Below, piece by piece: positions 1 through 64,000 of a stretch of DNA of 64,000 nt (position 1 is its first letter; the number at the start of each line of letters is the position of its first letter). The notes under the pieces were generated by a model, which was given only the letters and a program-made list of their open reading frames with translations, had not been told where the DNA came from and searched no databases. The translations under genes were made by a program, and so were the position numbers. The stretch lies in the NCBI GenBank assembly GCA_947381415.1, contig CANCVB010000001.1, forward strand, positions 1 to 64,000, in the 5' to 3' direction. The DNA comes from Burkholderiales bacterium. Lineage in GTDB: Bacteria > Pseudomonadota > Gammaproteobacteria > Burkholderiales > Burkholderiaceae_C.

Positions 1-86
1 GTGGCTTGCTCATGTCGCCCATGTCTCGTACCGCAGTGGTGCTTGGCGCATTGGCAACGAAAAAAGGCGAAGCAGCTGCAGCCTAA
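1..86 (+). CDS. rplJ: 50S ribosomal protein L10, C-terminal end (partial)
   Basis: Only the last 27 codons are in the window, in the frame that stops with TAA at 84-86; the gene begins upstream. The tail is a short hydrophobic stretch followed by a Lys/Glu/Ala-rich end (KKGEAAAA), which suits the C-terminus of L10. L10 anchors the L7/L12 dimers on the 50S stalk. The call rests mainly on position, since rplJ almost always precedes rplL, whose start is 66 bases downstream. Confidence 0.8.
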   Translation, partial: GLLMSPMSRTAVVLGALATKKGEAAAA

Positions 87-151
87 GGCGTGCAGCGCAT
101 TCAAAACATTTGCTGTCCATTGGGCAGCCCTGAAAAGTGAAGGAAATCATC

Positions 152-529
152 ATGGCATTCGATAAAGACGCATTTTTGACCGCACTGGATAGCATGACGG
201 TCATGGAACTCAACGATTTGGTCAAGGCCATCGAAGAGAAATTTGGCGTAAGCGCCGCGGCAATGGCTGCACCTGCTGCCGCTGGCGGTGGTGGTGGCGC
301 AGCAGCTGCAGAAGAGAAAACAGACTTCAACGTGATGTTGCTTGATGCAGGCGCAAACAAAGTGTCCGTCATCAAGGCCGTGCGCGAAATCACCGGTTTG
401 GGCTTGAAAGAAGCCAAAGACTTGGTTGACGGCGCACCCAAAGCTGTGAAAGAAGGCGCTCCCAAAGCTGACGCTGAAGCCGCCAAGAAGAAATTGGAAG
501 AAGCTGGCGCCAAGGTCGAACTCAAGTAA
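152..529 (+). CDS. rplL: 50S ribosomal protein L7/L12
   Basis: 125 residues, the usual length for L7/L12, which recruits translation GTPases to the ribosomal stalk. The N-terminal dimerisation segment (starting MAFDKDAFL) is followed by an Ala/Gly hinge at about residues 37-55, here a run of five glycines flanked by alanines. The C-terminal globular domain contains the conserved [15 protein letters not shown]. An in-frame GTG lies at 137, but the ATG at 152 is preferred: it has AAGGA at 140-144 at a good distance and gives the canonical N-terminus. It is co-transcribed with rplJ and, after a 252-base gap with a hairpin, with rpoB. Confidence 0.98.
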
Positions 530-544
530 ACCTTCGGTGTTGAC

Positions 545-577
545 AAGGCTGGTCACCCCACAAAGGGTGCCAGCCTT
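545..577 (+). terminator. rplL-rpoB intercistronic hairpin (attenuator-like)
   Basis: An inverted repeat lies 16 bases after the rplL stop: left arm AAGGCTGGTCACC at 545-557 and right arm GGTGCCAGCCTT at 566-577, a 12-bp stem with one bulged T, followed by TTG rather than a long T tract. In E. coli the same position holds a partial attenuator that lowers rpoBC transcription relative to the ribosomal genes. I infer the same role; the short T run suggests incomplete termination. Confidence 0.65.
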
Positions 578-781
578 TTGTGCTCACAGAGCACACCCCA
601 GAGAAGCAGTTGGGCTTTTCTGGAGTGTCTTCTGATCTGACTGCAGAAGAACCTTGGTTCGGGTTGTGTGCAATGCGCAACCGTCCGCCAACGCTGGTAG
701 TGGCCAGCGGGCCAAGCCAGCGTGCAGGTGAAAACAGCCTGTGCGTGACCAGTCGCCGAGAGAAATCAGTCCGGAGAATTC

Positions 782-9105
<8,324 letters not shown>

Positions 9106-9106
9106 A

Positions 9107-9126
9107 CAAAGGCCTTCGGGCCTTTG
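9107..9126 (+). terminator. TTCG-tetraloop hairpin after rpoC
   Basis: A perfect 8-bp stem, CAAAGGCC at 9107-9114 and GGCCTTTG at 9119-9126, is closed by a TTCG tetraloop. There is no T tract after it, so it may be a weak terminator or an mRNA 3'-end stabiliser. It ends only six bases before the ATG of the next gene and covers the place where that gene's ribosome binding site should be. Confidence 0.6.
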
Positions 9127-9132
9127 TCTGCC

Positions 9133-9690
9133 ATGCTGAAGTCAAGCTGGTTTTGGTTGCTTGTAGCGCTGGGGGTCTTTTGGTCCCTGGGCGCTTACAA
9201 CCGCCTGGTGCGTTTACGCGCCGCTATCGGTCAGCAATTTGTCTCCTTAGAGTCGGTGTTGTTGCAGTACCAAGAAGTGGTGCAGCAAGCCGTGACATCG
9301 GCCTCTACCTCGCCTCAGCTCTGGGGCAGTGCTTATTTACCTGAATTGGACGTGGATCCATGGACGCGCTTGCAAGTCTCGGCGGGTTTGCTCACGGTCG
9401 CCATGGCGCGCATGCAATCGCATCCGCTTGAGCCAGACAGTACACAGGCGTTGCAAGATGCCGGTGCTGCGCTACAACAAGCTTGGGCCAGTTTGATCCA
9501 CCCCGATGCTTATTACGTCAATGTGCCAGAAGCATTGCAGCAGCGTTGGTTGGCTTTGGATTTGTTGGTGCAGCCCGAGGTGCAACGGTTCAATGGCAGC
9601 ATCGCCGACTATAACCATGCGATAGCCCAATACCCCGCTGCCTTATTGGCCACCGTGTTTCAATTTCGTCCCGCCCAAGCCCTGTCATGA
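9133..9690 (+). CDS. LemA family protein
   Basis: 185 residues. An N-terminal membrane segment (residues about 5-22) is followed by AYNRLVRLRAAI, the typical LemA junction between the anchor and the helical domain. The C-terminus (FNGSIADYNHAIAQYPA then FRPAQAL) also matches the LemA pattern of YN, FP and a final aromatic-Pro motif. LemA proteins are membrane-anchored helical-bundle proteins of unclear function. ATG 9133 is preferred over an in-frame TTG at 9124, which lies inside the preceding hairpin. No Shine-Dalgarno sequence is visible, so expression may depend on readthrough from rpoC. The stop overlaps the rsmB start (ATGA). Confidence 0.72.
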   Translation: MLKSSWFWLLVALGVFWSLGAYNRLVRLRAAIGQQFVSLESVLLQYQEVVQQAVTSASTSPQLWGSAYLPELDVDPWTRLQVSAGLLTVAMARMQSHPLEPDSTQALQDAGAALQQAWASLIHPDAYYVNVPEALQQRWLALDLLVQPEVQRFNGSIADYNHAIAQYPAALLATVFQFRPAQALS

Positions 9691-11042
9691 CCGCATCCCC
9701 CAAGGAGACGCATACGCCAGCTTTGGCACCTCCTTTGTGGCGACAGTTACAGGCTTGTGCGCAGGCGTTGCAAGCGGTGTGCGAAGGGCGTAACCATGCC
9801 CAGGCGTTGTCACAAGTGGCGACACCCTTGCGGCCCGCAACGCAGGCCTTGTTGTTTGAAGTGTTGCGACATTGGGAAACCACACAGGCTGTGCGCGACA
9901 TGTTGGTCAAGCGTGGGCCTGCCGCGCCGGTCAATGCACTGCTGTGCACAGGCTTGGGTTTGTTGTTGGGTACGGCTGCCATGTACCCAGCGCATACCTT
10001 GGTGAGTCAATTGGTAGAGGCTGCCAAACGCCATCCCCCCACACGCGCACAAGCGGCATTCATCAATGCCTGCGTCAGACGCTTCTTGCGCGAAGCAACA
10101 AGTTTGAAGGCGCAAGCCATGCAAGGTTTAGCTGCCCAATGGAATTTCCCGTTGTGGTGGATTCAACGGGTACAGCGTGATTACCCCAACGATTGGCAAA
10201 CTGTTTTGCACGCCAGTCAACAAGCCGCGCCCATGGGCTTGCGGGTGAATCGGCGAAAAATCGCCCGCGACCATTTGCAGCAGCAATGGGCCGCGCAAGG
10301 TGTGCTGTCTGAGGCTGTGGGTGAAGTGGGTTTGGTTTTGCACCAAGCCCGACCGGTGCAGGCTATCGCTGGTTTCGCGCAAGGTTGGTGTTCGGTGCAA
10401 GACGTGGCCGCACAGCTTGCAGCCCCCTTGCTGCTCAAAGACTTGCCGTCACCCTCAGCAAGACCTCTGCGTGTATTAGATGCGTGTGCGGCGCCTGGCG
10501 GAAAGACGGCACATCTGCTGGAGTATGCCGATGTGGATGTATGGGCCATCGACATAGAGGAAATGCGCTGTCAACGCATCCGTGACAATCTCCAGCGCTT
10601 GGACTTGCAAGCCCATGTGGTTTGCGCGGATGTGATGGACACCGCCCAGTGGTGGGACGGCGGTTTGTTTGACGCGGTGTTGCTGGACGCGCCATGCACC
10701 GCCTCCGGCATCGTCAGGCGTCACCCAGACATTCCTTTGTTGCGTCGCGACAGCGATGTGGCTGCGCTGGCGCAAACCCAGCGACGCATGCTGGACGCTT
10801 TGTGGCCCTTGTTGGCCCCAGGCGGAAGGATGCTGTATTGCACTTGCTCGGTGTTTCATGAAGAGGGACAGGGTCAAATCGATTCGTTTCTTGCGCGCAA
10901 CACTCAAGCGGTTTTACGTCCTTCCCCAGGCCATTTAATTCCTGGGGCGAGCGCAAATGCCACTGGCCTCTTGGACAATGCGCTCAGAGGTCACGATGGA
11001 TTTTTTTATGCAGTGCTTGAGCGGCGCCAAACCGATGTCTGA
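9687..11042 (+). CDS. rsmB: 16S rRNA (cytosine-967-C5)-methyltransferase RsmB
   Basis: 451 residues, close to the usual RsmB length. It methylates C967 of 16S rRNA using S-adenosylmethionine. The N-terminal third is a NusB-like RNA-binding helical domain. The SAM-binding motif LDACAAPGGKTAH lies near residues 265-277, the catalytic-site motif LLDAPCTASGI near 332-342, and the TCS motif with the catalytic cysteine in YCTCSVFHEEGQ near 384-395. The start overlaps the LemA-like gene by four bases and the end overlaps the DUF4390 gene by eight bases, so this is one transcription unit. Confidence 0.95.
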   Translation: MTASPKETHTPALAPPLWRQLQACAQALQAVCEGRNHAQALSQVATPLRPATQALLFEVLRHWETTQAVRDMLVKRGPAAPVNALLCTGLGLLLGTAAMYPAHTLVSQLVEAAKRHPPTRAQAAFINACVRRFLREATSLKAQAMQGLAAQWNFPLWWIQRVQRDYPNDWQTVLHASQQAAPMGLRVNRRKIARDHLQQQWAAQGVLSEAVGEVGLVLHQARPVQAIAGFAQGWCSVQDVAAQLAAPLLLKDLPSPSARPLRVLDACAAPGGKTAHLLEYADVDVWAIDIEEMRCQRIRDNLQRLDLQAHVVCADVMDTAQWWDGGLFDAVLLDAPCTASGIVRRHPDIPLLRRDSDVAALAQTQRRMLDALWPLLAPGGRMLYCTCSVFHEEGQGQIDSFLARNTQAVLRPSPGHLIPGASANATGLLDNALRGHDGFFYAVLERRQTDV

Positions 11043-11640
11043 TGCTTGGAAGTTATGCAAGCGTTGGCTACAGCTGTTGTTGCTGAGCACACTGCTGGGT
11101 GTGGCCTATGCCGAAACCCCTATTCAGGCTGAAGAGTTTCAATTGCTGCGCAACGATGAGGGGATATTCCTCAACACCCGTCTGAACTTTGAGTTGCCAC
11201 CCAGTTTGGAAGACGCTGTGAATCGTGGCATGCCACTGAGTTTTGTGTTGCAAGCCGATGTGATGCTAGAGCGTTGGTACTGGTCAGACAAGCTTGTGAG
11301 CCGAACAGAGCGTTTTGTGCGGCTGAGTTTTCAGCCCTTGTCCAGACGCTGGCGCGTGTATGTGTCTGCGCAACCCCTGCAAACCTCAGGTCTGGGTGTG
11401 AGTCTGGGGCAAAGTTTTGACAGCTTGCCTGAAGCCTTGCAAAGCATTCAACGCGTGTCGCGCTGGCGAATTGCAGATGCCGCCTTGATTGACCTGACGG
11501 TCAAACAGCGTGTGGAGTTTCGCTTCAAGCTCGATCTCAGCCAACTGCCTCAGCCTTTGCAATTTGGTGTCTTGGGTGGTGGCAGTTCAGGCTTGGAATA
11601 CAAACACAGTGTGAAATTACAGGAAGACAGTTTCAAATGA
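11035..11640 (+). CDS. DUF4390 domain exported protein
   Basis: 201 residues from the ATG at 11035, which overlaps the rsmB end by eight bases. An upstream in-frame ATG at 10957 lies inside rsmB and would add 26 residues before the signal peptide, so it is rejected. Residues 1-26 form a signal peptide ending VAYA|ETP. The mature part alternates short beta-like stretches (FQLLRNDEGIFLNTRLNFELP and FRFKLDLSQLPQ regions) typical of DUF4390, a family found beside rsmB and ntrY in Burkholderiales. Function is unknown. The location before a sensor kinase and the predicted export suggest a periplasmic role, possibly in sensing, but nothing proves this. Confidence 0.8.
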   Translation: MSDAWKLCKRWLQLLLLSTLLGVAYAETPIQAEEFQLLRNDEGIFLNTRLNFELPPSLEDAVNRGMPLSFVLQADVMLERWYWSDKLVSRTERFVRLSFQPLSRRWRVYVSAQPLQTSGLGVSLGQSFDSLPEALQSIQRVSRWRIADAALIDLTVKQRVEFRFKLDLSQLPQPLQFGVLGGGSSGLEYKHSVKLQEDSFK

Positions 11641-13895
11641 AGCTGTCTTTGCAAGCCGCTGCCCTTCGCAAAAGCGGTTGGTGGTTGGTGGTTGGCTTGA
11701 CCATCTTGGTATCCATGGCGCTGGTCTTGTTGTTTTTACTGACCCAAGCCACGCAGCGTTGGGAAGCCTACGAGCAAAACTTTGGTCTCTTGTTTGGGTT
11801 GAACATGGTGTTTGCCGCCATGTTGTTGACCGTGATTGCTTGGTTTGGTGTGCGCTTGTACAAGCGCTTGCAGCAAGGTAAGTTTGGCAGCCGTTTGTTG
11901 GTGAAATTGGCCAGTATCTTTGCGTTGGTTGGCATCTTGCCAGGACTGTTGATATATGCCGTGTCTTACCAGTTCGTTACCCGTTCTATCGAGGTGTGGT
12001 TTGACACCAAGGTTGAGGTGGCTTTAGAGGCGGGTTTGAGCCTCAGCCGTGCCACCCTTGAGAATTTGTCCAATGAGTTGGCCGTCAGTGTGCGCACTGC
12101 CAGCCAAGATGTGGTGGGCGCGTCCACCCAGTCACTGCCTTTGTTGCTGGAAAAAATCCGCAGTCAACTCGACGCCAGCGAAGTCACCCTGTGGCAAAGC
12201 AACAGCACGGTATTGGCCAGTGTCAGCCAAGACCGCTACCAGTTGCATCCAGAACGACCCACGGCCGCGGAATGGCGGCAAGTGCGCAGCCAAGGCATCA
12301 GTTGGCGCAGCGAGGGTTTGGACGATAACTTGGCCACGGCCTCGACACCGCCGCGCATCACGGTATTGGTTCAAATATCAGGTACCGGTTTTCAATTGGA
12401 AGGCCAAGGTCGCGTGTTGCAGGTGGTCAAACAATTGCCTCCTGCTTTGGCCAGCAATGCCTTGGCGGTGCTGGATGCCAATCGCCAATACCAAGAAAGA
12501 GCCTTGGCGCGGGTGGGCTTGAAACGCATGTACATCGGTACCTTGACCTTGAGTTTGTTTTTGGCAGTGTTTGGTGCCGTGTTGCTCGCGGTTTTATTGG
12601 GCAACCAACTGGCGCGCCCTTTGTTGCTATTGGCCGAAGGTGTACGCGATGTGGCCGCGGGCGACTTGAGTCCCCGCGCGGTGTTGCAAGGCAAGGACGA
12701 ATTGGATGGCCTTACCCGCTCGTTTGCCCAGATGACCGAACAGTTGGCCCAAGCTCGCCACTCGGTAGAAAGCAGCATGGCCCAAGTGAATTTGGCTCGC
12801 AGCCATTTGCAAACCATGTTGGACAACCTCACCGCAGGCGTGGTGTTGCTCGATAACGCGGGGCGAATTTTGTCGATCAACCCAGGTGCCACACGGATAT
12901 TGCAGCTACCCTTGGCGGTGCATTTGGGCAGTGAACTGACAGCCATTGAAGGACTGCAAGTCTTCGGCAAACAAGTGCTGGAACAGTTCCATGAGTTCGC
13001 ATCCGACCCACAACAGCGCAGCCTGGACCATTGGCAGCAATCGTTTGAAATCGATACCAAGACACAGCAAACCTTTTCAGAGTTTGGCCCAGATCGACAG
13101 CAGCACATCACCTTGGTGGCGCGCGGTGCGGTACTGCCGCAAGGCGAATGGTTGTTGGTGTTTGATGACATCTCAGAAATTGTGTCTGCGCAACGTACCC
13201 AAGCCTGGTCTGAGGTGGCGCGACGCCTTGCGCATGAGATCAAAAACCCGCTGACACCTATCCAACTGTCTGCCGAGCGTTTAGAGATGAAGTTGGCCGA
13301 CAAACTGGTGGGCACCGACCAAGCGCTGTTGCACAAATCGGTGAAGACCATCGTGGACCAAGTCGATGCTTTGCAACGCTTGGTCAATGAGTTTCGTGAT
13401 TTTGGTCGCTTGCCGCCTGTTCGTTTAGAGGCGCTTGACCTGAACCAGTTGCTGCAAGAGATGATGCCCTTGTATGAGAATGACAATGCGGTGGTGCCCG
13501 TCAGTTGGCACTTGTCACCGGGCATTGCATTGGTTTCGGGTGACCCTGCCCAATTGCGTCAGGTGGTACACAATCTGATTCAAAATGCCCAAGATGCCAG
13601 CGCACAAAGTGCCCAAGCCATGGTCCATGTTTGGACCGAGCAAGCCTCTCCCAATCAACGGGTGCGTTTGCGCATTGTGGACAATGGCAGTGGCTTTAGT
13701 GAATCGGTGTTGCAACGTGCTTTTGAGCCTTATGTCACCACCAAGGCGGGTGGTACTGGCTTGGGCTTGGCGGTGGTGAAGAAAATCATTGATGAACATC
13801 AAGCGCGCATTGAAATCAAAAACCGTCTTGCGGGTGACCAAACCATCGGTGCGCAAGTATCGTTATCATTTCGTTTGGCTAACCCTGCTACCTAA
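11637..13895 (+). CDS. ntrY: NtrY-type sensor histidine kinase
   Basis: 752 residues. Several N-terminal membrane segments (about residues 15-40, 50-70 and 85-110) precede a periplasmic sensor region and another membrane segment near 300-325. A HAMP domain follows (ARPLLLLAEGVRDVAAGDL), then a PAS domain (about 395-510, LLDNAGRILSIN). The HisKA motif RLAHEIKNPLTPIQLSAERL has the phosphorylated His near residue 532. The ATPase has NLIQNAQDAS (N box, about 645) and GTGLGLAVVKKII (G2 box, about 706). The domain order is that of NtrY. Its start overlaps the DUF4390 stop by four bases. The likely partner is the response regulator 18 bases downstream. Confidence 0.88.
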   Translation: MKLSLQAAALRKSGWWLVVGLTILVSMALVLLFLLTQATQRWEAYEQNFGLLFGLNMVFAAMLLTVIAWFGVRLYKRLQQGKFGSRLLVKLASIFALVGILPGLLIYAVSYQFVTRSIEVWFDTKVEVALEAGLSLSRATLENLSNELAVSVRTASQDVVGASTQSLPLLLEKIRSQLDASEVTLWQSNSTVLASVSQDRYQLHPERPTAAEWRQVRSQGISWRSEGLDDNLATASTPPRITVLVQISGTGFQLEGQGRVLQVVKQLPPALASNALAVLDANRQYQERALARVGLKRMYIGTLTLSLFLAVFGAVLLAVLLGNQLARPLLLLAEGVRDVAAGDLSPRAVLQGKDELDGLTRSFAQMTEQLAQARHSVESSMAQVNLARSHLQTMLDNLTAGVVLLDNAGRILSINPGATRILQLPLAVHLGSELTAIEGLQVFGKQVLEQFHEFASDPQQRSLDHWQQSFEIDTKTQQTFSEFGPDRQQHITLVARGAVLPQGEWLLVFDDISEIVSAQRTQAWSEVARRLAHEIKNPLTPIQLSAERLEMKLADKLVGTDQALLHKSVKTIVDQVDALQRLVNEFRDFGRLPPVRLEALDLNQLLQEMMPLYENDNAVVPVSWHLSPGIALVSGDPAQLRQVVHNLIQNAQDASAQSAQAMVHVWTEQASPNQRVRLRIVDNGSGFSESVLQRAFEPYVTTKAGGTGLGLAVVKKIIDEHQARIEIKNRLAGDQTIGAQVSLSFRLANPAT

Positions 13896-13913
13896 CCTGA
13901 CCTGACAAGAAAT

Positions 13914-14594
13914 ATGGCAACAATTTTGGTGGTTGATGACGAACTCGGCATTCGCGATTTGCTGTTTGAAATCTTGAACGACGAAGGCCACCATGTGGAG
14001 TTGGCTGAAAATGCCGCCCAAGCACGCAGTGCGCGTGCGGCAGCACGGCCCGACTTGGTCTTGCTTGACATTTGGATGCCCGATACCGATGGTGTGACCT
14101 TGCTCAAAGAATGGGCTTCTACAGGCTTGCTGACCATGCCCGTCATCATGATGAGTGGCCATGCCACGATTGAAACCGCGGTTCAAGCCACCCGCATTGG
14201 TGCTTTGGCGTTTTTGGAAAAACCCATCACCATGCAAAAACTGCTCAAAGCAGTGGACCAAGGTCTTGCCAGAAAACCGGCGCAGGCTGAGCGACCCCTG
14301 TTGGGTGTGGTGCCTTCCCAATCCTTTTCACAACCCGCGTTGTCACCTGTGATGGTGCAGGCCCAACCGGCGGCCTCGCGTTTACCGGCATCGGTTCAGC
14401 AGTTTGATTTGTCGCAACCGCTGCGTGAAGCACGCGATGCTTTCGAGAAAGCCTATTTCGAATTCCATCTGGCGCAAGAGGGTGGTTCCATGACCCGCGT
14501 GGCTGAAAAAACCGGATTGGAACGCACCCATTTGTACCGCAAGCTCAAGCAGTTGGGTGTGGATTTATCGCGCAGCAAGCGTGGTGGTGCTTAA
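13914..14594 (+). CDS. NtrX-like response regulator: receiver plus Fis-type HTH, no AAA+ domain
   Basis: 226 residues. The receiver (residues 1-120) has the acidic pair in VVDDE, the phospho-acceptor Asp near residue 52 (LLDIWMPD), MMSGHAT and the conserved Lys in EKPI. After a Pro/Ala/Gln-rich linker of about 60 residues, residues 175-220 form a Fis-family helix-turn-helix (RVAEKTGLERTHLYRKLKQLG). The sigma-54-activating ATPase of true NtrX (about 240 residues, GAFTGA motif) is absent, with no sign of a frameshift. It is therefore unlikely to activate sigma-54 promoters itself and may act as a repressor or DNA-bending regulator. It follows ntrY directly and its end overlaps the convergent gene by four bases. 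Confidence 0.85.
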   Translation: MATILVVDDELGIRDLLFEILNDEGHHVELAENAAQARSARAAARPDLVLLDIWMPDTDGVTLLKEWASTGLLTMPVIMMSGHATIETAVQATRIGALAFLEKPITMQKLLKAVDQGLARKPAQAERPLLGVVPSQSFSQPALSPVMVQAQPAASRLPASVQQFDLSQPLREARDAFEKAYFEFHLAQEGGSMTRVAEKTGLERTHLYRKLKQLGVDLSRSKRGGA

Positions 14595-15175
14595 GGCGAG
14601 TCTTGCGGTTTATCTTTAGACTTGCGCTCGACCAGTTGGTACAGGCCTGAGCGTCGCACGAACAAGGTGAACACATAGGCGCCTACCAAGGCGCCCAGCA
14701 AGTCGCCCACCATCATGATGGGTAACTGGCTGACAGACATCAGTTGATGCGGTTGTTGGAAAGCCCAGCAAAAATGGTGTACCACTGCGTTGAGCAAAGC
14801 GTACAACAGACCCAATTGAATCAAATCACCGAGATGCGCCAACTGCAGTGGACGCTCTTTCAACAACCTGAACAGCCCCAAGGCCAAGACCGGACCCAAC
14901 GCAGAGGCGCCTGCATTGACAAGCGCTTGAACAAACGTTTCATCCGCTCCGGTACCAAGCAATAAACTGCCCAAGAAAATGGCGCTGAAGCCCCATACAG
15001 GACCTAATATCAACACATACGCCACACGCAAAAACGCGGGCAAGTAAATCCAGCTGATGTGAGAGGACAGACTCAGTTGGTCAAATAGCCATGCATTGGC
15101 CAGATGCGTCAGTGCAAACAAAGGCACGCACAGCGCCAACCAAATGAACTTTTCTTTATAAACACCGAGTTGCAT
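14591..15175 (-). CDS. Integral membrane protein, MASE1-like
   Basis: 194 residues, mostly hydrophobic, with about five membrane segments (near residues 10-28, 42-75, 85-105, 115-135 and 145-170) and a charged C-terminus (ERKSKDKPQ). The combination of an LPAFLRV turn and a following GPVWGFSAIFLGSLLLG helix recalls MASE1-type membrane sensor domains, but no GGDEF, EAL or kinase domain is attached. I do not recognise the family with certainty. The stop overlaps the end of the response regulator on the other strand by four bases. It may be transcribed after icmF, whose stop lies 20 bases upstream. Confidence 0.5.
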   Translation of the reverse strand: MQLGVYKEKFIWLALCVPLFALTHLANAWLFDQLSLSSHISWIYLPAFLRVAYVLILGPVWGFSAIFLGSLLLGTGADETFVQALVNAGASALGPVLALGLFRLLKERPLQLAHLGDLIQLGLLYALLNAVVHHFCWAFQQPHQLMSVSQLPIMMVGDLLGALVGAYVFTLFVRRSGLYQLVERKSKDKPQDSP

Positions 15176-15195
15176 GGTGGTTAAGGGTACACGAT

Positions 15196-18100
15196 TTACA
15201 TGTTGCGGCGGTACTGACCGCCTACCTCGAACAAAGCCTTGGTGATCTGACCCAAAGAGCAGTGGCGCACCGCATCCATCAGCACCTCAAACACATTGGC
15301 GTTGTCCAGCACCGCCTGCTGCAAGCGTGCCAATTGGTGTTGTGCTGGTTCGGCGTGTTGCGCGTGGAAGCTTTGCAGGCGTTGCAGTTGCGACTGTTTT
15401 TCCTCGTCGGTGGAACGCGCCAATTCGATGGTCTGCGGTACTTCGTTGGCATGCGGCGATTTGAAGGTGTTCACGCCAATGATGGGTAATTCGCCCGTGT
15501 GTTTGAGCATTTCATAGTGCATGGATTCGTCTTGAATCTTGCCGCGTTGGTAGCCCGTTTCCATGGCGCCCAAGACGCCGCCACGTTCGGCAATCGCCAC
15601 GAACTCCGAGAGCACCGCTTCTTCCACCAGTTGGGTGAGTTCTTCAATGATGAAGGCACCTTGTGTGGGGTTTTCGTTTTTCGCCAAGCCCCACTCGCGG
15701 TTGATGATGAGCTGGATGGCCATGGCGCGGCGCACCGATTCTTCGGTGGGCGTGGTGATGGCTTCGTCAAACGCGTTGGTGTGCAAGGAGTTGCAGTTGT
15801 CGTAAATGGCAATCAGTGCTTGCAAGGTGGTGCGGATGTCGTTGAACTGAATCTCTTGCGCATGCAATGAACGACCCGATGTTTGGATGTGGTACTTCAG
15901 CTTTTGGCTGCGCTCGTTCGCGCCGTATTTTTCTTTCAAGGTGACGGCCCAAATGCGGCGTGCCACACGCCCCATCACGGTGTATTCAGGGTCCATGCCG
16001 TTGCTGAAGAAGAACGACAGGTTGGGCGCGAAGTCGTCGATGTGCATGCCGCGCGCCAAATAGGCTTCGACGAAGGTGAAGCCGTTGGACAAGGTGAACG
16101 CCAGTTGGCTGATGGGGTTGGCGCCGGCTTCGGCGATGTGGTAACCGCTGATGGACACGCTGTAGAAGTTGCGCACTTGGTGCTCGACAAAGTACTGGGC
16201 AATGTCGCCCATGACCTTGAGCGAAAACTCGGTGGAGAAGAGGCAGGTGTTTTGTCCTTGGTCTTCTTTCAAGATGTCGGCTTGCACCGTGCCGCGCACG
16301 TTTTGCATCACCCAGGCGCGGATGTCGGCCGCCTCTTGCGCCGTGGGTTCGCGGCCTTTTTCAGTGCGGAACTTGTCCAGGTTTTGGTCGATGGCGGTGT
16401 TCATGAACATCGCCAAAATGGTGGGCGCGGGGCCGTTGATGGTCATGGACACGCTGGTGGAAGGCGAGCACAAATCAAAACCGTCGTACAACGCCTTCAT
16501 GTCGTCCAAGGTGGCAATGCTGACGCCTGAATTGCCGACTTTGCCGTAAATGTCGGGGCGCAGATCGGGGTCGTTGCCGTACAGCGTGACCGAGTCAAAC
16601 GCGGTAGACAAGCGCTTGGCGGGCATGCCCTCGCTCAGGAGTTTGAAGCGGCGGTTGGTGCGAAACGCATCGCCCTCACCGGCGAACATGCGGGTCGGGT
16701 CTTCGTTTTCGCGTTTGAAGGCAAAGGTGCCCGCGGTGTAGGGGTAGCGACCAGGCACGTTGTCCAGCATCAGCCACTGCAAGATGTCACCGTGGTCATG
16801 AAAGCCAGGCAGTGCCACTTTTCGAATCGAGGTGCCGCTGAGCGACTTGGTCACCAGCGCGGTGCGTATGTCTTTGTCGCGCACCTTCACCACCAGCTCC
16901 TCACCCGCATAGTCTTGTTTCAACTGCGGCCAATCGGCCAGCAATGCGCGGGCATCGGCGTCCAGGCGCTGTTCACGATCGGTGGCCAGCCCCATGGTGG
17001 CTTCAGAGGCGCGGGGACGCACTTTCACATCTTGCGCCAACATGGCCGAGGCGGCCTTGAGTTGTTGCACTTCACGGGCCAGTTGTGCTTGTTTGGCGGC
17101 ACGTTGTTTGTAGCCACGCACGGTGTCGCTGATCTCGGCCAAGTAGCGGCTGCGTGCGGGCGGCACGATAGGGGTTTGGTGCGAGCTGTGGCGAACATTC
17201 ACCGCACCCAAGCGACCAGCTTGCAGTTTCAAGCCCAAGGCTTGCAGGCGCGGTTTCATGGCCTGGTAAAGCGCGGTCACACCATCGTCGTTGAAATGCG
17301 CCGCCATGGTGCCAAACACCGGCATGTGTTCGGTGGGCGTGCCCCAGGCTTCTTTGTTGCGTTGCACTTGTTTGGCCACATCGCGCAAGGCGTCAGCGGC
17401 ACCCTTGCGGTCGAACTTGTTGATGGCCACAAACTCGGCGAAATCGAGCATGTCGATTTTTTCCAGCTGGCTGGCTGCGCCAAACTCGGGCGTCATCACG
17501 TACAGCGGAACATCCACATGCGGCACGATGGCAGCGTCGCCTTGGCCAATGCCTGAGGTCTCGACGATGACCACATCAAACCCGGCGCATTGGGTGGCGG
17601 CAATCACATCGGGCAGGGCGGCGCTGATCTCGCTGCCGAACTCGCGCGTGGCCAAACTGCGCATGAAAACACGACTGCCTTGTTGCCAAGGCGAAATGGC
17701 GTTCATGCGGATGCGGTCGCCCAGCAGCGCGCCGCCGCTTTTGCGCCGTGACGGGTCGATGGAGATGACCGCGATGCGCAAGCTGTCGTCTTGGTCCAGG
17801 CGGATGCGGCGAATCAATTCGTCGGTGAGCGAGGACTTGCCTGCACCGCCCGTGCCGGTGATGCCAATCACAGGGACTTGCAAACTGGCAGCGTGGCTGC
17901 GCAACGAGGTGCGCAAGGCGTCTAGCGCGGGAAGGACACCCGTGGCTTGGTTTTCCAGCGCGGTGATGAGTTGCGCCAAGGCGCGCCAGTGAGCTTCGCT
18001 GTGGCCTTGAATGGCTGAGAGTGTGGTGGGTGCATGCACGCTCAGGTCATGGTCGCAGCGCATGATCATCTCGCCAATCATGCCAGCCAGGCCCATGCGT

Positions 18101-18504
18101 TGGCCGTCTTGCGGGCTGTAAATACGGGCCACGCCATAGGTGTGGAGTTCGTCGATTTCAGCGGGCACGATGACGCCACCGCCACCGCCAAACACCTGAA
18201 TGTGCGCACCACCCCGCTCGCGCAGCAGGTCCACCATGTACTTGAAGTACTCCACATGGCCGCCTTGGTAGGAGCTGATGGCAATGCCTTGCACGTCTTC
18301 TTGCAAGGCAGCGGTGACCACTTCGTCCACCGAGCGGTTGTGACCCAAATGGATGACCTCGGCGCCCATGCTTTGCAGGATGCGGCGCATGATGTTGATG
18401 GCAGCGTCATGGCCGTCAAACAAGGATGCCGCGGTGACAAAGCGCACTTTGTGGCTAGGACGGTAGTTGGCCAAGGCTTTGAATTCAGCGGATAAATCGG
18501 TCAT
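15196..18504 (-). CDS. icmF: Fused isobutyryl-CoA mutase IcmF (B12 domain, G-protein chaperone, mutase)
   Basis: 1102 residues, the full length of IcmF, which interconverts isobutyryl-CoA and n-butyryl-CoA with adenosylcobalamin. The N-terminal B12-binding domain has the cobalt-ligand His32 in DGHD. A MeaB-like GTPase follows, with Walker A GTGGAGKS near residues 215-222 and NKFDRKG as its NKxD motif. The C-terminal TIM-barrel mutase carries [10 protein letters not shown]. By alignment from memory, Phe607 (TRMFAGEG) and Gln751 (GQNTC) stand where methylmalonyl-CoA mutase has Tyr and Arg, which favours isobutyryl-CoA over methylmalonyl-CoA. The upstream region (18505-18759) holds a 17-bp palindrome likely to be an operator. 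Confidence 0.93.
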
Positions 18505-18575
18505 GAGCTAAGCGGGGTGAACCGGAAAAAATTGAAGATTGTCAAGGGTTACTGACGAGTAAGCCGTGCATTTAA

Positions 18576-18592
18576 ATTGACGTAACGTCAAT
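18576..18592. promoter_or_regulatory. 17-bp palindromic operator candidate upstream of icmF
   Basis: ATTGACGT-A-ACGTCAAT is a perfect inverted repeat of 8-bp arms around one central base, 72 bases before the icmF start and 168 before the divergent membrane-protein gene. It contains a TTGACG hexamer that could serve as a -35 box. Such ACGTCAA palindromes resemble operators of acyl-CoA or branched-chain amino acid regulators (LiuR or TetR type), from memory. No regulator gene is adjacent. The rest of 18505-18759 shows no other clear element. Confidence 0.55.
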
Positions 18593-18759
18593 CATAACGC
18601 GAAGTGAAGACGCGCGTGGCAGGCTTCAATAAACCCGTTTTCTTGATGGAGATGGCTTGATTTCATTGGCTTTCAAAAAGTAGGTTTTTCAAACCACTCG
18701 GTGCAAAAACCTGTGGCTTGGAGAAAATTACCCAAGTCATTTTTCTTCAAGGAGCATGA

Positions 18760-19185
18760 ATGTTCAGAATCTTTAATCTGGTGTTTGGCTTGATTTTTGT
18801 GGCTTGCGCAGCGCTGCAGTGGAACGATCCTGATTTGTACCTTTGGATTCCGCTGTACTTACTGGCGGCTGTTTCCTGTGCCTACGCCTTTGCCAACGTC
18901 CATTCATCCAAACTCAATTCAGGCATCTTGGTGGTTTATGGCGCTTACGCTGGCTATTTGTTCTTGGTTGAAGATGGTGTGCTGTCTTGGATGGTCGACC
19001 ACCAATTTGCTTCCCTGACCCAGTCCATGTTGGCCTCAGCACCTTGGATTGAAAACACCCGAGAGTTTGGTGGCTTGTTCATCATGCTGCTGGTGTGTGG
19101 CGTCAACCTCCTTGTTCAACGCAGCCATGCCGCTCAAGATGAAGGCGGTTTGATGGACAACCAATCGCCCACGACTTCCTCATAA
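18760..19185 (+). CDS. TMEM220-like small membrane protein
   Basis: 141 residues with about four hydrophobic segments (residues 3-18, 26-46, 52-70 and 103-122). The N-terminal pattern of an aromatic-rich first helix followed by ALQWNDPDLYLWIPLY is characteristic of the transmembrane protein 220 family, whose function is unknown. AAGGAG lies seven bases before the ATG. The last 52 bases overlap, on the opposite strand, the 3' end of the amidase gene. The hydrophilic tail after residue 125 lies exactly in this overlap, so a later stop may have been acquired recently. Confidence 0.7.
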   Translation: MFRIFNLVFGLIFVACAALQWNDPDLYLWIPLYLLAAVSCAYAFANVHSSKLNSGILVVYGAYAGYLFLVEDGVLSWMVDHQFASLTQSMLASAPWIENTREFGGLFIMLLVCGVNLLVQRSHAAQDEGGLMDNQSPTTSS

Positions 19186-20570
19186 GCCAAACCCAGCGAC
19201 AGCAAAGCTTGCTCACCTTGGGGCTGCCCGATCAGCTGCATGCCCATGGGCAGTCCTTGCGGATTGAATCCCACGGGCACATTCAGCGCGGGCAAACCCG
19301 CCAAGCTGGCGTACAACACCACCTCCATCCAACGGTGGTACGTGTCCATTTCAACCAAACCATTGGGGGTTTGAATGTGTTGCGGCCAACGCAAGCCTGC
19401 ATCAAAAGGCCAGACCTGGCAACTGGGCAAGACCAGCACATCAAAGCCTTGCAACAAAACGACCATGTGTTGGTAAAAGGCTGTGCGTTCGGTACTGGCT
19501 TGTAAAAAATCACCGGCGGTCATTCCAGCGGCTTGGTCAAATTCCCAGAGTGCCTCAGGTTTGACAAGCGCGCGACCCTTGGCCACCTGAGGCGCAATGC
19601 GCGAGGCTGTGAGCACACGACGCCATGCCAGCCAGGTTTGCCAGGCGGCCTCAGGGGAATAGCCCAAGGCGATGGGTTCTATGCGACAGCCCAGGTCTTG
19701 CAAGCGTTTCAAGCCGTGTTCACACGCCGCCAGCACGCCCGCCTCCATGGGCAAATAGCCGTTTAAATCGCCTAACCAACCGATACGCAAGCCCTTGGCT
19801 TGGGGGTGAAGCGCCGCCGCAAACCCTGTGGGCAGCGTGGCCAGTGACAAGGGCGCTCGCGCGTCAAAACCAGCCATCACCTCCAGCAAGTGCGCCAGAT
19901 CGCGCAGGCTGCGCGCCATCGGGCCGTCGGTGCCCAATTGGCTGACCCAGACATCGCCCGCAGGATAGGCGGGCACCCGCCCTTGCGAAGGCCGCAGGCC
20001 AAACACATTGTTCCAAGCCGCCGGGTTGCGCAAACTGCCCATGAAATCTGAACCGTCTGCCACGGGCAGCATGCGCTGTGCCAAAGCCACCGCAGCGCCA
20101 CCGCTGCTGCCGCCGGCGCTGAAAGCAGGGTTGTAGGCATTGCGCGTGGTGCCAAAAACCTCATTAAAGGTGTGCGAACCCAAACCCCATTCAGGGGTGT
20201 TGGTTTTGCCGATGACGATGCCGCCTGCGGCTTTCAAGCGTTGCGTCAGCAAAGCATCTTGCGCGGGGACGTTGTGGCGCAGCAAGGGCGAGCCGCAGGT
20301 GGTGGGGATGCCCGCCACGTCCACCAGGTCCTTCAAGGCGATGGGAAAACCGTGCAGCCAACCGCGCGAGTGGCCTTGCGACAGTTCTGTATCGCAGGCC
20401 TGGGCCTGTGCCAACAGCACGCCAGGGTCTTGCAGGCTGACCAAGGCGTTGAAATGTGGGTTCAGGCTGTCAATGCGTTGCAAATAGGCTTGCATCACCT
20501 CGCGACAAGACACCTGTTGGGCATGAATGGCTTGTGAGAGTTCGTTGGCGCTGAGTTCAGTGATAACCAT
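19134..20570 (-). CDS. Amidase (amidase-signature family)
   Basis: 478 residues from the ATG at 20570; a second in-frame ATG at 20582 would add four residues and neither has a clear Shine-Dalgarno. Amidase-signature enzymes hydrolyse amide bonds with a Ser-cisSer-Lys triad. The Lys is in FPIALKDLVD, the Gly/Ser-rich loop is AGGSSGGAAVAL, and the nucleophile Ser is in GSDFMGSLRNPAAW. The DFMGS form, instead of the common DTGGS, marks a subgroup often annotated as aryl or peptide amidases. It is divergent from the oligopeptide transporter operon and shares its intergenic region, so amide substrates taken up by that system are plausible. Its 3' end overlaps the convergent gene by 52 bases. Confidence 0.85.
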   Translation of the reverse strand: MVITELSANELSQAIHAQQVSCREVMQAYLQRIDSLNPHFNALVSLQDPGVLLAQAQACDTELSQGHSRGWLHGFPIALKDLVDVAGIPTTCGSPLLRHNVPAQDALLTQRLKAAGGIVIGKTNTPEWGLGSHTFNEVFGTTRNAYNPAFSAGGSSGGAAVALAQRMLPVADGSDFMGSLRNPAAWNNVFGLRPSQGRVPAYPAGDVWVSQLGTDGPMARSLRDLAHLLEVMAGFDARAPLSLATLPTGFAAALHPQAKGLRIGWLGDLNGYLPMEAGVLAACEHGLKRLQDLGCRIEPIALGYSPEAAWQTWLAWRRVLTASRIAPQVAKGRALVKPEALWEFDQAAGMTAGDFLQASTERTAFYQHMVVLLQGFDVLVLPSCQVWPFDAGLRWPQHIQTPNGLVEMDTYHRWMEVVLYASLAGLPALNVPVGFNPQGLPMGMQLIGQPQGEQALLSLGLAYEEVVGDWLSIKPPSS

Positions 20571-20598
20571 GCGTGAGCCCATTCAAAAGAGAATCGCT

Positions 20599-20604
20599 TA
20601 TATT
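20599..20604 (+). promoter_or_regulatory. Possible -10 box for the ABC transporter operon
   Basis: TATATT lies 38 bases before the chosen start of the substrate-binding protein, inside the 71-base gap between the divergent amidase and transporter genes. No good -35 hexamer is visible 16-18 bases upstream, so an activator may be needed. The gap is short enough for both directions to share control. Confidence 0.3.
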
Positions 20605-20641
20605 GAGCTTTGAAATGTAGCTTGTGAACAAGGGGATGGGT

Positions 20642-22234
20642 ATGCGACGCAATTGGTTAAGAGTGGCGGGTGTGGTTTTGGTTGGCAGTTGGCTGGGCTT
20701 GGCGGCGCACGCCCAAACCACCTTGCCGGCCAACAAGGTCTTTCGCTTTGTGCCCCACGCCAATTTGGCGGTGCTCGACCCGATTTGGACCACCGCTTAC
20801 GTCACCCGCAACCATGCCTATATGGTTTACGACACCTTGTTCTCCGAGGACGCCAAAGGCAATATCCAGCCGCAAATGGTGCAAAGCCACAGCACCAGCA
20901 AAGACGGCAAAACCTGGACTTTCAAGCTGCGCGCAGGCTTGGAGTTTCATGACGGCAAACCAGTCACCAGTGAAGACGTGGTGGCCTCGCTCAAGCGCTG
21001 GGCCAGTCGCGACGCCATGGGCGGTATTTTGTTTGGCTTTATCGACAAGATTGACACCCCGGATGCGAACACCTTTCGCTTTGTCATGAAAGAGCCTTGC
21101 GCCATCGTTTTGGACGCCTTGGGCAAAGCCTCCAGCAATGTGCCGTTCATCATGCCGGCACGCATCGCGGCGACACCCGGCACGGAGCAAATCAAGGAGC
21201 ACATTGGCTCGGGCCCATTTATTTTCAAGGCCGATGAGTTCAAACCCGGTTCGGTGGCGGTGTACCTGCGCAACCCCAAGTATGTGTCGCGCAAAGAGGC
21301 ACCCAGTGGTTTGGCAGGCGGTCGCCCTGTCAACTTCGAGCGGGTCGAGTGGGTCATCATCCGCGACCCGCAAACCCAGTTCAATGCCTTGCAAGCGGGC
21401 GAGGTGGACATGGTGGAGCAGCCCAGTTTCGAGCAATACGAGTCGTTGAAAAAAACCGCAGGTGTCAAGGTGGATGATTTTTCACCCGCAGGCTACCAGT
21501 ACGTCATGCGCTTCAATCACCTGCATGCACCGTTCAACAATGTGAAGATTCGCCAAGCCGCCATGTTGGCGATAGGTCAGCAAGCCTTTATCAACACCCA
21601 GGTCGGCATTCCTGAATTGGTTCGCCCCTGTCGCAGCATTTACCCTTGTGGCACACCCTTGGCAGACGAGAACACCGGCTATTTCACCGGTGTAGCCAAC
21701 CCCGCCAAAGCGCGTGAGTTGTTGAAAGAGGCCGGCTACGATGGCACGCCCATCGTCATGATGCGCCCCACCGATTTGTCGGCCATCACCAAACTGCCCT
21801 TGGTGGCCAAGCAGCAACTCGAGGCTGCCGGTTTCAAGGTGGATTTGCAGCAAATGGACTGGGCTTCTTTGGTCGCACGCCGGGCCAAAAAAGACCCACC
21901 CAGCCAAGGCGGCTGGAACATGTTTTTCACCACTTGGACGGCACAAGACATTGGCAGCCCGTTGAGCAGCGCCATGCTCAACGCCAAAGGCGCCACCGGT
22001 TGGTTTGGTTGGCAAGATGAGCCGCGCATTGAAGACTTGAAGGCCAAGTTTGCGCGGGCCCATGAAGGCCCTGAGCAGAAAAAAATCGCCTCTGAGATTC
22101 AAGCCTTGGTGTTTGAAACCGCAGCCTTTGCGCCGCTGGGCCAATACCGCAACCCCACTGCTTTGCGCAGCAATGTCAGTGGCATGTTGCAAACCGCTGG
22201 CATTCCGGTGATGTGGGGCTTGAGCAAAAACTGA
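20642..22234 (+). CDS. ABC transporter substrate-binding protein, peptide family (SBP_bac_5)
   Basis: 530 residues. The ATG at 20642 is chosen because AAGGGG at 20630-20635 lies six bases upstream; GTG 20624 and ATG 20636 are in frame but badly placed. Residues 1-25 form a signal peptide (MRRNWLR, hydrophobic core, AAHA cleavage). The mature protein has the family-5 pattern: an early AYVTRNHAYMVYDTLF block, WTFKLRAGLEFHDGKPVTSEDV, and a C-terminal region binding the ligand in the cleft. These periplasmic proteins bind di- or oligopeptides, nickel, opines or related compounds; the substrate cannot be read from the sequence. It is the first gene of a six-gene operon. Confidence 0.93.
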   Translation: MRRNWLRVAGVVLVGSWLGLAAHAQTTLPANKVFRFVPHANLAVLDPIWTTAYVTRNHAYMVYDTLFSEDAKGNIQPQMVQSHSTSKDGKTWTFKLRAGLEFHDGKPVTSEDVVASLKRWASRDAMGGILFGFIDKIDTPDANTFRFVMKEPCAIVLDALGKASSNVPFIMPARIAATPGTEQIKEHIGSGPFIFKADEFKPGSVAVYLRNPKYVSRKEAPSGLAGGRPVNFERVEWVIIRDPQTQFNALQAGEVDMVEQPSFEQYESLKKTAGVKVDDFSPAGYQYVMRFNHLHAPFNNVKIRQAAMLAIGQQAFINTQVGIPELVRPCRSIYPCGTPLADENTGYFTGVANPAKARELLKEAGYDGTPIVMMRPTDLSAITKLPLVAKQQLEAAGFKVDLQQMDWASLVARRAKKDPPSQGGWNMFFTTWTAQDIGSPLSSAMLNAKGATGWFGWQDEPRIEDLKAKFARAHEGPEQKKIASEIQALVFETAAFAPLGQYRNPTALRSNVSGMLQTAGIPVMWGLSKN

Positions 22235-23187
22235 TGGCATCTTTTGTATCGCGTCGCTTGCTGGCGGTGCTGCCTGTGTTGTGGGTGGTATCGGTGGTGG
22301 TGTTTTTGATTTTGCGCTTGGCCCCGGGCGATCCTGCGGCGGTGATCGCAGGCAACAATGCCACCAGCGAAGACATTGCCCAGATTCGCAGCCAACTGGG
22401 CTTGGACCGCAACCTTGTCAGCCAGTACGGTATTTGGTTGGGCAAGGTGTTGCAAGGCGATTTGGGCTATTCCTATTATTTGGGCAAGCCGGTGCTGGAC
22501 CTCATCACCCAGCGCATGGAGCCCAGTCTGTCCTTGGCCTTGGGCACCGCCTTGCTCGCAGTGTGTGTGGCGGTTCCTTTGGGTACCTTGGCTGCATGGC
22601 GCATGGGGGGCTGGCTAGACCGGGCGCTATCGGCGTTTTCAGTGGCGGGCTTTTCGGTGCCTGTGTTTGTGATTGCCTATGGTTTGATTTACGTGTTTGC
22701 GATTCGCCTGCAGTGGTTACCGGTGCAAGGCTATAAGCCCTTGTTCGGCGCGCAAGCCACCACTGTGTGGGACTGGGTGCGTCAGTTGGTCTTGCCTTGG
22801 TTGACTTTGGGCACCATCTACATCGCCTTGATTGCTCGCATGACGCGTGCCAGCGTCTCCGAGGCCTTGAGCGAAGACTACATCCGTACCGCGCGCGCCA
22901 AGGGCATTGGCGAGATGGCGGTGTTGTTACGGCATGCCCTGGCAAATGCCGCCGTGCCCATCGTCACCGTGATTGGCATTGGCGTGGCCTTGCTCATTGG
23001 GGGTGTGGTGGTCACCGAAACGGTCTACGCCATTCCCGGATTGGGTTCGCTCACGGTGGACGCAGTGCTCAACCGCGACTTTCCAGTCATTCAAGGCTTG
23101 GTGCTGTTTTTCTCCTGCAGTTATGTGTTCATCAACTTGCTGGTGGACGTGAGCTACGTCTTCTTAGACCCCAGGATTCGACACTGA
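22234..23187 (+). CDS. ABC transporter permease, DppB type
   Basis: 317 residues from the ATG at 22234, which shares one base with the stop of the binding-protein gene. The N-terminus (FVSRRLLAVLPVLWVVSVVVFLILRLAPGDPA) is the standard DppB/OppB first helix. About six membrane segments follow. The EAA coupling loop appears as EALSEDYIRTARAKGIGE around residues 209-226. It forms the inner-membrane channel with the next gene product. Confidence 0.94.
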   Translation: MASFVSRRLLAVLPVLWVVSVVVFLILRLAPGDPAAVIAGNNATSEDIAQIRSQLGLDRNLVSQYGIWLGKVLQGDLGYSYYLGKPVLDLITQRMEPSLSLALGTALLAVCVAVPLGTLAAWRMGGWLDRALSAFSVAGFSVPVFVIAYGLIYVFAIRLQWLPVQGYKPLFGAQATTVWDWVRQLVLPWLTLGTIYIALIARMTRASVSEALSEDYIRTARAKGIGEMAVLLRHALANAAVPIVTVIGIGVALLIGGVVVTETVYAIPGLGSLTVDAVLNRDFPVIQGLVLFFSCSYVFINLLVDVSYVFLDPRIRH

Positions 23188-24068
23188 TGGCCAGCGCACT
23201 GCAACGCCGTTTATGGGCGCATGGCTCGGTTCGCTTTGGTGTGGCTGTGTTGGCTTTCATGGTCTTGGTGGCTGTGCTGTCGCCTTGGTTGGGCACGGTT
23301 GACCCGGCGGCAATGGACGCCAACCACATCAATAAGGCGGCAGGCCTGAGCGGCGAATTTGCCCTGCCGGATGGTCAGGTGGTGGCCCATACGTTTTGGT
23401 TGGGTACCGATAACTTTGGCCGCGACATTTACAGTCGCGTGCTGTTTGGCAGTCGCATCTCTTTGGTGGTGGGCCTGGCCACCGCTGTTTTGGCGCTGGG
23501 CTTGGGGGGCCTGTGTGGCATGTTGGCGGGTTATTTCCGTGGTGTCGACATGCTGTTGATGCGTTTCATGGATGGCTTGATGGCCATTCCCGCGGTGCTC
23601 TTGGCGATTGCATTGGTGGCGGCATTGGGTGCCAATGTGGCCACCGTGGTGATTGCGATTGCCATTCCCGAAGTGCCGCGTGTCACCCGCTTGGTGCGCT
23701 CATTGGTGCTGACCTTGCGTGAAGAACCGTATGTCGAAGCAGCGCGCGCCTTGGCCACGCCCACGCCCGTGATTTTGTGGCGACACATTTTGCCCAATGC
23801 CATGGCACCATTGTTGGTGCAAGGCACGTTTGTGGCTGCATCTGCGGTGTTGACCGAAGCTATTTTGAGTTTTTTGGGGCTGGGTTTGCCACCCGATGTA
23901 CCGACCTGGGGCAACATCATGGCCGAGGGGCGGGTGCAGTTCAGCCAGCAGCCTGGCAATGTCTTGTTTCCCGCCCTGTTCTTGGTGCCTACGGTGCTGG
24001 CCATTAATCTGTTGGGGGATGGATTGCGCGATGTGCTCGACCCCAAATTTGCCAAGCGGGTGGGTTGA
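23187..24068 (+). CDS. ABC transporter permease, DppC type
   Basis: 293 residues from the ATG at 23187, which overlaps the previous stop by one base. The N-terminal helix is followed by a periplasmic loop with LGTDNFGRDIYSRVLFGSR, the signature of DppC/OppC permeases. The EAA loop is VEAARALATPTPVILWRHILPN. There are about six membrane segments. It pairs with the DppB-type permease. The next gene, the double ATPase, starts on the final base of its stop codon. Confidence 0.94.
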   Translation: MASALQRRLWAHGSVRFGVAVLAFMVLVAVLSPWLGTVDPAAMDANHINKAAGLSGEFALPDGQVVAHTFWLGTDNFGRDIYSRVLFGSRISLVVGLATAVLALGLGGLCGMLAGYFRGVDMLLMRFMDGLMAIPAVLLAIALVAALGANVATVVIAIAIPEVPRVTRLVRSLVLTLREEPYVEAARALATPTPVILWRHILPNAMAPLLVQGTFVAASAVLTEAILSFLGLGLPPDVPTWGNIMAEGRVQFSQQPGNVLFPALFLVPTVLAINLLGDGLRDVLDPKFAKRVG

Positions 24069-25639
24069 TGACGCAGCCTGTGTTGTCTGTCCAAGGTTTG
24101 CGCGTGGCTTTGCCCAGTGGCGCCGATCGGCCCTTGGCAGTGCAAGACATCGGCTTGCAGTTGCACGCGGGTGAAACGCTGTGCGTGGTTGGCGAATCGG
24201 GCTCAGGCAAATCGGTGCTCGCGACCACCCTCATGGGTTTGCTGGACAGTGAATTGAAAGTGGTCGGCGGGACGCTGCACCTGCAAGGCGAGTCTTTGCT
24301 CGACGCCAGCCAGACGCGTTGGCGCGCCTTGCGTGGACGCGCCATGGGCATGGTGTTTCAAGAGCCGATGACGGCGCTCAACCCGGTGATGCGTTGCGGT
24401 GAACAAATCGATGAATTGCTGCGCACCCACACCGCTTGGCCTGCCCAGCAACGCCGAGCGGCGGTCCTGCAAATGCTGGCGCAGGTGCGCTTGCCAGACC
24501 CCGAGCGCATGTGGCAGAGCTACCCCCATCAACTCAGTGGTGGGCAACGCCAGCGCATTGTCATCGCCATGGCCATGGTGCTCAAACCCGCCTTGCTGAT
24601 TTGCGATGAGCCCACCACAGCCTTGGATGTCACCACCCAAAAAGACATCTTGCAACTGATAAAGGCTTTGCAACACGAGACGGGTAGCGCGGTGCTCTTC
24701 ATCACCCATGACATGGGGGTGGTGGCAGACATTGCCGATCAGGTGCTGGTGATGCACCGTGGTGTGGCGGTTGAATCGGGCAGTTGTGACCAAGTGCTGT
24801 ATTCCCCCCAAGCGCCATACACCCGTGACCTGTTGGCCGCCGTGCCCAGCATGACGCCACCGCCTGCACGCGCCATCGCGGAGACTGCGCCATTGCTGCG
24901 TGCCCAGGCCGTTGGCAAAACCTACGGCACCCAACGCGCATTGCATGCGGCAAGCTTGGCCCTGCGAGCCGGTGAAACTGTCGGTGTGGTGGGTGAATCA
25001 GGGTCGGGCAAGTCCACCTTTGCCAGGTGTTTGTTGCGATTGATCGACCCCAGCAGCGGCGAGATTTTTTGGGGTGAAGATGACATTGCCCGTCTGCCCG
25101 AGGCGCAGCTTCGGCCCTTGCGTCACCGCGTGCAAGTGGTGTTTCAAGACCCCAACCGTTCACTCAATCCGCGCATGACCGTGGGTGAGTCATTGGTGGA
25201 AGGCGCGCGCAACTTTGGCCTGTCGGCTGCGCAGGCCCAAGCCTTGGCGGAACAATTGTTGTTGCAAGTGCAGTTGCCCGCGCAGGCCATGGCGCGCTAC
25301 CCGCGTCAGTTCAGCGGTGGGCAACGCCAGCGCATTGCCATTGCACGTGCTTTGGCGTGTCGGCCGCAGGTCTTGGTGGCCGATGAAGCGGTCAGCGCAT
25401 TGGACGTGTCGGTGCAAGCGCAAATCTTGCAATTGCTGCGCCAAGTGCAGCAGCAATACGGACTGGGCTTGTTGTTCATCACCCATGATTTGCGGGTCGC
25501 TGCGCAGTTGTGCGACAGCGTCATCGTCATGCACCAAGGGCAGATGGTTGAGCGAGGCGCCACCGCCCAGGTGTATGCCCAACCCCAGCACCCCTATACC
25601 CGTGCGTTGATGGCGAGTGCGCCTGGGGTCGACACATGA
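24068..25639 (+). CDS. ABC transporter ATPase, fused DppD-DppF type (two nucleotide-binding domains)
   Basis: 523 residues containing two complete ATPase domains that are separate proteins in most Dpp/Opp systems. Domain 1 has Walker A GESGSGKSVLAT (about residue 45), signature LSGGQRQR, and Walker B LLICDEPTTALD. Domain 2 has Walker A GESGSGKSTFAR (about 315), signature FSGGQRQR, and Walker B VLVADEAVSALD, where the usual Pro after the catalytic Glu is Ala. Both domains have the switch His (ITHD). ATG 24068 is preferred over TTG 24065. Its stop overlaps the M81 peptidase start by four bases, tying the transporter to the hydrolase. Confidence 0.94.
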   Translation: MTQPVLSVQGLRVALPSGADRPLAVQDIGLQLHAGETLCVVGESGSGKSVLATTLMGLLDSELKVVGGTLHLQGESLLDASQTRWRALRGRAMGMVFQEPMTALNPVMRCGEQIDELLRTHTAWPAQQRRAAVLQMLAQVRLPDPERMWQSYPHQLSGGQRQRIVIAMAMVLKPALLICDEPTTALDVTTQKDILQLIKALQHETGSAVLFITHDMGVVADIADQVLVMHRGVAVESGSCDQVLYSPQAPYTRDLLAAVPSMTPPPARAIAETAPLLRAQAVGKTYGTQRALHAASLALRAGETVGVVGESGSGKSTFARCLLRLIDPSSGEIFWGEDDIARLPEAQLRPLRHRVQVVFQDPNRSLNPRMTVGESLVEGARNFGLSAAQAQALAEQLLLQVQLPAQAMARYPRQFSGGQRQRIAIARALACRPQVLVADEAVSALDVSVQAQILQLLRQVQQQYGLGLLFITHDLRVAAQLCDSVIVMHQGQMVERGATAQVYAQPQHPYTRALMASAPGVDT

Positions 25640-27141
25640 CCAAGGTGTTTATCGCGGGGTTTCAGCACGAGACCAATACCTTTGCGCCCAGCTTGGCCGA
25701 CTGGGCCGCGTTCAACCGGGGCGACGCCTTTCCAGCCTATGTCTGCGGCCAAGCCATGCAAGCGCAGTTCACTGGCGTGAATATTCCGGTCGGTGGATTT
25801 ATCGATGCGGCTAAGCGCCATGGCTGGCAGTTGTGGCCTTCGGTGTGGGCGGGTGCCAGTCCCTCGTCGTTTGTGACGCGTGAAGCCTTTGAGCGGATTG
25901 CCGGCGACATCTTGCAAGATTTGCAAGAGGCGATGACGCAAGGCGTGGACGCGGTCTACCTCGATTTGCACGGTGCCGCCGTGGCCGAGCATGCCGATGA
26001 CGCAGAGGGCGAGCTGCTCGCGCGTGTGCGGGCCTTGGTCGGCGAGCAAATGCCCGTGGTGGCGAGTTTGGATTTGCATGCCAACGTTACCCGCCGCATG
26101 TTGGCAATGGCCGATGCGCTGGTGGCTTACCGAACCTATCCGCACATCGACATGGCTGAGACGGGCGAGCGAGCGGCTGCCTTGTTGCAAAGGCGTTTGC
26201 AGCGTGGCGAGCGTGAACCGCTCGCGGTGCATCGCCTGCCGTATTTGATCTCGCTCAATGCCCAGTCGACCTGGCTGCAACCCGCCAAAGACATTTACGC
26301 GGCCATGGCAGACATCGATCGCGATACCCGTTCCGTGCTGAGTTTTTGCATGGGCTTTCCGGCTGCCGATTTCGAGGAGTGTGGGCCGGTGTTGTGGGCC
26401 TATGGCGACGAGCCTTTCAAAGCGCAAACGGCTGCCGATGCGTTGAACGCCTTGGCCAGTCCCGCCGCGCAATGGCGCATGGATTTTTTGTCTTCCCGTG
26501 ACGCGGTGACGCAAGCCTTGGCCTTGGCGGCGCAGCATGCGCGCCCTGTGCTGATCGCCGACACCCAAGACAACCCAGGCGCGGGCGGCGACGGCAACAC
26601 CACTGGCATGCTCCACGCCTTGCTTGAGCAAGGTGCGGGTCAATGCTTTCCAAATGCGGTGGCCTTGGGCCTGCTCTACCACCCCGAGGTGGCGGCCAAG
26701 GCCGCCGCCGCGGGTGTGGGCGCAGACATAGAGGTGACCATCGGTGTGTCGGTGCCAACCTATGCGGGCATGAGCGACGCGCCCTTGGCGGTGCGCGCCA
26801 AGGTGTTGGCGGTGAGCGATGGCCAATGTGTGCTCAAGGGCCCGATGATGCGTGGCATGACCAGCCAACTCGGCGTCAGTGTGTGTTTGGCGGTACAGGG
26901 CGTGTTGGTAGCGGTGGTCAGTGGCAAGGCCCAACTCTTTGACCGCGAAATGTTGCGCACTGTGGGCATCACACCAGAGGCTATGAAGCTCATCGTTTTG
27001 AAAAGCTCCAACCATTTCCGCGCCGACTTTGCGCCCATAGCCAGTCAGGTGTTGGTCGCCAAAGCCAGCGGTCCCATGGCGGCCGATCCTGCGGATTTAC
27101 CGTGGCGCAAACTCAGTCCACAGACCCGTACCCGCGCATAA
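25636..27141 (+). CDS. M81 family metallopeptidase (MlrC-like)
   Basis: 501 residues, the usual size for MlrC/DUF1485 proteins. MlrC of microcystin degraders is a zinc hydrolase that cleaves linearised peptide products; most relatives are uncharacterised and act in the cytoplasm. Family hallmarks seen: FQHETNTF near residue 10, YLDLHGAAVAEHADD near 112-126, SLDLHANVT near 148-156 and a C-terminal DNPGAGGDGNTTGML. No signal peptide is present. The start overlaps the ATPase stop (ATGA) and the amidase follows 16 bases later, so imported amide or peptide substrates are probably processed by these two enzymes in turn. Confidence 0.88.
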   Translation: MTKVFIAGFQHETNTFAPSLADWAAFNRGDAFPAYVCGQAMQAQFTGVNIPVGGFIDAAKRHGWQLWPSVWAGASPSSFVTREAFERIAGDILQDLQEAMTQGVDAVYLDLHGAAVAEHADDAEGELLARVRALVGEQMPVVASLDLHANVTRRMLAMADALVAYRTYPHIDMAETGERAAALLQRRLQRGEREPLAVHRLPYLISLNAQSTWLQPAKDIYAAMADIDRDTRSVLSFCMGFPAADFEECGPVLWAYGDEPFKAQTAADALNALASPAAQWRMDFLSSRDAVTQALALAAQHARPVLIADTQDNPGAGGDGNTTGMLHALLEQGAGQCFPNAVALGLLYHPEVAAKAAAAGVGADIEVTIGVSVPTYAGMSDAPLAVRAKVLAVSDGQCVLKGPMMRGMTSQLGVSVCLAVQGVLVAVVSGKAQLFDREMLRTVGITPEAMKLIVLKSSNHFRADFAPIASQVLVAKASGPMAADPADLPWRKLSPQTRTRA

Positions 27142-27157
27142 AAAAGGAGACGCTTGG

Positions 27158-28564
27158 ATGGCCGACCTCACCCAATGCACTGCCACGCAACTGCTCAGCC
27201 TGTATCGCCGTGGCGAGGCTTCGCCCGTGGAAGCCACGCAAGCCGTGTTGCTGCGCATCGCGCGTTTGAACCCGCTGCTCAAGGCCTATTGTTGGGTTGA
27301 CGACAACGCGGCCCTCGCCAGTGCCCGCCTCAGCGAGGCGCGTTGGCAAGCCCACCGTCACAGCGGCGCCAGTGTGTTGGCCCTCGACGGCGTCCCTGTG
27401 TCTATCAAAGACCTGATCCTGACCAAAGGCTGGCCCACCTTGCGCGGCAGCAAAACCATCAACCCCGATCAGGCTTGGGAGGTGGACGCACCTGTCACTG
27501 CGCGTTTGCGCGAAGCCGGCGCTGTGCTGCTGGGCAAAACCACCACACCCGAATTCGGGTGTAAAGCCGAAACCAATTCACCGCTCACGGGTATCAGCCG
27601 CAACCCTTGGAATACCGCGCACACGCCGGGCGGCTCTTCAGGCGGTGCATCGGCTGCAGTGAGTGCCGGTTTGGGGCCCTTGGCGATTGGCACCGATGGT
27701 GCGGGCAGCGTGCGCATTCCAGCCGCGTTTTGTGGCAACGTGGGTTTAAAGCCCAGCTTTGGTCGTGTGCCCGCCTATCCTTTGTCGCCTTTTGGTTCGG
27801 TCGCCCATCTCGGGCCACATGCGATGACGGTGGAGGATGTGGCCTTGGTGATGAATACGCTAGCCTTGCCCGATGCACGTGACTGGACATCGCTGCCGTA
27901 TGACGGCATGAACTGTTTGGCGGGGCTGCAAAGCGGTGTCAAAGGTTTGCGGGTCGCTTATTCGCCTACCTTGGGCTATGCGAAACATATCGACCCCGAG
28001 ATTGCCACAGCCACCGCGCAAGCGGCAAAGCATTTGCAAGACCTGGGTGCCGTGGTCGAGCAGGTCGACCCCTTGACAGAAGACCCCTTGGACATCAGCA
28101 CCGGCTTGTGGTTTGCAGGCGCATACCAAGTGTGGCAAGGCCTGAGCCCCGCGCAGCAAGCCCTGAGCGACCCCGACTTCAAAGCACAAGCCGAGTGGGG
28201 TGCGCGGTTGGACGTCAATGCCATACACGCCTTGAACCAGCGCCGCGGTGTGTTGGGTTCGCATTTGCGCCAGTTCATGCAGCGCTTTGATGTGGTCTTG
28301 ACGCCCAGCACGGCGGTGACTGCCTTCAAAGCCTTGCCAGCCGGTCACAGCCCAATGAACGCACAAGCCATGCTGGGCTGGACACCGTTCAGCTACCCCT
28401 TCAACCTCAGCCAACAACCCGCCATCAGCCTGCCCTGCGGACTCTCGTCACAAGGCTTGCCCATGGGCGTGCAGTTGGTGGGGCCAATGTTTGGTGACGT
28501 ACTCTTGCTGCGAGCAGCACAGGCTTTGCAAGCGTGTTACGCGCTACAAAGGCCTGCGCTCTGA
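27158..28564 (+). CDS. Amidase (amidase-signature family)
   Basis: 468 residues. AAAAGGAGA at 27141-27149 is a strong Shine-Dalgarno before the ATG. The triad residues are visible: Lys in VPVSIKDLI, cis-Ser in TPGGSSGGAS, and nucleophile Ser in GTDGAGSVRIPA. The C-terminal region (ISLPCGLSSQGLPMGVQL) is typical. It is the last gene of the transporter-M81 operon and differs clearly from the divergent amidase at 19134-20570, including around the nucleophile (DGAGS against DFMGS), so the two probably act on different bonds. Substrate unknown. Confidence 0.9.
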   Translation: MADLTQCTATQLLSLYRRGEASPVEATQAVLLRIARLNPLLKAYCWVDDNAALASARLSEARWQAHRHSGASVLALDGVPVSIKDLILTKGWPTLRGSKTINPDQAWEVDAPVTARLREAGAVLLGKTTTPEFGCKAETNSPLTGISRNPWNTAHTPGGSSGGASAAVSAGLGPLAIGTDGAGSVRIPAAFCGNVGLKPSFGRVPAYPLSPFGSVAHLGPHAMTVEDVALVMNTLALPDARDWTSLPYDGMNCLAGLQSGVKGLRVAYSPTLGYAKHIDPEIATATAQAAKHLQDLGAVVEQVDPLTEDPLDISTGLWFAGAYQVWQGLSPAQQALSDPDFKAQAEWGARLDVNAIHALNQRRGVLGSHLRQFMQRFDVVLTPSTAVTAFKALPAGHSPMNAQAMLGWTPFSYPFNLSQQPAISLPCGLSSQGLPMGVQLVGPMFGDVLLLRAAQALQACYALQRPAL

Positions 28565-28596
28565 CACATCGCAAAGTGCTAAAACTTTCGCTGCTG

Positions 28597-28613
28597 GAGA
28601 TGGGTAACATCTC
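28597..28613 (+). terminator. Small hairpin between the amidase and coaX
   Basis: GAGATG at 28597-28602 and CATCTC at 28608-28613 form a perfect 6-bp stem with a 5-base loop, followed by GCCCTTTG. This could end the transporter-amidase operon weakly or lie in the coaX leader, 26 bases before its start. There is no real T tract. Confidence 0.3.
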
Positions 28614-28639
28614 GCCCTTTGTTGCTTGGCATTCCTTGT

Positions 28640-29428
28640 ATGGCATTCATCGCTCTTGACGTTGGCAATACCCGCTTGAAATGGGCGATGTACGACGCCC
28701 CACAACCGCGCGCCCAGTTGTTGGCCCAGGGTGCGGTGTTTTTGGAAAACATCGACAAGCTTGCCGAGGAGGATTGGGCGCATTTGCCCGTACCCGATCG
28801 CATGTTGGGTTGTATCGTGGCGGGCGAGGCGGTGCGCCGCCGTGTCGAAGAGCAGTTGGAGTTGTGGGACTTGACGCCGCATTGGGTGGTCTCCTCGGCC
28901 CAAGAGGCGGGTTTGGTGAACGGCTATGACCACCCCGCACGCTTGGGCGCAGACCGTTGGGTGGCCATGATTGGCGCTTTGGCGCACATGCGTGCGCAAA
29001 CCCAGGGCACACCCGCTCGCCCCATGGTGGTGGTCATGGTTGGCACCGCGGTCACTGTGGAGGCGATTTCTGCCGAAGGGGCTTTTTTAGGTGGCTTGAT
29101 TTTGCCGGGCCACGGCATCATGCTGCGCGCTTTGGAGTCAGGTACGGCAGGCTTGCGCGTACCCACAGGTGAGGTGCGTGAATTTCCCACCAACACCAGT
29201 GATGCACTCACCAGCGGCGGCACCTTCGCCATTGCAGGCGCGGTCGAGCGCATGGTGCAGCATGTGCGCGCGCATTGCCATGCCGAGCCGCTTTGCTATA
29301 TGACGGGCGGCGCGGGTTGGAAGATGGCGCCCAGCATGTCGGTCAGCTTTGACTTGATCGACGGCTTGATTTTTGATGGCTTGCGTGAAATCGCCGCGCA
29401 ACGCTTGGCCGCGGTGGCCGCACGTTAA
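28640..29428 (+). CDS. coaX: Type III pantothenate kinase
   Basis: 262 residues from the ATG at 28640. It phosphorylates pantothenate, the first step of coenzyme A synthesis. Type III (CoaX) motifs: DVGNTRLKW with Asp7 at the N-terminus, [11 protein letters not shown] near residues 98-108, [10 protein letters not shown] near 133-142, and [15 protein letters not shown]. The usual Asp at the end of the GTAxTxD motif is Glu here and the residue before GTA is Val, a mild variation. The next gene converges and overlaps by four bases. In many relatives coaX follows birA; here it follows the amidase operon. Confidence 0.92.
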
Positions 29429-31464
29429 CTGGCTTCGACCTGCACCGCGCAGTCGTAGAACACGGGCGCACGGCCCATGTCGGTCAAGTGCTGTGAAGTG
29501 AGTTCGTTCACATTCTTGCCATCAGCACCCAGTTTGCGCCACCAAATACCCAAGCCCACCACCATGCCAGGGCGCGCACGCGTGCTGACCTTGGCCTTGC
29601 AGTGGTAGCTGCCGCGGTCATTGAAGACGCGCACCATGGCGCCGTCTTTGACATGCCGGCTGGCTGCGTCGTTGGGGTGGATTTCCAAGAGTTGCTCGCC
29701 CTCGATGTCGCGCAGGCTTTTCACATTCACAAAGCTGGAATTGAGAAAGTTGCGTGCAGGCGGTGAAATCATGGCCAGTGGGTAGCGGTCCTGCGGCGAA
29801 GGCGACTCGTAATTGGGGATGAAATCAGGCAGCCCATCAAGCCCTTGTGCAGCCAAGCGCTCGCTGAAGAATTCGCACTTGCCCGAGGCGGTGGGAAACC
29901 CCCCTTGGGCAAACGGTGCATCCGCCACTGGCCAATGGGCAAAGCCATGTTGTAACAACGCCTCCCAAGTGACCGGTTGGGCGCTTTGCAGGTTGCGTGG
30001 GTGTTGCAGCGCCAAGCGACACAGGCTTTCATCGTCTTCTTGCAACACGGGGTCGTGCATGCCCATGCGTTCAGCGAGTTCACGGAAAATTTGCGTGTTG
30101 GTTTTGGCTTCGCCCATGGGCGCAATGGCCGGGCGGTTAAGCACCATGTCGGTATGACCGTAGCTGTTGTGAATGTCCCAGTGCTCGAGTTGGGTGGTGG
30201 CAGGCAGCACATAGTCCGCGAAGTCGGCGGTGTCGGTCATGAAATGCTCCAGCACCACGGTGAACAGGTCTTCGCGTGCAAAGCCTTTGACCACCTTGGC
30301 CGACTCGGGAGCCACCGCCACGGGGTTGCTGTTGTAGACCACCACGGCTTCAACCAAATTCGGCGTGTTCAAGGCGTCGCCAATGGTGCTCATGTTGATC
30401 AGCGGCGCCTTGGCGTGGGTGTGCAGGTCGGGGCGTTGCAAAGCCACGCCGTTGTGCAAAGCATGGCCGGATGCGCTCAGCACCACACCACCGCCACGGT
30501 GACGCCAAGCGCCCGTGAGAGCGGGCAGGCAAGCCACTGCGCGCACCGCATTGCCACCGCCTCTGGCGCGTTGAACGCCATAGTTCAGACGAATCGCGGC
30601 GGGTTGAATATGGGCGTAATCGTGTGCGAGTTGACGAATGTCTGCCAGCTTCAAGCCGCACACCTCGGCTGCGCGCTCGGGTGGCCACTGCAAGGCGCGC
30701 GCGCGCAGGGCTTCAAAGCCCAAGGTGTGTTGGGCAATGTAGTCGTGGTCCAGCCAGTCGTGGGTGATGAGCTCATGCATGAGTGCCAAGGCCAGCGCCG
30801 CGTCGGTGCCGGGCTTGAGCGCCAGATGCACATCGCATTTGTCGGCGGTTTCGCTACGGCGCGGGTCGATGCAGACCAACTTGGCACCTTGGCGTTTCGC
30901 TTCTTGCGCGATACGCCAAAAATGCACGCTGCTGGTGATGGCATTGCTGCCCCAAATGATGATGAGCTGGGATTGGGCAAAAAACTGCACCTTCATGCCC
31001 ACCTTGCCGCCCAAGGTTTGTGTCAAGGCTTCGCCACCCGCGCTCGAGCAAATCGTGCGGTCTAAACGCGCCGCGCCCAGCAGGTTGAAAAAGCGCATGG
31101 CGATGGACTCACCTTGCACCATGCCCATGGTGCCTGCATAGCTGTAAGGCAGGATGCGTTCGGGGTGTGTCTGGGCGATGGTGTTCAGGCGGGCGGCGAT
31201 GTCGCTCAAGGCCTCGTCCCAAGTGACTTGTTGGAACTGACCACTGCCTTTGGGGCCGACGCGTTTCATAGGGTGCAGCAAGCGATCGGGGTGGTAGGTA
31301 CGCTCGGTGTAGCGCGACACCTTGGTACACAGCACACCGTCGGTCAAAGGGTGGTGGGGATTGCCTTGTACTTTGATCGCTACACCGTCTTGCACGGTGG
31401 TGACCAAGGCGCAGGTGTCGGGGCAGTCGTGGGGGCAGGCGCCCAAAATGGTAGTTGTCGTCAT
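29425..31464 (-). CDS. Molybdopterin-dependent oxidoreductase
   Basis: 679 residues of the DMSO-reductase/formate-dehydrogenase superfamily. The N-terminal 4Fe-4S site is CPHDCPDTC (residues 10-18) plus a Cys in [12 protein letters not shown] near residue 46. Molybdopterin-binding regions follow, for example [16 protein letters not shown] and [16 protein letters not shown]. The C-terminal MopB domain contains [13 protein letters not shown] and [13 protein letters not shown]. There is no twin-arginine signal, so it is cytoplasmic. No accessory subunits or cofactor genes are adjacent. This single-subunit type is often annotated as a formate-dehydrogenase-like or anaerobic dehydrogenase; the substrate is unknown. 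Confidence 0.87.
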
Positions 31465-31620
31465 TTATCTATTGTGCATGGTTTGCTGCGCTTTTGCACT
31501 TCATGGATGCGACTTTGCCAGCCAGAACCGTACGTCGTTCAAGGAAATGACTTTGGCGCAAAGGCCTCACAAAGACAGATCGGGTAGACTGATTCCCCTA
31601 GCTATTCACAGAGGGTGACT

Positions 31621-32811
31621 ATGAAATTGCTCGACTCTATTGCCACCGAAGCGGCCAGCATCATTGCGGTGCGCCGTGATATTCATGCCCACCCCGAACT
31701 GTGTTTCCAAGAACAACGCACCGCCGATGTGGTGGCGGGCAAATTGACCGAATGGGGCATCGAGGTGCACCGCGGCATGGGCACCACTGGGGTGGTGGGC
31801 ATCATCAAAAACGGCAGCAGCACACGCAGCATTGGTTTGCGTGCCGACATGGATGCTTTGCCCGTCAATGAGGCCAACACTTTTGCACATGCCAGCAAAC
31901 ATCCAGGCAAGATGCACGCTTGTGGCCATGATGGCCATACCGCCATGCTGTTGGCTGCGGCACAGCATTTGGCCAAACACAAGCCTTTCGATGGCACCGT
32001 GGTGCTGATCTTTCAACCCGCGGAAGAGGGCGGTGGCGGTGCAAGAGAAATGATCAAAGACGGGTTGTTCAAACAGTTTCCCGTCGACGCGGTGTTTGGT
32101 TTGCATAACTGGCCAGGCATGCCCGTGGGTACTTTGGCGGTTAGCGCGGGGCCTGTGATGGCCTCTAGCAACGAATTCAAAATCACCATCCGCGGCAAAG
32201 GCTGTCACGCGGCTTTGCCACACAACGGCATCGACCCTGTGCCGATTGCGTGCGAGATGGTGCAAGCGTTCCAAACCATTGTGTCGCGCAATGTCAAACC
32301 AGTCGACGCCGCCGTGATTTCGGTCACCATGATCCATGCTGGCGAAGCCACCAATGTGGTGGCCAACAGTTGCGAGTTGCAAGGCACGGTACGCACCTTC
32401 ACTGTCGAGATGCTCGACATGATCGAGCGACGCATGCGTACCATCGCCGAGCACGTCAGCGCGGCCCACGAGGCCACTTGCACCTTTGAGTTTGTGCGGA
32501 ACTACCCACCCACCATCAACCATCCCCAAGAAGCGGACTTCACACGCTCGGTGTTGGCCGGTATCGTGGGTGATGCCAATGTGCTGGCGCAAGAACCCAC
32601 CATGGGCGCTGAGGATTTCTCGTTTATGTTGCTGGAAAAACCAGGGGCTTATTTCTTCATCGCCAACGGCGAAGGCCAGCACCGCGAAATGGGCCACGGC
32701 GGCGGCCCCTGCACCTTGCACAACCCCAGTTACGACTTCAATGACGACCTGATCCCTTTGGGTGGCACGGTTTGGGTGCGCATGGTCGAGCAGTTTTTGG
32801 CGCCGGCTTGA
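31621..32811 (+). CDS. M20 family amidohydrolase (hippurate hydrolase / aminoacylase type)
   Basis: 396 residues. GAGGGTG at 31611-31617 precedes the ATG at 31621; an in-frame GTG at 31615 is part of that binding site. M20D enzymes remove acyl groups from N-acyl amino acids using two metal ions. Seen: HAHPELCFQE (about 22-31), GLRADMDALPV (about 75-85), HACGHDGHTAMLL (metal ligands, about 99-111), FQPAEEGGGGAREMI (catalytic Glu and ligand, about 133-147), and MGAEDFSFML near 330. No signal peptide. It faces the TetR gene with a 5-base gap. The 156 bases upstream hold no clear promoter. Confidence 0.92.
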   Translation: MKLLDSIATEAASIIAVRRDIHAHPELCFQEQRTADVVAGKLTEWGIEVHRGMGTTGVVGIIKNGSSTRSIGLRADMDALPVNEANTFAHASKHPGKMHACGHDGHTAMLLAAAQHLAKHKPFDGTVVLIFQPAEEGGGGAREMIKDGLFKQFPVDAVFGLHNWPGMPVGTLAVSAGPVMASSNEFKITIRGKGCHAALPHNGIDPVPIACEMVQAFQTIVSRNVKPVDAAVISVTMIHAGEATNVVANSCELQGTVRTFTVEMLDMIERRMRTIAEHVSAAHEATCTFEFVRNYPPTINHPQEADFTRSVLAGIVGDANVLAQEPTMGAEDFSFMLLEKPGAYFFIANGEGQHREMGHGGGPCTLHNPSYDFNDDLIPLGGTVWVRMVEQFLAPA

Positions 32812-32816
32812 CCCCC

Positions 32817-33482
32817 TCAGGTGCTGGGCGTTTCCTTGTACATCGCCAGCAAGGCCAGCAACTGGGCCTTGGGTTGGGCTTGCAAATAGGGCAATAACAA
32901 TCCCAGCACTTGCTGGGCGCCTCTGGAAACGCCGCCTTGTGCGTTGGCATCTTCCAAGGCGTGGCGCGGATCGCGGACATATTCATAGCTAAGCCACCAG
33001 GTCAGCATGACCAGCATATGGGTGGCACTGCTGTCGCGTTCCGTGGGGTTTTGGCTCAAGCCCCCTTTGTCGTTTAAACCAGCCAGTAAGCTCAAGAATG
33101 CGTCGCGCTTGTCGGACAGCACCTGCTTGATTTGCTGTTCCAGTGGGCGGTATTTGCTGAGCAAATCATTCAGGTCGCGGTACAAAAACCGGTAGCGCCA
33201 GACCAGTTCGAAAAGTGAGTGCATGAAAAACCAGGCGTCTTCCAAATCGTTGACGTTTTCTGCGGCGGGCAGTAAGGCCTGCAAATCATGCTGGTAATAA
33301 CCAAACAAGGTGTTGACGATGTCTTCCTTGCCCGGGTAGTGGTAGTACAAATTGCCGGGACTGATCCCTAACTCTGCCGCCACCATGGTGGTGGCTACAT
33401 TGGGTTCGCCAAAGCGATTAAACAGGCCCAAGGCACTGGCCAGAATGCGCTCAGCGGTGCGGCGAGGCGCTTTGCTGGCCAT
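32817..33482 (-). CDS. TetR/AcrR family transcriptional regulator
   Basis: 221 residues. The N-terminal helix-turn-helix (about residues 9-55) has the family pattern RILASALGLFNRFGEPNVATT, then ELGISPGNLYYHYPGKEDI. The C-terminal ligand domain is helical. It lies six bases after the phasin gene on the same strand and is probably co-transcribed with it, so it may regulate storage-granule or fatty-acid genes; this is inference from position. It is not PhaR, which has a different fold. Confidence 0.85.
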   Translation of the reverse strand: MASKAPRRTAERILASALGLFNRFGEPNVATTMVAAELGISPGNLYYHYPGKEDIVNTLFGYYQHDLQALLPAAENVNDLEDAWFFMHSLFELVWRYRFLYRDLNDLLSKYRPLEQQIKQVLSDKRDAFLSLLAGLNDKGGLSQNPTERDSSATHMLVMLTWWLSYEYVRDPRHALEDANAQGGVSRGAQQVLGLLLPYLQAQPKAQLLALLAMYKETPST

Positions 33483-33488
33483 GGTGCG

Positions 33489-33884
33489 CTAGGGCTTGCG
33501 CTCGGCCAACTGTTTTTCCAATTGGTCAACCCGCGCTTGCAAATCAGCCAGGTCTTGGGCGCTGGGCAGGCCCATGCTTTTCAAAGCTTTGGCCACACGT
33601 TCTTCAAAAATACTTTCCAACTTGTCGAATTGGCCGCTGGCTGTTTGCCCCATTTGGGCGGCCATGTGACCCATTTTTTCAGCAGCCTCGCTCATTTTGG
33701 CTTGCGCTTGCTGGGTGGTTTGTTGCAACTGCGAACCCTCTTTGACCAGGTTTTCAAACACCTTGGTGCCTTCTTCTTGGGCTTTGGCAAACGCGCCCAG
33801 ACCCGCCAGCCAGATGTGCTGCGCCGAGTCTTTCATGCGTTGGCTCATGTCCTGAGGATCGAATTCGGGGGGTGTGCTGGCCAT
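33489..33884 (-). CDS. Phasin-like polyhydroxyalkanoate granule protein (PhaF/PhaI type)
   Basis: 131 residues from the ATG at 33884, which has AGGAG nine bases upstream; an extended frame reaching 33947 lacks such a site. The protein is almost wholly helical. WLAGLGAFAKAQEEGTKVFENLVKEG (given as its key residues W, GLGA, KAQEEG) is the hallmark of PhaF/PhaI granule-associated proteins. A Met/Gln/Ala-rich amphipathic region and a C-terminal leucine-zipper-like coiled coil (LADLQARVDQLEKQLAE) follow. Such proteins coat PHA granules and affect their size and segregation. It is divergent from the RfaH-like gene. Confidence 0.85.
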   Translation of the reverse strand: MASTPPEFDPQDMSQRMKDSAQHIWLAGLGAFAKAQEEGTKVFENLVKEGSQLQQTTQQAQAKMSEAAEKMGHMAAQMGQTASGQFDKLESIFEERVAKALKSMGLPSAQDLADLQARVDQLEKQLAERKP

Positions 33885-34011
33885 AAGAACTCCTGAAAGT
33901 GGGCGAAATTCATCATAGTCCACACCAAGCCTATAGAAACTGAGCAATATCCAACTGGTGCGAAAAGGAAGCCTCTACAATTGTCAGACTAAAAAAGTTA
34001 AAGTCCAAGCC

Positions 34012-34497
34012 ATGTTGTGGTACGCCGTCCATTCTCGACCCAAGCAAGAACACCGCGCCTTGGAAAATCTGCAAAACCAAGGCTATGAAGCTTGGTTGCC
34101 TATGATCACCCTGGAAAAATTGCGCCGTGGCCGACTCACTGAGGTGGTCGAGCCCATGTTCAGCCGCTATTTGTTCATTCGTTTGGACACAGAACACACC
34201 AACTGGTCACCCATTCGCTCCACCTTGGGGGTGAGCCGATTGGTGAGTTTTGGCAACCGCCCCGCCCCGATTTCCGATGTGCTGATCCAAACCTTGCGCA
34301 GCATGCCCGAACGCCCCCCTGAAAAGCTGTTGCAACCCGGCCAAGCGGTGCGCATGGTTGACGGCCCGCTCAAAGGCTTGGACGGCGTGTACCAACAAGC
34401 CGATGGCGAACAACGCGCCATGGTGCTGATTGATTTAATGAGCAAACAGCATTTGGTCAGCGTGCAAACCCAGCATGTATTTCCGGCCAGCATGTGA
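34012..34497 (+). CDS. rfaH: RfaH-like (NusG family) transcription antiterminator
   Basis: 161 residues from the ATG at 34012. The N-terminal NGN domain starts LWYAVHSRPKQEHRALENL and contains GYEAWLP and FSRYLFIRLD, the pattern of RfaH and other specialised NusG paralogues. The C-terminal KOW domain (about 108-160) has GQAVRMVDGPLKGLDGVYQQ. RfaH-type proteins bind RNA polymerase paused at an ops site and suppress Rho-dependent termination in long surface-polysaccharide operons. Here it heads an operon with an UppS-type gene (overlap at 34494-34500). No ops-like sequence was found nearby. A possible -10 box TACAAT lies at 33976-33981. The gene could instead be a housekeeping-like NusG paralogue, but true NusG normally lies next to secE. 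Confidence 0.82.
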   Translation: MLWYAVHSRPKQEHRALENLQNQGYEAWLPMITLEKLRRGRLTEVVEPMFSRYLFIRLDTEHTNWSPIRSTLGVSRLVSFGNRPAPISDVLIQTLRSMPERPPEKLLQPGQAVRMVDGPLKGLDGVYQQADGEQRAMVLIDLMSKQHLVSVQTQHVFPASM

Positions 34498-34499
34498 AA

Positions 34500-35276
34500 A
34501 TGAATACGCAGCCCAAGCATATTGCGATCATCATGGACGGCAATGGCCGATGGGCCAAAAAGCGCTTGATGCCACGCACCGTTGGCCACGCACGAGGCGC
34601 TGCCAATGTGCGACATATTGTCAAAACCGCCCATGCCATGGGTGTGCGCTACCTCACCTTGTTTGCCTTCAGTTCTGAAAATTGGCGACGCCCCCCTGAA
34701 GAAGTGTCGGCCTTGATGGGCTTGTTTTTGCAGTACTTGGCCTCGGAAGTTGCTGAAATGCGTGCCGCCGGTATTCGTTTGCGCGTGATTGGCGACCGCA
34801 GCGCATTTGCGCCTTTGTTGCAGTCTCGCATTGACCAAGCCGAGCACGACACCGCTGACAACGACGGTTTGCACCTGACCATCGCCGCCAATTACGGTGG
34901 GCAATGGGATGTATTGACCGCGGTGCGAGCTTGGCAAGCTGCCCACCCTGAGCGTTCCTTGCAAGAATTGGACCCCGCAGGATTGGCCACGCATTTAAGC
35001 ACCGCTGAGCTGCCCGACCCTGAGTTACTCATTCGCACGGGAGGGGAGTCACGCATCAGCAATTTCTTGCTGTGGCAAACCGCCTACACCGAGTTGTATT
35101 TCACCGATGTGCATTGGCCAGATTTTGACGACGCCGCTTTAAACAAGGCTGTGCAGTGGTATGCCCAACGGGTACGTCGGTTCGGCCGTACCGATGAACA
35201 GGTGCTACAGCCCTATTCAGCAGAGCATCACCCCTCAACAGCGCTGGTTATCGAGAAAGACATCAAGATAGGCTAA
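34500..35276 (+). CDS. uppS: Isoprenyl (undecaprenyl) diphosphate synthase, UppS family
   Basis: 258 residues from ATG 34500; a GTG at 34494 overlapping the rfaH stop is an equally possible start, and neither has a good Shine-Dalgarno. Cis-prenyltransferases make the undecaprenyl carrier for cell-wall and polysaccharide units. Motifs: HIAIIMDGNGRWAK with the catalytic Asp13, GHARGAANV, LFAFSSENWRRP, and RTGGESRISNFLLWQ with the diphosphate-binding Arg. A C-terminal extension of about 25 residues is hydrophilic. In most proteobacteria the housekeeping uppS lies beside frr and cdsA; finding one coupled to rfaH suggests either a relocated gene or a second copy supplying a surface polysaccharide. 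Confidence 0.9.
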   Translation: MNTQPKHIAIIMDGNGRWAKKRLMPRTVGHARGAANVRHIVKTAHAMGVRYLTLFAFSSENWRRPPEEVSALMGLFLQYLASEVAEMRAAGIRLRVIGDRSAFAPLLQSRIDQAEHDTADNDGLHLTIAANYGGQWDVLTAVRAWQAAHPERSLQELDPAGLATHLSTAELPDPELLIRTGGESRISNFLLWQTAYTELYFTDVHWPDFDDAALNKAVQWYAQRVRRFGRTDEQVLQPYSAEHHPSTALVIEKDIKIG

Positions 35277-35284
35277 TATTGCAA

Positions 35285-35323
35285 CTGCAGGCAATAAGCC
35301 ACATTAGTTTCGAGCGCCTGCAG
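35285..35323 (+). repeat. Inverted repeat in the uppS-NYN gap
   Basis: CTGCAGGC at 35285-35292 and GCCTGCAG at 35316-35323 are perfect complements separated by 23 bases, starting nine bases after the uppS stop. Together with the hairpin at 35331-35345 it gives the 113-base gap two tandem structures. It could stop or process the uppS transcript or form a structured leader of the NYN gene. Confidence 0.4.
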
Positions 35324-35330
35324 CTCGTCC

Positions 35331-35345
35331 GGGCATGGTATGCCC
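35331..35345 (+). terminator. Compact hairpin before the NYN gene
   Basis: GGGCAT-GGT-ATGCCC is a perfect 6-bp stem with a 3-base loop. A run of six T residues (35357-35362) follows only after 11 bases, which is too far for a classical intrinsic terminator. It lies 45 bases before the NYN start codon. Confidence 0.4.
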
Positions 35346-35389
35346 CACTTTCATAGTTTTTTAAACACGCCACCGACAGGTAACCCTAG

Positions 35390-36253
35390 ATGAAGACTGA
35401 AATTCGCGCAACGCATCCTCGCAAGGAACATGCCCCGACCCGCAATGGCCGTTGCATTGCCTTGATCGATAGCAACTACATGGCTTGGTTGCTCAAGCAA
35501 GGCAGCGACACTGATGCCGAGCCAGAAACCTATAACCGCCAAGCCTTGATTCCCACCTTGACGCAGACCTTGAAACAAGCAGGTTTGGGTCTGGATGTGC
35601 AACGTGTTTATTGGTATACCGACAACCCTGACAGCCAGTTCCCCCAAGACCAAATCGTGCGTGTGCTCGATGTGACCAGCGGCGAACCCAGCGAAGTGGT
35701 GTTCGCGGCCATGTCTGCGGATATTGCCCGCTTGTCAGAACGCAAGGCCTGCGAGCATTTGTTGGTGGCCAGCGATGACGATCGCTTAACCGCCAGCATC
35801 GATGAAGCCCAGTTGCATGGACTGAATGTGTACCTGTTGGCCGATGAGTCTGCGCGCCACATGGATCAACTCATCAACGAAGACCCTGCATGGTGCCGCT
35901 TGCTGGCCCAAGCGGATCGACGCGTATTGTTGATGCCCCAAGCAGCACGAGAGCTAACGGCCCAACCGCGTGCCGCGGCCGCAGTTGCCGCGCCGCAAGA
36001 CCCCGAACTGGTTCGCACCAAGTTGCAGGAAGTCGTCGATGGTTGGTGGGACGATGAGCCTGAAGATTTGCGCGAAGATTTGCGCGACGAATTGCGCGGC
36101 AGTCATGGCATTCCCCAAGAGGTAGACCGCCACATGCTGTTGCGTGTACGCCGTGCCCTTGACCGCCCTTTGAGTTTTCCCGAGAAAAAAATCTTGCGTG
36201 AAATGGTGCGCAACAAAGTGTTGGGCATCACCGAAGAAAGCATGCCTGCATGA
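35390..36253 (+). CDS. NYN domain protein (putative RNase)
   Basis: 287 residues. Residues about 20-185 form a NYN (PIN-like) nuclease domain: [14 protein letters not shown] with the first acidic residue, [15 protein letters not shown], and [19 protein letters not shown] with the second acidic cluster, then VYLLADES. After an Ala/Pro-rich linker (about 185-205) the C-terminal part is helical and charged ([26 protein letters not shown]). NYN proteins are metal-dependent RNases or RNA-binding proteins. The target is unknown. Its stop overlaps the rmlB start by four bases, so it is translated together with a rhamnose-precursor enzyme. No toxin-antitoxin partner is visible. Confidence 0.75.
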
Positions 36254-37311
36254 CCATTCTGGTGACCGGCGGGGCCGGTTTCATCGGGAGCAATTTTGTC
36301 CATGCCTGGTTAGCAGCGCAAGCGGAGGTATTGGTCAACCTGGACAAACTCACCTACGCTGGCAATTTACGCAACCTGCATGCCTTGGCAGGGGACGACA
36401 GACATTTTTTCGTGCAAGGCGATATTGGTGACACCACCTTGGTGAGCCAGTTGCTGGCAACCCACCAACCGCGTGCGGTGCTGCATTTCGCTGCCGAGTC
36501 GCACGTGGACCGCTCCATTCATGGCCCCATGGATTTCATCCAAACCAATGTGGTGGGCACGTTTCATTTGCTCGAATCTGTGCGGGCTTATTGGTCGGGC
36601 TTGGGCGGCACCGCACAGCAAGCGTTTCGGTTTTTGCATGTCAGCACCGACGAGGTTTTCGGCAGTTTGGCCGCAGACGCGCCAGCCTTCAGCGAAACCC
36701 ATGCATACGAACCCAACAGCCCTTACTCGGCCAGCAAGGCAGCCTCAGACCACCTGGTGCGCGCTTGGCACCACACCTATGGCCTGCCAGTACTCACCAC
36801 CCATTGCAGCAACAACTACGGCCCCTACCATTTCCCTGAAAAACTCATTCCGCTGGTGATTCACCATGCTTTGGCTGGTAAGCCTCTGCCCATTTACGGC
36901 GACGGCATGCAAGTACGCGATTGGCTGTATGTGCAAGACCATTGCAAGGCCCTCATGCGGGTGTTGCAAGCGGGACGCTTGGGGGAAACCTACAACATCG
37001 GCGGTTGGAATGAAAAACCCAATATCGAGGTGGTGCGTACCCTGTGCCGTTTGCTGGATGAATTGCAGCCTCGCAGCGATGGCCAGGCTTATGCAAACCA
37101 AATCACGTTTGTGAAAGACCGTGCAGGCCATGATCGTCGTTATGCGATAGACGCCCGCAAGATCGAGCAAGAGTTGGGCTGGCGCCCTGAAGAAAGCTTC
37201 GAGAGTGGTTTGCGAAAAACCGTGCAGTGGTACCTTGCCCATAGCGAGTGGGTGAAAGAGGTCACCAGTGGCTCATACCGCAACTGGATAGGCCAAAACT
37301 ATGGCAGCTGA
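36250..37311 (+). CDS. rmlB: dTDP-glucose 4,6-dehydratase
   Basis: 353 residues, standard length for RmlB, an extended SDR that converts dTDP-glucose to dTDP-4-keto-6-deoxyglucose. NAD-binding [11 protein letters not shown] is at the N-terminus. [12 protein letters not shown] and STDEVFG (active-site Thr-Asp-Glu) are present, and the catalytic YSASKAASD has the Tyr-x3-Lys pair. [12 protein letters not shown] and [11 protein letters not shown] are typical C-terminal motifs. The start overlaps the NYN gene and the end overlaps rmlD by 11 bases. rmlA and rmlC do not follow, as they would in a complete rmlBDAC set. Confidence 0.96.
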
Positions 37312-38197
37312 TGGCGTGTTGCTCTTTGGGGCAGACGGTCAGTTGGGTCATGTACTGCAAGCCGAGTTACCTGCTTTGGGCCGTTTGATACCGCTCACCT
37401 TGGCCGATGTGGATATAGCCGATGAAGAGGCCTTGCAGGCGGTGATTCGCCGCCATGCACCTCGCTATATCGTCAATGCGGCTGCTTACACCGCTGTTGA
37501 CAAAGCCGAGCAAGAGCCTGCAACAGCGCATGCCATCAATGCCACGGCGCCAGGCATCATGGCCAGCGAAGCCAAGGCCTTGGGCGCTACCTTGGTGCAC
37601 TATTCCACCGACTACGTTTTCAACGGACGGTCCCCTCGGCCCTACAAGGAAAGCGACGCCACCGACCCTTTGTCGGTCTATGGGCGCAGCAAGCGCGATG
37701 GCGATGCGCTAGTCATGGCGCAAGCCGGCGCTTATTTCATCTTTCGCAGTTCTTGGGTGGTGGGCGCGCATGGCGGCAATTTTTTAAAAACCATGTTGCA
37801 ATTAGCCCAAGAGCGTGAGAGCTTGCGTGTGGTTGCCGATCAGCAGGGCGCACCCACTTCGGCGCGTTGGATGGCCCAAGTCACCCGAGAGGTTTTGCAA
37901 AACCCCCATCACGCGGCCTTGCGTGGTCTGTACCACCTCAGCAATGCGGGGCACACCACTTGGCATGGCTATGCCCAGTATGTGCTGGCGCAGGCCGCGC
38001 AATTGGGTTGGCAATTGAAAGTGAGACCAGAGGCGATCAAGGCCATTTCGACCCAAGACTACCCCTTGCCTGCAGCCCGCCCTGCCAATTCCCTGTTGGA
38101 CACCGGTTTGGCACAGCACATCTTCGGCTTGGCAATACCTTCATGGCAATCGGGCGTGGACGAGGTGTTAAACAGCCTGCTTTTGCAGCGCTCGTGA
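37301..38197 (+). CDS. rmlD: dTDP-4-dehydrorhamnose reductase
   Basis: 298 residues. RmlD reduces dTDP-4-dehydro-rhamnose to dTDP-L-rhamnose. The nucleotide-binding motif is [10 protein letters not shown], followed by [28 protein letters not shown] and the catalytic [27 protein letters not shown] and [16 protein letters not shown] are family motifs. The start lies inside the end of rmlB. Directly after it, 14 bases away, a convergent gene begins its 3' end, so the operon stops here and rmlA/rmlC must be encoded elsewhere if the pathway is complete. Confidence 0.95.
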
Positions 38198-38211
38198 CGC
38201 TTTCAAGTTGC

Positions 38212-39012
38212 CTAACGGGAATACTGCCACTCCACCCCGATTTGTATGCGGCGGTTAATTGGCGTGTAAAAATCTTGGAAACCCGAGCGCAAGCTGTTGA
38301 CTTTGTCTGAGTCATCCACCCAAGTCCAGCGAATAAATGGGGAATAGGTACCGCTGGCGGTGGCGTAGTCGGCTTTGGTTTGAATATAAATGCCGGTGTG
38401 TTGGGTATTTTGGGTGTCAATATATGTGGCGGCATCGGTTTGTGACAATCGAGACAGATGTTTTCCCCACAATAAAAGCCCAGTATCCAGTGAAACGGTT
38501 TTGGCGGGGCCCAAACTGGGCCAGTTTTGCCCGCTGTCGCGCCAACGGACAGGCAGCCAGATCTGGGTGGATTGACGGTCGTAGCCGCTTTGGCCGGTAC
38601 TGGTGGCGCCTTCCAAATAATCGGAATGGGTATGCAAGGCCAGTCCATAAGAAATATTGAGCGATGCTTTTGTCGGCCATAAAACCCGCCAACGGGTTTC
38701 TATCTGGGGCACATTATGGACACTGCCATTGCTGTCGCTGGTGTATTTTTGTCGTCCCAATAAAGCATCGACTTCCAGGTTGGCTTGCCCCATTCGCGGT
38801 ACCGGCTGACTTCGCCAATGCAGGCCTGCTTCAGGCCCCATCAATTGCATTGATGGCTCGGCATAGCGTTGCACCCCCAGGCTGAGACTCCATGTGCCTA
38901 AAGGGTTTGGCGCGGTTTGCCCCCATGCCAAAAAGGGGGCAAGTAATAACAAAGCGCGGTAAATGTTATTCAGCCGGTTTGATTTCGGCTGAAGCCAATG
39001 TGCCGGCGGCAT
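38212..39012 (-). CDS. Predicted exported beta-rich (outer-membrane-like) protein; start uncertain
   Basis: The mature region is clear but the start is not. A signal-peptide-like stretch (NNIYRALLLLAPFLAWGQ, then TAPNPLG) begins right at the end of the H-NS gene. The nearest ATG is at 39012, inside that gene, giving 266 residues with a long N-terminal extension. Alternatives closer to the signal peptide are CTG at 38973, ATT at 38964 and TTG at 38952; none has a Shine-Dalgarno. The mature protein of about 235 residues alternates aromatic and polar residues (LGVQRYAEPS, YGLALHTHSDYLEG, PFIRWTWVDDSDKV) as beta-barrel strands do and ends GVEWQYSR. I do not recognise the family. It sits beside rhamnose genes. 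Confidence 0.55.
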   Translation of the reverse strand: MPPAHWLQPKSNRLNNIYRALLLLAPFLAWGQTAPNPLGTWSLSLGVQRYAEPSMQLMGPEAGLHWRSQPVPRMGQANLEVDALLGRQKYTSDSNGSVHNVPQIETRWRVLWPTKASLNISYGLALHTHSDYLEGATSTGQSGYDRQSTQIWLPVRWRDSGQNWPSLGPAKTVSLDTGLLLWGKHLSRLSQTDAATYIDTQNTQHTGIYIQTKADYATASGTYSPFIRWTWVDDSDKVNSLRSGFQDFYTPINRRIQIGVEWQYSR

Positions 39013-39349
39013 GCAAGGCTTGTACCCATTGAGGCATGCGGCCACGCCCTGTCCAGGCATTGGCAGGGTTGGCAGGGTCACGGTATTTAGGGGCGACTTT
39101 TTTACCAGCGGTGGCGCGTTTGGCTTTGGTGGTTTTGCTGCCCGTTGACTTGGTCGCCGCTTTTTTACCTTTTCCACCCAAAGCTGTTGCAATATCGGCA
39201 GCGGTTAAACCAGCGTTGTGGGCGATTTGAACGATTTGCGCCAAGGCTTTATCGTGGGTACGCGACATTAATCGCTTTTCTTCTTTTTCCAGTTTAATTC
39301 TGGCTGCGCGGATTTTTTCAAGTTGGGAAATGGGGCTGGTTCGTGCCAT
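38966..39349 (-). CDS. H-NS family nucleoid-associated protein
   Basis: 127 residues from the ATG at 39349, preceded by GGAGAT. Residues about 1-45 form a charged coiled-coil oligomerisation region (ISQLEKIRAARIKLEKEEKRL). A Lys/Ala/Thr-rich linker follows (about 60-85). The C-terminal DNA-binding domain has KYRDPANPANAWTGRGRMPQW, in which GRGR is the AT-hook-like loop that enters the minor groove. H-NS proteins silence AT-rich, often horizontally acquired DNA and commonly repress their own genes. The DNA directly upstream is the most AT-rich in the window, so autoregulation is likely. Its stop is close to or overlapping the start of the next gene on the same strand. Confidence 0.9.
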   Translation of the reverse strand: MARTSPISQLEKIRAARIKLEKEEKRLMSRTHDKALAQIVQIAHNAGLTAADIATALGGKGKKAATKSTGSKTTKAKRATAGKKVAPKYRDPANPANAWTGRGRMPQWVQALHAAGTLASAEIKPAE

Positions 39350-39359
39350 GAATATCTCC

Positions 39360-39470
39360 AGGTAATTAATTATTGAAAACCGATTATCTCCCAATTATTA
39401 ATAAAGAATATCTTTTTATTTTTATTATTAATATGAATAAATATTCAATTGAATATCAATAGGGGTCCAG
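39360..39470. promoter_or_regulatory. AT-rich regulatory region between hns-like gene and argB
   Basis: About 110 bases of extreme A+T richness (for example 39405-39455 consists almost only of A and T, with repeated ATTATTAAT and AATATTCAA patterns) in otherwise GC-rich DNA. It lies between the divergent H-NS-family gene and argB. It has the features of an H-NS nucleation site and probably holds the promoter of the hns-like gene, perhaps also elements for argB. No single -35/-10 pair stands out because many A/T hexamers fit. Confidence 0.55.
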
Positions 39471-39555
39471 CCGAATATGTTTGTGAGGGTGTAAACGCTT
39501 CTTCGCAGGGCGGTGTGAATGCGGCACAATCGGCCCAAACTGTTAAATACCCGCC

Positions 39556-40452
39556 ATGTCCCGACCAAACCTTGCCTTCATTGCCAACAGCGACAAAGCT
39601 GAAATCTTGGCCCGCGCCTTGCCCTATATCCGCAAGTTCCACGGCAAAACCTTGGTTATCAAATACGGCGGTAACGCCATGACGGACCCATTGCTGCAAG
39701 CAGGCTTTGCCCAGGATGTGGTGCTGCTCAAGCTCGTGGGCATGAACCCTGTGGTGGTGCATGGCGGCGGACCGCAAATTGAAAATGCTTTGCAACGCTT
39801 GGGCAAGAAGGGCGAGTTCATTCAAGGCATGCGGGTCACGGACGCGGAAACCATGGAGGTGGTGGAGTGGGTGTTGGCAGGTGAAGTGCAACAAGACATC
39901 GTGGGTTTGATCCACCAAGCCGGTGGCAAAGCGGTGGGCCTGACCGGGCGCGACGGCGGCATGATTCGCGCGCGCCAACTGAAAATGCAAGACGCCCAAG
40001 ACCCCACCAAGGAAGTCGATGTGGGTCAGGTCGGCGACATCGTCAGCATCGATCCCAGCGTGGTCAAAGCCTTGCAAGACGATGCCTTTATTCCGGTCAT
40101 CAGCCCCATCGGTTTTGGTGAAAACAATGAAAGCTACAACATCAATGCCGACCTGGTCGCCTCCAAGCTCGCCACGGTGTTGAAGGCGGAAAAACTGGTG
40201 TTGTTGACCAATACCGAGGGCGTGTTGGACAAGGCTGGCAACCTGTTGCGCGATTTGAGCGCGCGCCAAATCGACGCTTTGTTTGCCGATGGCACCTTGA
40301 GCGGTGGCATGCTGCCCAAAATCAGTGGCGCTTTGGACGCGGCCAAAAGTGGGGTGAGTTCTGTGCATATCATTGATGGACGGGTGCCCCATGTGTTGTT
40401 GTTGGAAATCTTGACCGAACAAGCGTTTGGTACCCTGATCCGTTCGCACTGA
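39556..40452 (+). CDS. argB: Acetylglutamate kinase
   Basis: 298 residues. ArgB phosphorylates N-acetyl-L-glutamate in arginine synthesis. Amino-acid kinase motifs are visible: [11 protein letters not shown] near residue 32, [10 protein letters not shown] near 71-80, [10 protein letters not shown] near 131-140, [12 protein letters not shown] near 195-206, and [13 protein letters not shown] near 216. The C-terminal [18 protein letters not shown] is conserved. The start ATG follows about 90 bases of normal composition after the AT-rich segment. slmA follows 16 bases later, a pairing known in Burkholderiales. Confidence 0.97.
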
Positions 40453-40468
40453 ATACAAGGAGTGTTCG

Positions 40469-41098
40469 ATGGCCTCAGCGCAAACCAGCAGCGCATCCTC
40501 TGATGCACCGGCCACGCCACGCAAGCGACCCAAACCGGGTGAGCGTCGTATTCAAATTTTGCAAACGCTGGCTGCCATGCTTGAACAGCCCGGCGCTGAA
40601 CGGGTCACCACCGCCGCATTGGCTGCACGCTTGGCGGTCTCAGAGGCCGCGCTTTACCGGCATTTCGCCAGCAAGGCGCAGATGTTTGAAGGTTTGATCG
40701 AGTTCATTGAAACCAGCGTGTTTGGTTTGCTGAACCAAATCGCTGAGCGCAGCGATGCACCGGCCATCAAAGCGCGTCACATGGTGACGGTGGTGTTGCA
40801 GTTTGCCGAGCGCAACCCCGGCATGGCGCGGGTGATGGTGGGTGACGCCTTGGTGTTTGAAAACGACCGGTTAGGGCTGCGCATGAACCAGTTTTTCGAG
40901 CGTTTTGAATCCAGCTTGCGCCAAGTGTGGCGTGACCAAGCACAGGCCACCGCTTCTTTGACACCAACGGTGCAAGCCAATGTACAGGCTTCGGTGCTGG
41001 TGTCGTTTGTGGTGGGGCGCTTGCAGCGCTTTGCCCGTAGTGGTTACAAGCGCGTACCCACCGAGCATTTAGAGGCCAGCTTGGCCCTGCTCACATAA
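40469..41098 (+). CDS. slmA: Nucleoid occlusion factor SlmA (TetR family)
   Basis: 209 residues. SlmA binds specific chromosomal sites and blocks FtsZ assembly over the nucleoid. The N-terminal HTH has the SlmA-type sequence GERRIQILQTLAAML, then TTAALAARLAVSEAALYRHFASKAQMFEGLIEF. The Ser/Pro-rich start (SSASSDAPATPRKRPKP) is common in betaproteobacterial SlmA. AAGGAG lies seven bases before the ATG. The end overlaps the convergent uxaA-like gene by eight bases. Confidence 0.9.
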   Translation: MASAQTSSASSDAPATPRKRPKPGERRIQILQTLAAMLEQPGAERVTTAALAARLAVSEAALYRHFASKAQMFEGLIEFIETSVFGLLNQIAERSDAPAIKARHMVTVVLQFAERNPGMARVMVGDALVFENDRLGLRMNQFFERFESSLRQVWRDQAQATASLTPTVQANVQASVLVSFVVGRLQRFARSGYKRVPTEHLEASLALLT

Positions 41099-42617
41099 CC
41101 GCGCCCAACTGCCAGGGCACAAACTCGTTTTGCCCATAGCCGTGCTGCTCGCTCTTGCTGGCCTCGCCGCACGCACAGGCAATCATGCGTTTGAAAATTT
41201 CTTCGCCTTTGGCTTGCACCGTGCTGTCGCCATCGACCACATCGCCGCAGTTGATGTCGATGTCATCGGTTTGGCGTTGCCACAGTGCGCTGTTGGTCGC
41301 CAGCTTGAGTGAAGGCGAGGGTGCACAGCCGTAGGCCGAGCCGCGCCCGGTGGTGAAGCAAATCAGGTTGGCGCCGCCCGCCACCTGGCCGGTGGCGCTC
41401 ACCGGGTCGTAGCCTGGTGTGTCCATGTAGACAAAGCCATGCGCGGTGACTTTCTCTGCGTACTCGTACACCGCTTGCAAATTGCTGGTGCCGCCTTTGG
41501 CGACTGCGCCCAGGGATTTCTCAAGAATCGTGGTCAGTCCGCCGGCTTTGTTGCCAGGGGAGGGGTTGTTGTTCATCTCGCCTTGGTGCATGGCGGTGTA
41601 GTGCTCCCACCAGCGGATGCGTTCCACCAGTTTTTCGCCCACCTCGCGGCGCACCGCACGGCGCGTCAGCAGGTGTTCGGCACCGTAAATCTCGGGGGTT
41701 TCGCTCAGGATGGCGGTGCCGCCATGCGCCACCAACAAATCCACCGCCGCACCCAACGCCGGGTTGGCGCTGATGCCCGAATACCCGTCCGAGCCGCCGC
41801 ACTGCAAGCCGACCGTGATGTGGGCCACGCTGCATGGCACACGCTGAGATTGGTTCACCGTGGGCAGCATGGCCTTGACCAGCTCGATGCCCTTGGCCAC
41901 GGTCAAGCGGGTGCCACCGCTGTCTTGGATGTTGAAGGTTTGCAGCGTGCTGCCCTCGGTCAAGCCGCTGTGCGCCATCCACGATGTGAGTTGGTTGGCC
42001 TCGCAGCCCAAACCGATGGCCAGCACGCCCGCAAAGTTGGGGTGGGTGGCGTAGCCGGCCATGGTGCGCTCGAGCACTTGCATGCCCAACCCCTGGGTGT
42101 CCATGCCGCAGCCCGTGCCGTGGGTGAGGGCGATGACACCATCGACGTTGGGAAAGTCGGCCAAGGCAGCGGGATGGATGGTTTTGGAGAAATGGTCGGC
42201 AATTGCACGGGCCACCGTGGCCGAGCAGTTGACGCTGGAGAGGATGCCAATGTAATTGCGCGTGGCCACGCGGCCGTCAGCTCGCACATAACCCATGAAC
42301 TCGGCGTGCAGCTTGGGGGCCTCGGGTTTGACGTCTGCGCAATACGCATAGTCGCGCGCAAAGTCACCTTTGTTAGGGCCCATGTCGAGGTTTTGGGTGT
42401 GCACATGCTCGCCTGCTGCAATGTCTTTGGCCGCAAAGCCAATGATTTGGTTGTAGCGGCGCACCGCGTCGCCAGACGCAATCGCACGGGTGGCCACTTT
42501 GTGCCCGGGCGGGATCAGGCCACGCACCGCCACGCCTTCGACCGTGGCGCCGGAGAGCAGTTGTTGGCGGGAGATGACCACGTCATCGGCGGGGTGCAGG
42601 CGAATACAAGTGTTCAT
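41091..42617 (-). CDS. UxaA-family sugar-acid dehydratase (altronate dehydratase type)
   Basis: 508 residues, full length for UxaA. The N-terminal SAF domain (residues about 1-95; HPADDVVISRQQLLSGATVEGV) is followed by the large catalytic domain with HGTGCGMDTQGLGMQV, LGCEANQLTSWM, VGLQCGGSDGYSGI and GGANLICFTTGRGSAYGC, whose cysteines are candidate metal ligands. These Fe/Mn enzymes dehydrate aldonates to 2-keto-3-deoxy acids. Altronate is the classic substrate, but relatives act on galactarate and other acids. It is the last gene of the dctPQM-uxaA operon, 12 bases after dctM. The divergent SDR and FAH genes suggest its product is oxidised and cleaved rather than phosphorylated. Confidence 0.88.
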   Translation of the reverse strand: MNTCIRLHPADDVVISRQQLLSGATVEGVAVRGLIPPGHKVATRAIASGDAVRRYNQIIGFAAKDIAAGEHVHTQNLDMGPNKGDFARDYAYCADVKPEAPKLHAEFMGYVRADGRVATRNYIGILSSVNCSATVARAIADHFSKTIHPAALADFPNVDGVIALTHGTGCGMDTQGLGMQVLERTMAGYATHPNFAGVLAIGLGCEANQLTSWMAHSGLTEGSTLQTFNIQDSGGTRLTVAKGIELVKAMLPTVNQSQRVPCSVAHITVGLQCGGSDGYSGISANPALGAAVDLLVAHGGTAILSETPEIYGAEHLLTRRAVRREVGEKLVERIRWWEHYTAMHQGEMNNNPSPGNKAGGLTTILEKSLGAVAKGGTSNLQAVYEYAEKVTAHGFVYMDTPGYDPVSATGQVAGGANLICFTTGRGSAYGCAPSPSLKLATNSALWQRQTDDIDINCGDVVDGDSTVQAKGEEIFKRMIACACGEASKSEQHGYGQNEFVPWQLGAVM

Positions 42618-42629
42618 GTTGGGGTGAAA

Positions 42630-44027
42630 TCAGGAAGACATCAAATGGGGCAGCCACAAGGAAATGCTGGGGACATAGGTGATCAGTACCAGGCTGAACA
42701 ACAAGGGCACCAGCCAGGGCAAGATGGCCATGGTGGTGCGCTCGACACTCAAGTTGGCCACGCGGGCCAACACAAACAACACCATGCCCATGGGCGGGTG
42801 CAGCAGGCCAATCATGAGGTTGAGCACCATCACCAAACCGAAGTGAACCAGGTCGATACCCAGTTGTTGGCAGATGGGTACCAAAATGGGCACCAAAATC
42901 GTGATGGCTGCGGTGGGCTCTAAAAAACAACCCACAAACAGCATCAGTAAATTGGCCAGCAACAAAAACTGCCACGGTTGGTCGGTCACGCCCAAGACCC
43001 ATTGGCCAATCGCAGCGGTCACACCCGTGGCAGTGAGCAACCAACCAAAAATGCTGGCGGCGGCCACGATGAACAACACCGTGGCGGTGGTCTCCACCGT
43101 ATCCAAACAAATTTTCACAAAGAGCTTGAAATGCAAGGTGCGGTACCACACAAACCCCAAAATCATGGCCCACACACAAGCCGCGATGGCCCCTTCAGTC
43201 GGGGTGAACACGCCGGTGGTCATGCCGCCAATCAAAAGCACAGGTGTCATGATGGGCAAAACGGCTTGGAAATCAAACACTTTGTCGGCCGCAAACAGCA
43301 CAGCCAAACCCAGCATCACCGTCAGTTGTGGCTGTGTACCGAGTTCGGTGACCAGCAGCCAAATGGCCAGTGGCCATCCAACCACGACCAAGGTCTCTAC
43401 CAAGGCTTTGGCCAATTGAGGCCAATCGAACTTCACATCCCCGCCCCAGCCGTTTTTGTGGGCAAAGTAAGCCACCGTCAGCATCATCAGCAAAGCCATG
43501 ACCAAGCCGGGCATGATGCCAGCCAAAAACAATGCGCCCACCGAGACGTTGGCCATCATGCCGTAGATGACAAACGGCAGGCTGGGCGGAATGATGGGAC
43601 CAAGGGTGGCAGAGGCTGCGGTGACGCCGACGGCAAATTCGGGGTCGTAACCATGGTCGGTCATGGCTTTGATTTCGATGGTGCCCAAGCCTGCCGCGTC
43701 GGCGATGGCCGTGCCACTCATGCCTGCAAACACCACCGAGCCCACCACATTGACATGGCCTAAGCCGCCTTTGAGCCAACCGACCAAGGCCAGTGCATAG
43801 CTGTAAATGCGCTGGGTAATGCCCGCGGTGTTCATCAGGTTGCCAGCCAAGATGAAAAAAGGCACGGCCAGCAAAGGAAAGCTGTCAATGCCCGAGACCA
43901 TGCGGTGCACCACCACAAAAGGTGGCGAACTAGGGACCAACAACAGGTAAATAAGCGAGGCTGCCGCCATGGCCATGGCCACCGGCAAGCCACCACTGAG
44001 CAAGAACAAAAAAATGATTTTTAGCAT
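42630..44027 (-). CDS. dctM: TRAP transporter large permease, DctM type
   Basis: 465 residues, slightly longer than the usual 425-430, with about 11-12 membrane segments. Family motifs: PFFILAGNLMNTAGIT near residue 55, GLGHVNVVGSVVFAGMSGTAIADAAGLGTIEI (key residues SGTAIADA), and IIPPSLPFVIYG near 150. The TRAP large subunit drives Na+-coupled uptake of sugar acids and other organic acids in complex with the small subunit and the periplasmic binding protein. Confidence 0.94.
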   Translation of the reverse strand: MLKIIFLFLLSGGLPVAMAMAAASLIYLLLVPSSPPFVVVHRMVSGIDSFPLLAVPFFILAGNLMNTAGITQRIYSYALALVGWLKGGLGHVNVVGSVVFAGMSGTAIADAAGLGTIEIKAMTDHGYDPEFAVGVTAASATLGPIIPPSLPFVIYGMMANVSVGALFLAGIMPGLVMALLMMLTVAYFAHKNGWGGDVKFDWPQLAKALVETLVVVGWPLAIWLLVTELGTQPQLTVMLGLAVLFAADKVFDFQAVLPIMTPVLLIGGMTTGVFTPTEGAIAACVWAMILGFVWYRTLHFKLFVKICLDTVETTATVLFIVAAASIFGWLLTATGVTAAIGQWVLGVTDQPWQFLLLANLLMLFVGCFLEPTAAITILVPILVPICQQLGIDLVHFGLVMVLNLMIGLLHPPMGMVLFVLARVANLSVERTTMAILPWLVPLLFSLVLITYVPSISLWLPHLMSS

Positions 44028-44044
44028 GCGAGACTTTGTGAGGC

Positions 44045-44584
44045 TTAGAGTTTGTCGGGGCGTTCAAGCACGCTAAAGCCTTGCTGCCAGTGGCGACGCA
44101 TCACCCATGCGGCGCGCCACGTCATCAGCACAAAGGCCAGTAACACCACGCCATAGACGATATTCATGGGCAGGTTGACGATGGTCATTTGGTAATTGCC
44201 CATTTTCTGCATCAGCAACCATGTCAACCAGCTGGCACTGGCCAAAAACGCCAGTCGCAATGCATCGGTAAGCAAGGAGACGACCCGGGCCACGCCGGGC
44301 GACATGAAGCGAAAGAAAAAGTCCACTTGGATGTGGTTGTTTTTGGCCACGCCAATGACGGCACCCACAAACACGGTGGCGATCAGCAGGTAGCGGGCAA
44401 TTTCTTCGGTCCAAGCCGCTGAGTCATTGAACACGTAGCGGGTAATGAATTGGTAGAGCACCGTCACGCCCAAGGCCCAGAAAAAAAACAAGGCCAACCA
44501 GGCTTCGGCGATCGTGTCGCTCAGGTCAACCGATGCGTCTGCTTCGCCAAACGAGGCGGCCAGTTGCTCCAGATCGCCGCTCAT
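44045..44584 (-). CDS. dctQ: TRAP transporter small permease, DctQ type
   Basis: 179 residues with four membrane segments (about 27-46, 62-80, 100-120 and 140-160). The motif FNDSAAWTEEIARYLLIATVFVGAVIGV contains the conserved Trp-Thr-Glu-Glu block of DctQ subunits. An N-terminal hydrophilic stretch of about 25 residues precedes the first helix. The start overlaps the dctP stop by four bases, and dctM follows 17 bases later. Confidence 0.9.
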   Translation of the reverse strand: MSGDLEQLAASFGEADASVDLSDTIAEAWLALFFFWALGVTVLYQFITRYVFNDSAAWTEEIARYLLIATVFVGAVIGVAKNNHIQVDFFFRFMSPGVARVVSLLTDALRLAFLASASWLTWLLMQKMGNYQMTIVNLPMNIVYGVVLLAFVLMTWRAAWVMRRHWQQGFSVLERPDKL

Positions 44585-45552
44585 TTGACAGCCTGTACCC
44601 GGTCGTAGTCGGCGCGTGCCAGTCCCATGCTGTCAACCGGTTTGTTTTTCAACACCGCGTCTTGAAAACTTTTGCGGTTGACCTCGATCACTTGCAAACC
44701 TTTTTTCTTGAAAGTGTCAATCAACTCCGCCTCTCGCTTTTTGATTTTGGCGCTGGCCCTGGCCGCGGCTTCTTGCATCACCTCGGTGAACATTTTTTGC
44801 TCGGCGGGACTCAGGGTGCTCCAAACATGGGGGGCCACCATGGTGACCAAGCCGTCGACGATATGACCGGTGAGCATGATGGCTTTTTGCACCTCAAAGA
44901 ACTTTTTGGCTTCGATGGTGGTGAGCGGGTTTTCTTGCGCATCCACAGTGCCATTTTGCAAGGCCAAATAGACCTCGGCAAAAGCGATGGGTGTGGGGTT
45001 GGCGCCGCAGGCTTGCCAAGTGGCGGTATAGGCCGGTGCGTCAGGTACGCGGATCTTCAAGCCCTTGATGTCTGCGCATTGGGTGAAGGGTTTTTGAGCG
45101 CTGGTGTGGCGCGCGCCGTAATAGGTGTAGGCCGTGACTTGAATGCCGCTTTTGTTGCGAAACTCGTTGACCATTTCTTGGAACAAAGGGCTTTTGGAAT
45201 AAGCCAGCAAATGGTCGCCATCGCGAAAGATAAAGGGGTAGTAAGCAATGCCAAAGCGTGGGTAGCTGCGTGCAGCAAACGAAGGGCCACCGATGACGAT
45301 GTCTACCGACCCTAAAGTGAGGCCTTGGTTCAAGTCGGTTTCCTTGCCCAAACTGGACGCGGGAAAGACCTGAATATCAAACTTGCCATTGCTGCGTTTT
45401 TTGATTTCTTCAGCCGCCCACACCGATTCGGTGTGGTAGGGCTCGCTGGACTCGTAGACGTGCGCCCATTTGAGTTTTTGCTGCGCCATCGCCGCCGAGG
45501 GCACGCCCGCACCCATCGCCAATAAGAACCAAAGAAATGACAAGTAACGCAT
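44581..45552 (-). CDS. dctP: TRAP transporter substrate-binding protein, DctP type
   Basis: 323 residues. A signal peptide of about 23 residues ends AAMA|QQK. The mature part has KWAHVYESSEPYH, then VFPASSLGKETDLNQGLTLGSVDI, and ADIKGLKIRVPDAPAY, where the Arg is the usual ligand-carboxylate contact of DctP proteins. NGTVDAQENPLTTIEAKKF is also typical. The ligand is probably a sugar acid, given the adjacent dehydratase. It is the first gene of its operon; the 154-base gap to the divergent SDR contains an inverted repeat. Confidence 0.92.
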   Translation of the reverse strand: MRYLSFLWFLLAMGAGVPSAAMAQQKLKWAHVYESSEPYHTESVWAAEEIKKRSNGKFDIQVFPASSLGKETDLNQGLTLGSVDIVIGGPSFAARSYPRFGIAYYPFIFRDGDHLLAYSKSPLFQEMVNEFRNKSGIQVTAYTYYGARHTSAQKPFTQCADIKGLKIRVPDAPAYTATWQACGANPTPIAFAEVYLALQNGTVDAQENPLTTIEAKKFFEVQKAIMLTGHIVDGLVTMVAPHVWSTLSPAEQKMFTEVMQEAAARASAKIKKREAELIDTFKKKGLQVIEVNRKSFQDAVLKNKPVDSMGLARADYDRVQAVK

Positions 45553-45641
45553 GGTGAAAAGCTTTCAGGGGAAAAAGGGATGCTTGCATGCACCATACCG
45601 CTGCGTCAAGCGGGGCTTCATCCGCATAAACCCGTAGCCAA

Positions 45642-45660
45642 GGGCTTGGCTGCGAAGCCC
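45642..45660. promoter_or_regulatory. Inverted repeat between dctP and the divergent SDR operon
   Basis: GGGCTT at 45642-45647 and AAGCCC at 45655-45660 are complementary with a 7-base spacer, about 90 bases from the dctP start and 47 from the SDR start. It could be an operator for a sugar-acid regulator acting on both operons, but no regulator gene lies in the cluster and the arms are short. Confidence 0.3.
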
Positions 45661-45706
45661 TATCATCCCTGCTTGCGCCGTGGGCTTGAAACATTCTGGA
45701 AAACAC

Positions 45707-46441
45707 ATGCGATTACTTGGCAAACACATACTCATCACCGCCGCGGGTCAAGGCATAGGCAAGGCCACGGTCCTGGCCATGGTGGCCGAAGGCGCAACCG
45801 TTTGGGCCACCGACGTCAACCCCAGTTTGCTCGACGCTTTCAAAGGCATGGAGCGTGTTCACACCGCTGTCTTGGATGTGATGGACAAAGCGGCGATTCA
45901 CGCACAAATCGCTGGCATGGACCGCATCGATGCCTTATTCAATTGCGCCGGCTATGTGCACAGCGGCACTGCCTTGACGGCCACCGATGAAGACTGGAAC
46001 CTGGCTTTCAATCTCAACGTGCGTTCGCAGTTTTGGACGATTCAAGCCGCCTTGCCCAAAATGATTGCCCAAGGCGCAGGCAGCATCATCAACATGGCCA
46101 GCGTTGCGTCCAGTCTGAAGGGCTTGCCCAATCGCTTCGTTTACGGCACCAGCAAGGCGGCGGTGATTGGCCTGACCAAAGCCGTCGCGGCCGACCATGT
46201 GCGTCAAGGCATACGCTGCAATGCGATTTGCCCTGGCACGGTCGACACCCCTTCGCTGCAAGACCGCATCAACAGCCAAGCCGATCCGGTGCAAGCCCGC
46301 AAAGACTTCATCGCACGACAACCCATGGGGCGTTTGGCACAAGCCCATGAGATAGCGCCCATCGTGGTGTTTTTGGCCAGCGACGAATCGCAATTCACCA
46401 CCGGCCAAGCCTACTCGGTCGACGGCGGCATGACCATTTGA
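45707..46441 (+). CDS. SDR dehydrogenase, 2-keto-3-deoxy-L-fuconate dehydrogenase-like (DHRS6/BDH2 type)
   Basis: 244 residues from the ATG at 45707; an in-frame upstream GTG-type start at 45680 is less likely. It is a classical SDR with HILITAAGQGIGKA, LFNCAGYVHSGT, IINMASVASSLKG and the catalytic YGTSKAAVIGLTK. The segments AAGQGIGKA, SVASSLKG, RFVYGTSKAAVIGLTKAVAAD and CPGTVDTPSLQDRI closely follow human DHRS6/BDH2 as I remember it; bacterial members of this group include 2-keto-3-deoxy-L-fuconate dehydrogenase. That reaction makes 2,4-diketo-3-deoxy acids, the substrate type of the FAH hydrolase two genes downstream. Confidence 0.8.
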   Translation: MRLLGKHILITAAGQGIGKATVLAMVAEGATVWATDVNPSLLDAFKGMERVHTAVLDVMDKAAIHAQIAGMDRIDALFNCAGYVHSGTALTATDEDWNLAFNLNVRSQFWTIQAALPKMIAQGAGSIINMASVASSLKGLPNRFVYGTSKAAVIGLTKAVAADHVRQGIRCNAICPGTVDTPSLQDRINSQADPVQARKDFIARQPMGRLAQAHEIAPIVVFLASDESQFTTGQAYSVDGGMTI

Positions 46442-46458
46442 TATTTCAAGGAACAGCA

Positions 46459-47217
46459 ATGAATCAACTCGATATGCAAGGCCGTCATGCGGTGGTGACG
46501 GGTGGCGCGAGCGGTTTGGGCTTTGCCATGGTCGAGCGCTTGCTGCGCTCGGGCGCGCAAGTCACGGTATGGGACCATGATGCCAATGGCATGGCCAAGG
46601 CGCAAGCGGCCTTCCTACAAGCCGTTCCCGGCGCCGTGGTGCACAGTGTGAAAGTCGACCTCACCCAGCACCCCGAAGTGGTTGAAGCGGTCAAGCAAAG
46701 CATTGCGTTTGCGCCGGTGGATGCCTTGGTCAACAGTGCAGGCATTTCGGGCCCCACCGTGAAGTCTTGGGACTACCCACTGGCCGATTGGCACAAGGTG
46801 TTTGACATCAATGTCAATGGCTTGTACTACTGTTGCCGCGAATTGGCGCCGCACATGAAAGCACGCAATTACGGCCGCATCGTCAACGTCGCCTCTGTGG
46901 CAGGCAAAGACGGCAACCCCAATGCCAGCGCCTACAGTGCCAGCAAAGCCGCTGTCATTGCTTTGACCAAATCGCTGGGCAAAGAACTCGCCGATACCGG
47001 TGTGCGGGTCAACTGCGTCACGCCTGCGGCCGTCAAAACCCCCATCTTTGACCAAATCTCACCGGAACACATCCAGTTCATGCTGAGCAAGATTCCCATG
47101 GGCCGGTTTGGCACACCCGATGAAATTGCCGCCATGGTGGCTTGGTTGTGTACCGAAGACTGTTCGTTCTCGACCGGTGCTGTCTTCGATTTGTCAGGTG
47201 GCCGGTCCACCTATTGA
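46459..47217 (+). CDS. SDR family oxidoreductase
   Basis: 252 residues. AAGGA lies seven bases before the ATG at 46459. The nucleotide-binding motif is VVTGGASGLGFAM, and an Asp at the end of beta-2 (VWDHDAN) suggests NAD rather than NADP. NSAGISGPT, then VNVASVAGKDGN and catalytic YSASKAAVIALTK complete the set. It resembles FabG-like sugar dehydrogenases. In this operon it may oxidise the sugar to its lactone or be a second keto-acid dehydrogenase. It lies 17 bases after the first SDR gene and 18 before the FAH gene. Confidence 0.82.
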   Translation: MNQLDMQGRHAVVTGGASGLGFAMVERLLRSGAQVTVWDHDANGMAKAQAAFLQAVPGAVVHSVKVDLTQHPEVVEAVKQSIAFAPVDALVNSAGISGPTVKSWDYPLADWHKVFDINVNGLYYCCRELAPHMKARNYGRIVNVASVAGKDGNPNASAYSASKAAVIALTKSLGKELADTGVRVNCVTPAAVKTPIFDQISPEHIQFMLSKIPMGRFGTPDEIAAMVAWLCTEDCSFSTGAVFDLSGGRSTY

Positions 47218-47235
47218 TTTTTTACAGGAGCAAAA

Positions 47236-48102
47236 ATGAAACTTGTGCGCTATGGCCAAATGGGCCGCGAAAAACCCGGCCTCATCGATGCAGACGGCAA
47301 GCTGCGTGACTTAAGCCACGTCATTGCCGATGTCACACCCGAGCATCTGAGCGACAAGGCCTTGGCCAAACTCGCACGCATCAAGACCGCTTCATTGCCT
47401 TTGGTCAAGGGCAAGCCCCGCATGGGTTGTCCCATCAGCCATGTGGGCAAGTTCATTGCCATCGGTTTGAACTACGCCGACCACGCGGCCGAATCCAATT
47501 TGCCCGTGCCCAAAGAGCCTGTCGTGTTCATGAAGGCCAACAGCTGTGTGCAAGGGCCCAATGACGACATCATGCTGCCCAAGGGCTCGGTCAAATCCGA
47601 CTGGGAAGTCGAGTTGGGCGTGGTGATTGGCACCCGAGCCAGCTATGTCTCGCAAGCCCAGGCGCTGAACCACGTGGCTGGCTATTGCACCATCAACGAT
47701 GTCTCTGAACGCGAATACCAACTCGAGCGCGGTTTAACCTGGGACAAGGGCAAGGGTTGCGACACCTTTGGCCCCATCGGTCCTTGGTTGGTGACCCGTG
47801 ACGAAGTGCCGCAACCGCAGCGTTTGGCCATGTGGCTCGACGTCAATGGCGTGCGCATGCAAACCGGCAACACCAAAACCATGGTGTTCAATGTGGCCAA
47901 ACTGGTGAGCTACGTCAGCACCTTCATGACCTTGATGCCCGGTGACGTCATCACCACAGGAACGCCTCCAGGTGTCGGCATGGGCATGAAGAAAAATGGC
48001 AAACCCGCCCCTGTGTTTCTCAAGGCTGGCGACACCATGTCCTTGGGTATTGAGGGTTTAGGCGAGCAACACCAAAAAGTGGTAGCGTACAAAAAACATT
48101 GA
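47236..48102 (+). CDS. Fumarylacetoacetate hydrolase family protein (2,4-diketo-3-deoxy sugar acid hydrolase candidate)
   Basis: 288 residues with an N-terminal small domain and the C-terminal FAH fold. GLNYADHAAESNLP and EPVVFMKANSCVQGPND are typical. The metal ligands are the two Glu of DWEVELGVVIG and the Asp of INDVSEREYQ. GDVITTGTPPGVGMG closes the site. This subgroup includes 2,4-diketo-3-deoxy-L-fuconate hydrolase (products pyruvate and L-lactate), ureidoglycolate lyase and acylpyruvases. Given the adjacent DHRS6-like SDR and dehydratase I favour the diketo-acid hydrolase. AGGAG lies seven bases before the ATG. Confidence 0.87.
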   Translation: MKLVRYGQMGREKPGLIDADGKLRDLSHVIADVTPEHLSDKALAKLARIKTASLPLVKGKPRMGCPISHVGKFIAIGLNYADHAAESNLPVPKEPVVFMKANSCVQGPNDDIMLPKGSVKSDWEVELGVVIGTRASYVSQAQALNHVAGYCTINDVSEREYQLERGLTWDKGKGCDTFGPIGPWLVTRDEVPQPQRLAMWLDVNGVRMQTGNTKTMVFNVAKLVSYVSTFMTLMPGDVITTGTPPGVGMGMKKNGKPAPVFLKAGDTMSLGIEGLGEQHQKVVAYKKH

Positions 48103-48114
48103 GATGGGCGTGAT

Positions 48115-49518
48115 GTGAAAAAAGCGGTCCTTGTTCTTGCCTCGTTGCTCTGCTTTGTGCACGGGACCGCTGTCACCCAAACCGCTTCCGACAAAGCTGT
48201 TGTGCCGCAAGAGGTGTACAAGCAGCCAGTGGCTGGTTTGACGCCCAAGCAAATGCAAGTATTTCTCAAGGGTGAGCGCACCTTCACCAATTTTTGGATG
48301 GCGGTCAACAACCCCGTCATCCCCTTGGTGTGGGACTTGTCCCAGCCTGGGCCGGCCGGTGGCGAATGGGGCTTAGGCCCGATGTTTTTGGCCACCAACT
48401 GCGCCTCTTGCCACCTCAATGCCGGCCGCGGCAGAGCCTTGGATGCCAGTGGCAGCTTGGCAATTCAGCATGTGTTGCGCATCTCCATACCGGGGGAGGG
48501 TCCGCATGGCGGCCCCAAGCCAGACCCCAACTATGGGACAGACATTCAAATGTTTGACACCATCACCCGCAAAGACCCCGAAGCCCGCGCCGGTGAAGCC
48601 GAGGTCTACATCGATTGGCTGGCCAAAACCTTCACCTTCCCCGATGGAGAAACCTTGGAGCTGCGTCAACCCAAGGTTCGGCTTGAAAAGCCCAACTTTG
48701 GCCCCTTGACCGATGGCGTGATGTTGTCCTTGCGTAACAGCCAGGCCATGGTGGGCATGGGGTACTTGGAGGCAATCAGCGAAAAAGACATCTTGCAAGT
48801 CGCGCAACAGCAAAAGGCGCAGGGCTTGAACGGTCGACCCAACTATGTGCGTGACGATATCAACAACAAACAAGCCATGGGCCGTTTTGGTTGGAAAGCC
48901 AACCAACCCAGCATCAGGCAACAAATTGCCTCGGCATTTGCGAGCGATATAGGCATTACCTCTTCGCTCTACCCTTTCACCCAATGCACGCCCGTGCAGC
49001 ATGAGTGCCAGGCCGCCATCAAAGGCCCCAAACCCGAATTGCGCCCCGAGTTATGGGACGCCATTACTTTTTGGACCCAAGCCCTGGAAGTGCCTGAACG
49101 ACGCGATGTTGACAAGCCTGAGGTCAAACGCGGTGAGGCTTTGTTTGCCTCGGCGGGCTGTGCCATGTGCCATGTGCCTGAATGGCGAACTGGCAAGTAC
49201 GCGGCCGTACCGCCTGTTTCCAACAAGCGCATCAACCCTTACACAGACTTGCTGTTGCACGACATGGGCGCCGATTTGGCAGATGGTCGCCCCGACTTCA
49301 AGGCCAGTGGCAGCGATTGGCGCACCCCGCCTTTGTGGGGCATAGGTTTGTCCAAACAGGTGAGTGCCAGCACCTCGTTTTTGCACGATGGTCGTGCGCG
49401 CAATCTGCTTGAGGCGATTGTGTGGCATGGTGGCGAAGCCAAGGCCTCGCGCGACAAATTCAGCGCCTTGGCCGCCCAACAGCGCCAAGACTTGCTGACG
49501 TTTTTAGAGTCGCTGTAA
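48115..49518 (+). CDS. Dihaem c-type cytochrome, DUF1111 (thiol oxidoreductase-like) family
   Basis: 467 residues with a GTG start 12 bases after the FAH gene. Residues 1-23 form a signal peptide (KK, hydrophobic core, TAVTQT). Two haem c sites are visible: CASCH at residues 96-100 and CAMCH at 349-353. The spacing and the C-terminal DWRTPPLWGIG and SFLHDGRARNLLEAI match the DUF1111 family, distantly related to MauG and dihaem peroxidases. It would be periplasmic and could pass electrons to the respiratory chain. Its partner is unknown. A link to sugar oxidation is suggested only by its place in the operon. Confidence 0.85.
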   Translation: MKKAVLVLASLLCFVHGTAVTQTASDKAVVPQEVYKQPVAGLTPKQMQVFLKGERTFTNFWMAVNNPVIPLVWDLSQPGPAGGEWGLGPMFLATNCASCHLNAGRGRALDASGSLAIQHVLRISIPGEGPHGGPKPDPNYGTDIQMFDTITRKDPEARAGEAEVYIDWLAKTFTFPDGETLELRQPKVRLEKPNFGPLTDGVMLSLRNSQAMVGMGYLEAISEKDILQVAQQQKAQGLNGRPNYVRDDINNKQAMGRFGWKANQPSIRQQIASAFASDIGITSSLYPFTQCTPVQHECQAAIKGPKPELRPELWDAITFWTQALEVPERRDVDKPEVKRGEALFASAGCAMCHVPEWRTGKYAAVPPVSNKRINPYTDLLLHDMGADLADGRPDFKASGSDWRTPPLWGIGLSKQVSASTSFLHDGRARNLLEAIVWHGGEAKASRDKFSALAAQQRQDLLTFLESL

Positions 49519-49532
49519 CCTGGGTCTTGACG

Positions 49533-49553
49533 CCCTGACTCAGCTTGTCAGGG
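49533..49553. terminator. Hairpin between the convergent cytochrome and ttcA genes
   Basis: CCCTGAC at 49533-49539 and GTCAGGG at 49547-49553 form a perfect 7-bp stem with a 7-base loop, spanning the ttcA stop and lying 14 bases after the cytochrome stop. It could act in both directions, but neither side has a strong T tract. Confidence 0.4.
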
Positions 49554-50415
49554 TAACGGTTTGCATACCGGGCAAACTGGGCAATTGAAACGGTTCTGTA
49601 TCGAAGGCGGTGTCACCGTCGGGGTTGGCTATGCCGGTGGTTTTCAAACCTTTGAAGTCAAACAAGCTGTGGTCAAGCAAATGCGAAGGTGCCACATGTT
49701 GCAGCGAATTGAACATGATGTCCAAACGACCGGGGTGTTTTTTCTCCCATTCGCGCAACATGTCGCCGACTTGCTGGCGCTGTAAACCGTCTTGGCTGCC
49801 GCACAAGGTGCAGGGAATGATGGGAAACGCGCGGTGGGCGGCCCAACGCTGCAAGTCACGCTCGGCCACAAAGGCCAAGGGCCGAATCACAATGTGGTGC
49901 CCAGCGTCACTGACCAATTTAGGCGGCATGCTTTTTAACTTGCCGCCAAAAAACATGTTCAAGAAAAACGTCTGCAAGATGTCATCGCGGTGATGACCCA
50001 GGGCGATTTTGGTGGCGCCAATTTCATCAGCAACGCGGTACAAAATGCCTCTGCGCAAGCGGCTGCACAGGCTGCACATGGTTTTGCCTTCGGGAATTTT
50101 GCTCTTCACAATCGAATAGGTGTCTTGCGTTTCGATGCGAAAAGGCACGCCCAGCGAACCGAGGTAATCGGGCAGCACATGGGCTGGAAAACCAGGTTGT
50201 TTTTGGTCCAAATTCACGGCAACGATATCAAAATGGATCGGTGCCCTGGCCTTGAGTTTGAGCAAGATGTCGAGCATGCCGTAGCTGTCCTTGCCACCCG
50301 ACATGCACACCATCACCTTGTCGCCTTCTTCAATCATGTTGAATTGGACAATGGCCTCGCCCACCTGTCGGCACAGGCGTTTTTCCAGTTTTTGGGTTTC
50401 GCGTTCAATCTGCAT
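49540..50415 (-). CDS. ttcA: tRNA 2-thiocytidine biosynthesis protein TtcA
   Basis: 291 residues. TtcA thiolates cytidine 32 of certain tRNAs using ATP and an Fe-S cluster. The PP-loop is [10 protein letters not shown] near residue 38. The two CxxC motifs that bind the cluster are [10 protein letters not shown] near 113 and [14 protein letters not shown] near 205, and [17 protein letters not shown] lies between them. It is the last gene of a folM-folB-ttcA operon, three bases after folB, and faces the cytochrome gene. Confidence 0.95.
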
Positions 50416-50418
50416 GGT

Positions 50419-50787
50419 TCACCATGGGCCCGCCTCCATGCGGATAGCGACTTCGCAGTCGTCAAAGATTTCAAGTTTGGTGATTTTCACCCGTACCGCT
50501 TTCACCCCTGGCAATTGCATCAGGCGGTGGCAGAGTTGGCCAATCATGGTCTCGAGCAAGCTCACATGCTGGGCCGTGCATTCGTCGATGATGATTTGAC
50601 GCACTTTGCGGTAGTCCAGCACGCGCGATATATCGTCATCCGCAGGCAGCAGGGGTTGCGCCCCCAAGCTGAGTTCGGCATCGACCTGTATGGGTTGGGG
50701 TGCTTTTTTCTCGTGCGCCAAGATGCCCAAGTCTGCATTGAAACGCAGTCCGCTCAGGCTGAGGGTTTGGTGGCCTTTGGAGTTCAT
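50419..50787 (-). CDS. folB: Dihydroneopterin aldolase-like protein
   Basis: 122 residues, the usual length of FolB, which cleaves dihydroneopterin in folate synthesis or isomerises dihydroneopterin and dihydromonapterin derivatives. Conserved parts: LGILAHEKKAPQPIQVDAEL with the catalytic Glu, VLDYRKVRQII, HVSLLETMIGQL with a substrate-binding Glu, and VRVKITKLEIFDDC with the catalytic Lys. It lies between the FolM-like reductase and ttcA on the same strand, consistent with a pterin pair. Confidence 0.88.
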   Translation of the reverse strand: MNSKGHQTLSLSGLRFNADLGILAHEKKAPQPIQVDAELSLGAQPLLPADDDISRVLDYRKVRQIIIDECTAQHVSLLETMIGQLCHRLMQLPGVKAVRVKITKLEIFDDCEVAIRMEAGPW

Positions 50788-50794
50788 AAGGTGC

Positions 50795-51571
50795 TTACAT
50801 CAGCGAAAAATCACGCTCAAATTTCATCAAGTGTTGTCCACCATCAACCAACAAACTGGTGCCGGTGACAGAGTGATTGGTCAGTGCAAACAGCACCGTG
50901 GCGACCACATCTTCCACGCTCGACGAGCGACCCAGGGGCGAGAGTTGGTGCAGTTGCGCAAACTTGTCGTCGCTGAGCAAATGGCTGGTCAAGGTCAGTC
51001 CAGGGGCAACACCAACCACCCGCAATTGCGGCGCCAAGGCCTGGGCCAGCATGGTGTTGGCAGCGTACAAAGCGGCTTTAGACAGGGTGTAGCTTAAAAA
51101 ATCAGGGTTGTAGTTCCACAGTTTTTGGTCCAACATGTTGACAACAACACCGCTGCTGTCGCGTTGTTTCACATGGGCATACAGCATCTGGGCCAAAACG
51201 ATCGCAGCGCCTGTGTTGCTGCGCAAATGTTGCTCCATTGAGGCAAAACCAAAACTGACCGCGCTGTCGTGTTCAAACAGCGCTGCGCTGTTGACCACCG
51301 CATCCAATTGCCCCATGTGTTGCTGGGCTGACGCAAACAACGCGCGGACCTGAGACTCCTCGCTCAAATCTGCCGCAAAAGCGGCGGCGCCGCCGGTCAA
51401 GGCAGCGCATTCACTGGCGGTTGCTTGGGCTTCGGTAGCGGAGTGCCGGTAATGCACAGCGACACGCCAACCGGCCTTGGCCAGCCCTAAAGCAATGGCG
51501 CGGCCCAAGCGCTTGCCTGCACCGGTGACCAGCACAGCAGGCGCGACAGCAAGAACAGGATCAGAGGGCAT
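50795..51571 (-). CDS. folM: SDR family reductase, FolM-like (dihydromonapterin/pteridine reductase)
   Basis: 258 residues from the ATG at 51571; a TTG at 51580 would add three residues. The cofactor motif VTGAGKRLGRAIAL has the TGxxxRxG pattern, with a basic Arg, typical of pteridine reductases and FolM rather than general SDRs (TGxxxGxG). AVVNSAALFEHD, the catalytic YTLSKAALYAAN and a DQKLWNYNPDF stretch before it also match that group. Pairing with folB supports a pterin substrate. Its start codon overlaps, within CATG, the possible start of the divergent methyltransferase gene. Confidence 0.82.
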   Translation of the reverse strand: MPSDPVLAVAPAVLVTGAGKRLGRAIALGLAKAGWRVAVHYRHSATEAQATASECAALTGGAAAFAADLSEESQVRALFASAQQHMGQLDAVVNSAALFEHDSAVSFGFASMEQHLRSNTGAAIVLAQMLYAHVKQRDSSGVVVNMLDQKLWNYNPDFLSYTLSKAALYAANTMLAQALAPQLRVVGVAPGLTLTSHLLSDDKFAQLHQLSPLGRSSSVEDVVATVLFALTNHSVTGTSLLVDGGQHLMKFERDFSLM

Positions 51572-52688
51572 GGACGACAATCAAACAATGGAAACACAGG
51601 CAAAGAGTTTAGCGACTGCTTTACAAGCGCTGATCAAAGCGCGTTTGGCTGGCGATGGCGGTTGGTTGCCATTTGACCGCTTCATGGCATTGGCCTTGTA
51701 TGCGCCCGGCTTGGGCTACTACGCCGCCAGCCAAAACCAGATTGGCCACATGCCCGCACAAGGCAGCGATTTTGTCACCGCACCCGAGATGTCTGCGTAT
51801 TTCGGCCGCGCCTTGGCGCGCAGTGTGGCGCAGGCCTTGGCGCACACGCAAACCCATGCGCTGGTGGAATTTGGTGCAGGTAACGGCAGCTTGGCCGCGC
51901 AGTTATTGCAGGCTTTGGGCGATGCGGTGCAAAGTTACACCATTGTGGAAGTGTCAGGCCCCTTGCGCGAACGCCAAGCGCAAACGCTGGCTGCATTCGG
52001 TACGCGTGTGCGTTGGGCGCAGGCGTTGCCTGAGCACATCGAGGCGGTGGTGATTGGCAACGAAGTGCTTGACGCCATGCCCGTGCGCCTTTTGCAGCGC
52101 ACAGCCGGGGTGTGGCATGAGCGCGGTGTGGTGTGGGATGCGGTGTCGGGAGGTTTTGCCTGGCAGGACCGTTTGACCGATGCAACCCCACCCATCGCCA
52201 TCGAGGGCGTGCACGATTACCTCACCGAAATTCACCCGCAAGCACAGGCTTTTGTGCACAGTGTGGGGGAACGTTTGCAGCGCGGCGCGATGTTCTTGAT
52301 CGACTACGGGTTTCCAGAAGCCGAGTACTACCATGTGCAACGCCACATGGGCACCTTGATGTGTCACCAGGCACACCGCAGCGACAGCCAACCTTTGCAG
52401 GATGTGGGCAACAAAGACATCACGGCGCACATCAATTTCACCGGCGTGGCCTTGGCTGCACAAGCGGTGGGTTTGCAGGTGTTGGGCTATACCAGCCAAG
52501 CGCATTTCCTCCTCAACAGTGGTTTGTTAGACCTGTTGGCGCAAGCACCCTTGGCCGACAAGGCCATGGCACTGAAGTTGATCAACGAGCACGAGATGGG
52601 TGAGTTGTTCAAAGTGATTGCCTTGGGCCATGATGCGGCTTGGCTACCCATGGGTTTTGTGCAAGGCGATAGAACACACAGGTTGTGA
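51570..52688 (+). CDS. MidA/NDUFAF7-type SAM-dependent methyltransferase
   Basis: 372 residues from ATG 51570; ATG 51588 is an alternative and no start has a well-spaced binding site. DUF185 proteins are SAM methyltransferases; NDUFAF7 methylates an Arg of a complex I subunit. Seen: FDRFMALALYAPGLGYYA near residue 32, GSDFVTAPEMSAYFGRALA, the SAM motif VEFGAGNGSLAAQLL near 125, NEVLDAMPVRL near 170, and FLIDYGFPEAEYYH near 265. It is divergent from the folM operon with no space between starts. A small DUF2905 gene follows four bases after its stop. Confidence 0.85.
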   Translation: MDDNQTMETQAKSLATALQALIKARLAGDGGWLPFDRFMALALYAPGLGYYAASQNQIGHMPAQGSDFVTAPEMSAYFGRALARSVAQALAHTQTHALVEFGAGNGSLAAQLLQALGDAVQSYTIVEVSGPLRERQAQTLAAFGTRVRWAQALPEHIEAVVIGNEVLDAMPVRLLQRTAGVWHERGVVWDAVSGGFAWQDRLTDATPPIAIEGVHDYLTEIHPQAQAFVHSVGERLQRGAMFLIDYGFPEAEYYHVQRHMGTLMCHQAHRSDSQPLQDVGNKDITAHINFTGVALAAQAVGLQVLGYTSQAHFLLNSGLLDLLAQAPLADKAMALKLINEHEMGELFKVIALGHDAAWLPMGFVQGDRTHRL

Positions 52689-52692
52689 ACAT

Positions 52693-52887
52693 ATGTTTCG
52701 TTGGTTGATTGTGGTTTTCTTGGCCTTGCTGTTGATTCAGGGCATCACGCCGTGGTTGCAAAAACTCGGCTTTGGCCGATTGCCGGGTGACTTGCGCTTT
52801 CGCTTGTTTGGGCGAGACATATTCATTCCTTTGACCACCACCATCATTCTCAGCATGGTGTGTGCCGCGCTCTCCAAACTGCTGTGA
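52693..52887 (+). CDS. DUF2905 small membrane protein
   Basis: 64 residues, the normal size for DUF2905. A first hydrophobic helix (WLIVVFLALLLIQGITPWL) leads to GFGRLPGDLRFRLFGRDIFIPLTTTIILS, the family signature with GRLPGD and the second helix. The ATG at 52693 starts four bases after the methyltransferase stop. Upstream in-frame Met codons lie inside that gene and are rejected. Function unknown. Confidence 0.85.
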   Translation: MFRWLIVVFLALLLIQGITPWLQKLGFGRLPGDLRFRLFGRDIFIPLTTTIILSMVCAALSKLL

Positions 52888-52994
52888 AACGCGGTATGGC
52901 AAGCCCTGAACAGCGCAAGCCTTGTGCGAATTGCCAGTTAACATGTGTGTCATCTATGTGCATGACGGCTTCTCTTCAACAACAACGTGGCGCG

Positions 52995-54194
52995 ATGAAG
53001 CCCCGAGTGGTCTTGTGGCTCGCCCTGGTCTTGGTTGTGCTGATGGCCTCGGTGTGGTATTTCCCGTCGCTATCAAACAGCTTGTTGGGTATGTGGACGG
53101 GTCATGAGGCAGCGAGCCCTGCCGATGCCCGCGGCAAAAACACCAAGAACGGCAAAGGCGGTGGCGAGGGTTCGCGCAACACGCCGGTGAGTGTGGGGGA
53201 CGTGCGTCAAATGGATGTTCGCTACACCGTGCAAGCAGCGGGTACGTTGATGGCGCTCAATACCGCCGTGGTGCGCGCCAAGGTCGATGGGGAACTCAAA
53301 GCCCTGCGTTTTACCGAAGGTCAATTTGTGCAGGCAGGACAGTTACTGGCCGAGATTGATCCCCGTCCCTTTGAGGCGCAACTCAGCCAAGCCCAAGGTC
53401 AGTACGCCCGAGACGCGTCACTTTTGAAAAACGCAGAACTGGATTTGCAACGCTACCAAGACTTGCTCAGCAAGGACGCGATTGCGCGCCAACAGGTCGA
53501 GACACAAGCCGCGCTGGTGCGTCAATTGCAGGGCACGGTGCAAGCCGATCAAGCGCAAATTGATTTAGCCAAACTGCAACTGTCCTACACCCGAGTGACC
53601 GCGCCTATCAGTGGGCGTTTGGGTTTGAAACAGGTGGAGCTGGGCAGCTTGGTGCGCTCAAGCGACCCCAATGGCTTGGTCAGTATCACCCAAACCCAGC
53701 CCATGGCAGTGGTGTTTTCGGTGCCAGAGATGCATGTGCCCCTGATCATGCGCAAGTTAAAAGCGGGTCAAGCCTTGCCAGTCGAGGCATGGGACCGTGA
53801 CCAAAAAGTGCGTTTGGCGCAAGGGCGTGTCAGTACCACCGATAACGCCATCGATGTCGCGACCGGCACCTTGCGTTTGAAAGCCACCTTGGACAACCGT
53901 GACGCCAGTTTGTTTCCCAACCAGTTTGCCAATATACGACTGCAACTCGATACGCTGAAACAAGCCTTGGTGGTGCCTGCCCAAGCGGTGCAGCGCGGTA
54001 CCGCCGGCACCTTTGTGTATGTGGTGCAAGCCGATCACACGGTGCAGGTGAAGACCGTGCAACTCGATGCGGTGGAGGGTGATTGGCAGGCGGTCAAAGC
54101 AGACTTGCAAGTCGGTCAGCAAGTGGTGACCGATGGTGCCGACCGCTTGCGCAGCGGCAGTGGGGTGGAGGTGGTGAAAGCGCCCAAGCCATGA
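52995..54194 (+). CDS. mdtA: RND efflux periplasmic adaptor, MdtA type
   Basis: 399 residues from the ATG at 52995; ATG 52962 is also possible and both lack clear binding sites. An N-terminal membrane anchor ([19 protein letters not shown]) precedes a Gly/Lys-rich linker, the lipoyl-like half ([36 protein letters not shown]), a helical hairpin (about 130-200) and the second lipoyl half ([25 protein letters not shown]). The beta-barrel and membrane-proximal domains follow. It links inner-membrane RND pumps to the outer-membrane channel. The stop overlaps mdtB (ATGA). Confidence 0.9.
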
Positions 54195-57100
54195 ACCTGT
54201 CGCGCATATTTATATTGCGACCGGTCGCGACATCGCTGATGATGTTCGCGCTTTTGTTGGGGGGCGCATTGGCTTACCGGTTTTTACCGGTGGCCTCTTT
54301 GCCGCAAATCGATTACCCCACCATTCAGGTGAGCACGCTCTACCCAGGTGCCAGCCCCGAGGTGATGACCGCCACTGTCACCGCGCCTCTCGAGCGCCAA
54401 TTGGGTCAAATGCCTGGTTTGGACCAAATGACCTCAGTCAGCTCGGCGGGCGCATCGGTGATGACTTTGCGCTTTTCGCTCAAGCTTCCATTGGATGTGG
54501 CGGAGCAGCAGGTACAGGCCGCCATCAATGCTGCCATTGGGGTCTTGCCAAACGACCTGCCGATGCCGCCTGCTTACAGCAAGGTCAATCCCGCAGATGC
54601 GCCGGTGCTGACCTTGGCCATCAGCTCGCCCTCGTTGCCCATTACCCGAGTGCACGACATGGTGGAAAACCGTTTGGCCATGCGCTTGTCGCAAGTGGCG
54701 GGGGTGGGTTTGGTCAGCATCGCTGGCGCACAGCGTCCCGCTGTGCGGGTACAGGTGAACAGCCAAGCCTTGAGTGCGGCAGGCTTTTCTTTGGACGATG
54801 TGCGAACCGCCATCAACCAAGCCAATGTCAGCATGGCCAAAGGCAGTTTGGATGGTGCAGCACGCGCCTCGAGTTTGGATACCAATGACCAAATGCTGTC
54901 CGCCCAAGACTATGCCAATTTGGTGTTGGCCTACAAAAATGGCAACCCATTGCGCCTGCGCGATGTGGCTTCGATTGTCGAGGCCCCCGAGAACAACCGC
55001 TTATCGGCATGGGCCAACACACAGGCCGCGGTGATCGTGAATATTCAGCGCCAGCCTGGCGCGAATGTGATCGAAACGGTGCAAAGGGTACAGGCCTTGT
55101 TGCCCTCCTTGCGCGCCGCCTTGCCCGCGAGCTTGGATGTGCAAGTCATGACCGATCGCACCACCACCATTCGGGCATCGGTTCAGGATGTGCAGTTGGA
55201 GTTGCTGTTGTCGGTCGCTTTGGTGGTGATGGTGATATTTGTGTTTTTGCGCAATGCCGCCGCCACCATGATTCCGGCGGTGGTCGTGCCCTTGTCACTG
55301 GTGGGCACGTTTGCGGTGATGTATTTGGCGGGTTTTTCCATCAACAACCTGACCTTGATGGCACTGACTGTGGCCACGGGTTTTGTGGTGGACGACGCCA
55401 TTGTGATGATTGAAAACATTGCCCGCTTTTTGCAAGACCCCCACACACCACGCACACCCGTGCAGGCGGCATTGGAGGGTGCGCAGCAAATGGGTTTCAC
55501 CATTGTGTCGCTGACCTTTTCGCTGATAGCGGTTTTGATCCCTTTGTTGTTCATGGGTGATGTGGTGGGGCGCTTGTTCCATGAATTTGCCATTACCTTG
55601 GCCGTCGCTATTTTGTTGTCGGCAGTGGTGTCGCTCACGCTTACCCCTATGTTGTGCGCATATGTCTTGCGCGTTCCCACCGACAAAACCTCGGCTTTAG
55701 ACACAGGTGCTTGGCTGCAACGCTGGTTGCATGTGTATGGCAAGACCTTGAACTGGGTGTTGGACAGACCGATGGCGACCTTGGCCACGTTTGCCCTCAC
55801 ACTGGTGCTCACCGTGTTGACGTATTTGGTCAGTCCCAAGGGCTTTTTCCCTTTGCAAGACACCGGTGCGGTGCAAGTCATCACCGAGGCCACCCAGTCC
55901 ACTTCGTTTGCGGCCATGTCCGAGCGCCAACAAGCGTTGGCGCGTTTGCTGCTACAAGACCCTGCGGTGCAAAGTTTGACCTCGTTCATCGGCGTGGACG
56001 GGCCCAATGCCAGTTTGAACGCAGGGCGCATGACCTTGAATTTGGTGCCCAAGCCACAGCGCCACGAAGACCTGTCGCAAAGCTTGGCGCGGCTTCAAAC
56101 CATCAGCCAACAGGTCACGGGTTTGCAGGTGTATTTGCAAGCCTTGCAAGACCTGAGCTTAGAGGACCGTGTGTCGCGCAGCCCGTTTCGGATGTTGCTC
56201 AGTGGCCCGGATGGTCAAGCGCTGGGGCTTGCATCGCAACATCTGCTGGAGCGCTTGCGCCACGACCCTGCACTCGCAGACGTGGCCACCGATTACCAAG
56301 ACCAAGGCTTGCAAGCCTATGTGCGCATCGACCGTGAGGCTGCGGCACGCTTGGGCGTGACCGTCTTGGCCATCGATAACGCCCTCTACAACGCATTCGG
56401 TCAACGCTTGGTGTCCACCATCTTCACCCAGAGCAACCAGTACCGCGTGGTGTTGGAGGTTCAAGCGCAAGACCGCATCGGACCAACGGCTTTGTCACTG
56501 ATACGGGTGCCCTCTGTGAATGGCGGCCAAGTACCGCTCAGCAGTGTGGCCAAGGTGGAGGAGCGTTCGGCGCTGCTGAGCATTTTGCATGTGGCGCAAT
56601 TTCCTGCGGTCACTGTGTCGTTCAAACCGGCACAAGGCGCATCGCTGGGTGAAGCTGTGCAAGCCATGGAGCGGCATTGGCAGGCTTTGCGCTCCGAGGA
56701 AGACCTGCCTGCCTCTATCGAGACACGTTTTGAAGGTGCAGCATTGGCGTTTCAAGCCTCGCTGACCAACAGTTTGTGGTTGGTGTTGGCGGCCGTGGTG
56801 ACCATGTACATCGTGTTGGGCGTGCTCTATGAAAGCTATGTTCACCCCATCACCATTTTGTCTACCCTGCCTTCGGCCGCATTGGGCGCACTCTTGGCTT
56901 TGTTGCTGGCGCGCTCAGAGTTGGGTTTGATCGCCGTGATGGGCATTGTGTTGTTGATTGGCATTGTCAAGAAAAACGCCATCATGATGATTGACTTTGC
57001 GCTGGACGCGCAACGCCACCAAGGCATGCCTGCACGGGAGGCCATGTACCAAGCCTGCTTGCTGCGTTTTCGCCCGATTCTGATGACCACCTTGTGTGCC

Positions 57101-57277
57101 ATGTTGGGGGCTTTGCCCCTCATGCTGGGCACTGGCGTAGGCAGTGAATTGCGCCATCCGTTGGGTGTCACCTTGGTGGGGGGATTGGTATTGAGTCAGT
57201 GGTTGACCTTGTTCACCACGCCCGTGATTTATTTGCAACTTGACGCTTGGGCGCAGCGTCGCGCCGCACGCGCATGA
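54191..57277 (+). CDS. mdtB: RND efflux permease, MdtB type
   Basis: 1028 residues. The N-terminus ([50 protein letters not shown]; key residues RPVA, LPQIDYP, GASPE) follows MdtB rather than AcrB. TM4 contains the proton-relay pair in [15 protein letters not shown] near residue 400. TM10-12 contain [21 protein letters not shown]. MdtB and MdtC form a mixed trimer that exports bile-salt-like compounds, novobiocin and some metals in enterobacteria. The start overlaps the mdtA stop, and the stop overlaps mdtC. Confidence 0.93.
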
Positions 57278-60200
57278 GTATTTCGTCGCCTTTCATTGCC
57301 AGGCCAGTGGCCACCACCCTGCTGAGTATTGGCATTGCCTTGGCGGGTGGCTTGGCCTATGTTCAACTGCCTGTGGCTCCTTTGCCGCAGGTGGATTTCC
57401 CCACCATCTCGGTGCAGGCCAATGTGCCAGGTGCGAGTCCCGAGACCATGGCCGCCACGGTGGCCACCCCTTTGGAGCGGGTCTTGGGCAATATTGCGGG
57501 GGTGACCGAAATGACCTCGAGTTCGTCACAGGGCAGCACACGCGTGACTTTGCAGTTTGAACTCGAGCGCGATGTCAACGGTGCGGCCCGTGATGTGCAA
57601 GCCGCAATCAATACCGCACAACCCTTGTTACCCACAGGCATGCCCAACCGACCCACCTACAAAAAGGTCAATCCGGCAGACAGCCCAATGCTGGTCTTGG
57701 CATTGACCTCTGATACTTACACACGTGGGCAGATGTACGACTTGGCTTCCACCACTTTGGCCCAACGGTTGGCACAAATCGATGGTGTGGGGCAGGTCAC
57801 GATTGGAGGCGGCGCCTTGCCTGCGGTTCGCATTGCGCTCGACCCCAACAAACTCAGCAACAGTGGTGTGTCGCTGGAGATGGTGCGTCAAGCCGTGGTG
57901 GCCACCCATGCCCACCGTCCCAAAGGCGTGCTTGAAGACAGCCACCAAGCTTGGCAAATCGAGGCCAATGACCAAGCCCACACCGCCCAAGACTATGCAC
58001 CGCTGATCCTGCGCTATGTGAATGGCCAAGCCTTGCGTTTGCAAGATGTGGCGCAAGTTCAGGACTCGGTGCAAGACATTCGCACCGATGGTGTCTCACA
58101 GGGCCAGCCGGCTGTGCTGCTGGTGCTGAATGCACAGCCTGGGGGCAATGTGATTGAAACCGTCGACAGGGTGCGCCATATCTTGCCGATGTTGCAAGCC
58201 GGTTTGCCAGCAGCCGTGCAAATGGCGGTAGTGTTGGACCGCTCGCCGACGGTTCGCGCGTCCTTGTCAGAGATACAAAAGTCGCTGGCACTGTCCATGG
58301 CGCTGGTGATTTTGGTGGTGGCCTTGTTTTTAAAGCGTTGGCAAACCGCCCTCATTCCTGCGGTGGCATTGCCTTTGTCGCTGGCGGGCACCTGTGTGGT
58401 GATGTACCTGATGGGTTTGAGTTTGAACAACCTCACGCTCATGGCCTTGACGATTGCCACCGGCTTTGTGGTCGACGATGCGATTGTGGTGCTGGAAAAC
58501 ATCACCCGACTTCGCGAGCGCGGCATGCCATTGCACCAAGCCTGCTTAGAAGGTTCGCGTGAAATAGGTTTTACGGTCATAGCCATCAGCATTTCTTTGG
58601 TCGCCGTGTTCATCCCGGTCTTGTTCATGGGCGGCGTGCTGGGGCGCTTGTTTCGTGAGTTTGCCGTGGTGATGACCGCAGCCATTTTGGTGTCAATGGT
58701 GGTGTCGTTGACGACCACGCCGACCATGTGTGCGGCATTGCTTTCATCGCAGCCAAGTCAGCGCAAAAATGTTCGGCGCAGCACAGGTGTGCTGGCATAT
58801 CGGCGTGGATTGGCATGGGCCTTACGCCACCAATGGGTGATGTGGTTGGTGTTGCTCGCCACCATTGCGCTCAATGTCACGCTTTACCGCGCCATCCCCA
58901 AAGGCTTTTTCCCTCAGCAAGACACCGGTCGTATCAATGGCTATATTCGTGCCGACCAAAGCTCGTCATTTCAGGCCATGCAGCAACGCTTGCACACCAT
59001 GCTGGCCATTGTGCAGGCCGATCCAGCGGTGCTCAATGTCACGGGCTTTACCGGTGATGGACAACGCAATGCAGCACGCATGTTCATGACCCTCAAGCCA
59101 CGCGATCAACGCGATGCCAGCGCCGAGCAAGTGGTGACGCGCTTGCGTGCGCGTTTGTCCAAAGAAGCTGGTGCACGTTTGTTTTTAACGCCGGTGCAAG
59201 ACATCCGTGTTGGTGGTCGGGTCTCGAACTCAGAGTTTGAATTCAGCATCAAGGCCGATGAACTGGAACAGTTGCGCGAATGGGAGCCCAAGCTGAGACG
59301 CGCTTTGAGCAAACTCAAAGAGTTGGAGGACATCAGCAGCGATTATGAGGAGCGTGGCTTGCAAACCTCGGTGGTGATTGACCGCGATGCCGCTGCGCGT
59401 TTGGGCTTGTCGGTGCGTGCCATTGATACGGTGCTGAGCAATGCTTTCAGCCAACGCCAAATTGGCGTGATCTACAACCCCTTGAACCAGTACAGGGTGG
59501 TGATGGAACTCGCGCCGGCGTATTTGCAAAACGCAGAGTCGTTGAAGCGATTGCAGTTCATCAACGACCGTGGCCAAGCCATTCCATTTTCAAATTTTGC
59601 GCGCATCGAGTTGACCAATACCGCCTTGTCGGTTTCACATGAAGGGGGTGTGCCGTCAGACACCTTCAGCTTCAGTCTGGCGCCAGGCGTATCCTTGTCG
59701 CAAGCCACGCAAGCGATAGACGCGGCGGTTGCGCAGTTGAATTTACCCGTTTCAGTGCGAGGCAGTTTTGCGGGAACAGCCAATGCGTTTCAGCGTTCCT
59801 TGGACACCCAGCCCTTGTTGATTTTTTCGGCTTTGCTGACGCTGTATTTGGTCTTGGGCATGCTGTATGAAAACCTGTTGCATCCTTTGACGATTTTGTC
59901 CACCTTGCCCTCTGCAGGCGTGGGGGCCTTGTTGACCCTCATGGCCATGGGTACAGAGTTCAGCATCATCGCCATGATTGGTGTGATCTTGCTCATAGGC
60001 ATTGTGAAAAAGAACGCTATCTTGATGATCGACTTTGCCCTGCAAAAGCAACGCGCTGGGCGCAGCGCCCCGCAAGCCATTTATTTGGCGGCGCAATTGC
60101 GCTTGCGCCCGATACTGATGACCACCGCAGCGGCCATGCTGGGCGCGATCCCCTTGGCCTTGGCCTACGGTGTGGGTGCCGAGTTGCGCCAACCTTTGGG

Positions 60201-60363
60201 CTTGGCGGTGATCGGCGGTTTGGTGCTGAGTCAACTCTTGACCTTGTTCACCACCCCGATTGTGTTTGTGGGCTTAGAGGCTTTGCGCCAAGGTGTGGTA
60301 GCTTGGCGAACAGGCAAAGCGAACATGCTAAGTTCGTCGGTTTCTGGCAAGGTGGTGGCATGA
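57274..60363 (+). CDS. mdtC: RND efflux permease, MdtC type
   Basis: 1029 residues from the ATG at 57274 (overlap with the mdtB stop). The N-terminus ([23 protein letters not shown], then [13 protein letters not shown]) and [25 protein letters not shown] match MdtC. The relay Asp pair is in [36 protein letters not shown] is in the C-terminal half. MdtC is thought to be the drug-binding partner while MdtB handles protons. The stop overlaps the outer-membrane factor gene by four bases, so all four genes are coupled. Confidence 0.93.
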
Positions 60364-61769
60364 GCATTCAACAAAGAGGACACGGCATCTGGGTGCTGGC
60401 ACTGTGCTTGTGGCTGTCAGGGTGTGCCAGTTGGTTCAAGTCCACGGAGTTGCAAACGCCCACGCCTCGCCAGTTGCCGAGCGCGTTTGCCGCACCGCAA
60501 ACCGCTGCGCTGTCGGGTGAGGCGGTAGATCGCGCATGGTGGACCTTGTTCCAAGACCCGGTGCTTGATGGTTTGCAAACCCAGTTGGAAACCGGCAATG
60601 TGAATCTGCAACTGTTGTCTGCCAAGGTGCGTCAGGCCCAGGCCAGTGTCGCCGCCGCCCAAGCCAGTTTGTGGCCCAGTGTGTCGCTCAATGCGGGTGC
60701 GTCACGCGCAGTCAGCAGCGCTGGCGGGGCAGCAAGCAACACGCTCAGCATCGGTGTGCCGCTGAGCTGGGAACTGGATGTGTGGGGACGCATCGACTTG
60801 CAAACCCAAGCGGCCAAAGCCAATGCATTGGCCACCCAAGAAGATGTGGCGCTGGCGCGTTTGTCTGCGCAAGCCAGCATGGTGCAAACCTATATCGCCT
60901 TGCGTACCGCTGAGCGACAACAAGCGGTGTTAGAGGCCGCCCAAGCCGCTTATGAACGCGCCTTGACGTTGACACGCTACCGCTATGAGGCGGGGGTGGT
61001 GTCTGCGGCTGATGTGGCGCAAGCCGAGTCGCAATGGCAAAGCGCGGTGGCGCAACGCATCGATGTGGAAACCACGCGGCAACAACTCTTGCACAGCTTG
61101 TCCTTTTTGTCAGGTCAAGCCCCTGCGGCCATGTCATTGGCCCCGTCGCAAGCCTTGCCTGTCTTGCCCGCTTTGCCCGTGTTGCTGCCAGCGTCGTTGT
61201 TGCAACGCCGACCCGATGTGCGCGCCGCAGAGATGCGGGTGATGGCCGCCCAAGCACAACTGGGCGTGGCACAGACGGCGTTCTTTCCCACCTTCAGTTT
61301 TGCGGCCAGCACGGGTTACAAAAGCACCGAGTTGGCAAGCTTGCTCAGTACCTCGTCGCGACTGTGGTCTGTGGGGCCAACAATGGCTTTGTCGCTGTGG
61401 GATGGCGGTCAACGACAAGCCGTCAAGGACGATGCGAGCGCGGCCTTGGAGGTGGCGCTGCTGAACTACCAGCAAACCGTGTTGGGCATCTTGCAAGAGG
61501 TGGAAGACAACTTGGTGGCCGCTCACCAACTGCAAGCGCAAGAGGCGGCACAAACCCAGGCCTTGCAGGCTGCTGAGCGCAATTTGCGTATCGCCCAAGC
61601 GCAGTACGCGGCGGGCACGGTCAGTTATTTGAATGTGGTGACCGCGCAAGCCAGCACACTCACTGCACAACGCAATTTGCTGGATGTGCAAAGCCGTCGC
61701 GCTTTGGCGGTGACGCAGTTATTGAAAAATTTGGCGGGACGCTGGCAGCTGGAGGGCGGCACTTCTTAG
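60360..61769 (+). CDS. Outer-membrane efflux lipoprotein, NodT/OprM family
   Basis: 469 residues. The lipobox WLSGC puts the lipidated Cys at residue 22, giving an outer-membrane lipoprotein. Two TolC-type repeats are visible: VNLQLLSAKVRQAQASVAAAQA near 80 and VAQAESQWQSAVAQR near 240, with LLQRRPDVRAAEMRVMAAQAQLGVAQTAFFPTFS, the signature of this family. It supplies the exit channel for the MdtABC pump encoded just upstream (ATGA overlap). Its stop is directly adjacent to the stop of cca on the other strand, with no base between, so no terminator fits there. Confidence 0.93.
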   Translation: MSIQQRGHGIWVLALCLWLSGCASWFKSTELQTPTPRQLPSAFAAPQTAALSGEAVDRAWWTLFQDPVLDGLQTQLETGNVNLQLLSAKVRQAQASVAAAQASLWPSVSLNAGASRAVSSAGGAASNTLSIGVPLSWELDVWGRIDLQTQAAKANALATQEDVALARLSAQASMVQTYIALRTAERQQAVLEAAQAAYERALTLTRYRYEAGVVSAADVAQAESQWQSAVAQRIDVETTRQQLLHSLSFLSGQAPAAMSLAPSQALPVLPALPVLLPASLLQRRPDVRAAEMRVMAAQAQLGVAQTAFFPTFSFAASTGYKSTELASLLSTSSRLWSVGPTMALSLWDGGQRQAVKDDASAALEVALLNYQQTVLGILQEVEDNLVAAHQLQAQEAAQTQALQAAERNLRIAQAQYAAGTVSYLNVVTAQASTLTAQRNLLDVQSRRALAVTQLLKNLAGRWQLEGGTS

Positions 61770-62996
61770 TCAATGTGCCAATACCGCTTTCAGCGCCAAC
61801 AGGCGTGCGGCATCAATGTGTTGACCGATGTGGGCGCCTTTCAAGCCTTGGTGCATGGCCTGCTCAGAGAGCGCGGCGGTATTCACAGACAAAGCTGCTT
61901 GCAACAATCGCTGCAGGTGTGCTGCTTGCGGGTAAGCGCGCTCTTGCAAACCTAAGCGACCGCGTGCATCGCACTCACAGGCTTGCAACACCTGGGCAAA
62001 ACGCTCAGGTCGGCGCAAAGCGTCGCAACGCACCAGCAAGCGCAAGACAGCTTCTGCGCTCAAGCCCAAGCAGCCGTGGATGTGACCATGTTCACGCGCC
62101 ACCACCTCGGCCAGTTCCTTGCAGTGTTGTGGCACCCGCAAACGCTCGCAAACAGCCCGCAGCAGTTTGACGCTGCGTCCCTCATGGCCAATGTGGCGCG
62201 GCAAGGCGCTGGGGTGGGTGTTGCCTTTGCCCAAATCGTGGCACAGGGCGGCAAAGCGCACCTCCAGTGGCATGTTCATGCGCGCGCATTGGTCCAGCAC
62301 CATTTCCAGATGTATACCGGTATCCACCTCGGGGTGGTGCTCTGCGGGTTGGGGCACACCGTACAAGCAAGCCACTTCCGGCAGCAACAGGTGTAAAGCA
62401 CCGCAGTCGCGCAACACCTGCAACATGCGAGAGGGTTGTTGACTCATCAAGCCTTTGGCCAACTCTTGCCAGACGCGTTCAGCCACCAAGGCTTTGACCT
62501 CACCGGCTTGCACCATCTCCACCATCAATGCCTGGGTTTCAGGTGCGACAACAAAGTGGGGAAAGCGCGCCGCAAACCGGGCCAAGCGCAAGATGCGTAC
62601 AGGGTCCTCGCGAAAAGCCAGGCTGACATGGCGCAGCACGCCCTGCTGCAAATCACGTTCACCGCCATAAGGGTCGGTGCGTTGGCCGTGTTCGTCTTGT
62701 GCTATCGCGTTGATGGTGAGGTCGCGTCGGGCCAAGTCCTGCGTCAGCGTGACATCGGGCGCCGCATGCACCACAAAGCCTTTGTAGCCCGGGGCTGTCT
62801 TGCGCTCGGTTCGTGCCAGCGCGTATTCTTCTTTGCTGCGAGGGTGTAAGAACACGGGGAAGTCTTTGCCAACAGGCACAAAGCCTTTGGCCAGCATGTC
62901 CTCTGGCGTGCTGCCCACCACCACCCAGTCACGGTCACTGCCGGAGATACCCAACAACGCATCGCGAACCGCACCACCAACAAGGTAAATCTGCAT
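61770..62996 (-). CDS. cca: CCA-adding tRNA nucleotidyltransferase
   Basis: 408 residues from the ATG at 62996 (a TTG at 63005 would add three). It adds or repairs the 3' CCA of tRNAs without a template. The nucleotidyltransferase motif is [21 protein letters not shown] with metal-binding Asp21 and Asp23. [32 protein letters not shown] and [16 protein letters not shown] are the conserved head and neck motifs. The C-terminal HD domain ([21 protein letters not shown]) is that of class II proteobacterial enzymes with phosphatase activity. The preceding gene on this strand ends five bases upstream. Confidence 0.95.
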
Positions 62997-63001
62997 GGTG
63001 C

Positions 63002-63895
63002 TCAAGCCAAAGGGAAGACGCTGGCCAAGGTGGCGGGGCTTGACACCCCCAAGGCGGTCAAGCCCGGCAACTTGCCGCTAGCGACATTGTCGGCTTGCAT
63101 CGAGGCCACATTGTCTCGGCTCATCAAGGGCGGGCCGGGCAACTGCTCCATCAGCCATGCTTGCGCATAGGCCAAGGGCGTGGCCAAGGGAATCACCCAG
63201 CGGGGATGCTTTGCCCACACCCCCGCGTGTTCCACCATCTGCTGCAAGGTAAACACTTGCGGGCCTGCCAGTTCATAACAATGGCCCGCTGTGGCGGGGT
63301 GCAGCAGCGCATACACCAGCGCTTGGGCGACATCATGCACCCACACCGGTTGAAAACGTGTGTGGGCACCAGCCAGCGGCACCACGGGTGCCAAGGCTTG
63401 CAACTTGGCAAACACATTGATGAACGCATCGTCTTCACCAAAGATCACGCTGGGGCGCACGACCGTCAAAGCCAAGCCTTGGGCAACCGCATCTTGCAAG
63501 ACTTGTTCACCGCGCGCTTTGCTGCGTTGGTACATCGACGGGGCGTTGACATCTGCCCCCAGGGCACTGACATGCACCAGTCGGGTCAGGTTGGCAGCCA
63601 AACAAGCTTTGGCTAAGTGCAAAGGCCATTGCACATGGGCTTGGTCAAATTCAGCTTGCGTGCCATGCAAGATGGCAATCAGGTTGATCACAGCATCATG
63701 CCCTGGCAGCAAAGCCGCCAATTGCAGGGGGTCGTGCACATTGGCTTGCACCACCGACACCATCGGCAGCATTTGCACCGAACGTGCGGGTAAACGTCGT
63801 GTAGGCACCGTGGCGTGTATGCCTGCGCGGTTCAAAGCCTCACACACATGGCGACCGACAAAGCCACTTCCACCTAAAACCAAAATGTTTTTCAT
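63002..63895 (-). CDS. NAD(P)-binding epimerase-like protein, complex I NDUFA9 type
   Basis: 297 residues from the ATG at 63895; upstream in-frame Met codons at 63928 and 63946 would add an Arg/Asn-rich tail. The Rossmann motif [14 protein letters not shown] is at the N-terminus. [25 protein letters not shown] and [12 protein letters not shown] (Tyr-x3-Lys spacing) are typical of the atypical SDR group that includes the complex I accessory subunit NDUFA9. The protein probably binds NADPH; substrate unknown. It is likely co-transcribed with cca. Confidence 0.82.
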
Positions 63896-63969
63896 GGCAT
63901 TGACTGTAGCGGTATTGCGTCTGGCGTTCATGACACGCTTGTTCAACCCTTGAAAGAGATAATGCCAGC

Positions 63970-64000
63970 ATGAATCAACTCGACGCTCTCAAGCAATTCA
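63970..64000 (+). CDS. tal: Start of probable transaldolase (partial)
   Basis: Ten codons starting at ATG 63970 read MNQLDALKQF and run off the window. This matches the start of betaproteobacterial transaldolases as I remember them, but ten residues are weak evidence. AAAGAGA lies 10 bases upstream as a possible binding site. It is divergent from the NDUFA9-like gene with a 74-base gap. Confidence 0.5.
   Translation, partial: MNQLDALKQF

Follow-up and report, generated by a model that had tools for sequence, protein, structure and literature searches.

In Escherichia coli, the rfb, waa, and kps polysaccharide operons are controlled by the NusG paralogue RfaH through ops elements. Four RfaH side chains, K10, H20, R23, and R73, contact the ops DNA (PMC5995543), and AT-rich, ops-bearing DNA is the setting in which RfaH counters H-NS (PMC9765446). 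Other NusG paralogues, of the UpxY, LoaP, and TaA types, are encoded inside the locus under their control. The described group nearest to the case reported here is RfaH cluster CL6 of Wang et al. (2020, PMC7593976), whose neighbors are an undecaprenyl pyrophosphate synthase and H-NS and which is likely the same group as the rfaH gene studied here; ops elements beside CL6, turnover of cargo, and a sole-copy uppS do not figure in the available part of that account. For dTDP-L-rhamnose, a parallel has been described in Pseudomonas putida, where the sugar nucleotide is supplied for EarP and the elongation factor EF-P (PMC8184846).

The locus considered here lies within a 64,000-nucleotide stretch of DNA, the whole of which we call the window, between fixed flanks formed by tetR and a phasin gene on the left and by argB and slmA on the right (Table 1). 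A sequence-only reading had proposed that its rfaH, uppS, NYN, rmlB, rmlD, and hns genes may constitute a single on/off system for a rhamnose-containing surface polymer, with RfaH opposing local silencing by H-NS. The gene set itself was borne out, as curated profiles recognized the rfaH, uppS, rmlB, rmlD, and H-NS family genes above their cut-offs. The NYN assignment is tentative: the predicted fold (mean pLDDT of 80) resembles 2qip, which we take to be an NYN-type protein, but no Pfam profile, that of NYN included, matched the protein even at an E value of 10. The Foldseek match to 2qip (VPA0982), the best in the PDB, had an E value of 2.4e-4 and a TM score of 0.61 by target and 0.37 by query length, and residues D27, D129, D130, and D152 were invariant in a 29-sequence alignment. 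No glycosyltransferase, flippase, polymerase, or export gene was recognized between the phasin gene and argB; in the window as a whole, no Rfam element reached the gathering thresholds, and consensus promoters and terminators did not rise above shuffled-sequence level. Overall, the window probably contains a collapsed chromosomal surface-polysaccharide locus. Gene order, the distribution of ops, copy numbers, UppS phylogeny, and the presence of EarP and EF-P were observed directly; from them we infer what the genes do, how they are regulated, and that the change in this genome was a loss.

TABLE 1 Features of the locus and its flanks, with positions in the window
Feature	Position	Strand	Profile match or remark
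tetR	32817-33482		Beside phasin gene; part of fixed left flank
Phasin gene	33489-33881	-	PF05597, 7.6e-42; fixed left flank of locus
Phasin/rfaH intergenic region	33885-34011		First bases of the noted region
rfaH-type NusG paralogue, 161 aa	34012-34497	+	TIGR01955, 161.8 bits (cut-off 144.5)
uppS, alternate (polysaccharide-locus) type	34500-35276	+	TIGR00055, 279.5 bits (cut-off 109.55)
uppS-NYN leader with inverted repeat	35277-35389	+	19 near loci aligned
NYN-like protein, 287 aa	35390-36253	+	Fold match 2qip; no Pfam match
rmlB, dTDP-glucose 4,6-dehydratase	36250-37311	+	TIGR01181, 499.4 bits (cut-off 365.1)
rmlD, dTDP-4-dehydrorhamnose reductase	37301-38197	+	TIGR01214, 312.8 bits (cut-off 224.05)
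Exported protein, no family match	38212-about 38973	-	Signal-peptide-like N terminus by eye; start codon uncertain
H-NS family protein, 127 aa	38966-39349	-	PF00816, 49.5 bits (cut-off 25.6)
hns-argB intergenic region	39350-39555	none	39351-39460, 83% AT
argB	39556-40452	+	TIGR00761, NF007015; fixed right flank
slmA	40469-41098		Beside argB; part of fixed right flank

Across the genus, tetR-phasin/rfaH-uppS on one side and NYN-argB-slmA on the other form constant ends around a variable polysaccharide locus. The phasin neighbor is shared by near relatives and full-cargo sisters, and the NYN gene beside argB marks the right end of the full-cargo loci. Behind rfaH-uppS, the full-size relatives carry export, chain-length, polymerase, or sugar-transferase genes, often together with rmlBDAC. 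The cargo spans about 23 to 51 kb in the five sisters in which it reaches NYN-argB (G133, G210, G218, G042, and G011, the last with its middle part, C22 45000 to 72000, left out), and the poorest 2-kb bin has 33 to 41% GC in seven of the eight full-cargo sisters profiled. Six loci (L131, L138, L139, L142, L143, and L145) consist of rfaH-uppS-NYN-argB-slmA with no cargo at all. For the gene labels in these comparisons, the BLAST references were the window genes, an annotated E. coli cluster (L171), and a few genes of other loci identified on inspection, with a sample of labels checked against Pfam, and an unlabelled ORF in a compared locus does not signify absence; the type-1-secretion/giant-protein class (G032 and G221) was assigned by eye, and L129 and L130 are two places in one genome. 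The connection to surface polysaccharides suspected from the RfaH-type factor is upheld by the full-size relatives, with their polymer genes, AT-rich cargo, and, in several, ops. The expected synteny, in turn, held within limits: near relatives share the gene order, and in the genus survey uppS lies at most 250 bp from the RfaH gene at 26 of 38 RfaH places, but among the matches listed uppS adjoins that gene in none of the 14 genomes of other genera with RfaH.

A canonical ops element (GGCGGTAGCnTG, a 12-mer, allowing 0 or 1 mismatch) was found 49 to 56 nt before uppS in six of the nine full loci, where, as in the E. coli operons, it heads a long polysaccharide operon; full cargo is a group chosen by the analyst, and adding L149 (G240), grouped as "other," in which a wza-like gene adjoins uppS without ops, makes this six of 10. 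At the same stringency, no ops preceded uppS in the remaining three full loci (G011, G212, and G241), in the 18 window-type, six NYN-only, and six other rfaH-uppS loci, and none was found at the window locus itself. Three polysaccharide-type loci grouped as uppS without rfaH (L153, L154, and L164) also had no ops. The six ops-bearing loci form one UppS clade, so that the link between ops and cargo amounts to roughly a single lineage, where ops could be a gain instead of something that the window type has lost. No ops target in trans emerged from a scan of 1,353,174 bases (2,000 of them counted twice) of the 2,513,546 in the window's own genome: three core matches turned up, as did 27 sites differing from ops by no more than one base, but all lay under open frames 150 codons or longer, although some of these frames may be spurious.

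The window rfaH gene differs from E. coli rfaH in being the first gene of the putative target locus and not an orphan, and its locus differs from the E. coli operons in having neither ops nor polymer cargo. It resembles UpxY, LoaP, and TaA in its position inside the locus, but falls below the cut-offs for UpxY (80.1 versus 100) and LoaP (50.1 versus 125) and scores as RfaH. The positions equivalent to K10, H20, R23, and R73 are R, N, N, and L, of which K10R is conservative; three of the four ops-contacting side chains are not kept in RfaH of this genus. Because these side chains differ, we make no claim that the window RfaH reads ops in the way its E. coli counterpart does. The autoinhibition residues E48, I93, R138, and L142 are kept, with a conservative Y for F130. 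AlphaFold2 gave two strands for the C-terminal domain at low confidence (pLDDT of about 35 to 60, from an 18-row alignment), too low to address fold switching. The dN/dS ratio of rfaH was 0.02 to 0.13 in five window-type pairs, similar to that of uppS (0.03 to 0.11), some pairs giving no value owing to a missing gene, saturated dS, or error; judged by these ratios, window rfaH is under purifying selection.

Since the autoinhibition residues are intact, we consider it most likely that the window RfaH acts in trans, with its target in another part of the genome, ahead of action in cis without ops and then of no action, and we put trans action forward as a tentative first choice. Action in cis would raise both processivity and translation of uppS-NYN-rmlBD on the protein's own transcript, after the model of certain RfaH proteins, putatively monomorphic, whose genes adjoin the targets (PMC13015549). 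Such action is possible, if less likely than trans action: rfaH is the first gene and ends 2 nt before uppS, it is conserved though ops is absent, three of the four ops-contacting side chains are not kept, and in G011, whose full locus showed no ops in front, RfaH carries E48V and R138C; against it stand the latch residues E48, I93, R138, and L142, all intact in the window protein. The 2-nt spacing and the absence of ops are likewise what would be expected if rfaH were vestigial and retained only because it is cotranscribed or translationally coupled with uppS, an essential gene, but the frame is intact and its dN/dS is near that of uppS, making this explanation improbable.

Only one uppS match was found in the window's own genome, where frr is followed directly by cdsA and the frr-linked housekeeping uppS is missing. 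In a tree of 69 UppS rows, hand-chosen from the loci at hand (the short L016 was dropped), the alternate type splits from the frr-linked UppS (100/99). In three genomes with both types, the alternate uppS lies beside wza/wzc or sugar-transferase genes, and outside the genus it is found mostly within polysaccharide clusters; the alternate uppS of G171 does not lie in such a cluster. The window UppS, of the polysaccharide-cluster type, has apparently taken over from the housekeeping enzyme that is encoded beside frr. No uppS match at all was obtained in 10 of the 57 genus genomes; because the gene is essential, we put this down to gaps in fragmented assemblies, which is an assumption. With only one uppS found, we rejected the idea of a second, dedicated carrier synthase, and shut-off of uppS together with a surface polymer is unlikely. 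The sole uppS may anchor the locus, hence the persistence of the remnant.

The hns gene is likewise the sole PF00816 match in its genome, covering the C-terminal motif only (30 of 38 profile positions). The genes from rfaH to rmlD have 55.6 to 58.3% GC versus 56.9% for the window. The very AT-rich end remarked on earlier is confirmed, the 110 bp from position 39351 being the most AT-rich in the window, where the only other separate 110-bp stretch with at least 62% AT reaches 64%; the best 110 bp of the hns-argB gap had an AT fraction of 0.68 to 0.88 in all 13 relatives measured (11 distinct, two being re-fetched copies). No hns was labelled in the NYN-only loci, labels there coming mainly from BLAST against the window genes. 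A sole H-NS and an operon of average GC, AT-rich at the hns-argB gap only, give no sign of a local silencer, and H-NS was rejected as a local partner. H-NS is probably global in role and its AT-rich promoter probably self-regulated, its presence in the locus being a matter of gene order only.

A single on/off system in the window genome is thus unlikely, and the full proposal, in which RfaH relieves local H-NS silencing of a rhamnose polymer locus, is very improbable. The conserved gene order in near relatives would suit it, as would the full sisters, with AT-rich cargo and, in six, ops before uppS. Against it weigh the sole copies of uppS and H-NS, the average GC of the operon, the lack of ops and of recognizable assembly genes at the window locus, the location of rmlAC elsewhere, and the NYN-only loci with no hns labelled.

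As to the rhamnose genes, rmlA and rmlC lie on another contig, apart from rmlB and rmlD. EarP is present in 56 of the 57 genus genomes, and an EF-P with an Arg-type loop (recognized by eye) lies beside earP. EarP/EF-P rhamnosylation is a housekeeping use and a sufficient sink, and the rml genes were discounted as proof of a surface polymer. The arrangement is similar to that of P. putida in that rml genes, EarP, and arginine-type EF-P occur in one genome, but differs in that rmlBD stand behind rfaH-uppS-NYN, apart from rmlAC (PMC8184846). Two matches each to Wzy_C and GT1 in the window's own genome leave room for a surface polymer, and a small cluster there appears by eye to be core-LPS-like (GT1, GT9-like, GT2, and msbA-like). 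The rml genes and UppS could still contribute to an LPS or O-polysaccharide that bears rhamnose and is assembled by enzymes encoded elsewhere, the locus being split and not functionally reduced; the Wzy_C pair and the core-LPS-like cluster are consistent with this, but GT1 matches number only two genome-wide, and we regard it as rather unlikely.

According to the collapse that we favor, rfaH-uppS and NYN-argB-slmA would be the left and right constant ends that the locus has kept, and its polymer-assembly genes would have been lost, the ops recruitment site being absent and rmlB and rmlD, now between NYN and argB, the only putative remnant of the cargo. Because most occurrences of the alternate uppS in other genera are within polysaccharide clusters, we take the cargo to have been lost rather than gained. 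As the only undecaprenyl-diphosphate synthase found, UppS would be the likely anchor of the locus, and RmlB and RmlD, together with RmlA and RmlC from elsewhere, would provide dTDP-L-rhamnose, with which EarP would at a minimum activate EF-P and some of which may go into LPS. It is more doubtful whether the locus-borne UppS paralogue displaced the housekeeping UppS such that lineages losing the polymer could not delete the locus, with the latch-intact RfaH acting on uppS or on trans targets via a non-ops signal; if true, the lipid-carrier supply for peptidoglycan would be lodged in a surface locus.

The pattern of ops and cargo, the uppS takeover, and the cargo-less RfaH are apparently new. 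In the open PMC literature, we found no paper on RfaH with uppS and undecaprenyl, on RfaH NusG paralogues of betaproteobacteria or RfaH with ops elements of Burkholderiales, or on Limnohabitans RfaH or polysaccharide genomic islands with glycosyltransferases; for UppS paralogues in exopolysaccharide clusters, the titles and abstract openings among the matches listed made no reference to replacement of the housekeeping enzyme. The apparent RfaH-ops system in environmental betaproteobacteria offers a natural test of DNA reading by RfaH, because ops is present in sister loci while the RfaH lacks three of the four contact side chains. One genus also provides a natural gradation from full through reduced to empty loci, with ops before uppS seen only in full ones, and a normally essential envelope enzyme that was apparently replaced by an accessory-locus copy, which would couple the accessory locus to viability. 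A neighborhood of rfaH, uppS, rml, and hns should be interpreted with caution, as it does not always denote a working switch for a surface polymer: in the present case, a translation factor provides a use for rhamnose, and the H-NS gene is simply the one copy in the genome.

Two further elements of the locus may be mentioned. The uppS-NYN leader contains an inverted repeat, TGCAGGC-N23-GCCTGCA, at positions 35286 to 35322, which is exact in 15 of the 19 near loci, differs by a single base in L004 and L017, and is broken in L007 and L016. A TAATAT sequence, a candidate promoter element, is located at the uppS stop. A structured RNA was considered and rejected (folding z-score of -0.77), leaving the repeat an unexplained element. 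The exported protein had no Pfam or NCBIfam family match and no PDB chain below an E value of 0.5. A candidate CTG start of its frame overlaps the hns stop, and the protein was matched in five of the 42 loci (L003, L004, L005, L016, and L019).

The sequence-only reading had placed rfaH, uppS, an NYN-like gene, and the pair rmlB and rmlD on one strand, with genes for an exported protein and an H-NS family member on the other, and then an AT-rich end. This gene list was confirmed, the first five genes being on the plus strand and the last two on the minus strand, as was the AT-rich end, a 110-bp segment (83% AT) that is the extreme of the window. rfaH and uppS are separated by 2 nt and uppS and NYN by 113 nt, while NYN overlaps rmlB by 4 nt and rmlB overlaps rmlD by 11 nt. 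A scan with the NYN protein retrieved 42 loci from near relatives, the first 19 of which were compared for gene order: rfaH lay directly 5′ of uppS in 17/17 and rmlB followed NYN in 18/18 of those reaching that far. One locus of this group (L012) carries rmlA and rmlC between rmlD and hns; in the window's own genome these two genes are on another contig, adjoining ugd-like and galU-like genes. On balance, this is probably an RfaH-type polysaccharide locus that has collapsed. Its individual parts are ordinary; what is unusual is the retention of the sole uppS and a conserved RfaH without either polysaccharide cargo or ops, the RfaH recruitment element.

The loci of other genomes of the genus (G numbers, surveyed genomes; L numbers, fetched loci) would show the origin of this remnant. 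They are flanked by phasin and tetR to the left of rfaH and by argB and slmA to the right of NYN, and the uppS-NYN interval is empty in six (L131, L138, L139, L142, L143, and L145) and otherwise holds a polysaccharide cluster. Nine such full-cargo loci were fetched (G011, G042, G133, G210, G212, G218, G219, G227, and G241), and a Pfam check on a sample of the cargo identified Wza-type export and Wzz proteins in G011; in G042 it identified Wzx, Wzy, and a protein of the CapD/PglF type. In the further sequence fetched for 8/9 (all but G227), the NYN-argB end was reached about 23 to 51 kb past uppS in G133, G210, G218, G042, and G011 (27 kb in the middle of the last left out) and was not reached in G212, G219, and G241. 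The poorest 2-kb bin had 33 to 41% GC in 7/8 profiled loci, versus 52 to 64% in the left flank and near rfaH; the head of the G011 locus, as fetched, is not AT-rich.

The ops sequence GGCGGTAGCGTG, exact or within one mismatch, was found 49 to 56 nt before uppS in 6/9 full loci (G042, G133, G210, G218, G219, and G227), and 0 to 1 mismatch was seen in 4 of 1,400 random 160-nt stretches from the same loci. The 150 nt before uppS had at least two mismatches to ops in 18 window-clade, 6 NYN-only (cargo-free), 6 other rfaH-uppS, 13 uppS-without-rfaH, 6 Limnohabitans-type, and 12 frr-type (housekeeping uppS) loci. Exact matches lay inside the first bases of wza in G212 and upstream of ugd in G241; G011 has no ops at the locus head, its match being upstream of hipO, outside the locus. 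In G240, which is outside this set of nine, uppS adjoins a wza-like gene and no ops was seen. The scan of the window's own genome covered 54% of it, and all 27 ops-like sites (≤1 mismatch) in that part fell under long open frames. All six ops-bearing loci belong to one UppS clade, so the ops evidence comes from about one lineage, and the pattern could reflect a gain of ops in that clade instead of a loss in the window. No report of the ops-cargo pattern or of uppS replacement was found in searches of the open PMC literature.

The window RfaH protein scores above the RfaH equivalog cutoff, keeps the latch (autoinhibition) residues, and has R, N, N, and L at positions K10, H20, R23, and R73, the ops contacts of E. 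coli RfaH (PMC5995543). Since RfaH from the ops-bearing sisters has N20, N23, and L73 or F73, with K10 kept, the missing E. coli side chains alone do not equate to missing ops recognition. In five window-type pairs, dN/dS was 0.02 to 0.13 for rfaH, like that of uppS (0.03 to 0.11). G011 RfaH carries V and C at latch positions E48 and R138, a single case that fits the idea, put forward in a 2026 preprint (PMC13015549), of unlatched RfaH acting in cis.

A single uppS was found in the window's own genome, where frr is directly followed by cdsA (named by eye); the order pyrH-frr-uppS-cdsA-dxr occurs in 12/15 hand-picked uppS loci from other genera of the family. The UppS tree separates the frr-linked type (20 rows, six families) from an alternate, polysaccharide-locus type (49 rows) with split support of 100/99. 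Both types are present in G080, G158, and G196, where the alternate copy has wza, wzc, or sugar-transferase genes as neighbors, and the only uppS of G138 adjoins rmlA-rmlC; G171 is an exception, its sole uppS being of the alternate type without polysaccharide neighbors. Because alternate UppS outside the genus is mostly found in polysaccharide clusters, the simplest reading is that a locus-borne UppS took over the housekeeping role and that the cargo was then lost in the window's branch. Within the genus, full and reduced loci largely correspond to two UppS groups, with only moderate support. Judging by its occurrence as one copy and by what is known of its pathway, uppS is probably essential in the window organism.

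The genus survey covered 57 genomes at least 85% complete (E up to 1e-25 for RfaH and 1e-15 for uppS). RfaH was detected in 37 (38 places) and uppS in 47; the 10 genomes without a uppS match, several rated 96 to 100% complete, are probably, on our assumption, fragmented bins losing a variable locus. uppS was ≤250 bp downstream of RfaH at 26 places, 1.6 to 3.9 kb away at 4, elsewhere at 7 (one, G036, broken by contig ends), and not found at 1. In a family sample of 150 genomes, all 150 had uppS and 16 had RfaH, 2 of them from the window's genus; uppS adjoined RfaH in 0 of the other 14. Among seven fetched other-genus loci, polysaccharide genes lay near RfaH in four (G062, G087, G140, and G183; some labels weak, ~30% identity) and, judging by labels, were not visible in three. 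Wang et al. (2020; PMC7593976) describe an RfaH cluster, CL6, neighboring undecaprenyl pyrophosphate synthase and H-NS; going by that account, the rfaH-uppS-hns neighborhood as such is already known.

RfaH counters H-NS during elongation in pathogenic E. coli (PMC9765446). The window hns is the sole PF00816 match of its genome, and its AT-rich promoter is common to 13/13 relatives measured (11 distinct), which suggests H-NS self-regulation. A CTG start candidate of the exported-protein frame overlaps the hns stop codon, making translational coupling possible. EarP, whose substrate is dTDP-L-rhamnose (PMC8184846), was present in 56/57 genus genomes; in the window's own genome, earP adjoins an EF-P gene (recognized by eye) with an arginine-type loop. 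The organism may use rhamnose at its surface.

Two elements mark the uppS-NYN gap. A TAATAT hexamer could be the −10 element of an internal promoter. The inverted repeat that follows is exact in 15/19 near loci and broken in L007 and L016, and the NYN protein itself may target it. Repeats before NYN differ in other clades, being GGGTTCGCAGACCC in Limnohabitans and ACCCG...CGGG in NYN-only loci.

Positions of sequence features, and genus genomes lacking a uppS match
Feature	Position or genomes	Remark
TAATAT	window 35274-35279	overlaps uppS stop codon; invariant in 19/19 near loci
Inverted repeat TGCAGGC-N23-GCCTGCA	window 35286-35322	begins 10 nt past uppS stop
CTG start candidate/hns stop overlap	window 38966-38973	
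AT-rich segment	window, 110 bp from 39351	
Small ORFs in G011	L123 7594-8417	
ops match in G011	L123:11434	
Extended similarity before ops	L120:8194-, L144:11456+, L188:6919+	
Genomes without uppS match	G037, G038, G045, G216, G217, G222, G224, G234, G236, G237	

G011, a full locus without ops at its head, has two small ORFs between phasin and rfaH that, read by eye, look like a HEPN/MNT toxin-antitoxin pair. Three genomes that differ in genus or family have extended similarity before ops, roughly cttgctgatcgtgaa.cggcatGGCGGTAGCGT, and in two (L120 and L144) a small ORF follows whose first residues are similar; the shared sequence looks like a mobile operon head. Limnohabitans-type loci (L039, L021-L041) have no rfaH match; in most of them the alternate uppS is immediately preceded by an H-NS family gene, and NYN comes a few kilobases further on. 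In L039, rmlA-rmlC lie in between. Finally, public bins labeled Rickettsia typhi, Bordetella parapertussis, and Singulisphaera (L001, L018, L019, and L028) hold the Comamonadaceae locus or its NYN gene (42 to 96% identity), and these names look wrong.
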